Source of the DNA: Pseudomonas sp. EpS/L25
GTDB lineage: Bacteria; Pseudomonadota; Gammaproteobacteria; Pseudomonadales; Pseudomonadaceae
Direction: 5' to 3'
NCBI RefSeq assembly: GCF_001512295.1
Contig: NZ_LNUP01000014.1
Coordinates: 1 to 64,000 of the forward strand
DNA: 64,000 nucleotides
Part shown: positions 1 to 64,000 of the stretch, in pieces
Numbering within the stretch: position 1 is the first letter of the stretch
Layout of the letters: each line of letters starts with the position of its first letter
The notes under the pieces: model-generated
The model's database searches: none
Seen by the model: the letters and a program-made list of their open reading frames with translations, nothing else
Told to the model about the DNA's origin: nothing
Made by a program: the position numbers and the translations under genes

Positions 1-120
1 AACAGCATCACCTACGATGCCCAGGGTCGGATGACGAGCTACAGCCAACGCAATGGCGTCACCGTCAGCGTCGAGCGGGATGCCCAGGGCCGCATCGTCA
101 CGGTCAAGGATCACAACGGC
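1..120 (+). other. RHS/YD-repeat coding fragment on the plus strand (partial)
   Basis: Read in frame 1 on the plus strand, this stretch gives two successive YD repeats (ITYDAQGRMTSYSQ, then VERDAQGRIVTVKDHNG), a clear RHS signature. It enters from outside the window and loses RHS character after about base 115-125. Beyond that point the coding strand is the minus strand (the giant FN3 gene). The long plus-strand frame that continues to 1554 is only the antisense of that gene. The fragment may belong to the RHS part of the same giant gene, inverted by rearrangement or by an assembly fold-back. Confidence 0.65.
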
Positions 121-3100
121 AAAGCTGCTGGTATTGCCACTGGCGTTCCAGACCAGACTCGCCTGGCCGCCGATGACCATGCCGTTGGTACAGATGCTGT
201 CGTAGCGGATGCTGCCCCACAGGGCGAAGCTCCAGCAGCCAGCGGCGCCATTGAGTTGATCGTCCGGGTCGAAGCTCTGGAGGGCGACGATGCGATAGGG
301 AATGATGGCGACGTCGCCGGACTCCAGCGTCGTCGGCACGGGCCTGAGGTACTCGATCCTGACCCGGGCATCGCCCGAGGGCAGGTTGGACGTGAGGTTA
401 TCGGCGCGGATGAGCCCATAGTTGGTCAGCGTCAATTCGCCCTGGAAGACATCCCCCCGGCGCATGGGCGGCAGGTTGATGGCAAGGGGCTCGATCAGGA
501 CCAGGGCCGTGGGCACATTGGTCTTGAAGGTCGCGTTGAGGAGGATGTCGTAGCGATCCTGAACGGAGATCTCCTTCACCGACCACTCCACCGTGACCAG
601 CTTGCTCTTGAGGAAGACCCGCTCGTCCTGGGTCAGGCCCGGCTTGATCCACAGTTGCCCGGTCAGGTCTTCGTGATCCCAGGCGGACAGGCGATAGCTG
701 TACTCGCCCGCCGGCAGATCCTTGAGCAGGGCTTGTCCTTTCTCGTCCGTACTGGCGGCGAACTCCGCGCTGAGCACCTTGCGGTTCTGCAGCTTGATCC
801 GCGCGCCCTGCAAGCCGAGGATGCGCTTGCCCTGCTTGTCCAGGGTGCCGGTGTAGATGTCTTCGACCTGGAAGATCACCCCACCCTTGCCGGACTGGTT
901 GACGGCGATGCTGAGCGGGATGTCGACCACCGGGTGGTTGTCGCTCTGCACCCGCAGGGTGAAGTAGTAATCGCCCTCCGCCAAGGTTTCCGAAGGCGTG
1001 AAGGCCACGCTCATCAAACTGCTCGCCCCCACCGGCAGGCTGGCAATCCAGTCCGGCGTACGCAGGCTGACCCAGGCCGGCGCCGCGCTGCCCTGGTCGT
1101 TGAGCAGGCTGATGCGCGCATTGCGCAGGACATCCAGCCCGGTGTTGCTCAGGCTCAGATTCTCGACCTGCTCGCTGCCACGGACGGCCCCGGTACGCAG
1201 TTGCGCGGGTTGTACGCGCACCACGGGCGAGGCTTCGCCGAGGCTGTACTGGATGCGCGTCTGACCGATCGGCTGCGCGAGATCGTCGGCGACGAGGCGA
1301 TAGTCCAGCAGGCCGCTGGCGGCGGCCGTGTTGTCGCCACTGATACTCAGGGTCAGGGTGCCCTGCTGCTGGGCCGTCAGATTCAGCGGGGCGGACTGCG
1401 TCACTCGAATACCCGTTGGCAGACCCGTACTGGTGGACGGCTGCACGTATTCGAGGTGGACGTTCTGCAGGGCGGTGTCATGCCCCGCGGCCACGACGAT
1501 ATCCACGCGCTGTTCGTAGTTCTTGGGGAAGCTGACCTTCACCAGCGCGGGTGAGTAGGTCGCGCCCTTGATCGAGAACTTGCCACTCTGGGGCCTGGCG
1601 TCGAGGTTGGGATGGATGACCGACACCTGATAGTTGCCCGAGTCGGTCAGCGCGGTGGCATGCCGATACTCGAAGGCGCCCTGGGTATCGGTGGTCACGC
1701 TGAAGGTCCGCTCGAACCCGCGGGTCGCCAGGACGAGCTTCAATTCGACGCCGGCCAGAGGCTGCTTGGTGTCGCGCGCCAAAGCCCGGCCACGCAGGAT
1801 CACCGTCTCCCCCGCCTGGACGGCCTCAGGGGTCACGCTGGTCAACTCGCCGTAATAGGGCGTTTTCGCCAGGGTCAGCTCGCGACTGCTCTGGGCACCG
1901 GCGATCTGCAGCTCATCGGCCTGCCCCGTATGGTAATGCAGGGCAGAGGCTTCCAAGCGCAACCGCACCCGCTCCGGCGCCCCTTCGGGAACCAGGAGAC
2001 TGAACGGTCCGGCATCCACCGTCTCGAGCCCACCCACACGCGCCACCGTCCGGCCATCCCGCACGGTGACGAGGGCCGTGCCCACCGACGCCTTGAGCGG
2101 CTCGCTGGTCAGGATGTTGCCTTGCAGGTCTTCCAGGATCAGCCGTGTTTCGGCCGAAGGCTGGGTACCATTGCCCTGTGCGGTGATCAGTTCGGTCGGC
2201 ACGGCCGTGGGATTGGTCAGGCGCAGGCGCACATTGCCCTTGGCACCGGCAACCCATTCATCCGGAACGAGCTCGACCAGTAGGCCGTTCGTTCCTACCG
2301 GCAGCGACTGTTGTCGGGCGACCCGCGCCTCCTGGCCCGACTGCGGGGCATAGAGCACCTGGGTGGTGAGGGAGGTGGTGCCGGTGAGGTCTTGATAACC
2401 ACCGACCACGACCCCGACCTCGCTGGAGGCCCCCGGAGCCAGATCGAAGAAGGACGAGTAGTGCTGCTTGATCTGACCTTGGGTTTCGACCCCTAGGGCC
2501 AGGCGCAACCGCTTGAGTTCGTGCGTCCCCTGGTTGACGACCCGCACCCGCAGCTCACTGAACACGCCACGCTCCAACGGCGGCGTCGATAGCACCTGCG
2601 CCTGTAAGGAAGGCAGGAGCAAATCGCTGGGCAGACTCTCGACGCCTTGGGCATCCACTGCCGTCACGCTATACAGACGCTCACCCGTGAAGGGTACGGT
2701 GACCGCGGCGTCACGATAGGAGGACTGCGTCAGCAGCGTCCGATTGAGTTTCTGAGCCACCCCGTTGAGCTTGGCATAGACGTTGTAGCCGGCGATGCCC
2801 GTGCCTTCGTGCTCCCACTGCAATACCGGTACGGCGTCGGCCGTCGCCTGGATGGTCAGGTTGCGTACCGGCAGCAACTTGGCATTCAGGTAGACACTGG
2901 TGGAGGGTGGTGACTCGTTGCCAATGGCGTCCACCGCTGTAACGGCATAGGTGTGCTGCTGGCTGGAGGGCTGGGTATCGACCGTCGCCGTCTGGGTCAG
3001 GTCCGCTTGCAGCGCGGTCAAATTGGCAATGTCCAGGGATTCGCCTTGTGCCACGGCGGCACGGTAGAGCCGATAGGTCTTGACGTTGCTGGCTTCAGAA

Positions 3101-6100
3101 GCCTGCCAGTTCAAGGCAACCCCGCCCCCCGTCAGCTCGGCCTGCAGCCCCGTGGGCGCCTTGGGTGCCCGGCTGACCACCTCGACCTTGATCGGATCGC
3201 TCGGCAGGCTCAAGGCCTCTGCGCCGTCATGCTTGCGAATGCTGGCGACCCGATAGTAGCAGGTGCCATCCGCCAAACCCGCCGCGGCGAGGTCATCCAG
3301 GTATTGCAGCTGCGTCGTCCGTCCCAACTGGGTGAAGGCGCTCTCGCCTTCCGCGCGACGAGACACCGCATAGCTATCGGCCTCGGCGACCGCGCGCCAA
3401 TTGAGTTCCACGCGGCCACGCGCGAGGGCCTTGCCCGTCAAGCCCTGGGGAATGTCGAGCGGTGGCAGGTCGCCTGTATAGACCTGGAATTGATTACGAC
3501 CGCGGATGGTTTGGCCGACGTTGCCCAGGGCATCCGTGGCCTGATAGGAGAAGCTCAGGAGCTGAACCTTCTTCGCACCCAGGTCCGCGGGCAAGGTGAA
3601 GCTGCCTCGGTATACCGGGGCATCGGCAGAGGCGGTGGCGTCGGCGACCAGAGCCAGGGGCCCCGGAATGGACGAACTCGGCGCGCCATCGACGTTGACG
3701 GTCAGTTGCGGCGTGGCGACGACCGCCTCATTGAGGCCCAGCGCAACCTGCACCGTAACGCTCTCCCCCGTACGCGCCACATTGCGGATGGGATGCGCAG
3801 GTTGCAGGGTGAGTTGCTGTACCTCCGGCCCCTGGGTATCGACCTTCAGGGTCTTGCCATCCAGGATCTCCGTGCCCTCGTTGCCAGCGGCATCATGGGC
3901 CGAGACGCGCGCATAGAGAGTGCCGGCCGGCATGGCCGAAGTCAGGTCGAAGCTGCCCTGATACAGCAGCGGATCGCTAGCGGCCTTGGTCATCCGTACC
4001 GGGATCGACAGGCCGTCGGGCATGTCCAGGCTGAAGAAGGGCGCGTTGCGCAGTTCTTCGCTCATCACCAACTCAACCTGAACCTGACCACTGCCATAGC
4101 GGCCATCGGCAGACACCGGACCAGAGCTGGAATACCGAGCGACCTTGACACGCGGTCCGGTGCGGTCGATGCGAGCGGACTGTGGCGTCGACAGCGCACT
4201 CTCGGAGCCCAAGGCATTGACGCTGCTGACACGGTAGTAATAAAGGCCGTCTTCAGCCGGGCGATGCTGATAGCTGGTGCTTTTCAACAAAGCGCTGTTG
4301 AGGCGCGTCACGCCCGCCTCACCTGGAGTGGTGAAAGGCTGGGTGGCGTAATACAGGTTGTATCCTGCGGCGGTACTGACATTGCCCCATTGCGCCTGGA
4401 TGACGCCCCCGGACAGGGTCGCAACCTGCAGACCCGTTGGCGCATCGGGAATGGAGGTGTCCAATAGCACCTGAACAGCCGCACTCGCCGTGCCAAATTG
4501 GGTTCGGCTGGTGTAGCGGAGTTGGGCGGTGAGGCTATTAATGCCTGGTTTTAAAGTGACCGGTAGCTCTGCGCTGCCTGACCTATCGAGCAGTACCTCA
4601 CCAATAGCCTCACCGTTCAATGCGATTCGCGCCGTGGTACCTGCCGCCCCCTGCAACAGCACTCGTTGCAGCGCATCCTTGGTCTGCTTCAGACCACTGA
4701 GCAAGCGAAGCGTGGGCGCTGCTGGGGGTGGGAGGGAGACATGGAAGGGACGTACAACCTCACTTGTATTATCAAGCGTATCTGTCAAGACAACGCGCAA
4801 CTCATGATTACCGTCTGCAACGCTCTCTGCATCGAAGGAAAACCTATAAGTGGCACCATCCTTGCGCAAAATGGGTAGATTAGCATTATCGACTTGCAAC
4901 TGAATGCTGGCCACACCCGACACATCATCCGCTTGAAGCTGAAACTCCCCAGAGAGCAAATCTTGATTCTGAGCCAAGACATCTACGATGCTAGAATTAT
5001 CGCGCCAAATAAAACTTTTGAGATCAGGACCTCTCGTATCGGCCAACAAATTAACTTCTACAGGAACCACCGAGGGGTCGTACCCTCCGCTTATATTCTT
5101 AGCCACTACCGCAGCATAATAGGTCGCACCAACCTTCAAACCAGATATCGAAGCTGCCAGACCCGCAACCGGCACCGAAAGTCTGGGCTGCATACCTGAC
5201 ACATCATTGAAATTATTCTCAGAAACATAGACATCATACTTTTTCACATAGAGAGAAGGCGATGAAGCATCCCAAGAAAGCTCAAAACTATTGACATCCG
5301 CTATGGATCGAAGCAAATCAGGGTTTCTTAAAAGAATAAAAGCACTCCCACTTTCAGGAAGGTTGCTTTGATTATGAGCTTTGTCAAAAGCCCCCACCTT
5401 ATAATATAGAAGCTTGCCATTGAGCGAAGGATCCAACCCTATAATTTCACTACCACCAGACAAATTAACTGTGGAAATTACGGCTTCGGGGCTAACGCCA
5501 TCTGAAATCACCAAGAAGGCATTCTCTACACCTGATACGTCATCTGAAGCATTATAGGAAACCCTCACAGAATTAAACGAAACCTGTTCGATCGAAAGCA
5601 AGTTAGCGACAGGCACTTCCTTATCAAACAAAACAGGCTCACTTGGATTAGACCAAGCCTCCCAAGTCCCACCATTATTTATGCTTCCTCGAACGCGGAG
5701 CCGATAAGACTTGCCTGTTTCACCCTCTGCCCAGGAAAACACATCGACGTTACCTACGAGAGCCTTATACAGGCTAGCTCCTGTCTCACCTAGGACCTCC
5801 ACTTCATAATTATTGAGACCTAAAACTTTTGTCCAACTCCACCGAGCGCTCACATTGGCATAGGCCTCTTGCGTAACTGGCCTTACCACTGTATAGCCCG
5901 AAATATCCATGAAGTCGTAAGGCGCCGCCTTGTCAACGACATAGCCTTCACCGTCAGAATACTTAAAAGACACTGCTGACTCTGGCTGCACAGCTTCTGC
6001 CTTATTGCAGCCCAGCTCAGCGTACACCCCGTTCAACCCTTGAATGCCGATGGTTGCACTACTACCCCGACTTACGCTGTCCAACAGGTTTCGATATTGA

Positions 6101-6588
6101 ATCTTAACCTCATTGGTCCCTTCATACAGCACCACTTGAAAGGTACCCATAGGCAAATTTGACCCATAAAAATATTGATTCGTCCATTGGACTACCAGCT
6201 TTCTATTGGGTGCATCACCAACAGTCAGATATTCGATTTTTCCAGGAATCTGACTTGGCGAATCCGTCCTGAGATCGTCCCAGAACGCATAAATAGTGGC
6301 CCCCATGCTTGGAAAGCATGAATTATTATAAGCGCTAGTGGCATTCTCGAATTGCAGCAGCCCATTGGTCGAAGCATAGAAATTGGTATAGATCCGACCT
6401 TGCATGGCAAACTCAAAGCCTATCGGGAAGGGGCCTGCCACATAGTCGTCACCGGCCAAATTTGTATTTATCGCAGCATAGGATTTCGACATCAAAAAGC
6501 AACTTAACAACACAAAAAATAACAATCGACAGCTAAAATCCCAGAAAAGAGGATTCAACAAAAATGAGATCCTTGGAAAAACTCTCAT
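1..6588 (-). CDS. Giant exported fibronectin-III/Ig-like repeat protein (partial, 3' end outside or broken)
   Basis: This open frame has no stop over 2196 codons from ATG 6588, which has a good AGGAAGG Shine-Dalgarno about 8 bases upstream. Residues 1-38 form a signal peptide (hydrophobic LLFFVLLSCFLM, cut after SYA). Residues ~40-190 resemble a nidogen/GEVED-like surface domain (AFWDDLR, KLVVQWTNQYFYGS, GTFQVVLYEG). From ~200 to ~1300 come FN3-like modules (APTGLQ, YNLYYA, YYYRVSSVN and similar). A carboxypeptidase-regulatory-like module sits near residues 1580-1640, then further Ig-like modules. The last ~40 codons (bases 1-120) are antisense to YD repeats, so the true frame probably ends or switches near base 120. 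A surface or secreted adhesin/toxin-carrier role is inferred. It is last in the gspCD array. By eye, bases 4500-6588 are clearly AT-richer than 120-4500. Confidence 0.8.
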   Translation of the reverse strand, partial: MRVFPRISFLLNPLFWDFSCRLLFFVLLSCFLMSKSYAAINTNLAGDDYVAGPFPIGFEFAMQGRIYTNFYASTNGLLQFENATSAYNNSCFPSMGATIYAFWDDLRTDSPSQIPGKIEYLTVGDAPNRKLVVQWTNQYFYGSNLPMGTFQVVLYEGTNEVKIQYRNLLDSVSRGSSATIGIQGLNGVYAELGCNKAEAVQPESAVSFKYSDGEGYVVDKAAPYDFMDISGYTVVRPVTQEAYANVSARWSWTKVLGLNNYEVEVLGETGASLYKALVGNVDVFSWAEGETGKSYRLRVRGSINNGGTWEAWSNPSEPVLFDKEVPVANLLSIEQVSFNSVRVSYNASDDVSGVENAFLVISDGVSPEAVISTVNLSGGSEIIGLDPSLNGKLLYYKVGAFDKAHNQSNLPESGSAFILLRNPDLLRSIADVNSFELSWDASSPSLYVKKYDVYVSENNFNDVSGMQPRLSVPVAGLAASISGLKVGATYYAAVVAKNISGGYDPSVVPVEVNLLADTRGPDLKSFIWRDNSSIVDVLAQNQDLLSGEFQLQADDVSGVASIQLQVDNANLPILRKDGATYRFSFDAESVADGNHELRVVLTDTLDNTSEVVRPFHVSLPPPAAPTLRLLSGLKQTKDALQRVLLQGAAGTTARIALNGEAIGEVLLDRSGSAELPVTLKPGINSLTAQLRYTSRTQFGTASAAVQVLLDTSIPDAPTGLQVATLSGGVIQAQWGNVSTAAGYNLYYATQPFTTPGEAGVTRLNSALLKSTSYQHRPAEDGLYYYRVSSVNALGSESALSTPQSARIDRTGPRVKVARYSSSGPVSADGRYGSGQVQVELVMSEELRNAPFFSLDMPDGLSIPVRMTKAASDPLLYQGSFDLTSAMPAGTLYARVSAHDAAGNEGTEILDGKTLKVDTQGPEVQQLTLQPAHPIRNVARTGESVTVQVALGLNEAVVATPQLTVNVDGAPSSSIPGPLALVADATASADAPVYRGSFTLPADLGAKKVQLLSFSYQATDALGNVGQTIRGRNQFQVYTGDLPPLDIPQGLTGKALARGRVELNWRAVAEADSYAVSRRAEGESAFTQLGRTTQLQYLDDLAAAGLADGTCYYRVASIRKHDGAEALSLPSDPIKVEVVSRAPKAPTGLQAELTGGGVALNWQASEASNVKTYRLYRAAVAQGESLDIANLTALQADLTQTATVDTQPSSQQHTYAVTAVDAIGNESPPSTSVYLNAKLLPVRNLTIQATADAVPVLQWEHEGTGIAGYNVYAKLNGVAQKLNRTLLTQSSYRDAAVTVPFTGERLYSVTAVDAQGVESLPSDLLLPSLQAQVLSTPPLERGVFSELRVRVVNQGTHELKRLRLALGVETQGQIKQHYSSFFDLAPGASSEVGVVVGGYQDLTGTTSLTTQVLYAPQSGQEARVARQQSLPVGTNGLLVELVPDEWVAGAKGNVRLRLTNPTAVPTELITAQGNGTQPSAETRLILEDLQGNILTSEPLKASVGTALVTVRDGRTVARVGGLETVDAGPFSLLVPEGAPERVRLRLEASALHYHTGQADELQIAGAQSSRELTLAKTPYYGELTSVTPEAVQAGETVILRGRALARDTKQPLAGVELKLVLATRGFERTFSVTTDTQGAFEYRHATALTDSGNYQVSVIHPNLDARPQSGKFSIKGATYSPALVKVSFPKNYEQRVDIVVAAGHDTALQNVHLEYVQPSTSTGLPTGIRVTQSAPLNLTAQQQGTLTLSISGDNTAAASGLLDYRLVADDLAQPIGQTRIQYSLGEASPVVRVQPAQLRTGAVRGSEQVENLSLSNTGLDVLRNARISLLNDQGSAAPAWVSLRTPDWIASLPVGASSLMSVAFTPSETLAEGDYYFTLRVQSDNHPVVDIPLSIAVNQSGKGGVIFQVEDIYTGTLDKQGKRILGLQGARIKLQNRKVLSAEFAASTDEKGQALLKDLPAGEYSYRLSAWDHEDLTGQLWIKPGLTQDERVFLKSKLVTVEWSVKEISVQDRYDILLNATFKTNVPTALVLIEPLAINLPPMRRGDVFQGELTLTNYGLIRADNLTSNLPSGDARVRIEYLRPVPTTLESGDVAIIPYRIVALQSFDPDDQLNGAAGCWSFALWGSIRYDSICTNGMVIGGQASLVWNASGNTSSFAVVILDRDDAALGIPLDADGDAIALAVARHPTLGIVGDAV

Positions 6589-6654
6589 AAGCACGACCTT
6601 CCTTAGCCAAGCTAATTTCAGACTAAACCATCAACGGTCAAACCAGTGCACTGA

Positions 6655-7497
6655 TCAGTCTAAAAACACTCGAAGCCTATTATCACTAGGCGTAAACAGC
6701 TGATAGCGCAGATCTTTTTCGTTGACGTAATAATGGGCCCCTACGTATCGCCTACTAGCACTGGCATCATCATAAAAAATATAAGAGGAATCTACTACTA
6801 TCCAACGCCCTCCGTCGTACACCTCCAGCCAGTCATGCAAGTCACCCGAGGTCAATCTTTCATCAATGGAGGTAGACACAAACCCTAAAACTCTCCTAAC
6901 GGTCACACCGTTACGAGCCAACAGCTCACCAGCCAACAACATATGCTCAGTACAATCACCCGCTTTTTTGGACAGTGCATAGGTCGCTCCTTCCACCTGC
7001 CTATCGATTCCGGTGAACTTTATATTCCCTACCATCCACCCGTAGATAGCACGGACTTTTTCTTGATAGCTCAATCCCGCAAAGCTTTCAGCCAGGGCAA
7101 ACAGTTCGGAAGAAGGCGTCGCAGTCAAAGGATAAGCTTCCGCTACGACGTTCTGCTGCGCCTTACTCCCCATACCTACAAATGAAAGTCTTACTCGCTT
7201 TACTGCAAAAGACCCGAAGCTACCCACCGCCAATCTAAATCTTTCACCCTCCACAATCACCGGCACCGAAGACTCCACCCTCCACTCGTAGGAGGCCCCA
7301 TTGAGGGTCATAGGCAAAGCACCTTCGACCTGAGCATCAACCACTATCGAGGACGCCGTATTTTGCAGGCGGAGATCAAACTCCACGACTTGACTCCAGG
7401 CAAACCTGGGGAAAACACTAATTGCAATAATACAGACCAGCCTTATCCGCAAGATCCTTCGAAATACTCGCCACCTGATTAAGAACATCTCTGACAT
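6655..7497 (-). CDS. Exported transglutaminase-like (papain-fold) protein
   Basis: 280 aa. An arginine-rich n-region and hydrophobic core (VCIIAISVF) with a likely cleavage near AWSQ (residues 33-36) form a signal peptide, so it acts in the periplasm or outside. The transglutaminase-core triad is visible: Cys182 in GDCTEHMLLAGELLA, His221 in HDWLEVYDGGRW, Asp236 in VVDSS. The ~100-residue N-terminal part is beta-rich and unassigned. It may cross-link, deamidate or cleave a partner; the giant FN3 protein directly downstream (66 bp) is the obvious candidate, by inference. The start overlaps the upstream gene by 80 bp. A TTG at 7452 would shorten the overlap and still leave a signal peptide. Base composition is AT-rich for the window. 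Confidence 0.75.
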   Translation of the reverse strand: MSEMFLIRWRVFRRILRIRLVCIIAISVFPRFAWSQVVEFDLRLQNTASSIVVDAQVEGALPMTLNGASYEWRVESSVPVIVEGERFRLAVGSFGSFAVKRVRLSFVGMGSKAQQNVVAEAYPLTATPSSELFALAESFAGLSYQEKVRAIYGWMVGNIKFTGIDRQVEGATYALSKKAGDCTEHMLLAGELLARNGVTVRRVLGFVSTSIDERLTSGDLHDWLEVYDGGRWIVVDSSYIFYDDASASRRYVGAHYYVNEKDLRYQLFTPSDNRLRVFLD

Positions 7498-8125
7498 GCT
7501 CTGCCGTGTCGAAAGAGAGATAAAGCCCTGGCACCGGGTTTATCGAAAAGAAATCGAGAAAAGCGGCCTGATCTTCAGGGCGTACGAAGAGCACTATCGG
7601 CTTGGTACTGCTTGCAGCTCTCTTCGCCAGGATCTTTGCCGCTACTCGTGCAGGATCTCGTATGGATAGGCGCTCCAATCCCCTGCCCGAGACGATCTTT
7701 TCTTTCCCGATGAAGTAACCTTCCACCTTGCCGGCCAGGATATTGGTGGCCAGACGGTCGATCGTAATCACCAGCCAATCCCAGGCAGGCGCCTTCTGTT
7801 GAGCCAAGAGACGCTCACGACCACCTACAAGAAAATGTGCCGAGTGCAAGCCCTGGCTCAAGCCCAACTCCTGACAGAGGCTACTCGCCAACAAGACGTC
7901 ATAGGCGGGTAGCAATAAGCTGATTCGCTCCTGCGAACCTTTCAAGCGAGTGGGCAATAAGGCGGACGTCATCGTCCAGGCCCCTTTGACGGCGCCATCC
8001 CCATTGACATCGATCAGCACCTTGCCCGCCTTTTCGCTCCAGCAATCGGATTCAGTAGCGTAGGCTGCTGTCGACAGAAAGCCGCCTAGAGCGACAAGTG
8101 CGCAAGACCGTAGGATGCTATTCAA
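7418..8125 (-). CDS. Exported protein of unknown function in the gspCD array
   Basis: I do not recognise the family. The frame is open from 8197, but the best start seems to be TTG 8125, which overlaps the gspD stop and gives an N-terminus NSILRSCALVALGGFLSTA with a signal peptide cut after AYA. The mature ~215 residues begin TESDCWSEK and end LYYCN. They carry three cysteines, a short DVNGDG stretch that could be a Ca-binding loop, and alpha/beta-like segments (WDWLVITIDRLA, PIVLFVRPED). It is probably periplasmic and co-transcribed with gspC and gspD. A role as a partner of the secretin or of the giant exported protein is inference only. Confidence 0.6.
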   Translation of the reverse strand: MNSILRSCALVALGGFLSTAAYATESDCWSEKAGKVLIDVNGDGAVKGAWTMTSALLPTRLKGSQERISLLLPAYDVLLASSLCQELGLSQGLHSAHFLVGGRERLLAQQKAPAWDWLVITIDRLATNILAGKVEGYFIGKEKIVSGRGLERLSIRDPARVAAKILAKRAASSTKPIVLFVRPEDQAAFLDFFSINPVPGLYLSFDTAEHVRDVLNQVASISKDLADKAGLYYCN

Positions 8126-9914
8126 TTTTATATCCCATACTGGCTGCAGACTTGTCGATATAGCGATACCGTCCTCCCGTGACCAACTGCGCATCATCGA
8201 CCGTTCTGATGATGCGCGGCTGAATGAAGATCATCAGATTGTTTTTCTTCTTACTCTTATTATCGCTCTTGAATGCCGCGCCGATGATGGGGATTTTGCC
8301 CAAGAAAGGAACTTGGGCATCGCCATTCTGGGACTCGTCGGAAATCAACCCACCCAATACCAACGTCTGTCCATCCTGAACCAAGACACGGGTTTTTACC
8401 GAGCGCGTATTGGTGACGATGTCCTGTGCCTGGGCCACTCTGGAGTTAGACACACTGGATATTTCCTGCAGGATGTCGAGGGTTACCGCATCTCCTTCAT
8501 TGACCTGAGGCTTGATGGTGAGCGAAATGCCTACGTCCTTGCGCTCGATCGTCTGGAAGGGATTGCTTACCGGTGTGGCAGCGCTGGTGGAGCGCCCCGT
8601 GACGAAGGGGACGTTTTGACCAACGATGATCTTCGCCTCCTCGTTATCCAGGGTGACCAGGTTGGGTTTGGACAGGATATTCAGCGCATCCTGGGTCTCC
8701 AGAGCCCTGATCAAGGCGCGCAACGAGCCGTTTCGATAAAAGCCCAGTGAGAGCCCGCTCAGAAGATTAGGCGTTTCGTTGGGCGCGCCACCGCCGTCAC
8801 GATAGAGGGTGCCACCGAACCAGCCGTCCCCGCCCACCGCACTGCTAGCCGTTCGCCATTCAACGCCTAATTCCTTTCTGAGATTCTCAGAGACTTCGAC
8901 GATCACCGCTTCAACGAGAACCTGTGCACGACGAATGTCGAGTTTCTTCACGACGTCATCTATTGCCGCCAAGACTTCCGGCGGACCTGTCACTACCAGG
9001 GCATTGGTCGATTCGCTCGCCTGGATACTGACGTCCACAGCCGCGTCGTAGACATTCAACTTTTGCTTTTGAATACTGGTGCCTAAACTCTGCACGATAG
9101 GCAAGGCATCCGCTGCCCTCAGGTAGTGCAGATAGATGACCTTGGTATTGCCGACACCCTGTACTTTGCGATCTAGCTTGGCGATAACTGCCTTGACCTG
9201 GCGCCGCATCACTTCGTCGCCCGCGATGACGATACTGTTCGTGCGAACGTCAGCCCCTATGGCAAAGAAGCTTTCTGGAGAGTTCGTCTGGGGCTTGGGA
9301 AACAGGCCATTGACCATGGCGAGAATATCAGCCGCATTGGCGAAGCTCAGGGGAACGACGTCCGAGTTCACTTGCCAAGACTGATCGAGCCGCTTCACCA
9401 ATTCATCAAGTTTTTTCAGATTGGCCGCACGATCAGCCGCTATTATAAAGTTCCGATCAGGATAGGCAGCCAGATAGGCTGACTGCGAAACCAAAGGCTT
9501 CAAGATATTAACCAGCTGCGTAGAGGAAACGTTATCCAGCTTGTACAACTTGATTGCGGTGTCCCCGGCCACTCCGTCGACGGCACCTACCGGCAAGCTT
9601 GAAGACTTGGCATCTGCTTCTGGAATGACCTTGTATATGCCGTTGTCATTGACAAGAGCATAGCCATTCACACTGAGGACCGTGTTCAGCAGCTGGTTCA
9701 AATCCTCATTCTCTATGGGCCCATTGGCCGTCAATGTCACACGGCCTTTAACTCGAGGATCCAACACTATCTTCTTACCGGTTTGGCTAGCCACCCATTG
9801 AATGAGCGTCCGAATATCCGTATCTTCCAGATCGACACCAAACTGCTCATTTTTGCTTTCCGCCACTGCTGAAAAAGCCAAAAGCATTAAAGAAAGAAAA
9901 ACAACCACTCTCAT
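8118..9914 (-). CDS. gspD: Type II secretion system secretin GspD
   Basis: 598 aa outer-membrane secretin. A signal peptide (VVVFLSLMLLAFSAVA) is followed by the N0 domain (FGVDLEDTDIRTLIQWVA, ~25-95), then N1, N2 and N3 ring domains (KLYKLDNVSSTQLVNIL near 120, VVPLSFANAADILAMV near 185, KVIYLHYLRAADALPIV near 265). The secretin core includes LNILSKPNLVTLDNEEA and VGQNVPFVTGR near 415-445. The C-terminus (MIFIQPRIIRTVDDAQ and a short tail) lacks a long S-domain. The family forms the outer-membrane channel through which folded exoproteins leave. It overlaps gspC by 4 bp (ATGA), so the two are coupled. No other T2SS gene (E to M) is in the window, which makes this an orphan C-D pair. Confidence 0.92.
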   Translation of the reverse strand: MRVVVFLSLMLLAFSAVAESKNEQFGVDLEDTDIRTLIQWVASQTGKKIVLDPRVKGRVTLTANGPIENEDLNQLLNTVLSVNGYALVNDNGIYKVIPEADAKSSSLPVGAVDGVAGDTAIKLYKLDNVSSTQLVNILKPLVSQSAYLAAYPDRNFIIAADRAANLKKLDELVKRLDQSWQVNSDVVPLSFANAADILAMVNGLFPKPQTNSPESFFAIGADVRTNSIVIAGDEVMRRQVKAVIAKLDRKVQGVGNTKVIYLHYLRAADALPIVQSLGTSIQKQKLNVYDAAVDVSIQASESTNALVVTGPPEVLAAIDDVVKKLDIRRAQVLVEAVIVEVSENLRKELGVEWRTASSAVGGDGWFGGTLYRDGGGAPNETPNLLSGLSLGFYRNGSLRALIRALETQDALNILSKPNLVTLDNEEAKIIVGQNVPFVTGRSTSAATPVSNPFQTIERKDVGISLTIKPQVNEGDAVTLDILQEISSVSNSRVAQAQDIVTNTRSVKTRVLVQDGQTLVLGGLISDESQNGDAQVPFLGKIPIIGAAFKSDNKSKKKNNLMIFIQPRIIRTVDDAQLVTGGRYRYIDKSAASMGYKIE

Positions 9915-10624
9915 TTTTGTTCCCCATGAGCCAGCGACTTCAACCGGCTCAGCTTTTCAGCAATCTCCGGCTGCACACCTGAGAAGCCCTGCTCAACACT
10001 GCCAGGCATGCGGGCGGTTTCTTTAGTCTCGACCTCTTTTGTCGACGGCGACTGGATAATGCGATCAACAGGTAGGGTGCCCTGATCCCCGCCTTTGGTT
10101 CGTTCAAGTCGGACAGATCTCAAACCGTCAGCATCCGTTACCAGAACTTCCTTATCCTGTACGGAAACGAGCTTGAGTCCATCAGTCAGAAAATCCCCTG
10201 CATAGTAAATCCGTTGTCTATCTCCATTGAGGGAAATAATGGCAGCCGCTTTGCCCTCGGCAGAACCAGCCAAAACACCATGCAAGGCAATCGATGTGTT
10301 GGACTTTTCTTTGGGCGCTTTGGGTAAGACTTTTTTGGCGTCGCCAAAAAAACCTTTAAGCCTTCCGATACTCTGTTCAGAAGGGGAGCCCGCTTGAATC
10401 GCTATCGGCGCCTGGGTTGGTGAACTCGCTTTTTTCTCGTATTGAGAAATAGTGAGAATCACGCTGATTTTCGAATAGACATACCAAGCACCGAGACCTG
10501 ACATAAGAAGAACGCAGGACATCGGCAGGACATAGGGAGCCCGTGGCTTCATGGTGAGCACACGAAAAAAATGCGCATCGTCCCCATCCTGGGAAATGCG
10601 CATTCGAGTGACGCTAGTGACCAT
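9911..10624 (-). CDS. gspC: Type II secretion inner-membrane clamp protein GspC
   Basis: 237 aa. After a ~25-residue cytoplasmic leader there is one transmembrane segment (YVLPMSCVLLMSGLGAWYVY), a linker rich in K/P/S, and a periplasmic HR domain (IALHGVLAGSAEGKAAAIIS, IYYAGDFLTDGLKLVSV, VLVTDADGLRSVRLER). This is the GspC/XcpP layout. GspC links the inner-membrane platform to the N0 domain of GspD, fitting its place directly upstream of gspD with a 4-bp overlap. ATG 10624 is taken as start; ATG 10552, just before the membrane segment, is also possible. The C-terminal ~50 residues are poorly conserved-looking and lack a PDZ domain. Confidence 0.82.
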   Translation of the reverse strand: MVTSVTRMRISQDGDDAHFFRVLTMKPRAPYVLPMSCVLLMSGLGAWYVYSKISVILTISQYEKKASSPTQAPIAIQAGSPSEQSIGRLKGFFGDAKKVLPKAPKEKSNTSIALHGVLAGSAEGKAAAIISLNGDRQRIYYAGDFLTDGLKLVSVQDKEVLVTDADGLRSVRLERTKGGDQGTLPVDRIIQSPSTKEVETKETARMPGSVEQGFSGVQPEIAEKLSRLKSLAHGEQK

Positions 10625-11146
10625 GCGGCCTGTATATGAGCTGACATAAGCATCCTTGCCTAACTGTCGATATCCGTATCCGGATGGTTCGCGACCTTGA
10701 GCTATCCAGTCGAGGCGCTCGAACTATCCGTCTGTCAAAGCCGTTCTCGGTCTCTAGCACGAGAACTTCTGGAACCTGGCTGCTGCCGCTTCTGTCTTAA
10801 GGAGGGCTTAAGCCCTACCGGGATAAAAAGAGCGCATGAGTCGGGGCAGATCCTAGCCCGTGAACCTCGGCACAATCAAACTGCCATCGGACCCTTAAAA
10901 CAGTAATACTAATACAAGAAAAAACAAACTCCTGAAATGAAGCCTCCCCCAAGAAAAACCGATAAACCCTCCCAAAATCCAGAAAAGCCTGAAATTATCC
11001 AAAAATAAGCATGGAAGCCATTTTCTGAGTTTTTAAACATCGGCAATGACAGCGCAAAATAGCAATACTAACAAGGCAAAACCTCAGGCTAGCTACTTCC
11101 TTCATGGCTATCAGCTGACAACACCCTTGTAGACAGGAGGTCGTTG
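10625..11146. other. Intergenic region upstream of gspC
   Basis: About 520 bases without a convincing gene, AT-rich in the middle (10880-11090). It must hold the promoter of the gspC array. The only structure seen is a 12-bp perfect palindrome GGGCTTAAGCCC at 10804-10815. No clear -35/-10 pair could be assigned. Confidence 0.4.
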
Positions 11147-11305
11147 ATGGCCGATACAAGGTCGCGCGACCAACTCTTACGGCTGCGCCAGACGGTGGTC
11201 CCAACAACTCGGGGACTATTGGAATGCGGAGCACCGCCGATAGACCAGCTCACAGAATTGAACAGCGCGAGTACGCGATGTCAGCGGGCGCAAGCCAGGG
11301 TTTGA
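11147..11305 (+). CDS. Possible 52-aa small protein
   Basis: A short frame with a strong Shine-Dalgarno (AGGAGG, 6 bases before the ATG) encodes MADTRSRDQLLRLRQTVVP and onward to QRAQARV. It is basic, has no signal peptide or membrane segment, and I recognise no family. It lies alone between gspC and a LysR gene. The ribosome-binding site is the main support; it could be a remnant or chance. Confidence 0.3.
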   Translation: MADTRSRDQLLRLRQTVVPTTRGLLECGAPPIDQLTELNSASTRCQRAQARV

Positions 11306-11313
11306 CCCGCTGA
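11281..11313. terminator. Hairpin between convergent small ORF and LysR gene
   Basis: TCAGCGGG (11281-11288) and CCCGCTGA (11306-11313) form an 8-bp perfect stem with a 17-base loop just past the LysR stop. There is no T-tract on either strand, so a rho-independent role is weakly supported. Confidence 0.3.
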
Positions 11314-11327
11314 CCTTTATCTACCGG

Positions 11328-12188
11328 CTACAACCGAAAGTCCTCAGCGATCAGCGCCGCCAGGCGGGCGCAGGCCAGGCTGCGTTCGCCGGGCAGAGAG
11401 GCCAGGCGCAACTCGTGCAATGGCAGCGCTGGGAAGCCCTCGTCAGGCGAGAGCTCACGCATCAGCGGTGTCATCCGCGACCGGTCGGTGATGGCCACGG
11501 CCTGACCGAGCTCGACCGCCGCCTCCAAGGCCGAAGAGGCCGCGCTGGTCATGACCGTGTGCCAGCGCCGACCCTGGCCGGTCAGCAGGTCGATACCCAG
11601 CTCGCGATAGCTGCAACCCTCGCCGTGCAGGGCCAGGGGCACGCTGGCGTCCGGGCTCAGCAGCAGACCGGGCCCGCCCACCCAGACCGGTTGGGTATGC
11701 CCGAACACCTGACCTTCCGGCTGGCCGTCGCGCGGCGGCCCTACCAGCAGCGCCAGATCCAGCAGGCCTTGGCCGAGCCAACGCCGGAGCTGTCCGCTAT
11801 TGCCGGTGAGTACTTCGAGAACGATGCCGGGGTGCTCGCCCTGGAGCCGCGGCAGTACTTCCTTGAGCAGGCGGGCGGCGTAGTCCTCGGCGATCCCGAA
11901 ACGCACCTCGCCCACCACCGGTTGGCCGGTGAGCCCGGCGAGGATGCGGTCGTGGGCCTGCAACAGTTCCGCCGTTTCGAGCAGCACGCGGCGCCCGAGC
12001 GGAGTCAGGGTCACGGCCTGGTTGTCGCGCTCGAACAGTCGGCCACCGGTCTGCTCTTCCAGCCGGCGGATCTGGCTGCTCACCGCCGAGGGGCTGCGAT
12101 TGAGCTGCAGCGAGGCGGCGCGGAACTGGCCCAGGCGGACGATGGTGTGGAAGGTGCGCAGGACATCGATATCGAGGGGCAGAGGCAT
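11328..12188 (-). CDS. LysR-family transcriptional regulator
   Basis: 286 aa, the normal family length. The N-terminal winged helix-turn-helix is plain (LDIDVLRTFHTIVRLGQFRA, SPSAVSSQIRRLEEQ, RLFERDNQAVTLTPLGR; residues ~5-65), followed by a periplasmic-binding-like effector domain (VRFGIAEDYAARLLKEVLPRL, ~95 onward). It is divergent from the EamA exporter gene that starts 97 bp away, the usual layout when such a regulator controls its neighbour. The inducer is unknown. Confidence 0.88.
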   Translation of the reverse strand: MPLPLDIDVLRTFHTIVRLGQFRAASLQLNRSPSAVSSQIRRLEEQTGGRLFERDNQAVTLTPLGRRVLLETAELLQAHDRILAGLTGQPVVGEVRFGIAEDYAARLLKEVLPRLQGEHPGIVLEVLTGNSGQLRRWLGQGLLDLALLVGPPRDGQPEGQVFGHTQPVWVGGPGLLLSPDASVPLALHGEGCSYRELGIDLLTGQGRRWHTVMTSAASSALEAAVELGQAVAITDRSRMTPLMRELSPDEGFPALPLHELRLASLPGERSLACARLAALIAEDFRL

Positions 12189-12285
12189 GATGCGCTTTTA
12201 TCGAACCATAGATGCCAATAATGTCGCTTGAGTGTATTACCACCCTGAGCCAGGCTCAAGGCATCCCGTCACCTGGAGCCTGGTC

Positions 12286-13203
12286 ATGTCCCCTGTACTG
12301 TCTTCGCCGTTGTTACGTCAATTCGCCCTGGTGCTGTGCTGGAGTGCCGGCTTCGTCGGCTATCGCTACGCCGCCGAACAGGCGCCCACGCTGTTGGTGA
12401 CACTGTGGCGCTTCGCCCTGGCCGCGTTGCTGCTGTTGCCCTTCGCCTGGGCCGAACTACGGCGGCTGCCGCTGCGGATCATCGGGCAGCAGGCGACCCT
12501 TGGCGCCCTCGCCTTCGCCGGCTGCATCGCGCCTGCGGCCAAGGCCATCGAACTAGGGGTCTCGCCTGGGTTGGCCGCCCTGCTCTCGGATCTGTCGCCC
12601 TTGCTGGTGGCCCTGGGTTGCTGCCTGCTGCCCGGCCAGCGCACCAGCGGACGACAGTGGCTGGGGCTAGCCCTGGGCCTGACCGGGGTACTGCTGGCCA
12701 CCGGGGCTGGATTGGGCCTGGGTGTGGCACCAGGTTGGGCCTATGCCCTGCCCCTGGGCGGCGCCTTGGCGCTGGCCCTGGCGACCCTGGTGCAAAGCCG
12801 GCTGCCGGCGGTAAGTCTGGCCCTGCCGACCCAGCTGTTCATTCAGCTTACGGCTAGCAGCCTGGTGATGACGGTAGTCGCTGGCCTGGATGGCCCGCTG
12901 CGGCCGCCGCTGACGCCTGGCTTCGCCTTTGCACTGCTCTGGCTGCTGATCCCGACACTACTCGGCTATGGCCTCTACTGGCTGTGCCTGCGCCAGGGCA
13001 GTCCCCAGGCGGTGAGCGGCGCCCTCTATCTCAGTCCGCCGGTGGCGCTACTCTGGGCCTGGGCCTGCTTCGACGAGCCGCTGGCACCCGGCATGCTGCT
13101 CGGCCTGCTGTTCGCCCTGGCCGGGTTGCTCTGCCTGAATGCGGCGGAGCGCGACGCGGATCGAGGCCACGCGGTGCCGGCGAACTGTGGTCAGCAGCCT
13201 TGA
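12286..13203 (+). CDS. EamA/DMT-family membrane exporter
   Basis: 305 aa from ATG 12286 (TGGAG upstream); the frame is open from 12232 but the earlier residues lack membrane-protein character. About ten transmembrane helices are visible in two EamA halves: LVLCWSAGFVGYRYAAEQAP and onward, and LALPLGGALALALATLVQSR and onward. The family exports small metabolites such as amino acids across the inner membrane. The divergent LysR gene is its likely regulator. Substrate unknown. Confidence 0.85.
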   Translation: MSPVLSSPLLRQFALVLCWSAGFVGYRYAAEQAPTLLVTLWRFALAALLLLPFAWAELRRLPLRIIGQQATLGALAFAGCIAPAAKAIELGVSPGLAALLSDLSPLLVALGCCLLPGQRTSGRQWLGLALGLTGVLLATGAGLGLGVAPGWAYALPLGGALALALATLVQSRLPAVSLALPTQLFIQLTASSLVMTVVAGLDGPLRPPLTPGFAFALLWLLIPTLLGYGLYWLCLRQGSPQAVSGALYLSPPVALLWAWACFDEPLAPGMLLGLLFALAGLLCLNAAERDADRGHAVPANCGQQP

Positions 13204-13378
13204 TCGGCGGGGCCTAGTTTAGGCAAGCACAGACATAATAATTGAGAGCATAGCTGCCTGTAGGACATTTCCCCAACTTGCCCCGCCACTTACAGATGAA
13301 AAGCTTCAACACACCAACAGCCGGAGTTACTTTTGAGATTTTCTCAGCCCCAGCTACAATGCATTTCATTCACCTCCA

Positions 13379-13936
13379 TCACACAGCAGACTTACCTACA
13401 TCCAGAAGCGCCTGGAATGCCTTACCGATTGAATTCTCCGTTTCTAAAATCTGACGAAGCGCAACTATGGCATGCTCATTGATATCCTCTTCACGAGCGG
13501 AGTCAGGAAGCGCAGCAAGCAAACTAGCTAAGACCTTCAACCTACTCACCTGAGACAAAGCATAAGCAACCCGACTATTAACATTCTCGGCAAATAAATC
13601 AGCTTTATCTATATACTGACTAGGCAGATCAAAAGTAACAAAGGAGACTTTCAAAAAGAAATCCTTGCGTACCTCTTGCGAATTTATTAGACCGACGACA
13701 TATGACTGGTCATGATCATCTGCAGTGATGTCGCTCCGCAGGCGAGCTATCTCAATCTGAGCAGCGCCAACAGGACCAGTCATCATTTGAGCAAGTAATT
13801 TTGCGCTTCTTTTTCGCTCATTTTGCCTTTGTAATTTATCAATTATCCAGACGCTTAAGGCTATCAGAGCAGCAACAGCCGTAGCGATTGCCCCCACAGC
13901 ACCCCAGTCTATTTTAGCACCCTCACAAAGCCACAT
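13379..13936 (-). CDS. Hypothetical single-pass membrane protein
   Basis: 185 aa, unrecognised. Start ATG 13936 has a GGAAG ribosome site. Residues ~10-32 form one transmembrane segment (WGAVGAIATAVAALIALSVW), followed by a basic stretch (RQNERKRSAK) and a mostly helical cytoplasmic domain with LINSQEVRKDFFLKVSF and a C-terminal helix. The gene and its flanks (about 13210-14180) are visibly AT-richer than the genes on both sides, suggesting recent acquisition. No partner gene is adjacent. Confidence 0.65.
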   Translation of the reverse strand: MWLCEGAKIDWGAVGAIATAVAALIALSVWIIDKLQRQNERKRSAKLLAQMMTGPVGAAQIEIARLRSDITADDHDQSYVVGLINSQEVRKDFFLKVSFVTFDLPSQYIDKADLFAENVNSRVAYALSQVSRLKVLASLLAALPDSAREEDINEHAIVALRQILETENSIGKAFQALLDVGKSAV

Positions 13937-14034
13937 AACTCTACTTCCATCAAAAATAAACGCAATCTTGAACCATGAAAACCCATATCAAACCGCCGCA
14001 CATCTTTTTGACTTACCAACAAGGAAAAACAGGT

Positions 14035-14181
14035 CTATCTGCCTGACAAACTGAGAGACAGCCATTCAGCCAGCATAGTAACAGCAAGAACGGCAGCAAT
14101 AGCATTCGAATCGATCACAGCCCGACCAGTCAAAAAAGCGAGCTCACACTCTACCTCTACAATAGAGATAGAACAGACCAT
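14035..14181 (-). CDS. Possible 48-aa membrane microprotein coupled to the AraC-type regulator
   Basis: A short frame begins at an ATG sharing one base with the TGA stop of the GlxA/AraC gene (TGATG). The 48 aa start MVCSISIVEVECELAFL and end WLSLSLSGR, with one hydrophobic segment (AIAAVLAVTMLAEW). The stop-start overlap could allow translational coupling. The AT-rich composition differs from the regulator gene, so it may be accidental. Confidence 0.25.
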   Translation of the reverse strand: MVCSISIVEVECELAFLTGRAVIDSNAIAAVLAVTMLAEWLSLSLSGR

Positions 14182-15194
14182 CAATATTTCAACCGCCGCT
14201 CCTTGGAGGGCGGATAGCCGAAGTAGGCCGAATACCTCTTGCTGAAGTGGGTAACCGAGGTGAAGCCGCAGGCCACCGCCACTTCCAGTACCGACAGGGT
14301 GGAGTGCTGCAGCAGGCGTCGCCCTTCGGTGATGCGCAGTTCCAGGTAGTAACGCATGGGCGCGGTGTCGAGTTGCTCGCGGAACAGCCGCTCGACCTGG
14401 CGCCGCGAGCGGCCGGCGTAGTCGCAGAGTTGCTCGATGGTCAGGGGTTCTTCGATGTTGGCCTCCATCAGGGTCACCACCTCGCGCAGCGGCGGGGTCA
14501 TCTGCACCTTGAGCGTCGGGTTGACCTGACGGAAGCGCGACTCCTCGAAGGCGAGGATGTTGACCAGGCCGTCGGCCAGGGCGCTGCCGCATTGGGCACC
14601 GATCCATTCGAGGAAGAGGTGGAAGGCGCCGCTGGGACTGGCGGCGGTCAGCCGATCGCGATCCAGCACGTGGCTGTCCGCCGTGGCCTTGCAGCCGCGC
14701 ACCCGCTCGCTGAAGGCGCTGCGCTGCTCGGGATGGATGGCGCAGCGGTAGCCGTCCAGCATCCCGGCCTGGCCCAATTGCCAGGCGCCGTTCCACAGGC
14801 CGCAGAGGGTGACCTGCTGCTTGGCCGCGCGCGCCAGCAGGGCCTTGAGACGTGGGTCGAGTTCCAGTGGGGTGCGCAGGCCGCCGCAGACCACCAGCAG
14901 GTCGAAGCGGGCGCTCTCCGCGGCGCGGTAGTCGCCATCCGGCCGGATGACGATGCCCAGGTCGCTGAGCACCTCGGCGCCGGTTGGGCTGTAGGTCCGG
15001 GTGGCGAAGGTACCGGCGGCCAGCAGGTTGGCGGTGACCAGGGTATCCAGCGCCTGGGTGAAGGACGGCAGGGAGAAGTGGTCGAGCAGGATGAAGCCGA
15101 CCAGCCGGGAAAATTCCGGCTTTGGTCGCGTCGATTGCAACTGCAGGTAGTTCTTGCCCTGGATACCGCTACCGAAGGTTCTCGAATCGATCAC
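14181..15194 (-). CDS. GlxA-family AraC-type transcriptional activator
   Basis: 337 aa with a GTG start after AGGGCGG. Residues ~30-200 form a DJ-1/PfpI-like amidotransferase-fold domain (VGFILLDHFSLPSFTQALD, FDLLVVCGGLRT, LCGLWNGAWQLGQAGML). Residues ~235-335 form the AraC double helix-turn-helix (IEEPLTIEQLCDYAGRSRRQ, VERLFREQLDTAPMRYYLEL, VLEVAVACGFTSVTHFSKRY). Relatives include GbdR, CdhR and ArgR, which sense glycine betaine, carnitine or arginine. It lies 141 bp downstream of a GbcA-like oxygenase on the same strand, so it probably activates this catabolic region. The shared 23-bp motif upstream of those genes is its best candidate site. Confidence 0.88.
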   Translation of the reverse strand: MIDSRTFGSGIQGKNYLQLQSTRPKPEFSRLVGFILLDHFSLPSFTQALDTLVTANLLAAGTFATRTYSPTGAEVLSDLGIVIRPDGDYRAAESARFDLLVVCGGLRTPLELDPRLKALLARAAKQQVTLCGLWNGAWQLGQAGMLDGYRCAIHPEQRSAFSERVRGCKATADSHVLDRDRLTAASPSGAFHLFLEWIGAQCGSALADGLVNILAFEESRFRQVNPTLKVQMTPPLREVVTLMEANIEEPLTIEQLCDYAGRSRRQVERLFREQLDTAPMRYYLELRITEGRRLLQHSTLSVLEVAVACGFTSVTHFSKRYSAYFGYPPSKERRLKY

Positions 15195-15335
15195 GTCGTA
15201 CCGCCCTGCCTTGCGCCTGGGCCCATCCTAGCCCAAGCCCTCCCCTTGCTCGGCGAGAGAACCGCCGCCCACCAAGTCGCCAACGACCAGGCCCCGCCAC
15301 CCTGGATGACGAGACGGGGCCTGGGCGATGCGCAA

Positions 15336-16571
15336 TCAGCCCACCGATTGCAACGGGATCGGTCCCTGCAAACGTTCCAGCAGGGTCGCGCAGTACCAGT
15401 CGTCGAACTGGCAGACGCCGTTCTCGGCGACCTCCGAATAGGGACCCGGCTCGTAGGACGGCGAATTCACCCCGGCCTGGGCACCTTCCACCAGCCGGCG
15501 ATCCTGGTCGTTGGTGGCGATCCACACCTTGGTCAGGCGCTCCAGGTCGTAGTCCACCCCTTCCACGGCGGATTCCGGCACCAGCCACTTGGTGGTCACC
15601 AGGGTTTCGTTGGGGCCGAGAGGCAGCACGCGGAAGGTCAGGGCGTGATCGCCGAGGAAGTGGTTCCAGGTGGAGGGATAGTTGAAATAGAGCAGCGCGC
15701 CGATGTCGGGCTCACCACTACGGTCCAGGCGCCCCGCCACCGCCGGCTGGCCATCCATCGTGTAGCTCAACGCGCCGGCGGAAAGCGGGATGCGGGTCAT
15801 GCGGAAGCGGCCGTGAATATCCATCACCAGCCTGCTCGGCAGCCCGGCGCGCTCGCAGCGGGCCCAGTGGGCGGTGAGCTCCGGATCGTCCGCGTCGCTC
15901 ACGCCGGCTACCGAGAGATTCTCGACGTAGGAGTTGAGCAGTTCGGGGTGGGTGCCGTCGCAGTGGTAGCACTCGCGATTGTTCTCGAACACCAGCTTCC
16001 AGTTGCCGCGCTCGATCAGGTTGGAGGTGAAGGCCACCTTGCAATTGTCGAGGGAGTGCGGGGCGAGGAAGGGCTTGACCGCCGCACGGAAGGCCTCGAA
16101 GTCCGGCGCCCTGGCCGCCACGCAGACGTAGATGCAGCTTTCCACCACCGCCACGTGCACCGGCTTGAGTCCGTACTGGGTCTTGTCGAAGTCGGCGCCC
16201 ATGTTGCCGGCGAACAGCAGGTTGCCGTCCAGCTCGTAGGTCCACTTGTGATAGGGGCAGACCAGCTTGGCGACCTTGCCCTGCTCGTGCTCGCAGACCT
16301 TGGCGCCGCGGTGGCGACAGGCGTTGTGGAAGGCGCGCACCTGACCATCCTTGCTGCGCACCACGGCCACCGGGTAGTCGCCGACCTGCAGGCTGAAGTA
16401 CTGGCCGGGCTTGGCGATCTCGAAGGTATGCCCGGCGAAGATCCAGTCGCGGTGCCAGAGCTGTTCGAGATCCTGGCGATAGACCGCGGGATCGCTGTAC
16501 AGCTCGCGGGGCAGCGAGTGCCGGGGTTTGCGTTGGGCGATCAGGTCGATGACGGCTTGCTGGGGATTCAT
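15336..16571 (-). CDS. Rieske non-heme iron oxygenase, alpha subunit (GbcA-like)
   Basis: 411 aa from ATG 16571. The N-terminal Rieske [2Fe-2S] site is intact: C85-x-H87 in NACRHRG and C105-x2-H108 in CPYHKW. The catalytic mononuclear iron site lies in ENNRECYHCDGTHPELLNSY (H203 and H208), and PSTWNHFLGDHALTFRVLPL resembles, from memory, GbcA of P. aeruginosa, which demethylates glycine betaine to dimethylglycine and formaldehyde. A demethylase for a betaine-type quaternary amine is therefore the best call. No ferredoxin reductase (GbcB) is encoded nearby, so electrons must come from elsewhere. Neighbours are an AraC-type regulator downstream and an MmgE/PrpD gene upstream. Confidence 0.85.
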   Translation of the reverse strand: MNPQQAVIDLIAQRKPRHSLPRELYSDPAVYRQDLEQLWHRDWIFAGHTFEIAKPGQYFSLQVGDYPVAVVRSKDGQVRAFHNACRHRGAKVCEHEQGKVAKLVCPYHKWTYELDGNLLFAGNMGADFDKTQYGLKPVHVAVVESCIYVCVAARAPDFEAFRAAVKPFLAPHSLDNCKVAFTSNLIERGNWKLVFENNRECYHCDGTHPELLNSYVENLSVAGVSDADDPELTAHWARCERAGLPSRLVMDIHGRFRMTRIPLSAGALSYTMDGQPAVAGRLDRSGEPDIGALLYFNYPSTWNHFLGDHALTFRVLPLGPNETLVTTKWLVPESAVEGVDYDLERLTKVWIATNDQDRRLVEGAQAGVNSPSYEPGPYSEVAENGVCQFDDWYCATLLERLQGPIPLQSVG

Positions 16572-16760
16572 GGTCACGGCTCCTCGGACGGCTGGCTTGG
16601 GGGCAGCCTCGGTTAAGGCTGTTGTTGTTCTTGGGTTTCGCAGCGACGCGCGAAGCGCTTGGACGATCGTCACGCGCGGATGGGCGGCGAGGCAGGCCGG
16701 ACCCGGCGTCAGGAGCAACGCTGATGGTCGCAGCCTAGGTCGCGCCCTGCCCGCGCCACA

Positions 16761-16783
16761 AACGACATTTCCGGCGGGCAAAG
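16761..16783 (-). promoter_or_regulatory. Shared 23-bp regulon motif, copy 1 (upstream of the Rieske gene)
   Basis: On the minus strand this reads CTTTGCCCG-C-CGGAAA-T-GTCGTT. It differs from the copy upstream of the MmgE gene at only two of 23 positions. It lies ~190 bp before the Rieske start. It is a candidate activator site, probably for the adjacent AraC-type regulator. Confidence 0.5.
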
Positions 16784-16795
16784 CATGCGCTGGGG

Positions 16796-18139
16796 TTATC
16801 GATGCCAGGGTGCGAAGATCGGTGCCAGGGTCTCGATGGCCACCGCGGCGCCCTCCAGTTCCAACACCGCACCCTTCACCGCCGCCCGGGCGGCGGGGCT
16901 CAGGTTGACGGCGGCGAACAGCTCGAACTTGGCCTCGATGTCGGCCAGGGTCAGCGGCTGGTGCGGATCGCCTAGGGCGGCGGTGATCGGCGAGGTGAAG
17001 GTGGTGCCGTCGTGCAGGCGCACCGTCACCCGCGAGAGGATTTCCTCCGGGAAGCGCGCCGACAGGTCCGCCGCCTCGACTATCTCGATGCGTTCGCTCA
17101 CCGCCAGGATGTCCGCGGCACCGATCGCCGCGCCGGTGACCTCCTCCGGTCCCACCCGCCCACGGGCGATCAGCGCCGCCAGGGGGAAGGCCAGGGCGTA
17201 CTGGGCCTCGTCGGCATCGGCCGGGCGATGTCCCTGCAGGCAACTGGATTCCCGGAAGGTCTCCACGCGAATGGCGGCGACGGACGCGGCGTCGATCTGC
17301 GGATGCTCCGCGCTCAGGCGGGTCATGGCGGTGAGCGCCGGCTGCGCCCAGCGACATACCGGCCAGGGCTTGAAGTACTGGGCATCGATTTCCCAGCGGC
17401 TACCGAGGTCGTTCCAGTAGGGACCGGCGACCTCGGCCTCGAGGGTTTCCGCCGGCGCTCCGGTGACGCCCTCGCGGGCCAGCAGCAGGGCATTGAGGCC
17501 GTTGTAGGCGCCAGCGCCATGGGCATCGCGCAACATGGTGGGATGCTCGATCAACCGCATCATCGGACAGCGGGCGGCGAAGTACTCGGCGATGCCCAAG
17601 GCATGGCGGAAGGTGGCCTCGTCCAGCCCCAGCAAGCGCGCACCGCCACAGACCACGCCGATGGCCGAGAAGCCGCCGGAGGCGTGATAGGTCGGCGAGG
17701 TGGCCATCAGGGCGACGCCCGCGCGCAGGCCGGTCTCGTAGCCGAGGCAGAGGGCTTCGAGCAGCTCGCGACCGCTGATGATGCGGCCCTGGGCATGCAG
17801 GGCATCGGCCAGGGCCAGCAGCGCCGGGACCACGGTGGCGCCGGCATGGCCCTTGGAGGTGAAGTGCCCTTCGTGGGCATCCAGGCTGTCGGCGGTGAAG
17901 CCACCGGCCCAACCGGCGCCCAGCAGGTTCACCGGGGTGCCATCGAAGGGCAAGCGGGCGAGGAATTCACCACCGGGATAGTGCTTGCGTGCGTAGCGAT
18001 AGAGGGTCTGGCTGGTGGCGTTGGAGACCGCGCCAGCCATGGTACCGAGGATGTCCAGCAGGCTCTTCTGCAGGATCGCCCGGGTAGGGGCCGGCACCTG
18101 GGCCAGGGTGAAGTCTTGGCAAAAGGCATGTAGCGACAT
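16796..18139 (-). CDS. MmgE/PrpD-family protein
   Basis: 447 aa, normal family length. Conserved features include ILQKSLLDILGTMAGAV near the N-terminus, the glycine/aspartate-rich stretch SLDAHEGHFTSKGHAGATVV near 85-105, GYETGLRAGVAL near 135, YHASGGFSAIGVVCGGARLL near 150, and FKPWPVCRWAQPALTAM near 260. The family includes 2-methylcitrate dehydratase, cis-aconitate decarboxylase and iminodisuccinate epimerase, so a dehydratase, decarboxylase or epimerase step is possible; the substrate is not prpC-type here because no methylcitrate genes adjoin. It shares an upstream motif with the Rieske gene and probably serves the same pathway. Confidence 0.85.
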   Translation of the reverse strand: MSLHAFCQDFTLAQVPAPTRAILQKSLLDILGTMAGAVSNATSQTLYRYARKHYPGGEFLARLPFDGTPVNLLGAGWAGGFTADSLDAHEGHFTSKGHAGATVVPALLALADALHAQGRIISGRELLEALCLGYETGLRAGVALMATSPTYHASGGFSAIGVVCGGARLLGLDEATFRHALGIAEYFAARCPMMRLIEHPTMLRDAHGAGAYNGLNALLLAREGVTGAPAETLEAEVAGPYWNDLGSRWEIDAQYFKPWPVCRWAQPALTAMTRLSAEHPQIDAASVAAIRVETFRESSCLQGHRPADADEAQYALAFPLAALIARGRVGPEEVTGAAIGAADILAVSERIEIVEAADLSARFPEEILSRVTVRLHDGTTFTSPITAALGDPHQPLTLADIEAKFELFAAVNLSPAARAAVKGAVLELEGAAVAIETLAPIFAPWHR

Positions 18140-18198
18140 CCTGGGCTCCTTGTCGTCAGCGGTCAGCCGACAATGAGCCAGGAACGCGCGGGAACTCC

Positions 18199-18221
18199 AA
18201 CGACTTTTCCGCCGGGCAAAG
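18199..18221 (-). promoter_or_regulatory. Shared 23-bp regulon motif, copy 2 (upstream of the MmgE/PrpD gene)
   Basis: Minus-strand sequence CTTTGCCCG-G-CGGAAA-A-GTCGTT, 60-82 bp before the MmgE/PrpD start, inside a 94-bp intergenic gap. 21 of 23 bases match the copy upstream of the Rieske gene. Confidence 0.5.
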
Positions 18222-18233
18222 GATAACGCCAGG

Positions 18234-19199
18234 TCAGGCAGGCGCCCGCCCGAGCCGCCCGAGCAGCCACTGCTGGAAGCGCCGCACCGCCTCGTGATCC
18301 TCGGCTTCCTCGCGGATCGACAGGTAGTGCCGGCTGTTGCGCAGCACCACCTGCTCCTGGATCGGCCGCACCAGCAGCCCCTGCTCCAGCAGGGCCGCCA
18401 CCAGGTGGTTCCAGCCCAGGCTGATGCCCTGGTGGGTGAGCACCATGCCGATGATCAGGTTGTAGTCGTTGGCATTGAACAGCTGCGGACTGCCGGCCGG
18501 GCGCTCGTCCAGGTCCACCCCCTGGAAGGCCAGCCAGACGCCCCAGTCGACGTGCTCGGCCACCTGGGAGCGGCCATAGGGACTGAGGTTGAGCAGCGCC
18601 GCGTCGCGCACCCCTTCGAGGCTGCGGATCTGCGGATTGCGCTCCAGGTAGAGCGGCGAACACACCGGATAGATGACGTCGTGGAACAGCGCGGTGCTGT
18701 GATAGCCCTCGCGCACCTTGGGCATCTTGGTGATGAAGACGTCCGGCTGCACCCCCGGCTCCATGGCCAGGAAGTTCTGGGTGGTGACCAGGTTGAGTTC
18801 GATGTCGCCGTGCTGGGCGAAAAAGTCCGGCAGGTGGTGGGACAGCCACAGCGCCGAGAACGCCGGGGAGCAGCACAGGGTGAGCATGCGCTTGGCCGCC
18901 TGGTTGCTGCGGATGCGTTCGGCGGCCTGGGCGATGTTGACGAAGGATAACTGGGCGGCATCGAAGAACAGCTCGCCCGCCGGCGTCAGCGCCACCGCGC
19001 GACCGACCCGACTGAACAGCTGGGCACCGAGATAGCCTTCCAGCTCGCGGATCTGCCGGCTGATGGCCGCCTGGGAAACGCACAGTGCCTCGGCGGCGCG
19101 GGTGAAGCTTTCATACTTGGCGGCCGCCACGAAGGCCTTGACGGCGCGCAGCGAGGGCATCTTCAGCAGCAACGTATCGGGATCGACGGGTTTGGACAT
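18234..19199 (-). CDS. LysR-family transcriptional regulator (GcvA-like)
   Basis: 321 aa. The helix-turn-helix is at residues ~15-75 (SLRAVKAFVAAAKYESFTRA, VSQAAISRQIRELEGYLGA, LFSRVGRAVALTPAGELFF), the effector domain beyond (MLTLCCSPAFSALWLSHHLP). The style matches GcvA-type members. It is transcribed away from the proVWX-type operon across a 333-bp gap containing a palindrome that fits the T-N11-A LysR rule (19313-19327). It probably regulates that operon and itself. Confidence 0.88.
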   Translation of the reverse strand: MSKPVDPDTLLLKMPSLRAVKAFVAAAKYESFTRAAEALCVSQAAISRQIRELEGYLGAQLFSRVGRAVALTPAGELFFDAAQLSFVNIAQAAERIRSNQAAKRMLTLCCSPAFSALWLSHHLPDFFAQHGDIELNLVTTQNFLAMEPGVQPDVFITKMPKVREGYHSTALFHDVIYPVCSPLYLERNPQIRSLEGVRDAALLNLSPYGRSQVAEHVDWGVWLAFQGVDLDERPAGSPQLFNANDYNLIIGMVLTHQGISLGWNHLVAALLEQGLLVRPIQEQVVLRNSRHYLSIREEAEDHEAVRRFQQWLLGRLGRAPA

Positions 19200-19312
19200 C
19201 GCGCTTCTCGACGAAGGGGACGGGTGGAAGACACGATTATTGGCCCTGTGTTGACGACCTTAGAATCCCTGGCATATCCCACGACGACAATCCTGGCGCG
19301 CTCAGCGAACTC

Positions 19313-19327
19313 ATAACGGGACGTTAT
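19313..19327. promoter_or_regulatory. Candidate LysR operator palindrome
   Basis: ATAACGGGACGTTAT is a perfect 6-bp inverted repeat around GGA, in the divergent gap between the LysR gene and the ABC importer operon. It contains a T-N11-A arrangement. It lies 11 bases before the third regulon-motif copy. Confidence 0.5.
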
Positions 19328-19337
19328 CAAATCGGGA

Positions 19338-19352
19338 CCGGAAATGTTGTTG
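19338..19352 (+). promoter_or_regulatory. Shared regulon motif, diverged copy 3 (upstream of the ABC importer)
   Basis: CCGGAAATGTTGTTG matches the core CGGAAAWGTCGTT of the other two copies except for one C-to-T change. It lies ~190 bp before the ATPase start on the plus strand. The outer CTTTGCCCG half is not conserved, so this copy is less certain. Confidence 0.35.
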
Positions 19353-19532
19353 GATTTGCTGGAGGCCAGCTTATAGATTTGCTGAAAGCCCCTATCGAGA
19401 GGGCCACGAATAACAATAAGAGCGGACCGCCCTCGTGAAGACAGAATCCCCTTGCTCCTGCCCAGTACCTTTCATCAACCCGATCGGCATGGTGGTGCCC
19501 AACCGCCGTGCCGGGCATGCAGGAGGCCTGGC

Positions 19533-20567
19533 ATGACTCGCTCCGACGAAATCATCACGGTCCGCAATATCTACAAGGTGTTCGGCGCCCAGGCGGACCA
19601 GGCCATGGCGCTGGTCCGGGGCGGCGCCTCCAAGGCCGAGGTGTTCGAGCGGACCGGCCAGGTCATCGGTGTGTTCGACGCCAACTTCTCGGTGCTGCGC
19701 GGCGAGATCTTCGTGATCATGGGCCTCTCCGGTTCGGGCAAGTCGACCATGGTGCGACTGTTCAACCGCCTGATCGAACCCACCGCCGGCTCCATCTTCC
19801 TCAACGGCAAGGAAATCACCGGTCTCTCCGACCGCGATCTGCTGCAAGTCCGCCGCAAGGACATGGGCATGGTGTTCCAGTCCTTCGCCCTGATGCCGCA
19901 CATGACGGTGCTCGACAACGTCGGCTTCGGCCTGCAGATCAGCGGTGTGTCCGAGAAGGAGCGCAATGGGCGGGCCATCACCGCGCTGCGCCAGGTGGGC
20001 CTGGCCGGCCAGGAATACTGCTATCCGCACCAGCTCTCCGGCGGCATGCAGCAGCGCGTGGGCCTGGCCCGGGCGCTGGCCAACGACCCGGCCATCCTGC
20101 TGATGGACGAAGCCTTCTCGGCCCTCGATCCACTGATCCGCCACGAGATGCAGGGCGAGCTGATCAAGCTGCAGCAGCAGCAGGACCGCACCATCATCTT
20201 CATCTCCCACGACATCGAGGAAGCGGTCCGTATCGGCCACCGCATCGCCATCATGGAAGGCGGCCGGGTGGTGCAGATCGGCACCCCGCGCGAGTTGCTG
20301 TGCAATCCCGCCAACGACTACGTGCGCACCTTCTTCAACGGCTTCGACGCCAGCCGCATCCTCAAGGCCGGTGACATCGCCCAGCGTGAGGGCGGGATCC
20401 GCTACACCCCCGGCCGCGACACCCCGATCACGGCGGAGACGCCGCTCAAGGAGATCTTCGGCACCCTGGCCCGCGCCAGCGCGCCGGTGCCGGTGGTGGA
20501 CGCCCAGGGCGCCTACCAGGGCCACATTTCCCAAGGCCGCCTGCTGAGCTATCTCGGCGGCCACTGA
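19533..20567 (+). CDS. Glycine betaine/proline-type ABC importer, ATPase subunit (ProV/OpuAA-like)
   Basis: 344 aa from ATG 19533, six bases after AGGAGG; residues read upstream of this are not family-like. Walker A is GLSGSGKST, the signature LSGGMQQRVGLARALA, Walker B ILLMDEAFSALDP, and the switch His lies in FISHDIEEAVRIG. The N-terminal spacer AQADQAMALVRGGASKAEVF is typical of ProV. Only one short CBS-like region follows (PLKEIFGTLARASAPVPVVD). It energises uptake of quaternary amines. It is first of three genes with the permease (51 bp) and the binding protein. Confidence 0.92.
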   Translation: MTRSDEIITVRNIYKVFGAQADQAMALVRGGASKAEVFERTGQVIGVFDANFSVLRGEIFVIMGLSGSGKSTMVRLFNRLIEPTAGSIFLNGKEITGLSDRDLLQVRRKDMGMVFQSFALMPHMTVLDNVGFGLQISGVSEKERNGRAITALRQVGLAGQEYCYPHQLSGGMQQRVGLARALANDPAILLMDEAFSALDPLIRHEMQGELIKLQQQQDRTIIFISHDIEEAVRIGHRIAIMEGGRVVQIGTPRELLCNPANDYVRTFFNGFDASRILKAGDIAQREGGIRYTPGRDTPITAETPLKEIFGTLARASAPVPVVDAQGAYQGHISQGRLLSYLGGH

Positions 20568-20618
20568 TCGCTGTTCTCATCTGTACGGGCGCGCCCATTC
20601 GCGCCGGAGGTCCCGCTC

Positions 20619-21575
20619 ATGTCCGATTTCAGCCTGCTCGATCCCTTCAAGACGCTCACGGTGCCGGTCGGCTCCTGGGTGGAAGGCGCGCTGCGCTTTC
20701 TGGTGCACAACTTCCGTGAGGTGTTCCGTTCCATCCGCTGGCCGGTGGACCAGGTACTGGAGGGTATCCAGGCGGCGCTGATGTCGGTCCCGCCCACCGT
20801 GTTCATCGTGCTGGCCGCGCTGCTCGGCTGGCAGATCGGCGGTCGCCGCATCGGCCTGCTGACCCTGGCCACGCTCACCGCCCTGGGCCTGATCGGCGTC
20901 TGGAACGATGCCATGGTCACCCTCGCCCTGGTGCTCACCTCCCTGGTGTTCTGCGCGGTGATCGGCATTCCGCTGGGCATCATCAGCGCCCGCAGCGATC
21001 GCCTGGAACTGTGCATCCGCCCGCTGCTGGACGCCATGCAGACGCTGCCGGCCTTCGTCTACCTGGTGCCGGTGGTGATGCTGTTCGGCATCGGCAACGT
21101 GCCGGGGGTCATCGTCACCATCATCTTCTCCCTGGCGCCGCTGGTCCGGCTGACCAACCTGGGCATCCGCCAGGTACCGGAAGACAAGATCGAGGCCGCC
21201 CGCGCCTTCGGCTGCACGCCCTGGCAGATGCTGGTCAAGGTCCAGCTGCCGCTGGCCGCCCCGACCATCATGGCCGGGGTCAACCAGACCCTGATGCTGG
21301 CGCTGTCGATGGTGGTGGTGGCCTCGATGATTTCCGTCGGCGGGCTCGGCCTCATGGTCCTCAGCGGCATCGGTCGCCTGGACATGGGCCTGGCCAGCGT
21401 CGGCGGTATCGGCCTGGTGCTGCTGGCGATCTTCCTCGATCGCTTCACCCAGGCCATGGGCGAGCGCAGCGCCCACCTGGCCACCGGTCAACGCTGGTAT
21501 CACAGCGGCCCGATCGGCCTGGTGGTGCGACTGGTCGGCAAGAAAAAAGCGCTTCCCCAGCCGGTTACGCCTTGA
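20619..21575 (+). CDS. Glycine betaine/proline-type ABC importer, permease (ProW-like)
   Basis: 318 aa inner-membrane protein with about six to seven helices. The binding-protein-dependent transport signature is present ([20 protein letters not shown], contacting the ATPase), and the core [20 protein letters not shown] is typical of ProW/OpuAB. The N-terminal amphipathic stretch [16 protein letters not shown] precedes the first helix, as in ProW. It sits between the ATPase and the binding protein in one transcription unit. Confidence 0.92.
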
Positions 21576-21620
21576 ACGTGCCTTTCACCCAAAAAATCTC
21601 CAGACAGCGACAGGTGCTCC

Positions 21621-22646
21621 ATGACTCTATCCGCATGCAAGAAAGCACTTCTGACCGGCTTCGCCGCCTCCTTCCTGGGCCTGGCACTGAGTGGCGCCGT
21701 CCACGCCGCCAGCGCCGACCAACCGGGGGCCGGCGTGAAGGTCACGCCGATCTTCCCGACCATCGCCGAAGAACGCTTCCGCGGCGAGATCGCCATCGCC
21801 GGCCTCAAGGCGCTGGGCTACAACGTCCAGGCACCCAAGGAAACCGACTACCCCGCGCTGTTCCTGGCGCTGTCCTACGGTGACGCCGACTTCACCGTGC
21901 ACATGTGGGAGCACCTGCACCAGGCCTTCTATGACAAGGCCGGTGGCGACGACACCATGGTCAAGGCCGGCTACGTGATGCCCGGCGTGATCCAGGGCTT
22001 CATGATCGACAAGAAGACCGCCGACCAGTATCACATCAAGGACCTGTCGGACTTCAAGAAGCCGGAAATCGCCAAGCTGTTCGACAGCAATGGCGATGGC
22101 AAGGCCGACCTCACCGGCTGCAACCCCGGCTGGGGCTGCGAGCTGATCGTCGAGCACCAGCTCAAGGCCTATGGCCTGAACGACACCGTCACCGACAACC
22201 GCGGCTCCTACTTCGCGCTGATGGCCGACACCATCCAGCGCTACAAGGACGGCAAGCCGATCTTCTACTACACCTGGGTGCCGCAGTGGATCTCCAACGT
22301 GCTGGTGGAAGGGCGTGACGTGGTCTGGCTGCCGGTGCCCTACACCTCCCTGCCCGACGGCAAGAACGACGTGAACACCACCTTCGAGGGCAAGAACCTC
22401 GGCGCCCCCATCGACAACGTGGTGGCGGTGGTCAACAAGGACTTCGCCAAGAAGAATCCTGCCGCGGTCAAGTTCCTCTCGGAGCTGAAGATCGCCACCG
22501 CCGACGAGAGCGCCCAGAACCTCAAGATGCAGAACGGCGAGAAGTCGCTGGACGACATCAGGCGCCAGGCCGCCGAGTGGATCAAGGCGCACCAGAGCGA
22601 GTGGGATGGCTGGCTGGCGGATGCCCGCGCCACCGGCCAGAAGTGA
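21621..22646 (+). CDS. Glycine betaine/proline-type ABC importer, periplasmic binding protein (ProX-like)
   Basis: 341 aa. The signal peptide (CKKALLTGFAASFLGLALSG) is cut near VHA-ASA. The OpuAC-type domain shows TIAEERFRGEIAIAGLKALG, ADFTVHMWEHLHQAFYDKAG, the internal GCNPGWGCELIVEHQLKAYG, and the aromatic residues expected for a cation-pi cage (YTWVPQWISNVLV). ProX-type proteins bind trimethylammonium compounds. The long insert with LFDSNGDGKADL resembles members that are not strictly osmotic, consistent with a catabolic role here. Confidence 0.9.
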   Translation: MTLSACKKALLTGFAASFLGLALSGAVHAASADQPGAGVKVTPIFPTIAEERFRGEIAIAGLKALGYNVQAPKETDYPALFLALSYGDADFTVHMWEHLHQAFYDKAGGDDTMVKAGYVMPGVIQGFMIDKKTADQYHIKDLSDFKKPEIAKLFDSNGDGKADLTGCNPGWGCELIVEHQLKAYGLNDTVTDNRGSYFALMADTIQRYKDGKPIFYYTWVPQWISNVLVEGRDVVWLPVPYTSLPDGKNDVNTTFEGKNLGAPIDNVVAVVNKDFAKKNPAAVKFLSELKIATADESAQNLKMQNGEKSLDDIRRQAAEWIKAHQSEWDGWLADARATGQK

Positions 22647-22826
22647 CCGCGCGGTAGTCGAGCACGGCGCTCCGCCACGATCTGGCGAGCCGCTAGGCAC
22701 CTCGGCGCCCTGCCCGCGGCGCCGAACCACCCGAACCCCAGCGATATCCCGCTTCCCCTGGGAGGCGGGCAAGCCCTGTGCGCCTCGCGTCCAGGCCAGA
22801 CTCTTCAGCAGAGACGGTTGCGCACC

Positions 22827-24143
22827 ATGAAAGTCCAAGCCCTGCCCGCCGACGACAACAGCTGTGGCTGGTACCACACCAGCGCCCCGCGCGCACCGCG
22901 CCCCAGTCATCGCGGACACAGCGATGCCCCTTGGGTGGTGGTCGGTGCCGGCTTCACCGGGCTCGCCGCCGCGCGGCAGCTGGCGCTGAATTTCCCGGAC
23001 GACGAGGTGATCCTGGTGGAGGCCCAGGAAGTCGGCCTGGGGCCGGCCGGGCGCAACGCCGGCTTCGCCATCGACCTGCCCCACGACATCGGTGCCGAGG
23101 ACTACATCGGCGACATCCGCATTGCCCGCACTGTGCTGAAACTGAATTTGAGCGGCCAGGCCTATCTGCGCGAGCAGGTCGAGCGCTTCGCCATCGACTG
23201 CCAGCTCAAGGCCTGCGGCAAGTACCAGGCCGCCGTGGAAGACCGCGGCCTGGCGGTGCTGGACGCCTACCGCCGTGGCCTGGACAAGCTCGACCAGCCC
23301 TACCGGATGATCGAGCGGGACGTCCTGCCCGAGCACCTGGGCACCACCTTCTACCAGCGCGCGCTCTATACCCCCGGCGCGGTGCTGATCCAACCCAGCG
23401 CCCTGGTCAAGGGCCTGGCCGACAGCCTGCCGGCCAACGTCACTCTCCATGAGCGCACCCCGATCCAGGCCGTGGACTACGGTCCGCGCCCCGAGCTGCG
23501 CCACGCCGCCGGACGCATCACCGCCGGCAAACTGGTGCTCGCCAACAACTCCTTCGGCCAGCATTTCGGCTTCCTGCAGGGGCGCATGCTGCCGATCTTC
23601 ACCTACGGCAGCCTGACCCGGCCGCTGACCGCCGAGGAACAGGCACGCCTGGGCGGCAAGCCCTTCTGGGGCGCCATTCCCGCCGACCCCTTCGGCACCA
23701 CGGTGCGGCGCACCCCCGACCAGCGCCTGCTGATCCGCAACAGCTTCAGCTTCAACCCCGACGGGCGCAGCAATCCCAAGCACCTGCAGCGGGTGCTGCA
23801 GCGCCACCGGGCCTCCTTCGCCCGGCGCTTCCCCATGCTGCCGCAGGTCGACTTCGAGTACACCTGGGGCGGCGCCCTGGCCATGACCCGCAACCACAAC
23901 GGCTTCTTCGGCCAATTGGCCCCCAATGTCTACGGCGCCCTGGGCTGCAACGGCCTGGGCGTCACCCGCGGCACCGCTACCGGCAAGCTGCTGGCCGACT
24001 GGCTGGCCGGCCAGCGCGACGAACTCATCGACTTCCTGCTGGCCGCGCCCGGCCCCAATGCCAACCCACCGCAGCCGTTCCTCTCGGCCGGCGTCAATTT
24101 CAACCTCCTGTGGGGGCAGTACCGCGCCGGCTGCGAAAGCTGA
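22827..24143 (+). CDS. FAD-dependent amine/amino-acid oxidoreductase (DAO family, PuuB/OrdL-like)
   Basis: 438 aa from ATG 22827. The Rossmann FAD motif is WVVVGAGFTGLAAARQLA at ~36-53, followed by ILVEAQEVGLGPAGRNAGF, and the C-terminal flavin contact YGALGCNGLGVTRGTATGKL is present. This is the DAO/gamma-glutamylputrescine-oxidase type, which oxidises a C-N bond of a primary or N-methyl amine. It has no membrane segment. It follows the importer by 180 bp and precedes a DapA-family lyase and an aldehyde dehydrogenase, so it likely makes the imine or aldehyde they consume. Confidence 0.85.
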   Translation: MKVQALPADDNSCGWYHTSAPRAPRPSHRGHSDAPWVVVGAGFTGLAAARQLALNFPDDEVILVEAQEVGLGPAGRNAGFAIDLPHDIGAEDYIGDIRIARTVLKLNLSGQAYLREQVERFAIDCQLKACGKYQAAVEDRGLAVLDAYRRGLDKLDQPYRMIERDVLPEHLGTTFYQRALYTPGAVLIQPSALVKGLADSLPANVTLHERTPIQAVDYGPRPELRHAAGRITAGKLVLANNSFGQHFGFLQGRMLPIFTYGSLTRPLTAEEQARLGGKPFWGAIPADPFGTTVRRTPDQRLLIRNSFSFNPDGRSNPKHLQRVLQRHRASFARRFPMLPQVDFEYTWGGALAMTRNHNGFFGQLAPNVYGALGCNGLGVTRGTATGKLLADWLAGQRDELIDFLLAAPGPNANPPQPFLSAGVNFNLLWGQYRAGCES

Positions 24144-24189
24144 CGGCCCACTCCCCACCGACCCTCGTGCAACCCTTGGAGACTCCACC

Positions 24190-25092
24190 ATGAACTTCGA
24201 CGGCATCTACACCCCGGCCATCACCCCGCTCAAGGCGGACGGCGCCATCGACCAGGCCGGCTTCGCCCAGGTCCTGGAACACCTGATCGAATCCAGGGTG
24301 CACGGCATCGTGGTCGGCGGCTCCACCGGCGAGTACTACGCCCACAGCGGCGAAGAGCGCCTGGCGCTGATCGCCCAGGCCTGCGACGTGGTGGGCAAGC
24401 GCCTGCCACTGGTGATCGGCACCGGCGCCATCCGCACCGAGGACTCGGTGGCGTTCGCCCAGGCCGCTCGCCAGCAGGGCGCCGACGCCATCCTGGTCGG
24501 CACCCCGCCCTACGCCCTGCCCACCCAGCAGGAGATCGCCGAGCACGTGCTGACGGTGGATCGCGCCGCCGACCTGCCGATCATGCTCTACAACTATCCA
24601 GGGCGGATGAACGTGGCCATGGGCGAGGAGTTCTATGACGCCATCGCCGGCTGCCGCAACGTCCAGTCGATCAAGGAAAGCAGCGGCGACATGGCCGCCC
24701 TGCACCGCCACGCGGTCAGGCGCCCGGACCTGCAACTCTCCTGCGGCTGGGACGACCAGGCCCTGGAATTCTTCGCCTGGGGCGCGCGCAGCTGGGTCTG
24801 CGCCGGCTCCAACTTCGTGCCGCGCGAGCACGTGGCGCTCTACGAAGCCTGCGTGCTGGAGCGCGACTTCGCCAAGGGCCGCCGGATCATGGCCGCCATG
24901 CTGTCGCTGATGGATTACCTCGAAGGTGGCAAGTTCGTGCAATCGATCAAGTACGGCTGCGAACTGGCAGGCCTGCCCAACGGTGGCGTGCGCGCGCCGC
25001 TCAAGGGCCTGACCGAGGCCGAGCGGGCCGAACTGGCGCAGGTGATCACCGCGCTGAAGAGCAACGTCAACCTCATCGTCCAAGGAGCCTGA
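24190..25092 (+). CDS. DapA-family (dihydrodipicolinate synthase-like) lyase
   Basis: 300 aa, full family length, TIM barrel. The Schiff-base lysine is K162 in SIKESSGD, the catalytic tyrosine Y136 in LYNYPGR, and the substrate loop is GGSTGEYY (43-50). True DapA for lysine synthesis is usually elsewhere; the catabolic context suggests a paralogue, such as an aldolase or a deaminase like those of hydroxyproline breakdown. It is spaced 46 bp from the FAD gene and 2 bp from the aldehyde dehydrogenase, clearly one operon. The substrate is unknown. Confidence 0.85.
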   Translation: MNFDGIYTPAITPLKADGAIDQAGFAQVLEHLIESRVHGIVVGGSTGEYYAHSGEERLALIAQACDVVGKRLPLVIGTGAIRTEDSVAFAQAARQQGADAILVGTPPYALPTQQEIAEHVLTVDRAADLPIMLYNYPGRMNVAMGEEFYDAIAGCRNVQSIKESSGDMAALHRHAVRRPDLQLSCGWDDQALEFFAWGARSWVCAGSNFVPREHVALYEACVLERDFAKGRRIMAAMLSLMDYLEGGKFVQSIKYGCELAGLPNGGVRAPLKGLTEAERAELAQVITALKSNVNLIVQGA

Positions 25093-25094
25093 TC

Positions 25095-26585
25095 ATGACC
25101 GATCTGCTGAGCAAAGCCGCCTACGCCGACCTCGCCGCCGCCGTTGAGCTACGTACCCAGGCCTTCATCGACGGCGCCTTCGTCCCGGCCAAGGATGGCA
25201 CCACCTTCGTCACCACCAACCCGGCCACCGGTGCCGAGCTGGCGCGGGTGGCCGCCTGTGGCGCCGCCGACGTGGACGCCGCCGTGGCCGCCGCCAAGAC
25301 GGCCTTCAAGGATGGCCGCTGGAGCGGTCTGCACCCCTCGGCGCGCAAGGCCGTGCTGCAGAAATTCGCCGCCCTGCTGGAAGAACACGCCCATGAACTG
25401 GCGGTGGTCGAAAGCCTCGACAGCGGCAAGCCGGTGCGCGAGTGCCAGACCATCGACGTGCCCGAGACCATCAACACCCTGCGCTGGCACGCCGAGCTGA
25501 TCGACAAGATCTACGATGCCACCGCCCCCACCGGGGCCGGCGCCCTGGCCATGGTGGTGCGCGAGCCCATCGGCGTGGTCGGCCTGGTGCTGCCCTGGAA
25601 CTTCCCGCTGCTGATGCTGGCCTGGAAGATCGGCCCCTCGCTGGCCGCCGGCTGCTCCATCGTGGTCAAGCCGGCCCAGGAAACCACCCTCACCGCCCTG
25701 CGCGTAGCCGAGCTGGCCCACCAGGCCGGGGTGCCGGCGGGCGTCTTCAACGTGGTGCCCGGCGGTGGCAAGGAGGCTGGCGAGCCCCTGGGCCGCCATC
25801 CGGACGTCGCCGCGGTCAGCTTCACCGGCTCCGCCGCCACCGGCCGGCTGTTCCTCAAGTACGCCGCCGAATCCAACCTCAAGCGCATCGTGCTGGAACT
25901 GGGCGGCAAGAACCCCGCGGTGGTGATGAACGACGTCGAGGACCTCGATGTGGTCGCCCAGCACGTGGTCAACGGCGCCTTCTGGAACATGGGCGAGAAC
26001 TGCTCGGCCACCTCGCGCCTGATCGTCCATCGCGAGGTCAAGGATGCCCTGCTGGAGCGGGTGCTGATCCACCTGCGGGACTGGCAGCTGGGCGATCCGC
26101 TGGACCCGGACAACCGCCTGGGCTCCATGGTCAGCAAGGCGCACTTCGACAAGGTCCGCGCCTACCTGGAACATGCCCGCGCGCAGCAACTCAAGCTGGT
26201 GACCGGCGGCGCGACCCGCGACGGCGTCTACGTGGAGCCGACTATTGTCGACGGCGTGGCCTGCGACAGCAAGCTGTTCCGCGAGGAGATCTTCGGCCCG
26301 GTGCTGAGCGTGACCTCCTTCGACACCCTCGACGAAGCCCTGGAACTGGCCAACGACACCGCCTACGGCCTGGCCGCCTCGGCCTACACCGGCAACCTGC
26401 GCAACGCCATCAAGCTCGCTCGCGGCATTCGTGCCGGCATCGTCACCGTCAACTGCTTCGGCGAAGGCGACGCCTCCACCCCGTTCGGCGGCTACCAGGA
26501 GTCCGGCTTCGGTGGTCGCGACAAGTCGCTCTGGGCCCACGACCAGTACACCGAGATCAAGACCATCTGGATCGACGCGTCCTGA
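25095..26585 (+). CDS. NAD(P)-dependent aldehyde dehydrogenase (PuuC/KauB-like)
   Basis: 496 aa. The catalytic Cys303 (GENCSATSR), general-base Glu268 (LELGGKNP), Asn169 (PWNFPLLM) and cofactor lysine K192 (VVKPAQET) are all present, so it should be active. The overall look is of gamma-glutamyl-gamma-aminobutyraldehyde dehydrogenase and relatives, which oxidise omega-amino aldehydes. It ends the importer-oxidase-lyase operon and likely turns the final semialdehyde into an acid for central metabolism. Confidence 0.9.
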   Translation: MTDLLSKAAYADLAAAVELRTQAFIDGAFVPAKDGTTFVTTNPATGAELARVAACGAADVDAAVAAAKTAFKDGRWSGLHPSARKAVLQKFAALLEEHAHELAVVESLDSGKPVRECQTIDVPETINTLRWHAELIDKIYDATAPTGAGALAMVVREPIGVVGLVLPWNFPLLMLAWKIGPSLAAGCSIVVKPAQETTLTALRVAELAHQAGVPAGVFNVVPGGGKEAGEPLGRHPDVAAVSFTGSAATGRLFLKYAAESNLKRIVLELGGKNPAVVMNDVEDLDVVAQHVVNGAFWNMGENCSATSRLIVHREVKDALLERVLIHLRDWQLGDPLDPDNRLGSMVSKAHFDKVRAYLEHARAQQLKLVTGGATRDGVYVEPTIVDGVACDSKLFREEIFGPVLSVTSFDTLDEALELANDTAYGLAASAYTGNLRNAIKLARGIRAGIVTVNCFGEGDASTPFGGYQESGFGGRDKSLWAHDQYTEIKTIWIDAS

Positions 26586-26597
26586 GCAAGGTCTCCG

Positions 26598-26623
26598 GTC
26601 CGCCGTCGCAGGACGGCGGACCT
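26598..26623 (+). terminator. Hairpin after the aldehyde dehydrogenase
   Basis: GGTCCGCCGTC and GACGGCGGACC form an 11-bp perfect GC-rich stem with a GCAG loop, 13 bases after the stop. No T-tract follows, so it may act as a transcript end or RNA stabiliser rather than a standard rho-independent terminator. Confidence 0.5.
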
Positions 26624-26904
26624 CCTGCTACCGCACCGCAGCCGTGCGGCTGACGATCGCCGGCTCAGACCGCACGACCAACACACGCCGATCGTCGCGG
26701 ATCGGCGCAGCCGCCCCGTCCGCTCCCCTCGCCCGAACGCGCACCGACGACCGTCATCCCACCTGGTGCCCGCGGCCTGCTAAGCTTCGCCGCTTTTTTG
26801 CCGCCTGCCCATGCGGGTAGCCGGCCGCGCTCAGCGTACCGCCCCACCGCGAATGGCCGCCAGAGCCATCGCCGCACCCCGTTCAACTGCCAGCTGGAAT
26901 CCCC

Positions 26905-28359
26905 ATGTCCACCGCCTCCCCGAGTCTGCAGCGCCGGCTCAAGCCCCGTCACCTCAACATGATCGCCATCGGCGGCTCCATCGGCACCGGGCTGTTCGTC
27001 GCCTCCGGCGCCACCGTGGCCACTGCCGGTCCGGGCGGCGCCCTGGCGGCCTATGCGCTGATCGGCCTGATGGTCTATTTCCTCATGACCAGCCTCGGCG
27101 AGATGGCCGCCTACCAACCGGTGTCGGGCTCCTTCTCCATCTACGGCAGTCGCTTCGTCGAGGACGGCTTCGGCTTCGCCCTCGGCTGGAACTACTGGTA
27201 CAACTGGGCGGTGACCATCGCCGCCGAACTGGTGGCAGCGCAACTGGTGATGGGCTTCTGGTTTCCCGAGGTGCCCGGACTGATCTGGAGCGCGCTGTTC
27301 CTCGGCCTGATGTTCCTGCTCAATGCGGTGTCGGTGCGCGGCTTCGGCGAGAGCGAATTCTGGTTCGCGCTGATCAAGGTGGCCACCGTGGTGGTCTTCA
27401 TCGGCCTGGGCCTGGCCGCCATCCTCGGCATCTTCAGCGGCATAGAGCCGCCGGGTCTTGCCGTGTTCACCCAGGGCGAGGCGCCCTTCGTCGGCGGCCT
27501 GCAGGCCATGGTCGGGGTGGCCATGATCGCCGGCTTTTCCTTCCAGGGCACCGAGCTGATCGGCATCGCCGCCGGCGAATCGGAGAATCCGCGCAAGAAC
27601 GTGCCCATCGCCATCCGCCAGGTGTTCTGGCGCATCCTGATGTTCTATGTGCTGGCGATCTTCGTCATCGGCATGCTGATCCCCTATACCGATCCGCGCC
27701 TGCTGCAGAACGATGCCACCGACGTCTCCGTCTCGCCGTTCACCCTGCTGTTCGAGCGCGCCGGCCTGGCCTTCGCCGCCAGCCTGATGAACGCGGTGAT
27801 CCTCTCGGCGGTGCTCTCCGCCGGCACCTCGGGCATGTACGCCTCGACGCGGATGCTGCACAGCCTGGCCGAACAGGGCAAGGCGCCGCGGCTGTTCGCC
27901 GGGGTGGCGCGCAATGGCGTGCCGCGCAACGCCCTGCTCGCCACCACCGCGGTGGGCGCCCTGTGCTTCTTCACCTCCCTGGTGGGCGACAAGGCGCTCT
28001 ACGGCTGGCTGCTCAATACCTCGGGCATGTGCGGCTTCATCGCCTGGCTGGGCATCGCCGTGTCCCACTATCGCTTCCGTAAGGGCTACCTGGCCCAGGG
28101 CCGGCGCCTGGAAGACCTGCCCTATCGCGCCAAGCTGTTTCCCTTCGGGCCGCTGCTGGCCTTCGCCCTCTGCCTGGTGATCACCCTGGGGCAGAACTAC
28201 GCCGCGCTGTTCGGTCCGAATGGCGTCGACTGGCTGGGCCTGGCCGCCACCTACATCAGCCTGCCGCTGTTCCTCGCCGTCTGGCTGGGTTATAGATTCA
28301 AGCACCGCAGCCGGCTGGTGCCGCTCAAGGACATGGACGTTAGCCCAGGCGCCGACTGA
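26905..28359 (+). CDS. lysP: Lysine-specific permease
   Basis: 484 aa APC-family transporter with 12 helices. From memory it matches E. coli LysP closely over its length: LKPRHLNMIAIGGSIGTGLF, FALGWNYWYNWAVTIAAELV, SVRGFGESEFWFALIKV, AMIAGFSFQGTELIGIAAGE and LNTSGMCGFIAWLGIAVSHY. It imports L-lysine with protons. The gene starts 319 bp after the aldehyde dehydrogenase and past its hairpin, so it may be a separate unit. The gap shows no recognisable riboswitch. The GntR gene 89 bp downstream may regulate it. Confidence 0.88.
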   Translation: MSTASPSLQRRLKPRHLNMIAIGGSIGTGLFVASGATVATAGPGGALAAYALIGLMVYFLMTSLGEMAAYQPVSGSFSIYGSRFVEDGFGFALGWNYWYNWAVTIAAELVAAQLVMGFWFPEVPGLIWSALFLGLMFLLNAVSVRGFGESEFWFALIKVATVVVFIGLGLAAILGIFSGIEPPGLAVFTQGEAPFVGGLQAMVGVAMIAGFSFQGTELIGIAAGESENPRKNVPIAIRQVFWRILMFYVLAIFVIGMLIPYTDPRLLQNDATDVSVSPFTLLFERAGLAFAASLMNAVILSAVLSAGTSGMYASTRMLHSLAEQGKAPRLFAGVARNGVPRNALLATTAVGALCFFTSLVGDKALYGWLLNTSGMCGFIAWLGIAVSHYRFRKGYLAQGRRLEDLPYRAKLFPFGPLLAFALCLVITLGQNYAALFGPNGVDWLGLAATYISLPLFLAVWLGYRFKHRSRLVPLKDMDVSPGAD

Positions 28360-28448
28360 TTGGCGCCACGCGGCAGCGGCCGGACCGGGGCGTCCGGTGG
28401 CTGCCGTGCTAGCATCCCGGCTCTTCCCGCCGACTCCTCCGCGCTGCC

Positions 28449-29327
28449 ATGGGTAACACCCTCGCCTCTCGCCTGATCCCCGACATCCTCACCTACATCG
28501 CCTCGCACCAGTTGGCGGTGGGTACGCGACTGCCCGAGCGGGCCCTGGCCGAGCGGCTGCGGGTGTCCCGCTCGCCGGTGCGCAGCGCCCTGCAGCAGAT
28601 GGCCGACCAGGCCCTGCTCGACCGCCATCCCGAAGGCGGTTTCGCCGTCGCCGCCGCGGCCCTGGCCACCACGCCGCCGGCGCGGGAAGAGGTGTCCGCC
28701 AGCGAGCGGCTGTACCTGGCCATCGCCCAGGATCGTATCGACGGCGAGTTGCCGTTGCGGATCAGCGAGAACGAACTGCTACGCCGCTACCCGATCACCC
28801 GGGGCCAGTTGGCCGACATCCTCAGGCGCATCGTCCAGGAAGGCTGGGCCGAACGCCTGCCGGGCTATGGCTGGAGTTTCGTCGAGGGTCTCACCTCCCC
28901 CGACGCCTATGTGCAGAGCTACAGCTTCCGCCTGTTGATCGAGCCGGCCGGCATTCGCGAACCGGGCTTCGCCCTGGATGCCGATGCCCTGCGTCGTTGT
29001 CGCGACGAGCAGGCGCTGCTGGTCGAAGGTCGCGTGTTCGAGGCCTCTCCCGCGGAAATCTTCGACGCCAACACCCGCCTGCACGAGACCATCGCCCGCT
29101 GCTCGGGCAATGCCTTCATCCTCGATGCCCTGCGCCGCCTCAATCGCCTGCGCCGGCTGATCGAATACCGCAAGTCGGTGGATCGCCGGCAGGCCCAGCG
29201 CCGCTGCCAGGAGCACCTGCAGCTGATCGACCTGCTGCTGGAAGATCGCCGCGAGGAAGCGGCCGCCTTCCTGACACTGCACCTGAACAACGCGGTCCAG
29301 GAAAAGCGCGACATCGCCGAGCCCTGA
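28449..29327 (+). CDS. GntR-family transcriptional regulator (FCD-type effector domain)
   Basis: 292 aa. The N-terminal winged helix (TLASRLIPDILTYIASHQL, RALAERLRVSRSPVRSALQQ) is at residues 1-65. A second winged-helix-like segment near 95-130 (ISENELLRRYPITRGQLADI) makes it longer than most. The C-terminal all-helical domain includes NTRLHETIARCSGNAFILDA, as in FCD proteins that bind metal and a small carboxylate. The likely targets are lysP and/or the upstream catabolic operon. Confidence 0.85.
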   Translation: MGNTLASRLIPDILTYIASHQLAVGTRLPERALAERLRVSRSPVRSALQQMADQALLDRHPEGGFAVAAAALATTPPAREEVSASERLYLAIAQDRIDGELPLRISENELLRRYPITRGQLADILRRIVQEGWAERLPGYGWSFVEGLTSPDAYVQSYSFRLLIEPAGIREPGFALDADALRRCRDEQALLVEGRVFEASPAEIFDANTRLHETIARCSGNAFILDALRRLNRLRRLIEYRKSVDRRQAQRRCQEHLQLIDLLLEDRREEAAAFLTLHLNNAVQEKRDIAEP

Positions 29328-29388
29328 ACCTGCGGCGCCAGGGGCCTGCCCACCAACCCGCGGGCGCGTTAGACTGGCGGACTTTCCC

Positions 29389-29562
29389 AGAGCCTGTTCA
29401 ACGTCTGCTGCGCGTCGGCCAAACGGCGTTGAAAATGGCCTGGGTCGCCAGCCCGGTCGGAATGCTCATTTACTACCTGTAAACTCGAGCGCGAGTCCGA
29501 TCCGCTTCCTCAGCCATTTTCGCCTTGTTTGTCTCTAGCTCGCTAGACGTTGAACAGGCTCT
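29389..29562. mobile_element. Terminal-inverted-repeat element, GAGCCTGTTCAA family, copy 1
   Basis: A 174-bp non-coding element with 18-bp perfect terminal inverted repeats (AGAGCCTGTTCAACGTCT at 29389-29406, complement at 29545-29562). Internal arms (AAAATGGC and GCCATTTT) extend the fold. A shorter relative lies inverted at 63319-63461. No transposase is inside, so it is MITE-like or a palindromic intergenic repeat. It ends 18 bases before the yejK start codon. Confidence 0.7.
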
Positions 29563-29580
29563 CAGCTACCCGAGTCCGCC

Positions 29581-30588
29581 ATGCCGATCCGTCACGCCAT
29601 CGTTCATCTGATCGACAAGAAGCCCGACGGCCAGCCCGCGACCCTGCACGCGCGTGACGCCACCCTGACCGACTCCCAGGCCATCGAGAACCTGCTGGCC
29701 GATCTCAACGACAGCTACAACGCCAAGCCCAACAAGGCCTGGGGTCTGTTCCACGAGGAATCCGGTGCCTATCCCTTCAGTGGCTGGCTCAGCGTCTACC
29801 TGGAAGGGGAGCAGGATTTCGTCGCCTTCAGCCGCCAGGCGGTGGAGCACCTCAAGGGCCTGATGGAGAGCAGCAACCTCTCCACCGGCGGCCATGTGCT
29901 GTTCGCCCAGTACCAGCAGGGCATGACCGACTACCTGACCATCGCCCTGCTGCACCACAGCGAAGGGGTGACCGTCACCGAGACCCTGGACGTCGCCCCG
30001 GCCAAGCACCTGGATCTGGGCCAGCTGCACCTGGCGGCGCGCATCAATCTCTCGGAATGGCGCAACAACAAGCAGTCGCGCCAGTACATCTCCTTCATCC
30101 GCGGCAAGGGCGGCAAGAAGGTCTCGGACTACTTCCGCGACTTCATCGGTTGCCAGGAAGGGGTCGACGCCAAGGGCGAGACCCGCACCCTGCTCAAGGC
30201 CTTCAGCGACTACGTGGAAAGCGAGGACCTGCCCGAGGAAGCCGCCAAGGAAAAGACCGACACCCTGGTGGACTACGCCAGCAGCCAGGCCAAGCGTGGC
30301 GAGCCCATGGCCCTGGATGCCCTCTCCGAGCTGATGGACGACGAGGCACCGCGCGCCTTCTACGACTACATCCGCAACAAGGACTATGGCCTGGCGCCGG
30401 AGATCCCGGCGGACAAGCGCACCCTCAACCAATTCCGCCGCTTCACCGGCCGCGCCGAGGGGCTGTCGATCAGCTTCGAGGCGCATCTGCTGGGCTCGCG
30501 CATCGAATACGATGAGAGCCAGGACCTGCTGATCATCCGCGAGGTGCCGACCCAGCTCAAGGACCAGCTCAAGCGGCGCAAGGACTGA
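29581..30588 (+). CDS. yejK: Nucleoid-associated protein YejK/NdpA
   Basis: 335 aa, the usual length. The sequence has the family hallmarks: [16 protein letters not shown] at the start, [80 protein letters not shown] and the C-terminal [20 protein letters not shown]. The protein binds the nucleoid; its exact role is unclear. The start lies right behind an inverted-repeat element that must form its leader or part of its promoter. Confidence 0.95.
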
Positions 30589-30717
30589 CCGGCGGAGCGC
30601 CCGACACCCGGGGTTGCAAACGAAGTCACCGATCGGGCGCCCCCGGCTGGACAGCGGCCGCGCAAAGGGGGCACAAGATGTCCCTTCTTCTCTTCATCTG
30701 CCGAAAAAGTCGAAACC

Positions 30718-31155
30718 ATGAGCCAGTACCCCTTCGAACGCCGCATCGTCATCACCCTGCAATCGAACAACGAACTGACGCTGGACGCCGCCCTCGACCA
30801 GGCGGTGAGTCGGATCAAGCAGGGCGAGACCCACGGCGGCGACGAAGGCCTGGCCACCGCCTACAGCTTCCATGTGGATACCGTCGCCGAAGGCCCGGCG
30901 GGCCCGGTGGACCTGGGCGAATACCTGGGCCGCCCGGCGACCAAGGCCGAGCAGGCGGTGGTGGACAGTGGCGTCATCCCGCGTTTCCGCCTCGGGCAGG
31001 AGGTGGCCGTGCAACTGGCCAACGGCGCGCTCAAGCCCAGCAGCATCCAGGAAGTGCGCCTCTTTCCCCAGGTGGAAGGCCCCTGCTGGCTGTATCTGGT
31101 GGAAGAGCGCGTCCATCGCGACTATCTGCCGGCGAAGAAACTGCGGGCGATCTGA
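30718..31155 (+). CDS. Conserved hypothetical protein, 145 aa
   Basis: Not recognised. It is soluble with no signal peptide. It starts SQYPFERRIVITLQSNNELT, has a TLDAALDQAVSRIK helix, a GGDEGLATAYSFHVDTV strand region, and ends CWLYLVEERVHRDYLPAKKL. The composition matches core genes. It lies 129 bp after yejK on the same strand. Confidence 0.7.
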   Translation: MSQYPFERRIVITLQSNNELTLDAALDQAVSRIKQGETHGGDEGLATAYSFHVDTVAEGPAGPVDLGEYLGRPATKAEQAVVDSGVIPRFRLGQEVAVQLANGALKPSSIQEVRLFPQVEGPCWLYLVEERVHRDYLPAKKLRAI

Positions 31156-31174
31156 GCAGCGCCGGATTCGGCCA

Positions 31175-31190
31175 GCTCACTGCAGTGAGC
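31175..31190. terminator. Palindrome between convergent genes
   Basis: GCTCACTGCAGTGAGC is a perfect 16-bp palindrome in the 40-bp gap between two convergent genes. Its position suggests a bidirectional transcript end, but no T-tract is present. Confidence 0.35.
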
Positions 31191-31195
31191 CTACC

Positions 31196-32107
31196 TCACA
31201 GACCGTAACCGGCCACCTGGCGATAGAGCGACAGCGCCGGCGTCGTCGCGGTGTCCGTCATCTGGCTGAGGATGCTGCCGTCCAGGGCGGTGGTCGTGGC
31301 GTTCGATTGCCCGTCCGCCGCGGCGAGCGTCGTCCACTGGGGTGTGCCATCGCTGCCCGTGGTGATCCCGAAGGCCGGCGCGGCGAGATCGGCGCTATCC
31401 TGGTTCGCGGCCGTCGCCACCCCGCTGGGGCTCAACTGATCGACCAGTTGCGTGGTCAGCTCGCCCGTCTGCCAGGTGGCCGCACCGGGATTCAGGGTAC
31501 CGAGGATGCCGGCATCCTCGGTGGCGCTCGGCGCCCAGTTCCAGGCGGCCGAGTCCTGGCCGGTCTCCGCCAGGCCACCATAGGCCAGGTTGGCACCATC
31601 CGTGCCGCGCTGCGCCCCTTCGAAGTAGGCCAGCTGACGCTCCGCTGGGGTGAAGGTCCCGGAATCGTCGCCGGCGATACGGCTCAGGCTGTCGCTGTCC
31701 AGGTTGGCGAAGGGGTCCTGGGTGGAGGCGTCGGTATAGCGACTGTCGGCGCCGTAGAAGCTCACCAGCAGGTGATTGGCCGCCTGCTTCGCCAGCTGGA
31801 TGCGGTCGGCGCTGGCATCCTGGGGCAATTCGCCAAGCACGGCGGCGGCGGTACCCTGGGTCCGGATCTGCTGCTGGAGGATCTGCATGAAGCCGTCCAG
31901 ATCGGCGGCATTGCCCGACTGCCCCGGCAGCAGCCCGGCGATCACCTGGGCGGCGGGCGACAGGTCCACCGCCACGTCGGCGCCACCGGCGGCCTCGGCG
32001 GCGCTGGAGGCGTCGGTGGAAACGGCCGTCGACTCGGCCGTGCCACGCGGATTCGGCTGTGGCGACGGGGTCGATGGCGAATAGGCCTGGGTCGCTGTCA
32101 CGTTCAT
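31196..32107 (-). CDS. Hypothetical Ser/Thr/Ala-rich protein
   Basis: 303 aa from ATG 32107, chosen over 32128 because GGAGGG lies 7 bases before it. Residues ~5-45 are low-complexity (S, T, P, A). A helical middle follows (VAVDLSPAAQVIAGLLPG, LDGFMQILQQQIRTQGTAAA, RIQLAKQAANHLLVSFYG), and a G/T/A-rich C-terminus ends SLYRQVAGYGL. There is no signal peptide. The architecture recalls flagellar/cell-surface associated filament-type or hook-length-like proteins only in composition; no family is assigned. It lies 130 bp downstream of folA. Confidence 0.65.
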   Translation of the reverse strand: MNVTATQAYSPSTPSPQPNPRGTAESTAVSTDASSAAEAAGGADVAVDLSPAAQVIAGLLPGQSGNAADLDGFMQILQQQIRTQGTAAAVLGELPQDASADRIQLAKQAANHLLVSFYGADSRYTDASTQDPFANLDSDSLSRIAGDDSGTFTPAERQLAYFEGAQRGTDGANLAYGGLAETGQDSAAWNWAPSATEDAGILGTLNPGAATWQTGELTTQLVDQLSPSGVATAANQDSADLAAPAFGITTGSDGTPQWTTLAAADGQSNATTTALDGSILSQMTDTATTPALSLYRQVAGYGL

Positions 32108-32236
32108 CTTCACGCCCTCCGGTCGCACCGATGACTCGTCTCAGCCTCCTTTATACCAGGGCAGTCTTAGGCTTTGCTTAGGGGCCACGGCCAGGAGTCG
32201 CCGACCTGGTACGAAAGCGGGAGTCATGACGAGGCT

Positions 32237-32752
32237 TCAGCCGCGTCGATCCCAGACCTCGCAGGCATAGGCCGGGCGCCCGTCCTCGGCGGGATGCTCC
32301 TGGCGCGAGGCCAGTTGCCAGTCGCCTTCGTTCCAGGCGGGAAAGAACACATCCCCCGCGGGCGCCAGGGCGACGCGGGTGAGATAGAGACGCTGCGCCA
32401 CCGGCAGCGCCTCGGCGAACAGCTGGGCCCCGCCGATGAGCATGATCTCGCTGGCGCCACGCTCCCGGGCCCAGGCCTCGGCGCGCTCCACGGCAGCAGC
32501 CAGCGAGGCACGGACCTCGGCACCTTCGGCTACCAGATCAGTCTGACGGGAGACCACCAGATTCAGGCGACCCGGCAACGGGCGACCAAGGGAATCCCAG
32601 GTCTTGCGGCCCATGACCAGCGGCTTGCCGAGGGTCACCGCCTTGAAGTATTGGAGCTCCGCCGGCAGATGCCAGGGGAGGCGATTTTCGATGCCGATGA
32701 CGCCGTTGTCGGCCACGGCGACGATCAGGCTCAGGGGAAGAGAGGTTTTCAT
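32237..32752 (-). CDS. folA: Dihydrofolate reductase
   Basis: 171 aa. It shows SLIVAVADNGVIGIENRLPW (NADPH/substrate loop), HLPAELQYFKAVTLGKPLVM, GRKTWDSLGRPLPGRLNLVV and EIMLIGGAQLFAEALPVAQR. The acidic active-site residue is the Glu in LPAELQYF. The enzyme reduces dihydrofolate to tetrahydrofolate with NADPH in the cytoplasm. It is divergent from the DUF2868 gene across 81 bp. Confidence 0.96.
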   Translation of the reverse strand: MKTSLPLSLIVAVADNGVIGIENRLPWHLPAELQYFKAVTLGKPLVMGRKTWDSLGRPLPGRLNLVVSRQTDLVAEGAEVRASLAAAVERAEAWARERGASEIMLIGGAQLFAEALPVAQRLYLTRVALAPAGDVFFPAWNEGDWQLASRQEHPAEDGRPAYACEVWDRRG

Positions 32753-32833
32753 GGTGACAGAGCATAACAGAGCCGTTAACAGCGGGCGTGCCAGGGACTA
32801 TCCTCGCCGTTTTCGCTGCACGGGCGCCGACGC

Positions 32834-34219
32834 GTGACCGCAACCCCAACTCCTGCCTTCGACGATCTCTGGCTGACCGAGGCCCTGCGCCTGACCGAAG
32901 AGGACAGCGGTCCGCTGGAGGATGCCGAAGCCAATCGCCAGGCCCGCGCGGCCGGCGGTGGCTTCGAGGCACGCCTGGTGGCCCGGGCCCGTCTGCTCGG
33001 CCAGCGGGACGGCCTGCTGGCGGCCCAGCGCCGCTGGCGCCAGGGCGCACGGCTGGCCGCCTGGCTGCTGGGGATCGTGGCGCTGTTCTGCGGTGCCGGG
33101 CTCGCCGCCGGCGCCCTGGGCGATGGCAGCCGCCCGGTCAACGTCTTCTGGGCGCTGGGCAGCCTGCTCGGGCTCAATCTGCTCAGCCTGCTGGTCTGGG
33201 CCTTCGGCCTGTTGGGTGGCGGGCGCCAGCTGGCCTCGCCCCTGGCCCGTCTCTGGCTGTGGCTGTCCGGCCGCCTCGCCCGGGATGCCCGGGCGCTGCA
33301 CCTGGGGCCGGCACTGGTCGGCCTGCTCGGTCGCGCCCGGCTACTGCCCTGGGCCCTGGGCGGCCTGGTCCACGGCCTCTGGCTGCTGATCCTCGGCAGT
33401 GCCCTGGCAACCCTGCTGGCACTGCTGTCCGGGCGCAGCTATCTGTTCGTCTGGGAGACCACCCTGCTCGGCAGCGACACCTTCGTGCTGCTCACCCAAG
33501 GGCTCGGTGCCCTGCCCCAGTTGCTGGGCTTTCCGCTCCCCGATGCCGCCAGCATCGCCGCCAGTGGCGATGCCACCAGCCCCTTCGCCGCGGCGCGCCA
33601 GGCCTGGGCCGGCTGGCTGCTGGGCGTGGTGCTGGTCTATGGCCTGCTGCCGCGCTTGCTGCTCGCCCTGCTCTGCCTGTGGCGTTGGCGCCAGGGTCGC
33701 CAACGGCTGCGGCTGGATGTGAAGCGGCCCGGCTATCTGCAGCTGCGGGAGCGGCTGCTCCCCACCAGCGAACGGCTGGGCGTCAACGATGCCGCCCCCG
33801 CCCAGCTACCGCAGCAGGATGCCAGTGCCCGGGTGCGCAACGGCGACGAGGCCCTGCTGGTGGGCATCGAACTCACCGACCACACCTGGCCGCCGCCGCT
33901 TCCCGCCGGCGTGCGCGATGCCGGGGTGCTCGACGACGGCCAGGGGCGCCGTCACCTGCTCGAACAACTGACCCGCTATCCGGCACGGCGCCTGCTGATC
34001 GCCTGCGATCCCCGCCGTTCGCCGGATCGCGGCACCCTGGTGCTACTCGCGGAGCTGTCGCGCTGCGCCACCGCCACCCGGATCTGGCTGCTGCCCGCAC
34101 CCCTGGGTGGCAAGGTCGATCCGATTCGCCTGGACGACTGGCGCCAGGCCCTGGATGCCCTGCGCCTGGCCCACAGCGAAAGCGACGACGAACTGCGCTG
34201 GTTGGAGGCGAATCCATGA
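32834..34219 (+). CDS. DUF2868 multi-pass membrane protein
   Basis: 461 aa with a GTG start. The N-terminal ~65 residues are helical and cytoplasmic (LWLTEALRLTEEDSGPLEDA, FEARLVARARLLGQRDGL). Four to five transmembrane helices follow up to ~residue 290 (AAWLLGIVALFCGAGLAAGA; FWALGSLLGLNLLSLLVWAF; GGLVHGLWLLILGSALATLL; WAGWLLGVVLVYGLLPRLLL). A soluble C-terminal domain has LTRYPARRLLIACDPRRSPD. It overlaps the DUF3482 GTPase by 4 bp (ATGA), the standard pairing of these two families. The function is unknown; a membrane anchor or sensor for the GTPase is inferred. Confidence 0.85.
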   Translation: MTATPTPAFDDLWLTEALRLTEEDSGPLEDAEANRQARAAGGGFEARLVARARLLGQRDGLLAAQRRWRQGARLAAWLLGIVALFCGAGLAAGALGDGSRPVNVFWALGSLLGLNLLSLLVWAFGLLGGGRQLASPLARLWLWLSGRLARDARALHLGPALVGLLGRARLLPWALGGLVHGLWLLILGSALATLLALLSGRSYLFVWETTLLGSDTFVLLTQGLGALPQLLGFPLPDAASIAASGDATSPFAAARQAWAGWLLGVVLVYGLLPRLLLALLCLWRWRQGRQRLRLDVKRPGYLQLRERLLPTSERLGVNDAAPAQLPQQDASARVRNGDEALLVGIELTDHTWPPPLPAGVRDAGVLDDGQGRRHLLEQLTRYPARRLLIACDPRRSPDRGTLVLLAELSRCATATRIWLLPAPLGGKVDPIRLDDWRQALDALRLAHSESDDELRWLEANP

Positions 34220-35592
34220 GCGGTCCCCTGCGCCTGGCCCTGGTCGGCCACACCAACGTCGGCAAGACCTCCCTGCTGCGCACCCTGACCCGTGACGTCG
34301 ACTTCGGCGAGGTCTCCCACCGCCCGAGCACCACCAGGCACGTCGAGGGGGCGCGACTGTCGGTGGACGGCGAGGCCCTGCTGGAACTCTACGACACGCC
34401 AGGCCTGGAAGACGCCATCGCCCTGCGCGACTACCTGGAGCAGTTGGAAAGGCCCGGCGAACGCCTGGACGCCGCCACCCTGCTCGATCGCTTCCTCGAC
34501 AGCGTGGAAGCCCGCCAGAGATTCGAGCAGGAGGCCAAGGTGATCCGCCAGTTGCGTGCCTCGGATGCCGGCCTCTATGTGATCGACGCCCGGGAGCCGG
34601 TGCTGGCCAAGTACCGCGACGAGCTGGCGGTGCTGGCCGGCTGCGGTCGGCCCCTGGTGCCGGTGCTCAACTTCGTCGCCGCCGACGGCCACCGGGCCGA
34701 CGACTGGCGTGCCACCCTGGCCCGGCTCGGCCTGCACGCCCTGGTGCGCTTCGACAGCGTGGCGCCACCGGCGGACGGCGAGGCACGTCTTTACGAAAGC
34801 CTGGCGACCCTGCTGGAAAGCGGCCGCCCGGCCCTGCAGCGACTCATCACCGACCATGCCGAGCAGGCCCGGCGCCGCCACCAGGAAGGCGTGCGCCTGA
34901 TCGCCGAGTTGCTGGTGGATGCCGCCGCCGCGCGGCGCAGCGTGGCCCCTGGCGATACCGAGGTGGCCGCGGCAACGACCGAGTTGCGCGACGGCCTGCG
35001 CACCCGCGAACAGCGCTGCGTGGAAGACCTGCTGCGGCTGTTCGGCTTTCGCCCGGGCGATGCCCACGCCAGCGACCTGCCGCTGCTGGATGGACGTTGG
35101 GGCGATGACCTGTTCAATCCGGAAACGCTGCGCCTGCTGGGCATTCGCCTGGGCGGCGGCGTGGCTGCCGGAGCCGCGGCGGGAGTGGGCCTGGACCTGC
35201 TCGCTGGCGGCCTGACCCTGGGCGCCGCCACGGTGCTGGGCGCCCTGGCCGGTGGTCTGGCCCAGACCGGCGGCCACTACGGCAAGCGGCTGTTCGGCAA
35301 GCTGCGCGGCGGTCGGGAGCTCTCCATCGACGATGCCGTGCTGCGCCTGCTGGCCGTGCGCCAGCGCCAGTTGCTGGCGGCGCTGGAAGCCCGCGGCCAT
35401 GCCGCCCAGGGCGCCATCGAAGTGGCCGCCCCCGATGAGCAGCGCTGGCACGAGGGCAAGCTACCGCCCGCGGTGCAGGTAGCCCGCGCCCATCCCGAAT
35501 GGTCGGCGCTCAATCCACGGCCGCGCTTGCAGGCCGAGGATCGCCAGAGCCGGATCGACGAGATCGCCGCTGCCCTGGACGCCGACGCCTAG
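34216..35592 (+). CDS. DUF3482 GTPase
   Basis: 458 aa. The G-domain is N-terminal: P-loop GHTNVGKTS (G1), [10 protein letters not shown] (G2 region) and YDTPGLED (G3, DTPG). A canonical NKxD is not obvious, with PVLNFVAAD in its place, so nucleotide specificity is uncertain. The C-terminal half is helical and holds a hydrophobic glycine/alanine stretch ([40 protein letters not shown], ~310-355) that may insert in membranes. It is coupled to DUF2868 by a 4-bp overlap. It ends 4 bp inside the stop of the convergent peptidase gene. Confidence 0.85.
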
Positions 35593-36482
35593 CGGCCTTC
35601 CACCTCGGCAAGGAAATCGGCCACAACGGCCATGCAGGCCTCGCGCTCTTCCACGTGGGGCATATGGCTGGAGGCTTCGAAGATGCGCCACCGGGCGTTC
35701 GGGATGAGCCGCGCGAAGGGCTCCACGCAGGCCGGCGTGGCCTCGTCGAAACGCCCGGAGAGCAACAGCGTCGGCACCTGAATCCGTTCCAGCCGGTCGA
35801 TCACGCTCCAGTCCTTGAGACTGCCGATCACATGGAACTCGGTGGGGCCGTTCATGGCGTGATAGACGGTGGGATCGTCATCAATAGCGGCGAAGGTCCG
35901 CGCCACCTCGGGCGGCATGGGCTGCACCCGACAGACGTGGCGCGCATAGAACACCTCGCTGGCGGCGCGGTACTCGGGCGAGTCGGTGGTGCCGGCGGCC
36001 TCGTGGCGATCCAGGGTGGCCTGCACCTCGGGCGGCAACTCGGCTCGCAGCCCTGTCGCAGCTTCGCGCCAGAGCGCCATGGACGCCGGCGAGTTGGCGA
36101 TGATCAGACCGCGCAGCCCGGCTGGTCGACGCACCCCGTGTTCGGCCCCCAGCATCCCACCCCAGGACTGGCCGAGCAGCACGTATTCGGCGATGCCCAG
36201 GTGGCGCAGCAGGTTGTTCAGTTCGTCGAGAAACAACGCCACCGTCCAGAAACCCGGATCGATGCCCCGCAGGTGGGTGGAGCGGCCGTTGCCGAGCTGG
36301 TCGTAATGGACCACCGGCCAGCCGTGCTCGGCCAGGTCCTTGAAGCTGTCGACGTAGTCGTGGGTGCAACCGGGTCCGCCATGGGCCACCACCAGCGGCA
36401 GCCGGCCCTTGGTCAGATCACCGGTGACCCGATACCAGGTCTGGTGGCCCTGGAAACCGGCGTAGCCTTCTTGAACCTGCAT
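35589..36482 (-). CDS. Proline iminopeptidase-type alpha/beta hydrolase (L-amino acid amidase-like)
   Basis: 297 aa from ATG 36482, with AGGAAGG seven bases before. The oxyanion motif [11 protein letters not shown], the nucleophile elbow GQSWGG (Ser), and the late Asp and His ([18 protein letters not shown]) form the S33-type triad. Relatives release N-terminal proline or hydrolyse L-amino acid amides, and sequences like [16 protein letters not shown] are typical of them. It is cytoplasmic. It lies alone between a convergent GTPase gene and a 1-kb repeat region. Confidence 0.88.
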
Positions 36483-36630
36483 GGAAACCTTCCTCGTCAC
36501 GATGGGAACGGGGTCAGGCTAGCGGGCGGGGGCTGAGGGGATAACTGGGAAAAGTTGTAGGTTTGGGGGTTGGGCTGCGTTGCAGTTTTAATCAGCGGCC
36601 AGGCTGACTCGCGGTATCTCCCCCTCACGC

Positions 36631-36955
36631 CGGACAGCCCCCTCTCCCGCTTGCGGGGGAGGGTTGGGGTGGGGGCTCCCTCGCCAAGCTGATTCACGGA
36701 GTGCTCGGACAGCTCCCGTTCCGCCCCCGCCGGGCGGGTCACTTTTTTCAGTTGCCAAAAAAGTAACCAAAAACGCTTGCCCTGGTCATCCGGCCCGGCG
36801 CTGCGCGCCGGGTTCCCTCGCTCCGCCGTCCTTCCGGCGGGCCGTCGTCGAAGGGCCGTCCTGGCCCTCGACGCCTTTCGCGGCATCCTTGCCGCTCACC
36901 CACCTACAGAACGGCTGCGCTCAGCCTACTGAACAGGGCGCTGGGTGCCGGCTGA
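36631..36955. repeat. Long inverted repeat, left arm
   Basis: The reverse complement of this ~325-bp stretch aligns with 37085-37415 throughout with scattered mismatches. Shared landmarks are CTCCCGCTTGCGGGGGAG, CACTTTTTTCAGTTGCC, AAAAAAGTAACCAAAAACG, and a GCGGCA/TGCCGC hairpin near 36880. There is no gene; frames in it are chance. Confidence 0.75.
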
Positions 36956-37084
36956 TAGTGTCTCTTTAAGGCGATTGTTCCTACTCTTGGCACGTTTCCA
37001 GACGGCTTTTGCTCGACAGGTACGGCCAACAGAAATCGCTAACCAGAAGCACCAACGCAGCCTGAGTGAGCCCCAACTTTCAGT

Positions 37085-37415
37085 TGGCACCCAGTGCCCC
37101 GTCTGGCCGGCCGAGCGGCAGGGTCGAGTAAGCGGGTGAGCGGCATGGATGCCGCGAAAGGGGCCGAGGGCCAAGGACGGCCCTTCGGCCCCGGCCCGCT
37201 GGAGCGGCGCTGACGTGAGGGCATCCTGCGCAGGGCGCAGGACCGGCCAGGTGGGGCAAGCATTTTTGGTTACTTTTTTTGCGACTGAAAAAGTAACCCG
37301 CCCGGCGAGGGCGGAACAAAAGCTCACCGAGCACACCGCAAATCAGCTTGGCGACCAAGCTAACCGCCCCCACCCCACCCCTCCCCCGCAAGCGGGAGAG
37401 GGAGCTGTCCAGCGT
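37085..37415. repeat. Long inverted repeat, right arm
   Basis: This arm mirrors 36631-36955 (GGTTACTTTTTTTGCGAC, GTAACCCGCCCGGCG, CCCGCAAGCGGGAGAGGG), with a ~130-bp non-repeated centre (36956-37084). The rest of the 36483-37499 gap, including bases up to the cio operon end, shows no gene. Similar T/A-rich AAAGTAACC blocks are a known dispersed type in Pseudomonas intergenic DNA. Confidence 0.75.
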
Positions 37416-37499
37416 AAAGGGTAGCTTTCCAGCATAGGATTGCGTCCCGCGTAGGGTGGATGACGGCGCAGCCTCATCCACCAAAACACCCGAGAGAAG

Positions 37500-37661
37500 T
37501 CAGTGCGACTTGAGCCCCGCCGCCGTCAGCACCAGTCGCAGCACCCAGGCCACCACGCCCAGTGCCACCAGGCTGCAGGCCCAGATGCCGGCCATCCAGG
37601 CCAGCCGCTGCCAGAGCGGCTTGTTGTCGGCGGGATTGGGTTCGCGCGAGCGGCCGACCAT
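37500..37661 (-). CDS. DUF2474 small membrane protein of the bd-type oxidase (CydX-like role)
   Basis: 53 aa: it starts VGRSREPNPADNKPLWQRLA, then has one transmembrane segment (AGIWACSLVALGVVAWVLRL), and ends TAAGLKSH. It matches the small DUF2474 proteins that follow cioB in Pseudomonas. Its ATG shares one base with the cioB stop (TGATG), so it is translationally coupled. By analogy with CydX it probably stabilises the oxidase. Confidence 0.85.
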   Translation of the reverse strand: MVGRSREPNPADNKPLWQRLAWMAGIWACSLVALGVVAWVLRLVLTAAGLKSH

Positions 37662-38683
37662 CAGTGGTAGCCCTCCCCCGCGCGTACCTTGCCGCGGAAC
37701 ACGTAGTAGCCCCAGAAGGTGTACATCAGGGTGATGGGGATGATGAACAGGGTGCCGATGAGCAGGAACAGCTGGCTCTGCGGCGGCGACGAGGCCTCCC
37801 AGATGGAGACCGCTGGCGGGATGATGTTCGGCCAGAGGCTGATGCCCAGGCCACTGTAGCCGAGGAAGATCAGCGCCAGGGTCAGCAGGAAGGGCGCATG
37901 GTGCGAGTCCTCGCGCAGGATGGCGCGCAGCAGGGCCAGGGTCACCACACCCACCAGGATCGGCACCGGCAGGAACCAGACCAGGTTGGGCATGCTGAAC
38001 CAGCGGTCGGAAATCGCCGCCTGGCTCAGCGGGGTCCAGATGCTAACCACCACGGTGAAGGCCAGCAGCAGGAACAGCAGCGGCTTGGTCAGGCGGCGCA
38101 TGGTGGCCTGCAGCGGGCCCTCGGTCTTCATGATCAGCCAGGTGCTGCCCAGCAGGGCGTAGGCGGCGATCACACCCAGGCCGCAGAACAGCGAGAAGGG
38201 CGTCAGCCAGTCCAGCGGGCCACCGACGTACTGGCGATTCTCCACCGGGAAGCCTTCGATGAAGGCGCCCAGCGCCACGCCCTGGCAGAAGCTGGCCAGC
38301 AGCGAACCGAAGATGAAGGACTTGTCCCACAGGGCTTCCTTGCCTTCCTGGACCTTGAAGCGGAACTCGAAGGCCACGCCACGGAAGATCAGCCCGATCA
38401 GCATGAAGATCAGCGGCAGGTAGAGCGCCGGCAAAATCACCGAGTAGGCCAGCGGGAAGGCGCCGTAGAGCCCGGCCCCGCCCAGCACCAGCCAGGTTTC
38501 GTTGCCGTCCCAGATGGGCGCCACGGTGTTCATCATCACGTCGCGGTCTTCCTTGCCCTTGACGAAGGGAAAGAGGATGCCGATACCCAGGTCGAAGCCG
38601 TCCATGACCACGTACATCATGAGACCGAAGATGATGATGATCGCCCAGATCAGCGGGAGGTCGATGCCAGGGATGCCGTTCAT
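37661..38683 (-). CDS. cioB: Cytochrome bd-type (cyanide-insensitive) quinol oxidase subunit II
   Basis: 340 aa integral membrane protein with about eight helices. It has the conserved MYVVMDGFDLGIGILFPFV and NTVAPIWDGNETWLVLGGAG near the N-terminus, and RGVAFEFRFKVQ in the third helix region. With CioA it forms the terminal oxidase that passes electrons from quinol to oxygen without proton pumping. It overlaps cioA by 4 bp and the DUF2474 gene by 1 bp. Confidence 0.94.
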   Translation of the reverse strand: MNGIPGIDLPLIWAIIIIFGLMMYVVMDGFDLGIGILFPFVKGKEDRDVMMNTVAPIWDGNETWLVLGGAGLYGAFPLAYSVILPALYLPLIFMLIGLIFRGVAFEFRFKVQEGKEALWDKSFIFGSLLASFCQGVALGAFIEGFPVENRQYVGGPLDWLTPFSLFCGLGVIAAYALLGSTWLIMKTEGPLQATMRRLTKPLLFLLLAFTVVVSIWTPLSQAAISDRWFSMPNLVWFLPVPILVGVVTLALLRAILREDSHHAPFLLTLALIFLGYSGLGISLWPNIIPPAVSIWEASSPPQSQLFLLIGTLFIIPITLMYTFWGYYVFRGKVRAGEGYH

Positions 38684-40125
38684 GCGCGGTCTCCGCTCAA
38701 CTGGTCATTGGGATTGTGTTCTTCCAGGCCATCGTCGGCGCCCGACAGCGGCCGCTTGGGATGGCGATCGGTACCCGGACCGCCGGAGGTGGGCAGGTCG
38801 CCTTCACCGGTGTGCGGGCCCTTGCCGATCATGCGCAGGGCGTAGAGGGTGCCGATGCCGAACACGGCGAAGTAGACCACCACGAAGGCCACCAGGGTGA
38901 TGCTCAGCTGGGTGACGCTGTGGTTGGACACCCCGTCCTTGGTGCGCAGCAAGCCGTAGACGATCCACGGCTGGCGGCCTACCTCGGTGGTGAACCAGCC
39001 GGCCAGCAGGGCGATCAGGCCAATGGGCCCGGTGCAGACCATGAACCTCAGGAAGGCGCGGGTCTCGAACAGCTTGCCGCGCCAGCGCAGCCAGGCGCTC
39101 CACAGGCCGGCGGCGATCATCAGCAGGCCGAGGGCGACCATGATGCGGAACGACCAGAACACCACGTAGGCCGGCGGCCGGTCTTCCTTGGGGAAGTCCT
39201 TGAGCGCCGGGATCGGCTCGGTGAAGCTGTGCTTGAGGATCAGGCTACCCAGCACCGGGATCTCCAGCTTGAAGCGGGTTTCCTCGCGCTCCATGTCCGG
39301 CCAGCCGAACAGGATCAGCGGGGTCGCCTCGCCGGGCGGATTCTCCCAGTGGCCTTCCATCGCGGCGATCTTGGCCGGCTGGTGCTCCAGCGTATTGAGG
39401 CCGTGGGCATCACCGACCATGGCCTGGATCGGGGCCACCAGCAGGGCCATCCACAGCGCCATGGAGAACATCTTGCGCACCGCCGGGTTGTCGTTGCCGC
39501 GCAGCAGGTGCCAGGCGGCCGAGGCGCCGACCAGGAAGGCCACCGACAAATAGGCGGCGATGGTCATGTGTGCCCAGCGGAAGGGGAAGGACGGGTTGAA
39601 GATCACCGCCAGCCAGTCCACCGGCACGATGCGGCCGTCGACGATCTCGAAGCCGGTCGGGGTGTGCATCCAGCTGTTGGAGGCAAGAATCCAGAAGGTC
39701 GACATCAGGGTGCCGATCGCCACCATCACCGTCGAGAAGAAGTGCAGGCCACGGCCCACGCGATTCCAGCCGAACAGCATGACGCCGAGGAAGCCGGCTT
39801 CGATGAAGAAGGCGGTGAGCACCTCGTAGGTCAGTAGCGGCCCGGTCACGGCACCGGCGAAGTCGGAGAAGCCGCTCCAGTTGGTGCCGAACTCATAGGC
39901 CATCACCAGGCCGGACACCACGCCCATGCCGAAGAAGATGGCAAAGATCTTCAGCCAGAAGTGGTACAGGTCCTTGTAGACGTGGTCGTCGGTCTTCAGC
40001 CAGAGGCCTTCGAGCACGGCGAGAAAGCTCGCGGTACCGATGGACAACGCCGGGAAGATGATGTGGAAGGAGACGGTGAAGGCGAACTGGATCCGCGCGA
40101 GATCCAGGGCTTCGAGGCCGAGCAT
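38680..40125 (-). CDS. cioA: Cytochrome bd-type (cyanide-insensitive) quinol oxidase subunit I
   Basis: 481 aa. Heme-ligand regions are visible: His in ARIQFAFTVSFHIIFPALSI (high-spin heme), His in RWAHMTIAAYLSVAFLVGAS and Met in the IQAMVGDAHGLNTLEHQPAK region. The GRQPW motif (TTEVGRQPWIVYGLLRT) is conserved, and the Q-loop is short, as in CioA rather than E. coli CydA. The start ATG 40125 has AGAGGAA. In P. aeruginosa this operon is repressed by ANR at low oxygen; an ANR-like half-palindrome lies ~140 bp upstream. Confidence 0.95.
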   Translation of the reverse strand: MLGLEALDLARIQFAFTVSFHIIFPALSIGTASFLAVLEGLWLKTDDHVYKDLYHFWLKIFAIFFGMGVVSGLVMAYEFGTNWSGFSDFAGAVTGPLLTYEVLTAFFIEAGFLGVMLFGWNRVGRGLHFFSTVMVAIGTLMSTFWILASNSWMHTPTGFEIVDGRIVPVDWLAVIFNPSFPFRWAHMTIAAYLSVAFLVGASAAWHLLRGNDNPAVRKMFSMALWMALLVAPIQAMVGDAHGLNTLEHQPAKIAAMEGHWENPPGEATPLILFGWPDMEREETRFKLEIPVLGSLILKHSFTEPIPALKDFPKEDRPPAYVVFWSFRIMVALGLLMIAAGLWSAWLRWRGKLFETRAFLRFMVCTGPIGLIALLAGWFTTEVGRQPWIVYGLLRTKDGVSNHSVTQLSITLVAFVVVYFAVFGIGTLYALRMIGKGPHTGEGDLPTSGGPGTDRHPKRPLSGADDGLEEHNPNDQLSGDRA

Positions 40126-40162
40126 GATGATTCCTCTCAGGCAAGCCGGCCATCGAGGGTAG

Positions 40163-40209
40163 CCGGTCGAGTAAGACGCTGACCGAGGTTCGAACCCCTC
40201 GGCGACCGG
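40163..40209 (-). promoter_or_regulatory. Nested hairpin in the cio leader
   Basis: CCGGTCG (40163-40169) pairs with CGACCGG (40203-40209), and inside it CCGAGG-TTCGAACC-CCTCGG forms a second stem that resembles a tRNA T-arm. It lies 38-84 bases upstream of cioA and could be a leader structure or a dyad operator. Confidence 0.35.
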
Positions 40210-40265
40210 ACGGTTCTAGCGCAACGGGAAAAACCGCCGGCTAGCCCATCCAGTCGGCCGCAGGG

Positions 40266-40279
40266 CTGACGTGGATCAA
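40266..40279. promoter_or_regulatory. ANR/FNR-like box upstream of cioA
   Basis: CTGACGTGGATCAA fits the TTGAT-N4-ATCAA consensus perfectly in one half and at three of five positions in the other. Its place in the cioA promoter region agrees with known ANR control of cioAB in P. aeruginosa. It is also close to the divergent MFS gene. Confidence 0.35.
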
Positions 40280-40393
40280 CGCCAGGCTTTAGAGTAGTCC
40301 TCCTGGATACATTTGCTTACGTGGTTCGATGTCGCACTGGGCAGGCTGTCGCACCCCCGCAGTTGTATGACGATCAGTCCCAGGTGGCTTAAG

Positions 40394-41647
40394 ATGCCGC
40401 CTCCGCCCCGAGCCCCCGTCATGTCCGGCGATACACTGCTGCTGCGTCACCATCGTCCCTTCGTCGCTTTCTGGTTCGCCCGCATCTGCACTGCCGGCAG
40501 CTTCCAGATGCTCACCGTGGCCATCGGCTGGCACCTCTACTCCCTCACCGGCAACGTGCTCGACCTGGGGCTGGTCGGGTTGGTGGAATTCCTGCCACGG
40601 GTGCTGTTCATGCTGCACACCGGCCACGTCGCCGATCGCTACGACCGCCGCCGGGTCGCCGCCCTCTGCCAGACCGGCCAGGGGCTGATCGCCCTGGCAT
40701 TGCTGGTGGGCAGCCTGAATCAGGCAGTGACCCGCGAGCTGATCTTTATCCTCGCCTTCTGCCTGGGCACTGCCCGCGCCTTCGAGCAGCCCACCACCCA
40801 GGCGCTGCTGCCCAACATCGTGCCGCCGGCGATCTTCCCGCGCGCCATCGCCGCGGCGGCCTCGGCCATGCAGGGGGCCACCATCATCGCCCCCGCGCTC
40901 GGTGGCCTGCTCTATGCCCTCGGCGCCGCCTGGGTCTATGGCCCGGCCCTGCTGTTCTACGGCGTGGCGGTATTACTGGTCTCCAGCCTGCCGGCGCGGC
41001 AGACGCCCAGCCAGAAGGAAAAGCCGACCCTGGACAACCTGCTGGCCGGCATCCGCTTCATCCGGAGCCGCCCGGATGTGCTCGGCGCCATCTCCCTGGA
41101 TCTCTTCGCCGTACTCCTGGGTGGCGCCACCGCCCTGCTCCCGGTGTTCGCCGCCGACATCCTGCTCACCGGCCCCTGGGGCCTGGGCCTGCTGCGCTCG
41201 GCGCCGGCGGTGGGCGCCCTGGGCATGTCCTTCCTGCTCGCCTACGTCAGTCTCGATCGCCACGTGGGACGCATCATGTTCGGCGCGGTGGGCCTCTTCG
41301 GCGTGGCCACCATCGCCTTCGGCCTCTCGACCTCGCTGTGGTTCTCGCTGTTCACCCTGGTGGTGCTGGGCGCCGCCGACATGGTCAGCGTGGTGATCCG
41401 CAGCTCCTTCGTCCAGCTGGCGACCCCCGATGCCATGCGCGGCCGGGTCAGCGCGGTCAACGGCCTGTTCATCGGCGCCTCCAACCAGCTCGGCGAGTTC
41501 GAGTCCGGGGTCACCGCGCATTTCTTCGGCACGGTGCCGGCGGTGGTGCTGGGCGGCGTCGGCACCCTGGTGGTCACCGGGGTGTGGATGAAGCTGTTTC
41601 CGGGCCTGGCCAAGCGCGACCGGCTGCACGAACCACCCCAGCCCTGA
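40394..41647 (+). CDS. MFS exporter (EntS/DHA3-like)
   Basis: 417 aa from ATG 40394 (AGGTGG upstream); ATG 40421 is the alternative but lacks a ribosome site. There are about 12 helices: FVAFWFARICTAGSFQMLTV, IGWHLYSLTGNVLDLGLVGL, the loop GHVADRYDRRRVAALCQ (motif A type), and GATIIAPALGGLLYALGAAW. The pattern fits the DHA3/enterobactin-exporter branch, which extrudes siderophores or drugs. The substrate is unknown. It is divergent from the cio operon. Confidence 0.82.
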   Translation: MPPPPRAPVMSGDTLLLRHHRPFVAFWFARICTAGSFQMLTVAIGWHLYSLTGNVLDLGLVGLVEFLPRVLFMLHTGHVADRYDRRRVAALCQTGQGLIALALLVGSLNQAVTRELIFILAFCLGTARAFEQPTTQALLPNIVPPAIFPRAIAAAASAMQGATIIAPALGGLLYALGAAWVYGPALLFYGVAVLLVSSLPARQTPSQKEKPTLDNLLAGIRFIRSRPDVLGAISLDLFAVLLGGATALLPVFAADILLTGPWGLGLLRSAPAVGALGMSFLLAYVSLDRHVGRIMFGAVGLFGVATIAFGLSTSLWFSLFTLVVLGAADMVSVVIRSSFVQLATPDAMRGRVSAVNGLFIGASNQLGEFESGVTAHFFGTVPAVVLGGVGTLVVTGVWMKLFPGLAKRDRLHEPPQP

Positions 41648-41731
41648 ACATCCGGCAACGCTCGCGGGCTGAACCTAGACCCGAGCGGAACGGTCAGCAG
41701 TCAGACACCTTTTCCGCGCAGGAGTCTGGAC

Positions 41732-42535
41732 ATGCAGCTTTCCCTCAACGGCCAGGTCGCCCTGGTCACCGGCGGCAGCTCCGGGATCGGCGCCGCCGTC
41801 GCCGAAGCCCTGGGCAAGGCCGGTGCCGCCGTCGCCATCAACTACCATTCCCACGCCGAGCCGGCCGAAGAACTGGCCCAGCGCATCCAGGCCGCCGGCG
41901 GCCGCGCCATTGCCGTAGGCGGCGACGTCGGCGACGAGGCCGCGGTCAAGGCCATGTTCGAGCGCACCCTGGAAGCCTTCGGCCGCCTGGACATCCTGGT
42001 CGCCAACTCCGGCCTGCAAAAGGACGCGGCGGTGGCCGACATGTCCCTCGAGGACTGGAACACGGTGATCAACACCAACCTCACCGGGCAGTTCCTCTGC
42101 GCCCAGGCGGCGATCCGGCAGTTCCGCCGGCAGGGCCGCGACGAAAGCATCTCCCGCGCCCTGGGCAAGATCATCCATATGAGCTCGGTGCACGAGGTCA
42201 TCCCCTGGGCCGGCCACGTCAACTACGCCGCCTCCAAGGGCGGGGTCAACCTGCTGATGCGCAGCCTGGCCCAGGAAGTGGCCGCCGAGGGCATCCGCGT
42301 CAACAGCATCGCCCCGGGCGCCATCGCCACCGCCATCAACGAAGAGGTGACCGGTGACGAGGCCAAGGCCCGCGAGCTGCTCAGGCTGATCCCCTACAAG
42401 CGCGTCGGCAAGGTCGAGGACGTGGGCAACGTGGCGGTCTTCCTCGCCAGCGACCTGGCCGACTACATCGTCGGCACCACCCTCTTCGTCGACGGCGGCA
42501 TGTGCCTCTATCCGGGATTCGAAGACAATGGCTGA
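41732..42535 (+). CDS. SDR-family dehydrogenase, glucose 1-dehydrogenase-like
   Basis: 267 aa. Cofactor motif TGGSSGIGAAVAEAL, NSG (VANSGLQKDA), catalytic Ser-Tyr-Lys in MSSVHEVIPW and NYAASKGG, and the C-terminal FVDGGMCLYPGF typical of glucose 1-dehydrogenases. It oxidises a sugar or polyol with NAD(P). A strong AGGAG precedes the start. Its end overlaps the GH15 gene by 8 bp, so the two are co-expressed, consistent with glucose released by GH15 being oxidised here (inference). Confidence 0.88.
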   Translation: MQLSLNGQVALVTGGSSGIGAAVAEALGKAGAAVAINYHSHAEPAEELAQRIQAAGGRAIAVGGDVGDEAAVKAMFERTLEAFGRLDILVANSGLQKDAAVADMSLEDWNTVINTNLTGQFLCAQAAIRQFRRQGRDESISRALGKIIHMSSVHEVIPWAGHVNYAASKGGVNLLMRSLAQEVAAEGIRVNSIAPGAIATAINEEVTGDEAKARELLRLIPYKRVGKVEDVGNVAVFLASDLADYIVGTTLFVDGGMCLYPGFEDNG

Positions 42536-44357
42536 TTCCACCTCCGTGCACGCCCGCCGCAGTATCGGCGCCCACGGTGTCATCGGCGACCTGCGCACCT
42601 GCGCCCTGGTCGCCACCGACGGCACCATCGACCACTTCTGCTGGCCGAACCTGGACAGCCCTTCGGTGTTCGCCTCCCTGCTGGATTCGGAAAAAGCCGG
42701 CTACTTCAGCCTGGCGCCGGTCTGGGAAGACGCCCGCGAACAACAGCTCTACCTGCCGGATACCAACATCCTGCAGACCCGCTGGCTGTCGGCGGAGGGA
42801 GTCGCCGAGGTCACCGACCTGATGCCGGTGTGCAGCAGCGAGGACACCCAGCCGCGCATCGTCCGCCGCGTGCAGGTGGTGGCCGGGCGCTGCCGTTTCC
42901 GCCTGGTCTGCGCTCCGGCCCACGACTATGCCCGTGCCGAGACCCGCGCCCGCCTGGTGGACGGCGGCGCCCTGTTCGAAGCCGCTGGCCAGCCGACCCT
43001 GCGCCTGGTGTCGGACGTCACCCTGCGGGTCGACGGCAACGCGGCCCTGGCCGAGTTCGAACTGGAACAGGGTGAGCAATTGGATTTCGTCTTTGGCTGC
43101 GCTGAAGACGACAAGGTCGTCGCCGGCCAGAGCGATCTCTGCTTCGAGGACACCCTCGCCTACTGGACCTCTTGGGCCGCCAAGAGTCACTACCAGGGGC
43201 GCTGGCGCGAGATGGTCACCCGCTCGGCCCTGGCACTGAAGCTGCTGACCTCCTGCAAGCACGGTTCCATCGCCGCGGCCGCCACCTTCAGCCTGCCCGA
43301 AGCCCTGGGTGGCGAGCGCAACTGGGACTATCGCGCCTCCTGGATCCGCGACGCCTCCTTTACCGTCTACGCCTTCATGCGCCTGGGCTACACCCAGGAA
43401 GCCAAGGATTTCACCCACTGGGTCGGCCAGTGCGTGGAAAACAGTCACAACGCTCCGGAAAAGCTGCAGATCATGTATCGCCTGGACGGCGGCCTGGACC
43501 TGCCCGAGGAAACCCTCGACCACCTGGCGGGCTATGCCGACTCGAGTCCGGTACGCATCGGCAACGAGGCCTACAAACAGGTCCAGCTGGACATCTATGG
43601 CGAGCTGATGGACGCCATCTACCTGTCCAACAAGTATGGCGAAGCCATCTCCCACCACGGCTGGAAGGACGTGGTGCGGATGATCGACCACGTCTGCGAG
43701 AACTGGAACCAGCCCGATGCCGGTATCTGGGAGATGCGCGGCGATCCCGAGCACTTCCTGCATTCACGGCTGATGTGCTGGGTGGCCATCGACCGCGCCA
43801 TGCGGCTGTCGGTCAAGCGCTCGCTGCCGATGCCCTACGAACGCTGGTACGCCGCCCGTGCCGCCATCCAGGAAGACATCTGGGACAACTTCTGGAACGC
43901 CGAGCTGGGTCACTTCACCTCGACCCGCCACGGCAAGAGCCTGGACGCCGCCCTGCTGCTGATGCCGCTGGTGCGCTTCGTCAGCGCCACCGACCCCATG
44001 TGGCTGTCCACCCTCGACGCCATCAAGACCAACCTAGCCTATGACGGCATGATCCGCCGCTACAACCCGGTCGACACCCCGGCCGACAACCTCAAGGGTG
44101 AGGAAGGCGCCTTCGTCGCCTGCTCCTTCTGGTACGTCGAATGCCTGGCCCGCGCCGGCCGGGTCGACGAAGCCCATCTGGAATTCGAGAAACTGCTGGG
44201 CTACGCCAACCCGCTGGGCCTCTACGCCGAGGAACTGGACAAGCGCGGCTATCCCCTGGGCAACATCCCCCAGGCGCTGTCGCACCTGGCGCTGATCAGC
44301 ACGGCCTTCTTCCTGGATCGCAAGCTGAGCGGCAAGGACCCGCAGTGGCAGCCGTAG
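42528..44357 (+). CDS. Glycoside hydrolase family 15 protein (glucoamylase/trehalase type)
   Basis: 609 aa, cytoplasmic (no signal peptide). The N-terminal beta-sandwich (IGAHGVIGDLRTCALVATDG, WPNLDSPSVFASLLD; ~10-250) is followed by the (alpha/alpha)6 barrel with NWDYRASWIRDASFTVYAFM, the acid Glu in DAGIWEMRGDPEHF, and the base Glu region GEEGAFVACSFWYVECLARA. Bacterial members cleave trehalose, maltose or alpha-1,4-glucans to glucose. It overlaps the upstream dehydrogenase gene. Confidence 0.92.
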   Translation: MADSTSVHARRSIGAHGVIGDLRTCALVATDGTIDHFCWPNLDSPSVFASLLDSEKAGYFSLAPVWEDAREQQLYLPDTNILQTRWLSAEGVAEVTDLMPVCSSEDTQPRIVRRVQVVAGRCRFRLVCAPAHDYARAETRARLVDGGALFEAAGQPTLRLVSDVTLRVDGNAALAEFELEQGEQLDFVFGCAEDDKVVAGQSDLCFEDTLAYWTSWAAKSHYQGRWREMVTRSALALKLLTSCKHGSIAAAATFSLPEALGGERNWDYRASWIRDASFTVYAFMRLGYTQEAKDFTHWVGQCVENSHNAPEKLQIMYRLDGGLDLPEETLDHLAGYADSSPVRIGNEAYKQVQLDIYGELMDAIYLSNKYGEAISHHGWKDVVRMIDHVCENWNQPDAGIWEMRGDPEHFLHSRLMCWVAIDRAMRLSVKRSLPMPYERWYAARAAIQEDIWDNFWNAELGHFTSTRHGKSLDAALLLMPLVRFVSATDPMWLSTLDAIKTNLAYDGMIRRYNPVDTPADNLKGEEGAFVACSFWYVECLARAGRVDEAHLEFEKLLGYANPLGLYAEELDKRGYPLGNIPQALSHLALISTAFFLDRKLSGKDPQWQP

Positions 44358-44405
44358 ATAAGCTTGGCTGATCCCTCTATGTATCGCCGGCTCGGCTTGA
44401 ACCCA

Positions 44406-44446
44406 ATCGCGGCCATGGCGGTCCGCCGATGCGGCCGCTCCTACAG
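44406..44446. repeat. REP sequence (Pseudomonas type)
   Basis: TCGCGGCCATGGCGG and GCGGCCGCTCCTACAG form the GC-rich imperfect palindrome typical of Pseudomonas REP elements. A second unit lies inverted at 44656. Confidence 0.65.
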
Positions 44447-44504
44447 GAAGAGGTACGCCGGTTTGACGTGATCTTTGCCGTGGCTGATGAAACTGAACGC
44501 CTGC

Positions 44505-44570
44505 TCGGATAGCCCCCTCTCCCCTCGGGAGAGGGTTGGGGTGAGGGCCTCCTCGCCACCAAGTCTCCAG
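44505..44570. repeat. Dispersed palindromic CTCTCCC..GGGAGAGGG repeat
   Basis: CCTCTCCCCTCGGGAGAGG is a hairpin followed by GTTGGGGTGAGGGC, the same module found near the outer ends of the long inverted repeat at 36640 and 37380. It is non-coding. Confidence 0.55.
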
Positions 44571-44655
44571 TGGAAAAGGCTGCGTCGTTTTCCACGCTAC
44601 GTGAGGTATCCCAACAGCGATAAGACAGTTGCTCCTACAGACTGCGATGTAACCC

Positions 44656-44680
44656 GTAGGAGCGGCCCATGGCCGCGATA
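44656..44680. repeat. REP sequence, inverted unit
   Basis: GTAGGAGCGGCCCATGGCCG with CGATA following is the reverse-oriented partner of the REP at 44406-44446. The pair brackets another repeat, a BIME-like arrangement. The rest of the 44358-44831 gap shows no gene. Confidence 0.65.
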
Positions 44681-44732
44681 GCCCAGTCACTTAGAGGTTC
44701 AGGCAAGACTCCCTCAAGGTCAGACAGCAACC

Positions 44733-44769
44733 GCCATCACTCAATCATTCGTAGAGCGAGTGATGGCGC
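44733..44769. terminator. Hairpin downstream of the response regulator
   Basis: CGCCATCACTC (44733-44743) and GAGTGATGGCG (44759-44769) make an 11-bp perfect stem with a 15-base loop, ~60 bases past the response regulator stop. It lacks a T-tract, so transcript-end function is uncertain. Confidence 0.4.
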
Positions 44770-44831
44770 AGCTAATCCGCAGATGGCAAGACAACGCCTG
44801 ATCACTCGACGCCCAGCCATTCCGCCCGTCC

Positions 44832-45236
44832 TTACGCCACCCGGCTCTGCCCCAGCACCTCGTTGACGCAACGGGCCATGTCGTCGATGTGCCACGGCTT
44901 GGGCATGAAGCGGGCGCGGCCGGCACCACGGGGGATCGTCAGGCGATCGCCGGACGTGAGGATGACCGGGATGTGCGGCCAGCGCTGGGAGACCACCTGG
45001 GCGAGTGCCTCGCCGTCAATCTGCCCAGGCATGCGTACGTCGGTGAAGAGCACGTCGACCCGCGCATTGATCTGTTCCAGGTAGCTCAGCGCCGCATCGG
45101 CGGTGGGCAGGGCCACCACCTGCAGGTCGACCAGGCTCTCCAAGGCTTCCGTGGCCAATTCCCGCAGCAACGGCTCGTCCTCTACCAAGAGCAGTAGCGG
45201 ACGATAGGAGCCGAGTGGAGCGGATGCCTGGGTCAT
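44832..45236 (-). CDS. Stand-alone response regulator receiver domain
   Basis: 134 aa, CheY-like with no output domain. The acidic pocket is VEDEP, the phosphoacceptor Asp is in DVLFTDVRMPGQ, the Thr/Ser switch is in VILTSGDR, and the conserved Lys is in RFMPKPWH. It likely relays phosphate in a multi-step pathway or is controlled by a hybrid kinase encoded elsewhere. No kinase is adjacent. ATG 45236 is used because the earlier codon is TTG. Confidence 0.85.
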   Translation of the reverse strand: MTQASAPLGSYRPLLLLVEDEPLLRELATEALESLVDLQVVALPTADAALSYLEQINARVDVLFTDVRMPGQIDGEALAQVVSQRWPHIPVILTSGDRLTIPRGAGRARFMPKPWHIDDMARCVNEVLGQSRVA

Positions 45237-45394
45237 ACCCAACAGACTTTGCCGGGCAGGCTCGGTTCTGGCCGTTCAGGCCTCTCATGTCCCAAAGTCG
45301 ACAACCGGCAGTGACGCCCCTCTAAACGGCAACTTTCAGCGCCTCCTTGACTCGAAGCGTTCACCCATGGGGGCGCCTGTGGTATTCTTTTTTA

Positions 45395-45408
45395 ATCGAA
45401 CGATCAAT
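45395..45408. promoter_or_regulatory. BetI-like operator upstream of betT
   Basis: ATCGAACGATCAAT matches the inverted ATTGAACGTTCAAT core recalled for BetI-type TetR repressors at 12 of 14 positions. It lies 44 bases before the BCCT gene in an A/T-rich promoter region. BetI releases DNA when choline is present, which fits choline-induced import. Confidence 0.5.
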
Positions 45409-45452
45409 AAAAAAAGAATCCCTCCCCTTTCGGCAGCTCGCAAGGAGTCCCC

Positions 45453-47450
45453 ATGAGTGCGACGCCCTCATCCGGCACCGTACGGCTGAATCCCCCCGCG
45501 TTCTACTGCGCGGCCGCGGTGATCCTGCTGTTTTCCCTGATCGTCATCATTCGCCCCGAGCAGGCCGGTGCCTGGTTGCTCCAGGCCCAGACCTGGGCCG
45601 CCAACACCGTCGGCTGGTACTACCTGCTGGCGATGACGCTCTATCTGGTGTTCGTGGTGGTCACCGCCCTGTCCGGCTACGGCAAGATCAAGCTCGGTGC
45701 CGACCACGACCAACCCGAGTTCAGCTACCTCTCCTGGGCCGGCATGCTGTTTGCCGCCGGCATCAGCATCACCCTGTTCTTCTTCTGCGTCTCCGAGCCG
45801 CTGACCCACTTCACCCAGCCACCGGCCGGCGAAGGCGGTACCCCCGCCGCGGCGCGTCAGGCCATGCAGATCCTCTTCCTGCACTGGGGCCTGCACGGCT
45901 GGGGCGTCTTCGCCCTGGTGGCCATGGCCCTGGCCTATTTCGCCTATCGCCACAACCTGCCGCTGGCGCTGCGCTCGGCGCTCTATCCGCTGATCGGCAA
46001 GCGCATCAACGGGCCCATCGGCCATGCCGTGGACGCCTTCGGCATCATCGCCACCATCTTCGGCCTCGGCGCCGACCTGGGCTTCGGCGTGCTGCACCTC
46101 AACGCCGGCCTCGACTACCTGTTCGGCATCAGCCACAGCCACTGGGTGCAACTCATCCTCATCGTGCTGATGATGGGCGCAGCCATCGCCGTGGCCGTCT
46201 CCGGCGTGGACAAGGGCGTGCGCATCATGTCCGACATCAACATGGTGCTGGCCGTCGCCCTGCTGCTGTTCGTGCTGTTCGCGGGGCCCACCCAGCACCT
46301 GCTCAACACCCTGATCCAGAACATCGGCGACTATCTCGCCGCCCTGCCCGGCAAGAGCTTCGACCTCTACGCCTACGACGAGCCCTCCGACTGGCTCGGC
46401 GGCTGGACGGTGTTCTACTGGGCCTGGTGGATCGCCTGGGCGCCCTTCGTCGGCCTGTTCATCGCGCGCATTTCCCGCGGCCGCACCATTCGCGAATTCG
46501 TCTTCGGCGTGCTGTTCATCCCGCTGGGCTTCACCCTGGCGTGGCTGTCGATCTTCGGCAACAGCGCCCTGGAACTGGTCCTCGGCCAGGGCCTGACCGG
46601 CCTGGCGCAGACCGCCCTCACCGATCCGGCCATGGCCTTCTACCGGGTGCTGGAGACCTATCCGGCCAGCCGCGTGGTGATCAGCGTCGCCGTGCTGGTG
46701 AGCTTCGTCTTCTTCGTCACCTCGGCCGATTCGGGCACCGTGGTGCTGTCCACCCTGTCCTCCACCGGCGGCGAGGCCGACGAGGACGGTCCCAAGTGGT
46801 TGCGGGTCTTCTGGGGCGCGGCGGTGGCGGTGGTGACCGGTGGCCTGCTGTTCGCCGGCAGCATGGACGCCCTGAAGTCGGCGGTGGTGCTGACCTCGCT
46901 GCCCTTCTCGGTGGTGGTCCTGCTGATGATGTGGGGCCTGCACAAGGCCTTGCACCTGGAATCCCAGCGCCAGCGCGCGCGGCTGCACTCCCTGGCGCCG
47001 GTGGCGACCAACGGCAAGGCGCGCCATGGCGGCTGGCGCCAACGGCTGTCCCAGGCGGTGTACTTCCCCTCGCGGGACGAGGTCTATCGCTTCATGGACA
47101 GCACGGTGCGCCCGGCCATGGAGGAAATGGTCGAGGTCTCGCGGGAGAAAGGCCTGGTGGTGGATACCCAATTCGACGCCACCAACGCCAACCTGCAGCT
47201 CATCATCGGCCATGGCGAGGAGCATCCCTTCATCTACCAGGTAATCATGCAGGGTTACTTCACGCCTTCGTTCGCGCGTGCCGGCATCGGCGGGCTGCAT
47301 CTGAAGAATCGTCGCTACTATCGGGCCGAGGTGCATCTCACCGAAGGCAGCCAGGACTACGATCTGGTGGGCTACAGCCGTGAGCAGATCCTCAACGACA
47401 TGCTCGACCAGTACGAACGCCATCTGCAGTTCCTGCACCTGGTACGTTAG
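45453..47450 (+). CDS. betT: BCCT-family choline/betaine transporter
   Basis: 665 aa with AAGGAG before the ATG. Twelve helices are expected; the BCCT core shows SYLSWAGMLFAAGISITLFF and the aromatic substrate-site segment VFYWAWWIAWAPFVGLFIAR, plus FFVTSADSGTVVLSTLSS. The N-terminal part SGYGKIKLGADHDQPEF is typical. The long hydrophilic C-terminal tail (~residues 520-665) fits BetT-type proteins with osmotic or regulatory control. It imports choline (or betaine) with protons. No betIBA genes are in the window, but a BetI-like site precedes it. Confidence 0.92.
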   Translation: MSATPSSGTVRLNPPAFYCAAAVILLFSLIVIIRPEQAGAWLLQAQTWAANTVGWYYLLAMTLYLVFVVVTALSGYGKIKLGADHDQPEFSYLSWAGMLFAAGISITLFFFCVSEPLTHFTQPPAGEGGTPAAARQAMQILFLHWGLHGWGVFALVAMALAYFAYRHNLPLALRSALYPLIGKRINGPIGHAVDAFGIIATIFGLGADLGFGVLHLNAGLDYLFGISHSHWVQLILIVLMMGAAIAVAVSGVDKGVRIMSDINMVLAVALLLFVLFAGPTQHLLNTLIQNIGDYLAALPGKSFDLYAYDEPSDWLGGWTVFYWAWWIAWAPFVGLFIARISRGRTIREFVFGVLFIPLGFTLAWLSIFGNSALELVLGQGLTGLAQTALTDPAMAFYRVLETYPASRVVISVAVLVSFVFFVTSADSGTVVLSTLSSTGGEADEDGPKWLRVFWGAAVAVVTGGLLFAGSMDALKSAVVLTSLPFSVVVLLMMWGLHKALHLESQRQRARLHSLAPVATNGKARHGGWRQRLSQAVYFPSRDEVYRFMDSTVRPAMEEMVEVSREKGLVVDTQFDATNANLQLIIGHGEEHPFIYQVIMQGYFTPSFARAGIGGLHLKNRRYYRAEVHLTEGSQDYDLVGYSREQILNDMLDQYERHLQFLHLVR

Positions 47451-47499
47451 CCGATGGTTTTTTCATGGACCGAAAGGCCATTGAAAGCTGCAAAGCCCG

Positions 47500-47505
47500 T
47501 ATAAT
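47500..47505 (+). promoter_or_regulatory. -10 box of the AbrB-family gene
   Basis: TATAAT is a perfect sigma-70 -10 hexamer, ~60 bases before ATG 47567. It favours that start over ATG 47465, which would lie upstream of the promoter. The -35 is unclear. Confidence 0.4.
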
Positions 47506-47566
47506 CGCCCCAGGGCTGGCGCCATGCCGGCCCTGGGGTCGGTACGCCCAACCGGTCCCCCGCCGT

Positions 47567-48649
47567 ATGGAGACCGCCTTGTCCGCCCCGCCTGCCGCCT
47601 CGCCCTGTCCGCCCCTGCTGCAATGGCTAGCCCTGCTGCTCTGCTCCGCCCTGGTCGGCGGTCTGCTCAGCTGGCTGCAGATGCCGGCGGCGCTATTTCT
47701 CGGCCCCATGCTCACGGCCATCGCCTTCGGCGTGGGCGGTGCCAGCATCCGGGTGCCGAGGCGCCTGTTCCAGTCCGGCCAGGGCGTCGTCGGTTGCCTG
47801 ATCGCCCACGCCATGACCGCCGCGGTCCTGCTGACCGTAGCCGAACACTGGCCGGTGATGTTGCTGGCGACGGCCCTTACCGTACTGCTCAGCCTGCTCA
47901 CCGGCGCCCTGCTGGTCCGCTTCGGCGGCCTGCCCGGCAGCACCGCCGCCTGGGGCACCACGCCCGGCGCAGCGGCCGCCATGGTCGCCATGGCCGAGGA
48001 ATACGGCGCCGATCCGCGCATCGTTGCCACCATGCAGTACGTACGGGTGGTCTGCGTGGTAGTCATCAGCGCCCTGGTCGGACGGCTGCTCGGCGCCGAA
48101 GGTAGCGGCACCGGGCACCAGGCCACGGTCGTCAGCCTCGATGGCCATTTCGCCTTCAACCTGCTGCTGACCCTGGCGGTGGCCCTGGCCGGCAGCTGGC
48201 TGGGCGGCCGCCTGTTTTCCGCCGGTGCCCTGCTGGTGCCCATCGCCCTGGGCACCGTGCTGCAGCTCAATGGCTGGCTGGACATCACCCTGCCCCACGC
48301 CCTGCTGGCCTTGGCCTACGGCGCCATGGGCTGCTACGTCGGCCTTAGATTCGACCGCGCCACGGTGCGCTACGTCTGGCGCGCCCTGCCGAAGATGATC
48401 GTCGCCTCGCTGCTGCTGATCGTGCTGTGCGCGCTCTCGGCGCTGCTGATGGCGAAGCTGATGCACGTCGACTTCCTCACCGCCTATCTGGCCACCAGTC
48501 CGGGCGGGCTGGATTCCATGGCCATCATCGCGGTGGATGCCCATGCCGACGTCGGGCTGGTGCTGGCGATGCAGGCCTTGCGCCTGATCGGGGTGGTCCT
48601 GACCGGGCCATTGCTGGCCCGTCAGTTGGTCAAGCTCGCCCGCACCTGA
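47567..48649 (+). CDS. AbrB-family membrane protein (ammonia-monooxygenase-like regulator family)
   Basis: 360 aa from ATG 47567. About ten hydrophobic helices form two repeated halves, with family hallmarks LSWLQMPAALFLGPMLTAIA, GQGVVGCLIAHAMTAAVLL, PGSTAAWGTTPGAAAAMVAM, QYVRVVCVVVISALVGRLL, and the second-half counterpart YLATSPGGLDSMAIIAVDA. The family (AbrB of E. coli, GntP/permease-like fold) is of uncertain role. It follows betT by ~115 bp but has its own promoter. Confidence 0.82.
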   Translation: METALSAPPAASPCPPLLQWLALLLCSALVGGLLSWLQMPAALFLGPMLTAIAFGVGGASIRVPRRLFQSGQGVVGCLIAHAMTAAVLLTVAEHWPVMLLATALTVLLSLLTGALLVRFGGLPGSTAAWGTTPGAAAAMVAMAEEYGADPRIVATMQYVRVVCVVVISALVGRLLGAEGSGTGHQATVVSLDGHFAFNLLLTLAVALAGSWLGGRLFSAGALLVPIALGTVLQLNGWLDITLPHALLALAYGAMGCYVGLRFDRATVRYVWRALPKMIVASLLLIVLCALSALLMAKLMHVDFLTAYLATSPGGLDSMAIIAVDAHADVGLVLAMQALRLIGVVLTGPLLARQLVKLART

Positions 48650-48676
48650 ACAGGCGCGGGCCGGGCGCTCAGGCTC

Positions 48677-48934
48677 TCAGGCCGAGCGGCGCTCCACCTG
48701 GGCCGTGATGTTGTAGCCATTGGCGGCATGGCCACGCACCACTACCCGCGCATTGGGATAGAACCCCTTGAGGCGCTGCTGGAACAGAAAGTAGATTTCC
48801 GCGCCCGCGCGGATCTCGGCGGGGTCGGTCAGGGTAAGAGAGAAGCTGCGCACGGGATCGCTGGCATGCTGCTGTTCGTCCTGCTCGATGCGCTGCATGG
48901 CATCGTCGACGATTTGTTCGGCAATCTGCGACAT
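48677..48934 (-). CDS. Conserved hypothetical small protein, 85 aa
   Basis: Not recognised. It is soluble: an N-terminal helix (SQIAEQIVDDAMQRIEQDEQ) and then beta-like segments (SFSLTLTDPAEIR, IYFLFQQRLKGFYPNARVVV, NGYNITAQVERRSA). Good ribosome site AGGAGG before the ATG. It is convergent with the AbrB-family gene. Confidence 0.7.
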   Translation of the reverse strand: MSQIAEQIVDDAMQRIEQDEQQHASDPVRSFSLTLTDPAEIRAGAEIYFLFQQRLKGFYPNARVVVRGHAANGYNITAQVERRSA

Positions 48935-48991
48935 CTGGTGACCTCCTGGTCGGCTAGTATCAAGACGTCGTCCGCAGGGACGGCTGTACCG

Positions 48992-49173
48992 CTAGTGTGG
49001 TGGTTCAGAAGTTCGCACAAGAATTGGCGAGTGGTTTTTGTTCAAGGGCTAGGCGCCGCGACGAGTCATAGCAGGCTATGGCGAGGAGTGGCAACGACGT
49101 CCAGGGCGGTCCGCCGCTGCGGACAAAAAGCGCCGCCAAAATTGTGTAGTTAACTTCTGAAACACCACACTAG
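48992..49173. mobile_element. CTAGTGTGGTG-family MITE-like element, copy A
   Basis: A 182-bp non-coding element with 22-bp terminal inverted repeats (CTAGTGTGGTG at the left, CACCACACTAG at the right; 21 of 22 positions pair). CTAG at both ends leaves a TA at each boundary, as for TA-targeting IS630/Tc1-type elements (inference). Internal landmarks are GGCGAGTGGTTTTT, GGCGAGGAGTGGCAAC and CGGTCCGCCGCTGCGG. Confidence 0.7.
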
Positions 49174-49253
49174 AGACCGCGGACGCCCGGCAGGGATTCG
49201 CCAGCACAGCGAGATTCCGACGAAATTGTCGACCCGGTCGAGCCGTCGCGGTC

Positions 49254-49421
49254 CCAGTGTGGCGCTTCAGACGTTCGCGCAAGAACTGGCGAGTGATTTT
49301 TTGGGTACGGGCCAGGCGCCAGGACGAGTCACGGCAGGGCTGTGGCGAGGAGTGTCAACGCAGTCCGGGCCAAAAAAGTGCCGTCAAAATTGTGCAGATG
49401 ACCTTTGCCACACCACACTAG
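49254..49421. mobile_element. CTAGTGTGGTG-family MITE-like element, copy B
   Basis: A 168-bp copy in the same orientation as copy A, 80 bp further on. The left end is mutated (CCAGTGTGGCG) and part of the middle is shortened. It ends 54 bases before the diguanylate cyclase start and so lies in its promoter or leader. The rest of 48935-49475 shows no gene. Confidence 0.7.
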
Positions 49422-49475
49422 GATATCGCCACGGGCGACTCGCCCTGTCTTCCACCGCAAGGATCTTTCTGCCTC

Positions 49476-51005
49476 ATGGCCCAAGGCCCTACCGCTGCCG
49501 CCTCTCGCAACCTGGTCACCCAACGCCTGGCGCTGGCCCTGCTGGTGTGCGCCGTCGCCGTCATCCTCGCCCTGGAGTCCTGGCAGGTCTGGCGCAATTA
49601 CCAGAACGCCTTCGCCAGCGCGCGCAGCGATGTCGGCAACATCACCCTGGCGGTGTCCCAGCACGCCAGCGACGCCCTCAAGGAGGCCAACTCCTTGCTG
49701 ATCAGCATCCGCGATCGCCTGGACGACGCCCCGCTGGCGCAGTTGGACCGCCCCCGCATGCACCGGCTGCTCGCCCGCCAGGCCGCCCTGCTGCCGCAGC
49801 TGCACGGATTGTTCGTCTACGACCGTGACGGCAACTGGCTGGTGACCGACCAGGGCGCCATCCCGCCACAGGCCAACAATGCCGACCGCGAATATTTCCA
49901 GTTCCACCGGCAACATCCCGAAGACGTCCTGCACGTCGGCGCCGTCATCACCAGCCGTAGTTCCGGCGAGCTGATCATCCCGGTGTCGCGGCGCATCGAC
50001 GACGCCGAAGGCCGGTTCGCCGGAGTCCTGCTCGCCACCATCCGCCTCAAGTACTTCGTCGACTACTACGCCCGCTTCCGGCTCGACGAGCGCGGCGCCA
50101 TCACCCTGGCCCTGGACGACGGCACCCTGCTGGTACGGAGGCCCTTCCAGGCGGATTTCGTAGGCACCAACCTCGCCGCCGGCGAACTGTTCCAGCGGTA
50201 CATCAAGCAGGCCGACACCGGTACGGCCGTGGTCCGCGCGGTGGTCGACGGCCAGGAGCGGCTCTATGCCTTCGAACACCTGCAGGGCTATCCGCTGGTG
50301 GCCCTGGCCGGCATCTCCCGGAGCGCCATCCTCGCCAGCTGGCGCCAGGACATGCTGCGCTCGATCGTGGTCGTAGGCATCCTCGTCGTCGGCATGCTGG
50401 TCTTCGGCTTCAGCCTGCTGCGGCAGATCCGTGCCAACGTGCGCAGTGAGGCGGCGCTACGCCAGGCCCATGACGACCTGCAGCTGCTGACGCTCAAGGA
50501 CAGCCTGACCGGCCTGGGCAATCGCCGCCAGTTCGATACCCTGCTGCCGCTGGAGCTGGCCCGGGCGCAGCGCAGCGGTCAGCCGCTCAGCCTGCTGATG
50601 ATCGACGTCGACCACTTCAAGGCCTACAACGACCACTACGGCCATCCTGCCGGGGATCGCTGCCTGCAGGCGGTCGCCGGCGTGGTGGCCAGCGCGGCCC
50701 GGCGCCCAGGGGATCTCGCCGCGCGCTATGGCGGCGAGGAGATGGCACTGTTGCTGCCCAATTGCGACGAACTCGGCGCCTATCGCGTGGCTTGCATCGT
50801 GCAGGAGCGGCTGCTCGCCCTGGAGCTGCGCCATGCGACCAGTCCCTTCGGTCGCATCACCATCAGCCTGGGCTTCGCCGTGCACCAGCCGGACCAGACC
50901 CGGCAACCCCAGGCGGCCAGCCTACTGGCCAGCGCCGACGAAGCCCTATACGTAGCCAAGCATTCTGGCCGTAATCGCACCCACCCGTCCCCCGTACCCG
51001 ACTGA
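49476..51005 (+). CDS. Membrane-bound diguanylate cyclase with periplasmic sensor domain
   Basis: 509 aa. Helix 1 (LALALLVCAVAVILALESW, ~18-36), a ~250-residue periplasmic PDC/dCache-type domain (GLFVYDRDGNWLVTDQGA, ADREYFQFHRQHPEDVLHVG, SRRIDDAEGRFAGVLLATI), helix 2 (IVVVGILVVGMLVFGFSLL, ~300), then a GGDEF domain (DSLTGLGNRRQFDTLLPLEL). The active-site motif is GGEEM, a variant of GGEEF, and an RPGD inhibitory I-site lies five residues before it. It likely makes c-di-GMP. It ends 1 bp from a convergent second cyclase. Confidence 0.9.
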   Translation: MAQGPTAAASRNLVTQRLALALLVCAVAVILALESWQVWRNYQNAFASARSDVGNITLAVSQHASDALKEANSLLISIRDRLDDAPLAQLDRPRMHRLLARQAALLPQLHGLFVYDRDGNWLVTDQGAIPPQANNADREYFQFHRQHPEDVLHVGAVITSRSSGELIIPVSRRIDDAEGRFAGVLLATIRLKYFVDYYARFRLDERGAITLALDDGTLLVRRPFQADFVGTNLAAGELFQRYIKQADTGTAVVRAVVDGQERLYAFEHLQGYPLVALAGISRSAILASWRQDMLRSIVVVGILVVGMLVFGFSLLRQIRANVRSEAALRQAHDDLQLLTLKDSLTGLGNRRQFDTLLPLELARAQRSGQPLSLLMIDVDHFKAYNDHYGHPAGDRCLQAVAGVVASAARRPGDLAARYGGEEMALLLPNCDELGAYRVACIVQERLLALELRHATSPFGRITISLGFAVHQPDQTRQPQAASLLASADEALYVAKHSGRNRTHPSPVPD

Positions 51006-51006
51006 G

Positions 51007-52026
51007 CTAGCCGCAGATCATCGCGCCGCGGTAGTGCACCCGGTCCTTGCCGGCGCGCTTGGCATGGTAGAGCTCGCCGTCGGCCTGCTTGAACAGGTCC
51101 GACGGCAGGCTGCCGGGGGCGAGGCGGGTCACGCCGGCGCTGAAGGAAAAGCACGAGCCGGCCTGGGTATTGGCGCGGATGTCGTCGAGCAGCCCCTGTA
51201 GGCGCAGCGTCAGTTCACGGTCGCCTTCGGATTTGACCAACACGCCGAATTCCTCGCCCCCCAGCCGGCCGAAGTAGCCATCAGGGAAGTGCCGACTCAG
51301 GGTGGCGGCCGTTTCCCTGAGCACCAGATCGCCCACATCGTGCCCGAAGCGATCATTGATGCGCTTGAAGTCGTCGATGTCGAGCATGACGAAATACCAG
51401 TCCGGCGACGGCTCCGCGCAGACTCGCTCCAGATCCAGCATCAGGGCGCGCCTGTTGCTGATGCCGGTCAGGGCATCGGTTTCCGCCTGCAGGCGATAGC
51501 TTTCCTTGAGCTGCAGGGTGCTGCCGACGATGCGCACGAAAGTGGCACTGAGCAGCAGGCCGAGCACCATGCCGGACACCATTATCGCCACCAGGAGCGG
51601 CAGCGTCTGGGGGCTAACGCTGTCGAACTGACCATAGAAGAGCACCAGCCAGACCGCTCCGGCGGCGATGCCATAGTCGAGCACCTGGGCGAACAGGATG
51701 GTCGAGCCCAGGGTGATGATGATGGCGATGGGGATCATCCAGGCATAGCCGGCCTCGCCCATGCCGGCAATCTGGAAGCGGAAGGCCAGGGCCTCGAACA
51801 CCACGAAGACCAGGGCGAACAAACGCCAGAGCACGAAACGCCGCGCAGTGCTCATCGCCAGGCAGGAGAGCACCATGCCGCCCAGGGCCAGCCAACCCCA
51901 GATCGCCACGCCATCGGTGAGGAAAGGGTTGATCGCGACGCTGAGCAGCCAGCCGAGCATACCGGTGCACTGCGCCAGGACGTTGGGCAATTGCAGCATC
52001 TGGCGAATGTGAGTCTGGTACGTCAT
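51007..52026 (-). CDS. Membrane-bound diguanylate cyclase (MASE-like sensor)
   Basis: 339 aa. Residues ~1-165 contain five to six helices (LSVAINPFLTDGVAIWGWLA, LVFVVFEALAFRFQIAGMG, WMIPIAIIITLGSTILFAQV, LPLLVAIMVSGMVLGLLLSA), an integral sensor. The GGDEF domain has DALTGISNRRALMLDLER and an intact LGGEEFGVL. The I-site position reads FPDG, so product inhibition by RxxD is probably absent. The stop lies one base beyond that of the opposing cyclase gene. Confidence 0.88.
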   Translation of the reverse strand: MTYQTHIRQMLQLPNVLAQCTGMLGWLLSVAINPFLTDGVAIWGWLALGGMVLSCLAMSTARRFVLWRLFALVFVVFEALAFRFQIAGMGEAGYAWMIPIAIIITLGSTILFAQVLDYGIAAGAVWLVLFYGQFDSVSPQTLPLLVAIMVSGMVLGLLLSATFVRIVGSTLQLKESYRLQAETDALTGISNRRALMLDLERVCAEPSPDWYFVMLDIDDFKRINDRFGHDVGDLVLRETAATLSRHFPDGYFGRLGGEEFGVLVKSEGDRELTLRLQGLLDDIRANTQAGSCFSFSAGVTRLAPGSLPSDLFKQADGELYHAKRAGKDRVHYRGAMICG

Positions 52027-52371
52027 CGAAGCACTCTGGCGCCAAATTTAGTGGCTAAATGACATCATACCCCTGACACCATTCCCTGCCTTTCGTCGGC
52101 CGATCTCCGGCACGTCGGGAGTCTAGACATCCGCTCATCCGACCTCATCTTCCGCCTGAGTAAGACCTCATATCCGCCGCTGCAGGCACGACGGACGGCG
52201 GGAAAATGCCGCCACCGGTCCGCTCGGCCTGCCAGGACATCACCACCACTCGCTAGGGTGGGGAAACGAATTCTCGGCTAGGCTTGGCAGTAGCGGTGCG
52301 GTCGTTCATATTCTTCACGATTTACGCCATCCCTCCCCTCCCTATCGGTATAGAACAAACCAGGCTCCATC
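52027..52371. other. Intergenic region between cyclase and HDOD genes
   Basis: 345 bases, divergent spacing for the minus-strand cyclase and the plus-strand HDOD gene. It must carry both promoters. I see no repeat, hairpin or RNA gene in it. Confidence 0.4.
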
Positions 52372-53187
52372 ATGGAAATCGATGCGCTGTTCGATCACCT
52401 GCACATACTGCCCAGCATTCCCAAGGTGGCCCAGGAGCTCATCCAGCAGTTCGACGACCCCACCAGCAGCATCGAGGAGATCGCGCGCAACCTGTCCCTC
52501 GATCCGGTGCTCTCGGCCAAGGTGCTGCGCCTGGCCAACTCGGCCCGCTTCCGCGGGGTGCGTCCGGCGACCAGCATCGAAGGCGCCGCCATCCGCCTGG
52601 GCTTCGACGCCCTGCGCACCCTGGTGCTGGCGTCGGCGGTGACGGCCGCCTTCCGCTACAATTCCAGCTTCGATCCACGCGATTTCTGGCAGCACAGCTT
52701 CGATGTCGCCAGCATCTGTCGCGTCATCGCCGGCCAAGCCGGCGCCGACCGGGAAACCGCCTTCACCTGTGGCATGCTGCACAACATCGGCGAATTGCTG
52801 ATCCGAACCGCGGCGCCCGATATCGGCGCGCGCATCGACGCCGAGCAGCGCGCCCCGGCGAGCGTGACGCCCGAGCAGGCCGTGGGCTTCGGCTATCCCG
52901 AGGTAGGCGCCGAGCTGGCGCGGCGCTGGCAGTTGCCACTGGAGATACAGCAGGCCATCGCCTACCAGCAGCATCCGCAAGACGCTCCCGACGAGACCGG
53001 CATGGCCCGGCTGGTGGCCCAGGCCCGGCTGGTGTCCTTCGTGCTGCGGCGCCATGGCGGCATCAACGAGCAGGCCAAGGTCGCGCTGGTCAACCCCTTG
53101 CTCAACGACCTGGATCTGGCCAGGCTGCTGGCGGAATTGCCCGAGATCATCGAGGCGGACAAGGCCTTCGGCACCCTCATCAACTGA
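52372..53187 (+). CDS. HDOD-domain protein
   Basis: 271 aa, almost all HDOD: LPSIPKVAQELIQQFDDPTS, IARNLSLDPVLSAKVLRLAN, SIEGAAIRLGFDALRTLVLA, DFWQHSFDVASICRVIAGQA, AFTCGMLHNIGELLIRTAAP. The HD pair typical of active phosphodiesterases is not intact, as is usual for HDOD, so it is probably a signalling scaffold linked to c-di-GMP or stress. It lies beside two cyclases, which supports a signalling role (inference). Confidence 0.88.
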   Translation: MEIDALFDHLHILPSIPKVAQELIQQFDDPTSSIEEIARNLSLDPVLSAKVLRLANSARFRGVRPATSIEGAAIRLGFDALRTLVLASAVTAAFRYNSSFDPRDFWQHSFDVASICRVIAGQAGADRETAFTCGMLHNIGELLIRTAAPDIGARIDAEQRAPASVTPEQAVGFGYPEVGAELARRWQLPLEIQQAIAYQQHPQDAPDETGMARLVAQARLVSFVLRRHGGINEQAKVALVNPLLNDLDLARLLAELPEIIEADKAFGTLIN

Positions 53188-53312
53188 CCGGCCGTCCGTG
53201 GCGACGGTCGCCGCCATCGCGTGCATCACAAATCTGCCAGTCGGTCGTGGCAAATGTCGAACGGGTGTCGCAAGAATCGGTCAAAGCCATATAGCTAACA
53301 GGAGTGAGTGCG

Positions 53313-53588
53313 ATGGCCGAGCCGCTGAAGTTCACGGATGCGAACACCATCATCAAGGGTGCCTTCCAGCCCATGCTGTGCGCCATGACCGCCCAGGACC
53401 CCGCGACCTTCAACGTCGAGGTCTATGCGCCCAACGGCACGGCCCTGCTGCAACGACGCATCGCCCGGGTCGACCTGCTGGACAACTCGCTGTTGGAGGC
53501 CTTCATCTGCGACAGCCGCGCGCGCATCGAGCGCGCCACCCACGAGCGACCTGATTGGCAAGTCCGCTACACCTGCTCGCTGGCCTGA
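53313..53588 (+). CDS. Hypothetical protein, 91 aa
   Basis: Not recognised. ATG 53313 has AGGAG 9 bases before. The product AEPLKFTDANTIIKGAFQPM to VRYTCSLA is soluble and of mixed alpha/beta type (NVEVYAPNGTALLQRRIARV). It is followed by a strong terminator. Confidence 0.65.
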   Translation: MAEPLKFTDANTIIKGAFQPMLCAMTAQDPATFNVEVYAPNGTALLQRRIARVDLLDNSLLEAFICDSRARIERATHERPDWQVRYTCSLA

Positions 53589-53610
53589 GTCCGGCCGTTT
53601 TTTGCCTGGG

Positions 53611-53637
53611 AAGGCGCCTCGCGAGGCGCCTTTTTCT
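53611..53637. terminator. Rho-independent terminator
   Basis: AAGGCGCCTC and GAGGCGCCTT form a perfect 10-bp stem with a two-base-pair CG loop, followed by TTTTTCTT on the plus strand. It ends the 91-aa gene and may also serve the convergent small gene. Confidence 0.85.
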
Positions 53638-53643
53638 TGCCTG

Positions 53644-53895
53644 TCAGTCGTTGAGCACCCGCTTCTGCTTCTCGCCCTGGGCCTTGGTGGCCGGCGTTCT
53701 GTCCGCTTTCTTCTGGGTGGAGGGGTTGGCCGTGGAGGTATCGTCGGCGCTGTCGCGATTGCTGGTATTGGAGCTACCCGGGGCGCCTATGCCGTTGCCG
53801 GTGACCCCGGCGTCATTGCTGCTGGCGGCCAGGCTCGGGCCGGCCAGGATCGCCAACGCGGCACCGCAGGCGAGGATCAGGGAAGTCTTGCGCAT
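53644..53895 (-). CDS. Small exported hypothetical protein
   Basis: 83 aa from ATG 53895, with AGGAGG seven bases before (the frame extends to 53940 without a ribosome site). Residues 1-23 are a signal peptide (TSLILACGAALAILAGPSLA). The mature part is low-complexity and polar (SSNDAGVTGNGIGAPGSSNT, then K/Q-rich to KQKRVLND). This is a common type of periplasmic/secreted Pseudomonas small protein of unknown role. Confidence 0.65.
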   Translation of the reverse strand: MRKTSLILACGAALAILAGPSLAASSNDAGVTGNGIGAPGSSNTSNRDSADDTSTANPSTQKKADRTPATKAQGEKQKRVLND

Positions 53896-54047
53896 GTTGG
53901 TGTCCTCCTGCCGCGAGAAGGAGGGTGTCGCGGACTGCACCCTGACTGATTAGGCCAAAGGCCGGGCCAAGCGTTCCCGCCTTCCTATAGACTAACGGCC
54001 ATCCCGCCGCGCCTTGCCAGGTGCGGCCGTCGTGTTCAGGAGTTGCC

Positions 54048-54815
54048 GTGAAGTACCGTTATCTCATCGTCGACCGCACCGCGCTCGACACCCCTGCCCT
54101 GTTCGAGTACCTGGCCGAGGCGCCACAGCACCGCGTCATCGTCTCCGGCGGTACGGCCGAACAGCTGTTCGCGGCGGAGCTCTGGCCGCGGCTGCGCGAA
54201 CGCCTGGCGCCCCATGCCGAACGCTTCTTCTTCGCCGACTCCAGTGGCCCCTTGCTGCAGGCCGAACTGGAAGGCCGCAAGCCTGGCCTGCTGGATCGCG
54301 ACCTGACCCTGGCGTTCAAGGATGCGGTGACCGCCGACGCCGAGGACGACCGGGTACTCAACCGTATCCGCAGCGAACTGCTCGATACCGATCACGATTA
54401 CCAGGCCAACCGCCGCATCTTCCTCAACAGCCTGCTGGGCCAGATGCGCCGCGCTCTGCCGGCTGGTGCGGTGACCGCCGGCAACTGGCAGGACGCCATC
54501 CGCCAGGCCATCGCCGCCGCCCAGCAGGGTCTCGCCAAGGGCTTCGCCCCGGGCCTGGCCGATGCGCCCTTCAAGGTATTCCTCAAGGCCTATCCGCTGG
54601 CCGCGCGCTACGTCGCCCAGCTCGCCGTGCTGCTGATCACCGCCGGTCGCCAGGAGAACGACGTGCTCATCGATCGCTTCGTGGCCCAGGACCCGACGCT
54701 GGTGGCTACCCTGTTCGATGGCCTGCTCACCGAAGACGACGAGCAGCGCCAGGCCTACACTGCCCTCAAGCGCACCCTGGATGCCCTGGGTACCGGCGGC
54801 CAGGCGCTGCACTGA
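54048..54815 (+). CDS. Hypothetical protein, 255 aa
   Basis: Not recognised. GTG 54048 has AGGAG 5 bases before and gives VKYRYLIVDRTALDTPALFE; the frame extends upstream to 54021 but without a ribosome site. It is helical, soluble, with RIFLNSLLGQMRRALPAGAV and AFKVFLKAYPLAARYVAQL-like segments. The stop is 6 bases before a MITE-like element (copy C). Confidence 0.65.
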   Translation: MKYRYLIVDRTALDTPALFEYLAEAPQHRVIVSGGTAEQLFAAELWPRLRERLAPHAERFFFADSSGPLLQAELEGRKPGLLDRDLTLAFKDAVTADAEDDRVLNRIRSELLDTDHDYQANRRIFLNSLLGQMRRALPAGAVTAGNWQDAIRQAIAAAQQGLAKGFAPGLADAPFKVFLKAYPLAARYVAQLAVLLITAGRQENDVLIDRFVAQDPTLVATLFDGLLTEDDEQRQAYTALKRTLDALGTGGQALH

Positions 54816-54821
54816 GCCGTC

Positions 54822-55019
54822 CTGGTGTGCTGCTTCAGACGTTATCTACACAACCTTGGCGGCGCTTTTTCGGCCGCAGCGGCGGACCGTCTGGGCATGG
54901 TTGCCACTCCTCGCCATAGCCCCGCCATGACTCGTCGCGGCGCCTAGCCCAGCCGGCGCGCCGAATCGCCAAAAAATCACTCGCCAACTCTTGCGCGAAC
55001 CTCTGAAGCACCACACTAG
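54822..55019. mobile_element. CTAGTGTGGTG-family MITE-like element, copy C (inverted)
   Basis: A 198-bp copy in reverse orientation to copies A and B, the longest of the three. The right end (CTCTGAAGCACCACACTAG) is intact, the left end (CTGGTGTGCTGCTTCAGACG) mutated. Its terminal CTAG contains the TAG stop codon of the sirtuin gene. Confidence 0.7.
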
Positions 55020-55789
55020 AGCCGCTCCAGGAGCGCCGGCAGGATCGCCCCGGCCGCGCCCAGCAGTTGCCAGTCACCACCGAAATCGGCCGCCGGCTGC
55101 GGATCGATGCGCACCACCGTGGCGCCCCGCTGGCGTGCCACCACCGGCAGACTGGCCGCTGGCTGCACCAGCCCGGAGGTGCCGATCACCAGGCAGAGGT
55201 CGCAGCGCTCGGCCAGGTCCCAGGCGGTGGCCAGGGCCTCTGCCGGCAGGGACTCGCCGAACCAGACTACCCCGGGGCGAGCCGGACCGCCGCAGGCAGG
55301 GCAGCGCGGTGGCGCCAGCAGTCGATCCCCGGTCTTTGGCAGCGCCGGCGACGCCAGGGGTCGCGCGCAGTCGAAGCAGCGCGGTGCGTGCAGGCTGCCG
55401 TGCAGATGGATGACGTCGCGGCTGCCGGCGCGCTCGTGCAGGTCATCGACGTTCTGGGTGACCAGCCGCAACCGCCCGTGTCGCTCGGCCCAGGCCGCCA
55501 AGGCGCGATGAGCCGCATTGGGCTGGGCCTCCAGCGCCTGACGGCGACGCCATTCGTACCAACCCCAGACCCTGGCCGGGTCCTGCACGAAGGCTTCCGT
55601 CGTGGCCAGTTGCGCCGGGTCGAAGCGTGCCCAGAGACCGGTCAGCGCCTCGCGAAAGGTGGCGATACCGCTCTCCGCCGAGACGCCGGCGCCGGTCAGC
55701 ACCAGCACTTCGTCGGCCGTGCGCAGGCGTTCGAGCAGGGCCGGCGGCAGGGTCGGCAGCGCCGTTCGGCAATCCAGGGGAGCAGGCAT
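55016..55789 (-). CDS. NAD-dependent protein deacylase, Sir2 family
   Basis: 257 aa from ATG 55789. NAD-binding GAGVSAESGIATFR, TQNVDDLHERAG, catalytic His in HLHGSLH, a zinc site (CFDC and CPACGG) and IGTSGLVQPAASLP are all present. The Y-x-x-R pair in WYEWRRRQ marks class III sirtuins, which remove succinyl or malonyl groups from lysines. The stop codon TAG is part of the terminal CTAG of a MITE-like element. Confidence 0.92.
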   Translation of the reverse strand: MPAPLDCRTALPTLPPALLERLRTADEVLVLTGAGVSAESGIATFREALTGLWARFDPAQLATTEAFVQDPARVWGWYEWRRRQALEAQPNAAHRALAAWAERHGRLRLVTQNVDDLHERAGSRDVIHLHGSLHAPRCFDCARPLASPALPKTGDRLLAPPRCPACGGPARPGVVWFGESLPAEALATAWDLAERCDLCLVIGTSGLVQPAASLPVVARQRGATVVRIDPQPAADFGGDWQLLGAAGAILPALLERL

Positions 55790-55986
55790 GGTAGGGGTTA
55801 CTCCGTGAAATCTGGCGCAAAACAAACGGGCCTTGCGGACCGCGGAAAAGACCGAAAGTGTGACGATACTCGACGGATGGTGAGTCCACTCATCGTTTTC
55901 CGCCGAACCGAGGTTCACCCCCGCCGCCACAGGCCGATAATCCGGAAGTCCGCGTCCGATGTCGCTCCGACCCTAACGGTATGTGA

Positions 55987-57900
55987 ATGAAGAAGTCCCT
56001 CTTTGCCAAGTATCCGCGCCGGCTCGTCGCTGGCGCACTGTCCCTCGTCACCGTCGCCAGCCTGGCCGGCTGGTTGTGGCTCAAGCCCACCGACCCGGCC
56101 CCGACCGCCACTGCCATGCTCGCCAGCGTGCAGCAGGCCCCCGAACACTGGACCCAGCAGCCGCGTGACCTATCCGTGCTGCTGGCCGATCTGCGCGCCA
56201 GGGCCATCACCGGCGCCGTGATCGGCGATCACACCCTCTACATCGACACCAACCGCGGTGAGCACTATGCCGTGGCCGACAACGGCGGGCGCATCGCCGA
56301 CCGGCTGCTGGCCGACTACGCCACCCAGGCCGAACCGCTGTTCCCGGTGGCCAGTTGGAGCGAAGCCGGCCAGCGCCATCCCTGGCTGGATACCCTGCTG
56401 ATCAACCTGCCGGGCTACCTGCTCCTGCTGCTGCTCGCCGTGCCCCTGGCGCTGCGCTTCACCAGCCCCTTCAAGCTGCACCGCAAGGGCACCGGCATCT
56501 CCTTCACCGACGTGGTCGGCGCCGCCGAGGCCAAGCGGGCGCTGGAAGACGTCACCACCTGCCTGCGCAACCCCAAGGCCTTCGCCGCCCTGGGTGCCCG
56601 TCCGCCCAAGGGCGTGCTGCTGACCGGCGAGCCCGGTACCGGCAAGACCCAGCTGGCCAAGGCCCTGGCCACCGAGTGCAACGCCCACTTCATCCAGGTG
56701 ACCGGTAGCGACTTCTCCTCGATGTTCTTCGGCGTCGGCATCCAGAAGGTCAAGTCGCTGTTCCGCACCGCGCGCAAGAAGGCGCCCTGCATCATCTTCA
56801 TCGACGAGATCGACGGCATCGGTCGCCGCGCCGAGCAGTCGCGCTCCAGCGACGCCGAGGCCAACCGCATCATCAACCAGTTCCTCACCGAACTGGACGG
56901 CTTCGACGGTACCAGCGGCGTGCTGGTCCTGGGCGCCACCAACTTCGCCGACTCCCTGGACCCGGCCCTGCGCCGCGAAGGCCGCTTCGACCGTACCATC
57001 GCCGTGCCGCTGCCGAGCCTGGAAGATCGGCGCGCGTTGTTCGAGCTCTATGCCGGCAAGCTGCCCTGCCAGGGCGAGCTGGACCTGGCGGCCCTGGCGC
57101 GCAACACCGTGGGCCTGACCCCGGCGGCCATCGCCTACATCAGCAACCATGCCGCCCTGCTCGCCGCTCGTGAGAGCGCCAGCGCCGTGACCATGACCCA
57201 CTTCGTCGAGGCCATCGAGACCTGCCGCATCGGCGAGCAACCGGTCGGTGTCACCCCGCTGGGCGCCGCCGAGCGCACCCGTATCGCGGTGCACGAGGCC
57301 GGCCATGCCCTGGTCGCCGCCGTGCTCAACGTCGGCCGGGTGGAAAAGGTCACCCTGCTGCCCCGCGGCCAGGCCCTGGGCGTTACCCTGATCACTCCTA
57401 CCGAAGACAAGCGCCTGCACCTGAAGTCGGAGCTCGAAGGCCGCATCCAGATGCTGCTGGCCGGCCGTTGCGCCGAGCAGCTGTACTTCAACGAGGTCTC
57501 CTCGGGCGCCGCCCAGGACCTGCAGGAGGCCTCCAAGCTGGCGCTGTCCATGGTCGCGTCCCTGGGCATGGGCCCGAGTGGCTCGCTGCTCAGCCTGCAG
57601 GCCTTGCGCGACGCCGGCATCGACTTCGACGCCGCGCCCAGCATCGCCGCCGCCGACCAGTTGCTGCACAGCCTGGATCATCGCTGCCTGGCGCTGATCA
57701 CCGAACTCAAGCCGGCGCTGGACGACATCACCGAGCAACTACTGCGCGACGAGACCATTCCCGGCAGCGCCGTGGCCGAAGCCATCGCCCGCGCCAGCGG
57801 CCTGGAAGCCTGCGGCGCCCTCAACCGCGCCCTGGCCTTCGTGCCGGAGCGCGCGAGCGACAGCGAACCCCGCATTGCCGCTGCCTTCAAGGGCGAATGA
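55987..57900 (+). CDS. FtsH-like membrane AAA+ zinc protease (second-copy type)
   Basis: 637 aa. Two transmembrane segments (~13-31 and ~135-157) flank a short periplasmic part. AAA domain: Walker A GEPGTGKT (214-221), pore segment MFFGVG (canonical MFVGVG), Walker B IIFIDEID with D273/E274, second-region-of-homology GATNFADSLDPALRREGRFD. Peptidase: HEAGH (436-440) and third zinc ligand D511 in SSGAAQDLQEAS. All catalytic residues are present. It is more diverged than housekeeping FtsH and is not next to rlmE/folP, so it is an additional copy. It has its own strong terminator. Confidence 0.9.
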   Translation: MKKSLFAKYPRRLVAGALSLVTVASLAGWLWLKPTDPAPTATAMLASVQQAPEHWTQQPRDLSVLLADLRARAITGAVIGDHTLYIDTNRGEHYAVADNGGRIADRLLADYATQAEPLFPVASWSEAGQRHPWLDTLLINLPGYLLLLLLAVPLALRFTSPFKLHRKGTGISFTDVVGAAEAKRALEDVTTCLRNPKAFAALGARPPKGVLLTGEPGTGKTQLAKALATECNAHFIQVTGSDFSSMFFGVGIQKVKSLFRTARKKAPCIIFIDEIDGIGRRAEQSRSSDAEANRIINQFLTELDGFDGTSGVLVLGATNFADSLDPALRREGRFDRTIAVPLPSLEDRRALFELYAGKLPCQGELDLAALARNTVGLTPAAIAYISNHAALLAARESASAVTMTHFVEAIETCRIGEQPVGVTPLGAAERTRIAVHEAGHALVAAVLNVGRVEKVTLLPRGQALGVTLITPTEDKRLHLKSELEGRIQMLLAGRCAEQLYFNEVSSGAAQDLQEASKLALSMVASLGMGPSGSLLSLQALRDAGIDFDAAPSIAAADQLLHSLDHRCLALITELKPALDDITEQLLRDETIPGSAVAEAIARASGLEACGALNRALAFVPERASDSEPRIAAAFKGE

Positions 57901-57925
57901 TCGCCCGCCGAGCTAGTCCACCACG

Positions 57926-57954
57926 AAAAAGCCCCGGTCTTCCGGGGCTTTTTC
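57926..57954. terminator. Rho-independent terminator
   Basis: AAAAAGCCCCGG, loop TCTT, CCGGGGCTTTTT: a perfect GC stem with A- and T-tracts, bidirectional between the FtsH-like gene and the convergent DUF1704 gene. Confidence 0.9.
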
Positions 57955-57957
57955 CTA

Positions 57958-59256
57958 TCAGAGGATATTGGCGTAGTCCGCCTCGATCCGATCCAGGCTC
58001 AGGTGATTGAGGAAGTTGGAGAAGCACATCCAGGCCGCCAGGGCATTGAGGTCCTGGAATTGCGCGGGCAGGTACTTGGGCGGCACCACTACGCCCTCGT
58101 CCACCAGCTGGCGCAGGATGCGCATGTCTTCCAGGGTGGTCTTGCCGCAGAACAGCAGCGGGATCTGCTCCAGCTTGCCCTTGCGCACCGCCAGCTGGAT
58201 GTAGTTGTAGATGAGGATGAAGCCCTTCAGATAGGACAGGTCCTTGGTGAAGGGCAGCCCGGTGGGCGTCGAGCCGCGGAACACCCGGCTGGCGTTCTGG
58301 TAGCCCGCTTCCAGGTCGTAACCCTGCTCCTGGAAGAGGCGGAAGACCTCGAGGAAGTCGGCGCCGTCCTCGGCCAGGTGGATGGCGCGGGTGCGGTTGG
58401 TCAGCTTGCGCAGCCGGGTCGGATAGGAGGCGAAGGCGATCACCTCCATGAGGATCGCCAGGCCTTCCTGGGTCACGGTGGACGACGGCGGCCCCTTGGC
58501 CAGGAAGGTGCAGATCGGCTGGTTCTGGCCGTTGAGGGTGGTACCGACGTGCACCAGCCCCTCGTGGACCTCCAGGGCGCGCACGTCCCGCTCGTTGAAC
58601 AGGGCATCGGCGCGCACCTTGATGTAGTCGGCACCGGCCGCGGCGTCGGCGACGATGCCATCGGACTCGAACACCCGGATGGTGCCCTCGTTCTCGCCGA
58701 ACACCTGGTTCAGCCGCGCCTGCAGGATGGGCACCGCGTCCTTGGCGGTCAGGGTCTTGGGCTCGTCTTCCAGGGCGCCGCGATGGGCGATGTTGTCCAG
58801 GTAGCTGGACATCATCATGCCCAGGTCGGCCAGGGTCGGATCGCCGGCATGGAAGGCGTCCGAGGCCGCGCCATAGAGCTCCTGGGAGATCAGCCCGAAG
58901 TCCGGGGTGCCGCGCGCCTGCAGCATGCGGATCACCATGCGGTACTCGCGGCACATGCGCCTCATGATCTGGCCGACCGGGTTGAACTGGCCGAGCTGGC
59001 GGGTGATCTCGCGCTCGATGCTCTGGAATTCCCCCTTGAGCGCATCGCCGTCGAAGCTCAGCGGCCGGCCCTCGTAGAAGGCGCGATCCACCGCCGGCAG
59101 CCGCTTGCCCTTGCCCTCCAGGAAGCCCTGGCGTACCCCGTCGTCCCACTTCACCGCATCGAGGATACGGATCGGCGCCTGGGCCGCGACGATACGGTCG
59201 GACAGTTGGCGGATGGTCTGGTGATAGGGATCGAGAAAGGGCTGGCGGGCATTCAT
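57958..59256 (-). CDS. DUF1704 (QEGLA-motif) putative metallopeptidase
   Basis: 432 aa from ATG 59256. The family, annotated as flavohemoglobin expression-modulating QEGLA proteins and related to eukaryotic tyrosine carboxypeptidases of the MATCAP type, has an HExxxH zinc site, seen here as HEGLVH in ALEVHEGLVHVGTTLN, plus TQEGLAILMEVIAFA. Other conserved parts are GRPLSFDGDALKGEFQSIER and KGFILIYNYIQLAVRKG. It is likely a cytoplasmic zinc peptidase of unknown target. It is convergent with the FtsH-like gene. Confidence 0.85.
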   Translation of the reverse strand: MNARQPFLDPYHQTIRQLSDRIVAAQAPIRILDAVKWDDGVRQGFLEGKGKRLPAVDRAFYEGRPLSFDGDALKGEFQSIEREITRQLGQFNPVGQIMRRMCREYRMVIRMLQARGTPDFGLISQELYGAASDAFHAGDPTLADLGMMMSSYLDNIAHRGALEDEPKTLTAKDAVPILQARLNQVFGENEGTIRVFESDGIVADAAAGADYIKVRADALFNERDVRALEVHEGLVHVGTTLNGQNQPICTFLAKGPPSSTVTQEGLAILMEVIAFASYPTRLRKLTNRTRAIHLAEDGADFLEVFRLFQEQGYDLEAGYQNASRVFRGSTPTGLPFTKDLSYLKGFILIYNYIQLAVRKGKLEQIPLLFCGKTTLEDMRILRQLVDEGVVVPPKYLPAQFQDLNALAAWMCFSNFLNHLSLDRIEADYANIL

Positions 59257-59356
59257 GACGGGAACCGGTCGACGAACGAGAATACAAGGATGGCCGCTGC
59301 GTGGGCGTTTGCCTAGGCTCGGGCGGTGAATCATCGCCCAAGCCGGCACGCGCGGC

Positions 59357-60112
59357 CTAGCCGAAGGCTTCCGGGCGCTGGTCCAGCACCAGCATGTGCC
59401 CCGGATAGTGGGAGATGCAGTAGGGACTCTGCAGTTGGGGCAGCACCTGCTGTGGCGTCACCCCGCAGGCCCAGAACACCGGCACGTCATCCTCGCCCAG
59501 GGGCGGCACTACGCCGAAGTCCGGTGCCTGCAGGTCGGCGATGCCCAGCGCCGCGGGATCACCGATGTGGACCGGCGCGCCATGGCCGCTGGGGTAGCGG
59601 GCGGTGACCAGCACCGCCTGGCTCATCCGGGCGCGGGGTACCGGGCGCATGCTCACGACCAGGGTACCGGCCAACGGCCCTGCCGGCACATTGGGCAGGG
59701 TGGTGGTATAGACCGGCGGCGCTGCGGTACTCACCGGAATGCCAGCGCGGCGCAAGGGCGCGTCGAAGGTATGGCTGCAGCCCAGCAGGATGGCGACGGC
59801 ATCGTCACGCCAGTAGGCTTCGACGTCCGTGGGTTCCGCAACCAGTTGGCCCTGCTGCCAGACGCGATAGCGCGGCAGCATGGTGCGGATGTCGATGGCC
59901 GCCCCCGGCAGGGGGACCCGGGGATCGCCTGCGTCGCCCACCGCCAGGATCGGGCAGGCCTTGGGATTGCGCAGGCAGAACAGCAGCAGCGCATAGGCCT
60001 GGGCCTGCGGCACTATCACTAGGTTGGCCTGCTGATAGTCGTCGAGCACCCCGGCGGTCGGCGTGGTCCATTCTCCCCTGGCGATCCGGGAACGCAATTC
60101 GGCCGGCGTCAT
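59357..60112 (-). CDS. DUF1445 family putative hydro-lyase (D-glutamate cyclase-like)
   Basis: 251 aa from ATG 60112. It has the family start TPAELRSRIARGEWTTPTAG, then YQQANLVIVPQAQAYALLLF, CPILAVGDAGDP, TFDAPLRRAGIPV, VSMRPVPRARMSQAVLVTAR, FWACGVTPQQVLPQ and SHYPGHMLVLD. Members are annotated as UPF0317 hydro-lyases. It overlaps the upstream MFS symporter by 4 bp (ATGA), so the pair is a small import-and-convert unit for some organic acid (inference). Confidence 0.88.
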   Translation of the reverse strand: MTPAELRSRIARGEWTTPTAGVLDDYQQANLVIVPQAQAYALLLFCLRNPKACPILAVGDAGDPRVPLPGAAIDIRTMLPRYRVWQQGQLVAEPTDVEAYWRDDAVAILLGCSHTFDAPLRRAGIPVSTAAPPVYTTTLPNVPAGPLAGTLVVSMRPVPRARMSQAVLVTARYPSGHGAPVHIGDPAALGIADLQAPDFGVVPPLGEDDVPVFWACGVTPQQVLPQLQSPYCISHYPGHMLVLDQRPEAFG

Positions 60113-61428
60113 TGCAGCGCTTCCTTGGCAGTTTCCCGTACCAGGCGCAAGGTCAGCAGGGCGATGACCGCCGCCGTCACCAGCAGGAAGCCCGGCATCA
60201 GCAGGTTGCCGGTCTGCGCCATCAGCCAGGTGGCCAGATAGGGGGTGAGGCCACCGCCGAGGATAGCGCCGAGGTTGATGGCGATGGCCATGCCGGTGTA
60301 GCGCACCCGCGTGGGGAATTGCTCGGCATAGGTGGGATAGCCCACCGACTGCACGATGGGCATGGGCAACGCCGCCACCAGCACCGCCACGGCGGCCAGC
60401 CAGATATTGCCCTGGGCCATGAGCAGCATCATCGGGATCACCAGCACCACATAGGCGGTGAAACCCAGGGTCAGCACCCGGCGCCGGCCCAGGCGATCCG
60501 ACAACCCGCCCCAGAACGGCATCATCAGCGCCGCGCAGAGGCTCACGCCCGCCATGATCCAGTACACCTGGGCCTTGGGGTAGCCGAGGTGGGTGGTCAG
60601 GTAGAGATTCATGAAGATGAGTCCCACCCAATAGCCGGCGTTCTGCCCCAGGGCGAGCAGCATGACCTTGAGCACCGCCGGACGCTGCTCGGCGAGCACC
60701 TCCCGGACCGGCGCCTTAGGCGGCTGGGCCTGGGCCAGGAAGCGCTGGAATGCCGGGGTTTCCTCGACGTTGTGCCGCAGCAGCGCGGACAGCGCCACCA
60801 GTGGCAGTGCCAGCAGGAACGGCAGGCGCCAGCCCCAGGCCTGCATCTCCTCGACACCCAGCATGCTGGTGGTGAGGCCACAGACGATGGCGGCCAGGGC
60901 CCCGCCCAGGGCGACACCGACCGGGGTGAAGGCGCCGAAGAAGCCCCGACGGCCCTGGGGCGCCGACTCGGCGACGAAGGCCGCGGCGCCGATCACCTCG
61001 CCGCCGGCGAAGAAGCCCTGCACCAGGCGCAGCACGACCAGTAGCACGGGCGCCAGCAAGCCGGCCTGGGCGGTAGTGGGCAAAAAGCCGATGCCGGCGG
61101 TCGCCAGCCCCATGCCGATCACCGTGGCCAACAGCACCGCGCGCCGGCCGTGTCGATCGCCCAGACGCCCGAGCAGCACCCCACCCAGGGGACGGATCAG
61201 GAAGGCGCTGCCGAACACCGCCAACACGGCCAGCAGAGCGGCGGTGGGATCGTCGCCGGGAAAGAACAGCGGCCCGAGGAAGGCGGCCATGAAGCCATAG
61301 ACGCCGAACTCGTAGTATTCGATGGCGGTACCGGTGGCGGCGGCGGTTGCCGCACGGCGCGCCAGGCGTTCGTCGTCGGCCAGGGAGGCGTGAACAACGA
61401 GCGGAGCGGGAGAGAGCACGCGAGACAT
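60109..61428 (-). CDS. MFS metabolite:proton symporter (ShiA/ProP type)
   Basis: 439 aa from ATG 61428 (AAGGA upstream). Twelve helices; family marks are TGTAIEYYEFGVYGFMAAFL, the loop GRLGDRHGRRAVLLATVIGM, LVQGFFAGGEVIGAAAFVAE and the central GGLSDRLGRRRVLTLGFTAY. These carriers import organic acids or betaines with protons. Its 4-bp overlap with the DUF1445 gene suggests that the hydro-lyase acts on the imported compound. Confidence 0.9.
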   Translation of the reverse strand: MSRVLSPAPLVVHASLADDERLARRAATAAATGTAIEYYEFGVYGFMAAFLGPLFFPGDDPTAALLAVLAVFGSAFLIRPLGGVLLGRLGDRHGRRAVLLATVIGMGLATAGIGFLPTTAQAGLLAPVLLVVLRLVQGFFAGGEVIGAAAFVAESAPQGRRGFFGAFTPVGVALGGALAAIVCGLTTSMLGVEEMQAWGWRLPFLLALPLVALSALLRHNVEETPAFQRFLAQAQPPKAPVREVLAEQRPAVLKVMLLALGQNAGYWVGLIFMNLYLTTHLGYPKAQVYWIMAGVSLCAALMMPFWGGLSDRLGRRRVLTLGFTAYVVLVIPMMLLMAQGNIWLAAVAVLVAALPMPIVQSVGYPTYAEQFPTRVRYTGMAIAINLGAILGGGLTPYLATWLMAQTGNLLMPGFLLVTAAVIALLTLRLVRETAKEALQ

Positions 61429-61879
61429 GGACGTATCCTTCTGTAATGGGAACGTTGCTCGGCAGGAGTGGGGCAAGCGAAAACGGTCGGCGTCTACTGC
61501 ACCGATCCGCGGGGGTCAGGCGATGCGGGAGTTGCGCGGGCCGCCCGGCGACACCGACCCGGTACCGAAGGCGGCGGCGGACGGACACTCGCGAGGAGCC
61601 ATCAGGTCCGGGCCGCCGTCACGGCCGTCGCAGAGGGAGATCACGATCAGCCGGGCCGGTCGGGAGGTGGCGAGAGCACCCGGGCGACAGCTGAGGGCGG
61701 CGGACGGTGCGACGCTGGACTCGATCACCAGCCGCCGCTCGCTCGCAGGAAGTTGGATGCCAGCAAGGCTCGCGGTTTCCAAGGGGATCACCAGCGGGCA
61801 GACACATCACGGAAGGGGCGCCGGAACTCTCTGGGCTCCGGTCGCGGCGAAAGGCGAGCGGCCCCGGGGCCGCTCAGCG
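61429..61879. other. Intergenic region without supported genes
   Basis: 451 very G/C-rich bases between the MFS start and the VOC stop. Frames exist on both strands (for example a minus-strand 91-codon frame 61516-61791), but none has a ribosome site or a recognisable protein pattern. Part of it must be the MFS promoter. Confidence 0.4.
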
Positions 61880-62305
61880 CTACTTGGCGAACAGCTGGCT
61901 CATGTCCTTGAAGGCCTTGAACTCCAGGGCGTTGCCGCAGGGGTCGAAGAGGAACATGGTGGCCTGTTCGCCCACCTGGCCCTTGAAACGGATGTAGGGC
62001 TCGATGACGAACTTCGTCTCGCGCGCCCGTAGCCGGTCGGCCAGGGCTTCCCACTCGTCCCAGCCGAGGATGATGCCGAAATGCGGCACCGGCACGTTGT
62101 GGCCGTCCACGGCGTTGGTGTGGGCCTCTTCCTGGGACGCGGTCTTGGGGTGCTCGTGGATCACCAGCTGATGACCGTAGAAATCGAAATCGACCCAGTG
62201 GTCGCTGGAGCGACCCTCGGCGAGGCCGAAGACATCGCCGTAGAAGTGCCGGGTGGCAGCCAGGTCGTAAACGGGAATGGCGAGGTGGAAGGGCGACAGG
62301 GCCAT
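61880..62305 (-). CDS. VOC (glyoxalase/dioxygenase fold) family protein
   Basis: 141 aa. Paired beta-alpha-beta-beta-beta modules: [78 protein letters not shown]. Metal ligands His (FHLAI), His (PHFGI) and Glu (LEFK) are present. It may act as a lyase, dioxygenase or resistance protein on a small molecule. It is divergent from a LysR gene with a clear operator between. Confidence 0.88.
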
Positions 62306-62384
62306 GGTGCGAAATCCTGGTGGGGAGGGATGTGGTCATTCTCACCCCAGGTTTTCTTGCGCAGAAAGCGTATTTTCTTCATTT

Positions 62385-62409
62385 CGAGCGACGAAAATTT
62401 TGTCGCTCG
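62385..62409. promoter_or_regulatory. LysR operator palindrome between VOC and LysR genes
   Basis: CGAGCGAC and GTCGCTCG are perfect 8-bp inverted arms around GAAAATTTT in the 153-bp divergent gap. The size and A/T centre fit a LysR-type binding site. Confidence 0.6.
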
Positions 62410-62458
62410 GATGTCCGCCCGCTACAGTGACCTGCCCAGTCCGCTGTGGATGTCCACC

Positions 62459-63346
62459 ATGCTTCGTGAACTCAAGACCTTTCTCGCCGTCGCTCGCCAT
62501 GGCAGCTTCGCTGCGGCCGGGGTGCACGTGGGCCTCACGCCCTCGGCGGTGAGCGCCCAGATCCGCGTACTGGAGCAGAGCCTGGGCGTGAGCCTGTTCG
62601 ATCGCAACGGGCGCAGCTCGCTGCTCAACGCCGCCGGCCGCCGTGCCCTGCCGCTGGCCGAGGAGATCCTCGCCACCTACGCCCGTATGGCCGGGGTTGG
62701 CGCGGGCGAGGAGATCCAGGGCGAGTTGCGCATCGGCGCCATCTCCAGCGTCCAGACCGGCCTGCTGCCCGGTACCCTGGTGCGGCTGCGCCAGCGGGCG
62801 CCACGCCTGGAGCCGCGCCTGGTCCCCGGGGTGTCGCTCAGCCTGCTCAGCCAGGTGGACGCCGGCGAGCTGGACCTGGCCGTCCTGATCCGCCCGCCCT
62901 TCGAGCTGCCCAAGGAACTGCACGCCACCGCCCTGCTGCAGGAGCCCTTCGTGCTCATCGCCCCGCCGGACCTGCCGGGCGATGATCCACGGCTGCTGCT
63001 GGAGACCCAGCCCTTCATCCGCTACGACCGCCACTCCTTCGGCGGCCGCCGGGTCAGCGCCTTCCTCCGTGAGCAACGCCTGGCGGTGCGTCAGGTGCTC
63101 GAACTGGACGAGCTCGACGCCATCGTCAAGATGGTGGAGCGTGGCCTGGGCGTGGCCCTGGTGCCCTGCGCCGGTCTCTGGCTGGAGCATCCGCGGATGC
63201 GTCGGCTGTCGCTCGGCGCCCTCACCTTCCACCGCGAGTTGCAGGTCATCACCCGCCATGCCGGGCGCGACCTGCCGCCGGTAGCGCTGTTCCGCCGCTG
63301 CCTGACCGAAGCCGTGTCAGAGACTGTTCAAAGTCTCGCGAGCTAG
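62459..63346 (+). CDS. LysR-family transcriptional regulator
   Basis: 295 aa from ATG 62459 (ATG 62450 is possible; upstream of that the frame is not protein-like). Helix-turn-helix LRELKTFLAVARHGSFAAAG, LTPSAVSAQIRVLEQSLGV; effector domain ELRIGAISSVQTGLLPGTLV. It likely controls the divergent VOC gene. The last nine codons and the stop (SETVQSLAS) lie inside the inverted-repeat element at 63319-63461, so its original C-terminus has probably been replaced. Confidence 0.87.
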   Translation: MLRELKTFLAVARHGSFAAAGVHVGLTPSAVSAQIRVLEQSLGVSLFDRNGRSSLLNAAGRRALPLAEEILATYARMAGVGAGEEIQGELRIGAISSVQTGLLPGTLVRLRQRAPRLEPRLVPGVSLSLLSQVDAGELDLAVLIRPPFELPKELHATALLQEPFVLIAPPDLPGDDPRLLLETQPFIRYDRHSFGGRRVSAFLREQRLAVRQVLELDELDAIVKMVERGLGVALVPCAGLWLEHPRMRRLSLGALTFHRELQVITRHAGRDLPPVALFRRCLTEAVSETVQSLAS

Positions 63347-63461
63347 AGACAAACAAGGCGAAAAATGGCTGAGGAAGCGGAGTTTACGAATGGTAAATGA
63401 GCATTCCGAAGCCATTTTCAACGCCGTTTGGCCGACGCGCAGCAGATTTTGAACAGGCTCT
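63319..63461. mobile_element. Terminal-inverted-repeat element, GAGCCTGTTCAA family, copy 2 (inverted)
   Basis: 143-bp relative of 29389-29562 in reverse orientation. Ends are AGAGACTGTTCAAAGTCT and AGATTTTGAACAGGCTCT (imperfect). Inner parts such as GCCGTTTGGCCGACGCGC, AATGAGCATTCCGA and AAACAAGGCGAAAA match copy 1; about 30 central bases are missing. It spans exactly the gap between two convergent genes, overlapping the LysR 3' end and touching the phosphate transporter stop. Confidence 0.7.
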
Positions 63462-64000
63462 TAGAACACCTGTACCAGCAGCCAATAGAGTGACGCGGAC
63501 AGCGCCATGGCCACCGGCAGGGTGAGTACCCAGGCCAGCAGCAGGTTGCGCACCGTCCCCCACTGCAACCCGGAGCCGTTGGCGGCCATGGTGCCGGCTA
63601 CCCCCGAGGAGAGCACATGGGTGGTGGAGACCGGCAGGCCGAAAGCGTCCGCCGCCCCGATGGTGCCCATGGCCACCAGTTCGGCCGAGGCGCCCTGGGC
63701 ATAGGTCAGGTGGGTCTTGCCGATCCGCTCGCCGACGGTGACGACGATCCGCCGCCAGCCGACCAGGGTACCGAGGCCCAGGGCGATGGCCACCGCCACC
63801 TTCACCCACAGCGGGATGAAGCGGGTCGCCTGGTCGATCTGCCGCTTGAACTCCTTGAGGTCCTCCTGCGCCTTGGGCGCCAGGCCGGGCAGGTGCTCCT
63901 TCTCCAGCAGGCGGATGGATTCCGAGGCCAGGTACATGGCGTTGCGCACGTTGGGCATGCTCTGCGCCGGCACGTTGTTGAGGGCGCCGTACTGGCGCAC
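63461..64000 (-). CDS. PiT-family inorganic phosphate transporter, C-terminal part (partial)
   Basis: 179 codons; the 5' end lies beyond the window. SMPNVRNAMYLASESIRLLE and a charged loop (AQEDLKEFKRQIDQATRF) lead into helices VKVAVAIALGLGTLVGWRRI, the PiT signature VGERIGKTHLTYAQGASAEL, GTIGAADAFGLPVSTTHVLS and GTVRNLLLAWVLTLPVAMAL. The family imports phosphate (as metal phosphate) with protons. The TAA stop begins at the last base of an inverted-repeat element. Confidence 0.9.
   Translation of the reverse strand: MRQYGALNNVPAQSMPNVRNAMYLASESIRLLEKEHLPGLAPKAQEDLKEFKRQIDQATRFIPLWVKVAVAIALGLGTLVGWRRIVVTVGERIGKTHLTYAQGASAELVAMGTIGAADAFGLPVSTTHVLSSGVAGTMAANGSGLQWGTVRNLLLAWVLTLPVAMALSASLYWLLVQVF

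Follow-up and report, generated by a model that had tools for sequence, protein, structure and literature searches.

The gene array at the start of contig C14 of Pseudomonas sp. EpS/L25 (bases 1-64,000 of which, 64,000 nucleotides in all, are referred to here as the window) is likely, judging from sequence comparison, to be the leading half of a polymorphic-toxin cassette of the Rhs type, with the gene order gspC-gspD-X-TG-giant. The cassette, probably acquired by horizontal transfer, would bring type II secretion system (T2SS) genes of its own, and its back half would lie on contig C13 of the same assembly. TG stands for a transglutaminase-fold cysteine enzyme, X for the protein encoded between gspD and TG, and the giant is a large modular exoprotein (Table 1).

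Table 1. Features of the array and of the contig end in the window
Feature	Position	Strand	Evidence and remarks
gspC, type II secretion protein C	9911..10624	-	Pfam T2SSC 44 bits (cut-off 27)
gspD, T2SS secretin	8118..9914	-	TIGR02517 502 bits (cut-off 351)
X	about 7418..8125	-	Start codon uncertain; export signal by eye
TG, transglutaminase-fold cysteine enzyme	6655..7497	-	Transglut_core 53 bits (cut-off 23); export signal by eye
Giant FN3/Ig exoprotein	128..6594	-	Incomplete at the 3' end, with about 2156 codons in the window; fn3, Big_13 and CarboxypepD_reg domains (Pfam)
RHS gene fragment	1..127	+	Exact 127-bp match to the RHS gene of contig C13, then divergence

The five genes named by an earlier, sequence-only reading of this DNA are borne out by the open reading frames and by Pfam and NCBIfam matches, with X lacking a family match. 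They form a single tight array on one strand, and gspC and gspD share an ATGA overlap. GspC stays under the threshold of the NCBIfam GspC model TIGR01713 (17.2 bits, cut-off 101.6). GspD is 70% identical to GspD of Pseudomonas sp. BMS12 and 34% identical to the housekeeping GspD of the same genome; a plasmid search with GspD was uninformative, with best matches of 35-37% to EtpD and PulD. N-terminal export signals of the array proteins were assessed by eye only. The first 336 residues of the giant are without a match and the remainder is conserved, homologues (BMS12, L059, L061, L131, L183) aligning from residue 335-530 onward. Between gspC and TG (positions 6595-10624) the G+C content is 51.9%, versus 66.8% across positions 12000-64000, and a search of 12 further Pseudomonas species gave no TG. 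An Rfam search of positions 1-14000 and a tRNA search of the window returned nothing, promoter and terminator patterns in positions 6400-11400 are rarer than in shuffled sequence, and PADLOC gave no match in five proteins.

The statement that only the C and D parts are present is true of the window and false of the genome. Contig C13 carries gspE-M beside an RHS gene and the gene of 'ex', an exoprotein rich in Ig domains, the order of parts being RHS with a private C-terminal tail, a small downstream ORF, ex, gspE-K, gspL and gspM. GspE (TIGR02533, 712 bits, cut-off 630) and GspF (T2SSF, 196 bits, cut-off 25) are recognized above threshold, as are the pseudopilins G, I and J by Pfam; H is recognizable by its N-methylation motif only, and GspK falls just under its cut-off (24.7 vs 26.2 bits). 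GspM (91.5 bits) and GspL (69 bits) both exceed theirs, the gspL gene being split over two frames. No gspN or prepilin peptidase gene was seen in either the gspCD or the gspE-M piece. The G+C content of the C13 gspE-M genes, 53.1%, is similar to that of gspC-TG and below that of positions 12000-64000. For GspE, identity to the BMS12 protein is 60% across the 176 residues available, and identity to the housekeeping GspE is 54%. The RHS protein is recognized by its repeats and core domain (RHS_repeat 336 bits; Rhs core model TIGR03696 84.5 bits, cut-off 32.5), and its C-terminal 141 residues have no Pfam match, hence no toxic activity can be named. The N-terminal part of ex was modelled from the BMS12 protein and is predicted to be all beta (pLDDT 85); Foldseek against two libraries gave ten matches at E<=0.001, with TM-scores under 0.2 and no family named, and a comparison with PDB sequences up to E 1 gave a single match, at E 0.097. 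From the sequences, gspCD and the C13 gspE-M genes are probably the halves of one second secretion gene set.

A housekeeping T2SS exists separately at 192-201 kb of contig C14. The sequence-only reading had proposed that gspC and gspD may set substrate choice and the exit pore, with a housekeeping machine supplying the rest for export of the giant. The search for gspE-M elsewhere, which that reading recommended, turned up this T2SS and also the set on C13, and the existence of the latter makes borrowing less credible: it shares the foreign G+C content of gspCD and sits beside RHS and ex. In addition, gspC-gspD and gspE of BMS12 look like one gene series distributed over two contigs: C-D-X-TG-giant on the first (L154, where gspC is a weak match of 31%) and giant-RHS-ex-gspE on the second (L062). 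Borrowing is thus unsupported in this genome and we consider it very unlikely, in spite of the C- and D-only window, the availability of the housekeeping T2SS, and the broken frame of gspL in the second set. It may nevertheless occur elsewhere, to judge by the stretches read from Kistimonas (L131 with L190) and Marinobacter (L180), in which gspD occurs without other gsp genes.

The left edge of the window coincides with the contig edge, so that the giant ORF runs off the contig without its 3' end. Read from 6594 to the edge, this frame has 2198 codons, of which the last 42 are antisense RHS sequence. The description of the giant as an FN3/RHS-type protein of more than 2000 residues therefore has to be dropped as far as RHS is concerned: positions 1-127 belong to the C13 RHS gene, in the opposite orientation, and Pfam detects no RHS repeat in the giant. 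The C13 copy is the sole other occurrence of the 127-bp stretch found in the genome, and the fragment is probably an assembly overlap at the contig end. One could instead see here a real inversion junction that truncates the giant and leaves the locus dead in this strain, because the RHS fragment lies tail to tail with the giant, a repeat with five other genomic sites immediately precedes RHS on C13, and gspL is frame-broken. We regard this as unlikely, since the two copies agree over exactly 127 bp, a common k-mer overlap in short-read assembly, and nothing interrupts the reading frame of RHS on C13; a search confined to the start of the RHS gene did not turn up the reciprocal junction. In this assembly the two cassette halves are non-adjacent, and the piece of RHS at the end of C14 is in inverted orientation; with its halves apart and gspL broken, the copy of the cassette in this strain may be decaying.

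Relatives of ex provided the handle for collecting similar loci. We found 159 of them, examined 80, and compared these with 20 control windows, counting gsp neighbours with an enlarged query set because earlier queries had missed diverged gsp genes. RHS was present at 44/80 fetched ex loci, the giant at 44/80 and a gsp-type gene at 31/80, against 0/20, 0/20 and 1/20 of the controls. Among the 35 loci with full flanks, giant and RHS are both upstream of ex in 28, and RHS, giant or TG is found in all 35. Five regions (L192-L196), fetched from ten delta-type genomes searched, have giant and RHS as one ORF that contains the conserved part of the giant; an RHS match was missing in two of the ten genomes and weak in two more. 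TG was found in 12/12 genomes searched (from 13 loci named), and 7/8 regions fetched around TG-like matches contain further cassette genes, L060 being without them. The co-occurrence search suggested by the sequence-only reading thus had a positive outcome: the same genes recur together, and not by chance.

The association with secretion genes is more uneven. In one clade of the ex tree, gsp-type genes follow ex on the same strand in 23/25 rows. At L099, the one type-B locus tested, the secretin and the ATPase score below the GspD and GspE cut-offs, so that the machine encoded there differs from a canonical T2SS. The tree rows outside the type-B clade number 57, and 8 of them, including this genome and BMS12, have T2SS neighbours, a frequency not clearly above the 1-in-20 control; these type-A neighbours are scattered on the tree, with seven changes, a number as low in 107 of 500 shuffles, i.e., without significant clustering. 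Such scatter is what would be expected if the exoproteins left the cell by another route, and the gsp genes were mere neighbours because islands collect secretion genes. The same explanation could account for the 49/80 cassettes lacking a gsp gene in the fetched stretch, many of these stretches being short, and for the orientation of T2SS genes tail to tail with ex at L113 and L063 and divergently from TG at L129. Against it stand the same-strand embedding of gsp genes in BMS12, Kistimonas and Marinobacter, and the retention of gsp-type genes in nearly all rows of the clade just mentioned. A further argument comes from Bcn-A, the Rhs bacteriocin of X. perforans, whose activity is lost in a mutant of the T2SS gene xpsD according to the covered sections of that report (PMC7259588). 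All in all, exit by an unrelated route seems improbable to us, and a dedicated export route for the giant, as first proposed from the window, is supported by the gene linkage and the giant-RHS fusions.

The toxin-like character of the cassette is seen in the RHS proteins themselves. Among the 36 longest, body segments resemble each other in 595 of 630 pairs, whereas the last 90 residues of 45 proteins do so in 3 of 990. At the sequence level, a conserved body with mostly private tails is the pattern of polymorphic toxins; not all tails are wholly private, as about ten have a segment in common (coverage about 0.2). An ORF of at least 60 amino acids is found in the gap between RHS and ex at 40/43 loci, compared with 0.60 for shuffled gaps; between loci, 40 pairs of such ORFs resemble each other, and some look transposase-like by eye. 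A motif search for the ends of Rhs cores was successful in only four loci. The SpvB and TcB domains of the Tc toxin complex were not among the Pfam families of RHS, ex or the giant.

X has no match in Pfam or NCBIfam and is 43-44% identical to its BMS12 counterpart. Its position is occupied in relatives by a rhodanese-like protein, the gene for which adjoins TG in 9/10 fetched regions, and the similarity of X to the profile of this family is weak (hhalign E 0.0012, probability 19%). The AlphaFold model of X has a pLDDT of 62, and Foldseek found no match to it at E<=0.001. The intact Cys-His-Asp triad ascribed earlier to TG holds up: C182, H221 and D236 are invariant in 39/39 rows of an alignment made of the window protein, 34 of the 36 TG-matching loci, and four further loci. 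By profile, the closest relative of TG in PDB is 3isr (E 2.9e-18), titled a transglutaminase-like putative cysteine protease. A transglutaminase fold is also found in LapG. The sequence-only reading had suggested that the enzyme may process or cross-link the giant. TG might be a protease that matures the giant or releases it from the surface, acting as LapG does on LapA and CdrA, and not a cross-linker. The fold, the invariant triad and the name of the 3isr protein speak for this, as does the precedent of LapG, which acts in the periplasm and releases the adhesin CdrA from the cell by proteolysis (PMC4694147, in the part of the paper covered). We take this as a serious possibility, falling somewhat short of an even chance, considering that no cleavage site is known and that Peptidase_C93, the LapG family, matched the Kistimonas homologue no better than under the cut-off (14.6 of 27 bits, E 0.028), and did not match the window TG up to E 1. 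Moreover, TG is weakly matched, if present, in 8/14 type-B genomes searched, so that it is not indispensable to the cassette.

A mechanism can be sketched for the two-part cassette. The giant would be a stalk whose N-terminal part serves recognition and differs between lineages, and the RHS protein a head with a toxic tail, both in one chain in some Desulfobacterota and in two partner chains here. Sec would take the giant and RHS to the periplasm, where TG and the rhodanese-like partner may mature or hold them, and the machine of GspC-M and GspD would then move them to the surface or into the medium; the small ORF after RHS is a candidate immunity gene. More broadly, and quite tentatively, one may suppose a widespread and undescribed contact-type toxin apparatus, i.e., a stalk with a lineage-specific tip and a fused or partner Rhs head with an exchangeable toxic tail, an ex scaffold, maturation by a TG protease and a rhodanese-like protein, and dedicated secretin/pseudopilus export swapped between T2SS and the type-B machine; this would be a T2SS-based counterpart of contact-dependent inhibition. 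The T2SS would then become a device that delivers giant contact toxins, beyond enzymes alone. Zhang 2012 filed Rhs polymorphic toxins with signal peptides under 'T2SS/Sec', a default label which, in the part of the text searched, leaves their crossing of the outer membrane open (PMC3482391). A recurring cassette with toxin-like proteins beside or inside a secretin-machine gene set offers a concrete, testable route, and names the partner families: giant, ex, TG and the rhodanese-like protein.

Several known systems resemble parts of this arrangement. The canonical Gsp/Xcp T2SS shares C, D, E, F, G, H-like, I, J, K-like, L and M with it; here these fall into two loci, with giant, TG, RHS and ex set among them, and gspL is frame-broken. 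LapG with LapA or CdrA likewise pairs a cysteine enzyme of transglutaminase fold with a giant adhesin-like protein, whereas TG has no Peptidase_C93 match above the cut-off and is linked to T2SS-type genes. The remark that no described system has this layout stands insofar as none, and no Rhs toxin with its own gsp genes, was recognized among open-licence papers from titles and the beginnings of abstracts; it has to be qualified by Bcn-A, a known T2SS-dependent Rhs bacteriocin. As described in the covered sections of its report, Bcn-A is an Rhs/YD-repeat toxin of 1,398 amino acids with an immunity gene, needs the T2SS secretin XpsD, and differs in relying on the host cell's Xps T2SS (PMC7259588). 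Its locus, compared by description only, consists of five ORFs, one for the Rhs protein and the others for products of 124, 100, 290 and 145 amino acids, without a giant FN3 partner, ex or gsp genes (PMC7259588). The toxins of Zhang 2012 have in common with those discussed here a signal peptide, an RHS filament and private C-terminal tails; the searched part of that text, 300,000 of 357,715 characters, mentions neither GspD nor a secretin (PMC3482391). Some of them have N-terminal transglutaminase domains that are inactive and fused to the toxin (PMC3482391), whereas in the present cassette the transglutaminase-fold protein is a separate enzyme with its triad kept.

The minus-strand array proposed in the sequence-only reading, consisting of gspC, gspD, a protein without family assignment (X), a transglutaminase-fold enzyme (TG) and a giant FN3/Ig exoprotein (giant), is borne out by sequence and domain searches. 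An ATGA overlap joins gspC to gspD, X begins directly after gspD, and TG and the giant gene lie close behind, so that the five genes read as one predicted operon. The window is the start of contig C14 in a genome of 5.44 Mb and 18 contigs, and the ORF of the giant is open at the contig end, its final 42 codons being antisense to a gene for an Rhs toxin-like protein (RHS). Window bases 1-127 form an exact 127-base match to the RHS gene on another contig, C13, beyond which the sequences diverge, and no third copy of this stretch was found in a genome search. The left end of the window, possibly a real inversion junction, is read here as an assembly end, because 127 is a common k-mer overlap length in short-read assemblers.

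The same reading held that only the C and D parts of a type II secretion system (T2SS) are present and that they may borrow the housekeeping machine. A search for gspE-M elsewhere in the genome located a second set on C13, beside RHS and an Ig-rich exoprotein (ex; see table); gspC and gspD are absent from this set. Its gspE, F, G, I, J, L and M are above the Pfam cut-off, gspK is just below it, and gspH is matched in the prepilin motif alone. The gspL gene is frame-broken in the assembly, with its first codons in a different frame (C13:147.5-149.3 kb; fetched stretch L010, 7556-9250), and the second T2SS may therefore be non-functional in this strain. There are four Pfam secretin matches in the genome: the window gspD, a PilQ-like secretin on contig C15, one in the housekeeping T2SS (C14:192-201 kb), and a fourth within a type IVB-pilus-like cluster on contig C2 (names beyond "secretin" were assigned by eye).

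Features of the secretion and exoprotein gene cluster on contig C13
Feature	Location	Strand	Remarks
RHS protein	C13:161174-165364	same as ex, gspE-M	1396 aa
92-aa ORF	C13	same as RHS, ex and gspE-M	
ex, Ig-rich protein	C13:155112-159116	same as RHS, gspE-M	1335 aa; export signal by eye
gspE, F, G, H, I, J, K, L, M	C13:147555-155054	same as RHS, ex	

Immediately upstream of the C13 RHS gene there is a repeat of about 130-140 bp (L011, 5565-5707), with five other genomic copies longer than 120 bp; by eye, it resembles part of an insertion element.

The G+C content is 51.9% at window positions 6595-10624 and 53.1% in gspE-M of C13, intermediate in giant (59.0%), ex (63.2%) and RHS (63.3%), and highest at window positions 12000-64000 (66.8%) and in guaAB on C13 (66.0%). 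Because the second gspE-M set lies beside RHS and ex, G+C is low in both pieces, and a search of 12 other species of the genus yielded no TG, we infer that the window array and the C13 piece are fragments of a single acquired island.

In Pseudomonas sp. BMS12, one contig (L154) has the order giant'-glutaredoxin-like-RHS'-(transposase, by eye)-gspC-gspD-X-TG-giant, and another (L062) has giant-RHS-ex-gspE. Identity to the window proteins is 70% for GspD, 43-44% for X and 40% for TG, with a weak match (31%) for gspC. In BLAST, the N-terminal part of giant in L154 does not overlap the part in L062. This is the result predicted for a single gene running across the contig break, where the two pieces probably join. 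The glutaredoxin-like gene occupies L154 3331-3684, between giant' and RHS'.

An alignment of six ex proteins was compared with one genome per species from 84,980 species, giving 159 relatives. In the fetched loci of the best 80 of these, RHS and giant are each found in 44, TG in 36, a rhodanese-like gene in 33, and at least one gsp-type gene in 31 (scores over 60 bits for D, E or F in 29). For comparison, 20 control stretches, each 20 kb long and taken from nine genomes mostly of other species, gave 0, 0, 1 (weak), 0 and 1. The cassette genes recur together in these genomes. Five of the six seed ex proteins had been found adjoining TG, so that TG counts depend partly on the choice of ex. For 35 loci the fetched stretch extends 9.5 kb or more upstream of ex and 9 kb or more downstream; among these, RHS and giant are both upstream in 28, gsp-type genes are present in 20, and each locus has at least one of the three genes RHS, giant and TG. 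For loci whose fetched range did not reach TG (13 named), it is encoded in 12/12 genomes searched whole, a hand-picked set including two with TG seen beforehand; the rhodanese-like gene adjoins it in nine of ten regions then fetched. TG also occurs at E<=1e-10 in six of 369 sampled genomes of the class, with further cassette genes in all six regions. A second, longer protein follows TG at L056 10843-11931 and resembles its N-terminal part by eye.

Two kinds of secretion gene set are found near ex. Type A, with T2SS genes within or beside the cassette, is found in the window genome, BMS12, Kistimonas, Marinobacter, Motiliproteus, a Chromatiales MAG and three other MAGs (L114, L122, L129). In type B, a G-F-E-...-secretin-pseudopilin set lies downstream of ex and in the same orientation, in 23 loci (Lysobacteraceae, Rhodanobacteraceae, Burkholderiales, others; L099 14421-23415 and 22 further loci), after a second RHS gene in two and cut by a contig end in a few. 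In the one locus tested (L099), its secretin has TPR and cohesin-like parts and reaches neither the GspD nor the PilQ cut-off, and its ATPase scores under the GspE cut-off; judged by sequence, type B is a distinct secretin/pseudopilus set. TG is strong in 6/14 type-B genomes and weak or absent in 8/14 (Lysobacteraceae, Rhodanobacteraceae). A tree was built by a quick method from 80 ex proteins (79 of the 80 loci plus C13; L122 lacked an ORF). On it, the type-B label changes twice against a shuffled mean of 20.1, so its link to ex is tight and inherited. The type-A label changes seven times, equalled by 107 of 500 shuffles; type-A links are thus few and scattered, their number not clearly above control. 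What gives them weight is that the T2SS genes lie inside the cassette, on its own strand, in BMS12, Kistimonas (D-rho-TG-ex-giant-RHS in L131 and L190, rho being the rhodanese-like gene) and Marinobacter (D-rho-TG-giant in L180). In L131 and L180, gspD stands beside rho-TG and other gsp genes are absent from the stretches read; these gspD genes are candidates for real orphan secretins.

The 45 RHS proteins have common bodies, and their final 83-335 residues have counterparts in few of the others or in none. Since one body segment, compared among the 36 longest proteins, is alike in 595/630 pairs and the last 90 residues in 3/990, this is, on these comparisons, a polymorphic-toxin pattern. About ten share a segment that resembles a Hint domain by eye. 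Of 43 RHS-ex gaps, 40 contain an ORF with 60 aa or more (0.60 in shuffled gaps; median longest 174 aa), with 40 pairs of these ORFs alike between loci and some transposase-like by eye; the gap is the expected place of a putative immunity gene. Among loci then compared, the N-terminus of giant (336 aa in the window) was matched in its own locus alone; the conserved part is about 1,800 aa. Of ten delta-type genomes, two lack a match to the RHS query, two have weak matches and one a middling one; five regions with the match inside a frame of more than 4,000 codons were fetched (L192-L196, Desulfobacterota). In all five, giant and RHS parts form one ORF of 4,142-5,270 codons, some extending to contig ends, and Pfam finds fn3, Big and RHS in the one fusion searched. 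Such fusions argue strongly that the two proteins act together. The original description of the exoprotein as FN3/RHS-type was right in spirit, considering these fusions, but the RHS part in the window itself is the antisense C13 copy. The ex protein is a row of beta-sandwich-like domains with no named relative found.

These data suggest that Sec would export RHS, giant and ex; TG and its rhodanese-like partner might mature or hold the exoproteins; exit would be via the linked secretin machine; the private tip of giant could make contact; and the RHS tail would enter or be released. Both T2SS and Rhs toxins belong to known kinds. Searches of open-licence PubMed Central papers turned up no recognisable cassette that combines a machine of its own with a giant partner, TG, a rhodanese-like protein and ex. 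Transglutaminase domains described in Rhs toxins are inactive, according to PMC3482391, whereas TG here retains C182, H221 and D236 in 39/39 aligned rows. T2SS-dependent activity of one Rhs bacteriocin has already been published: Bcn-A of Xanthomonas perforans is found in supernatants, and its activity is lost in an xpsD mutant (PMC7259588). Bcn-A is the best outside support for the proposed export mechanism.
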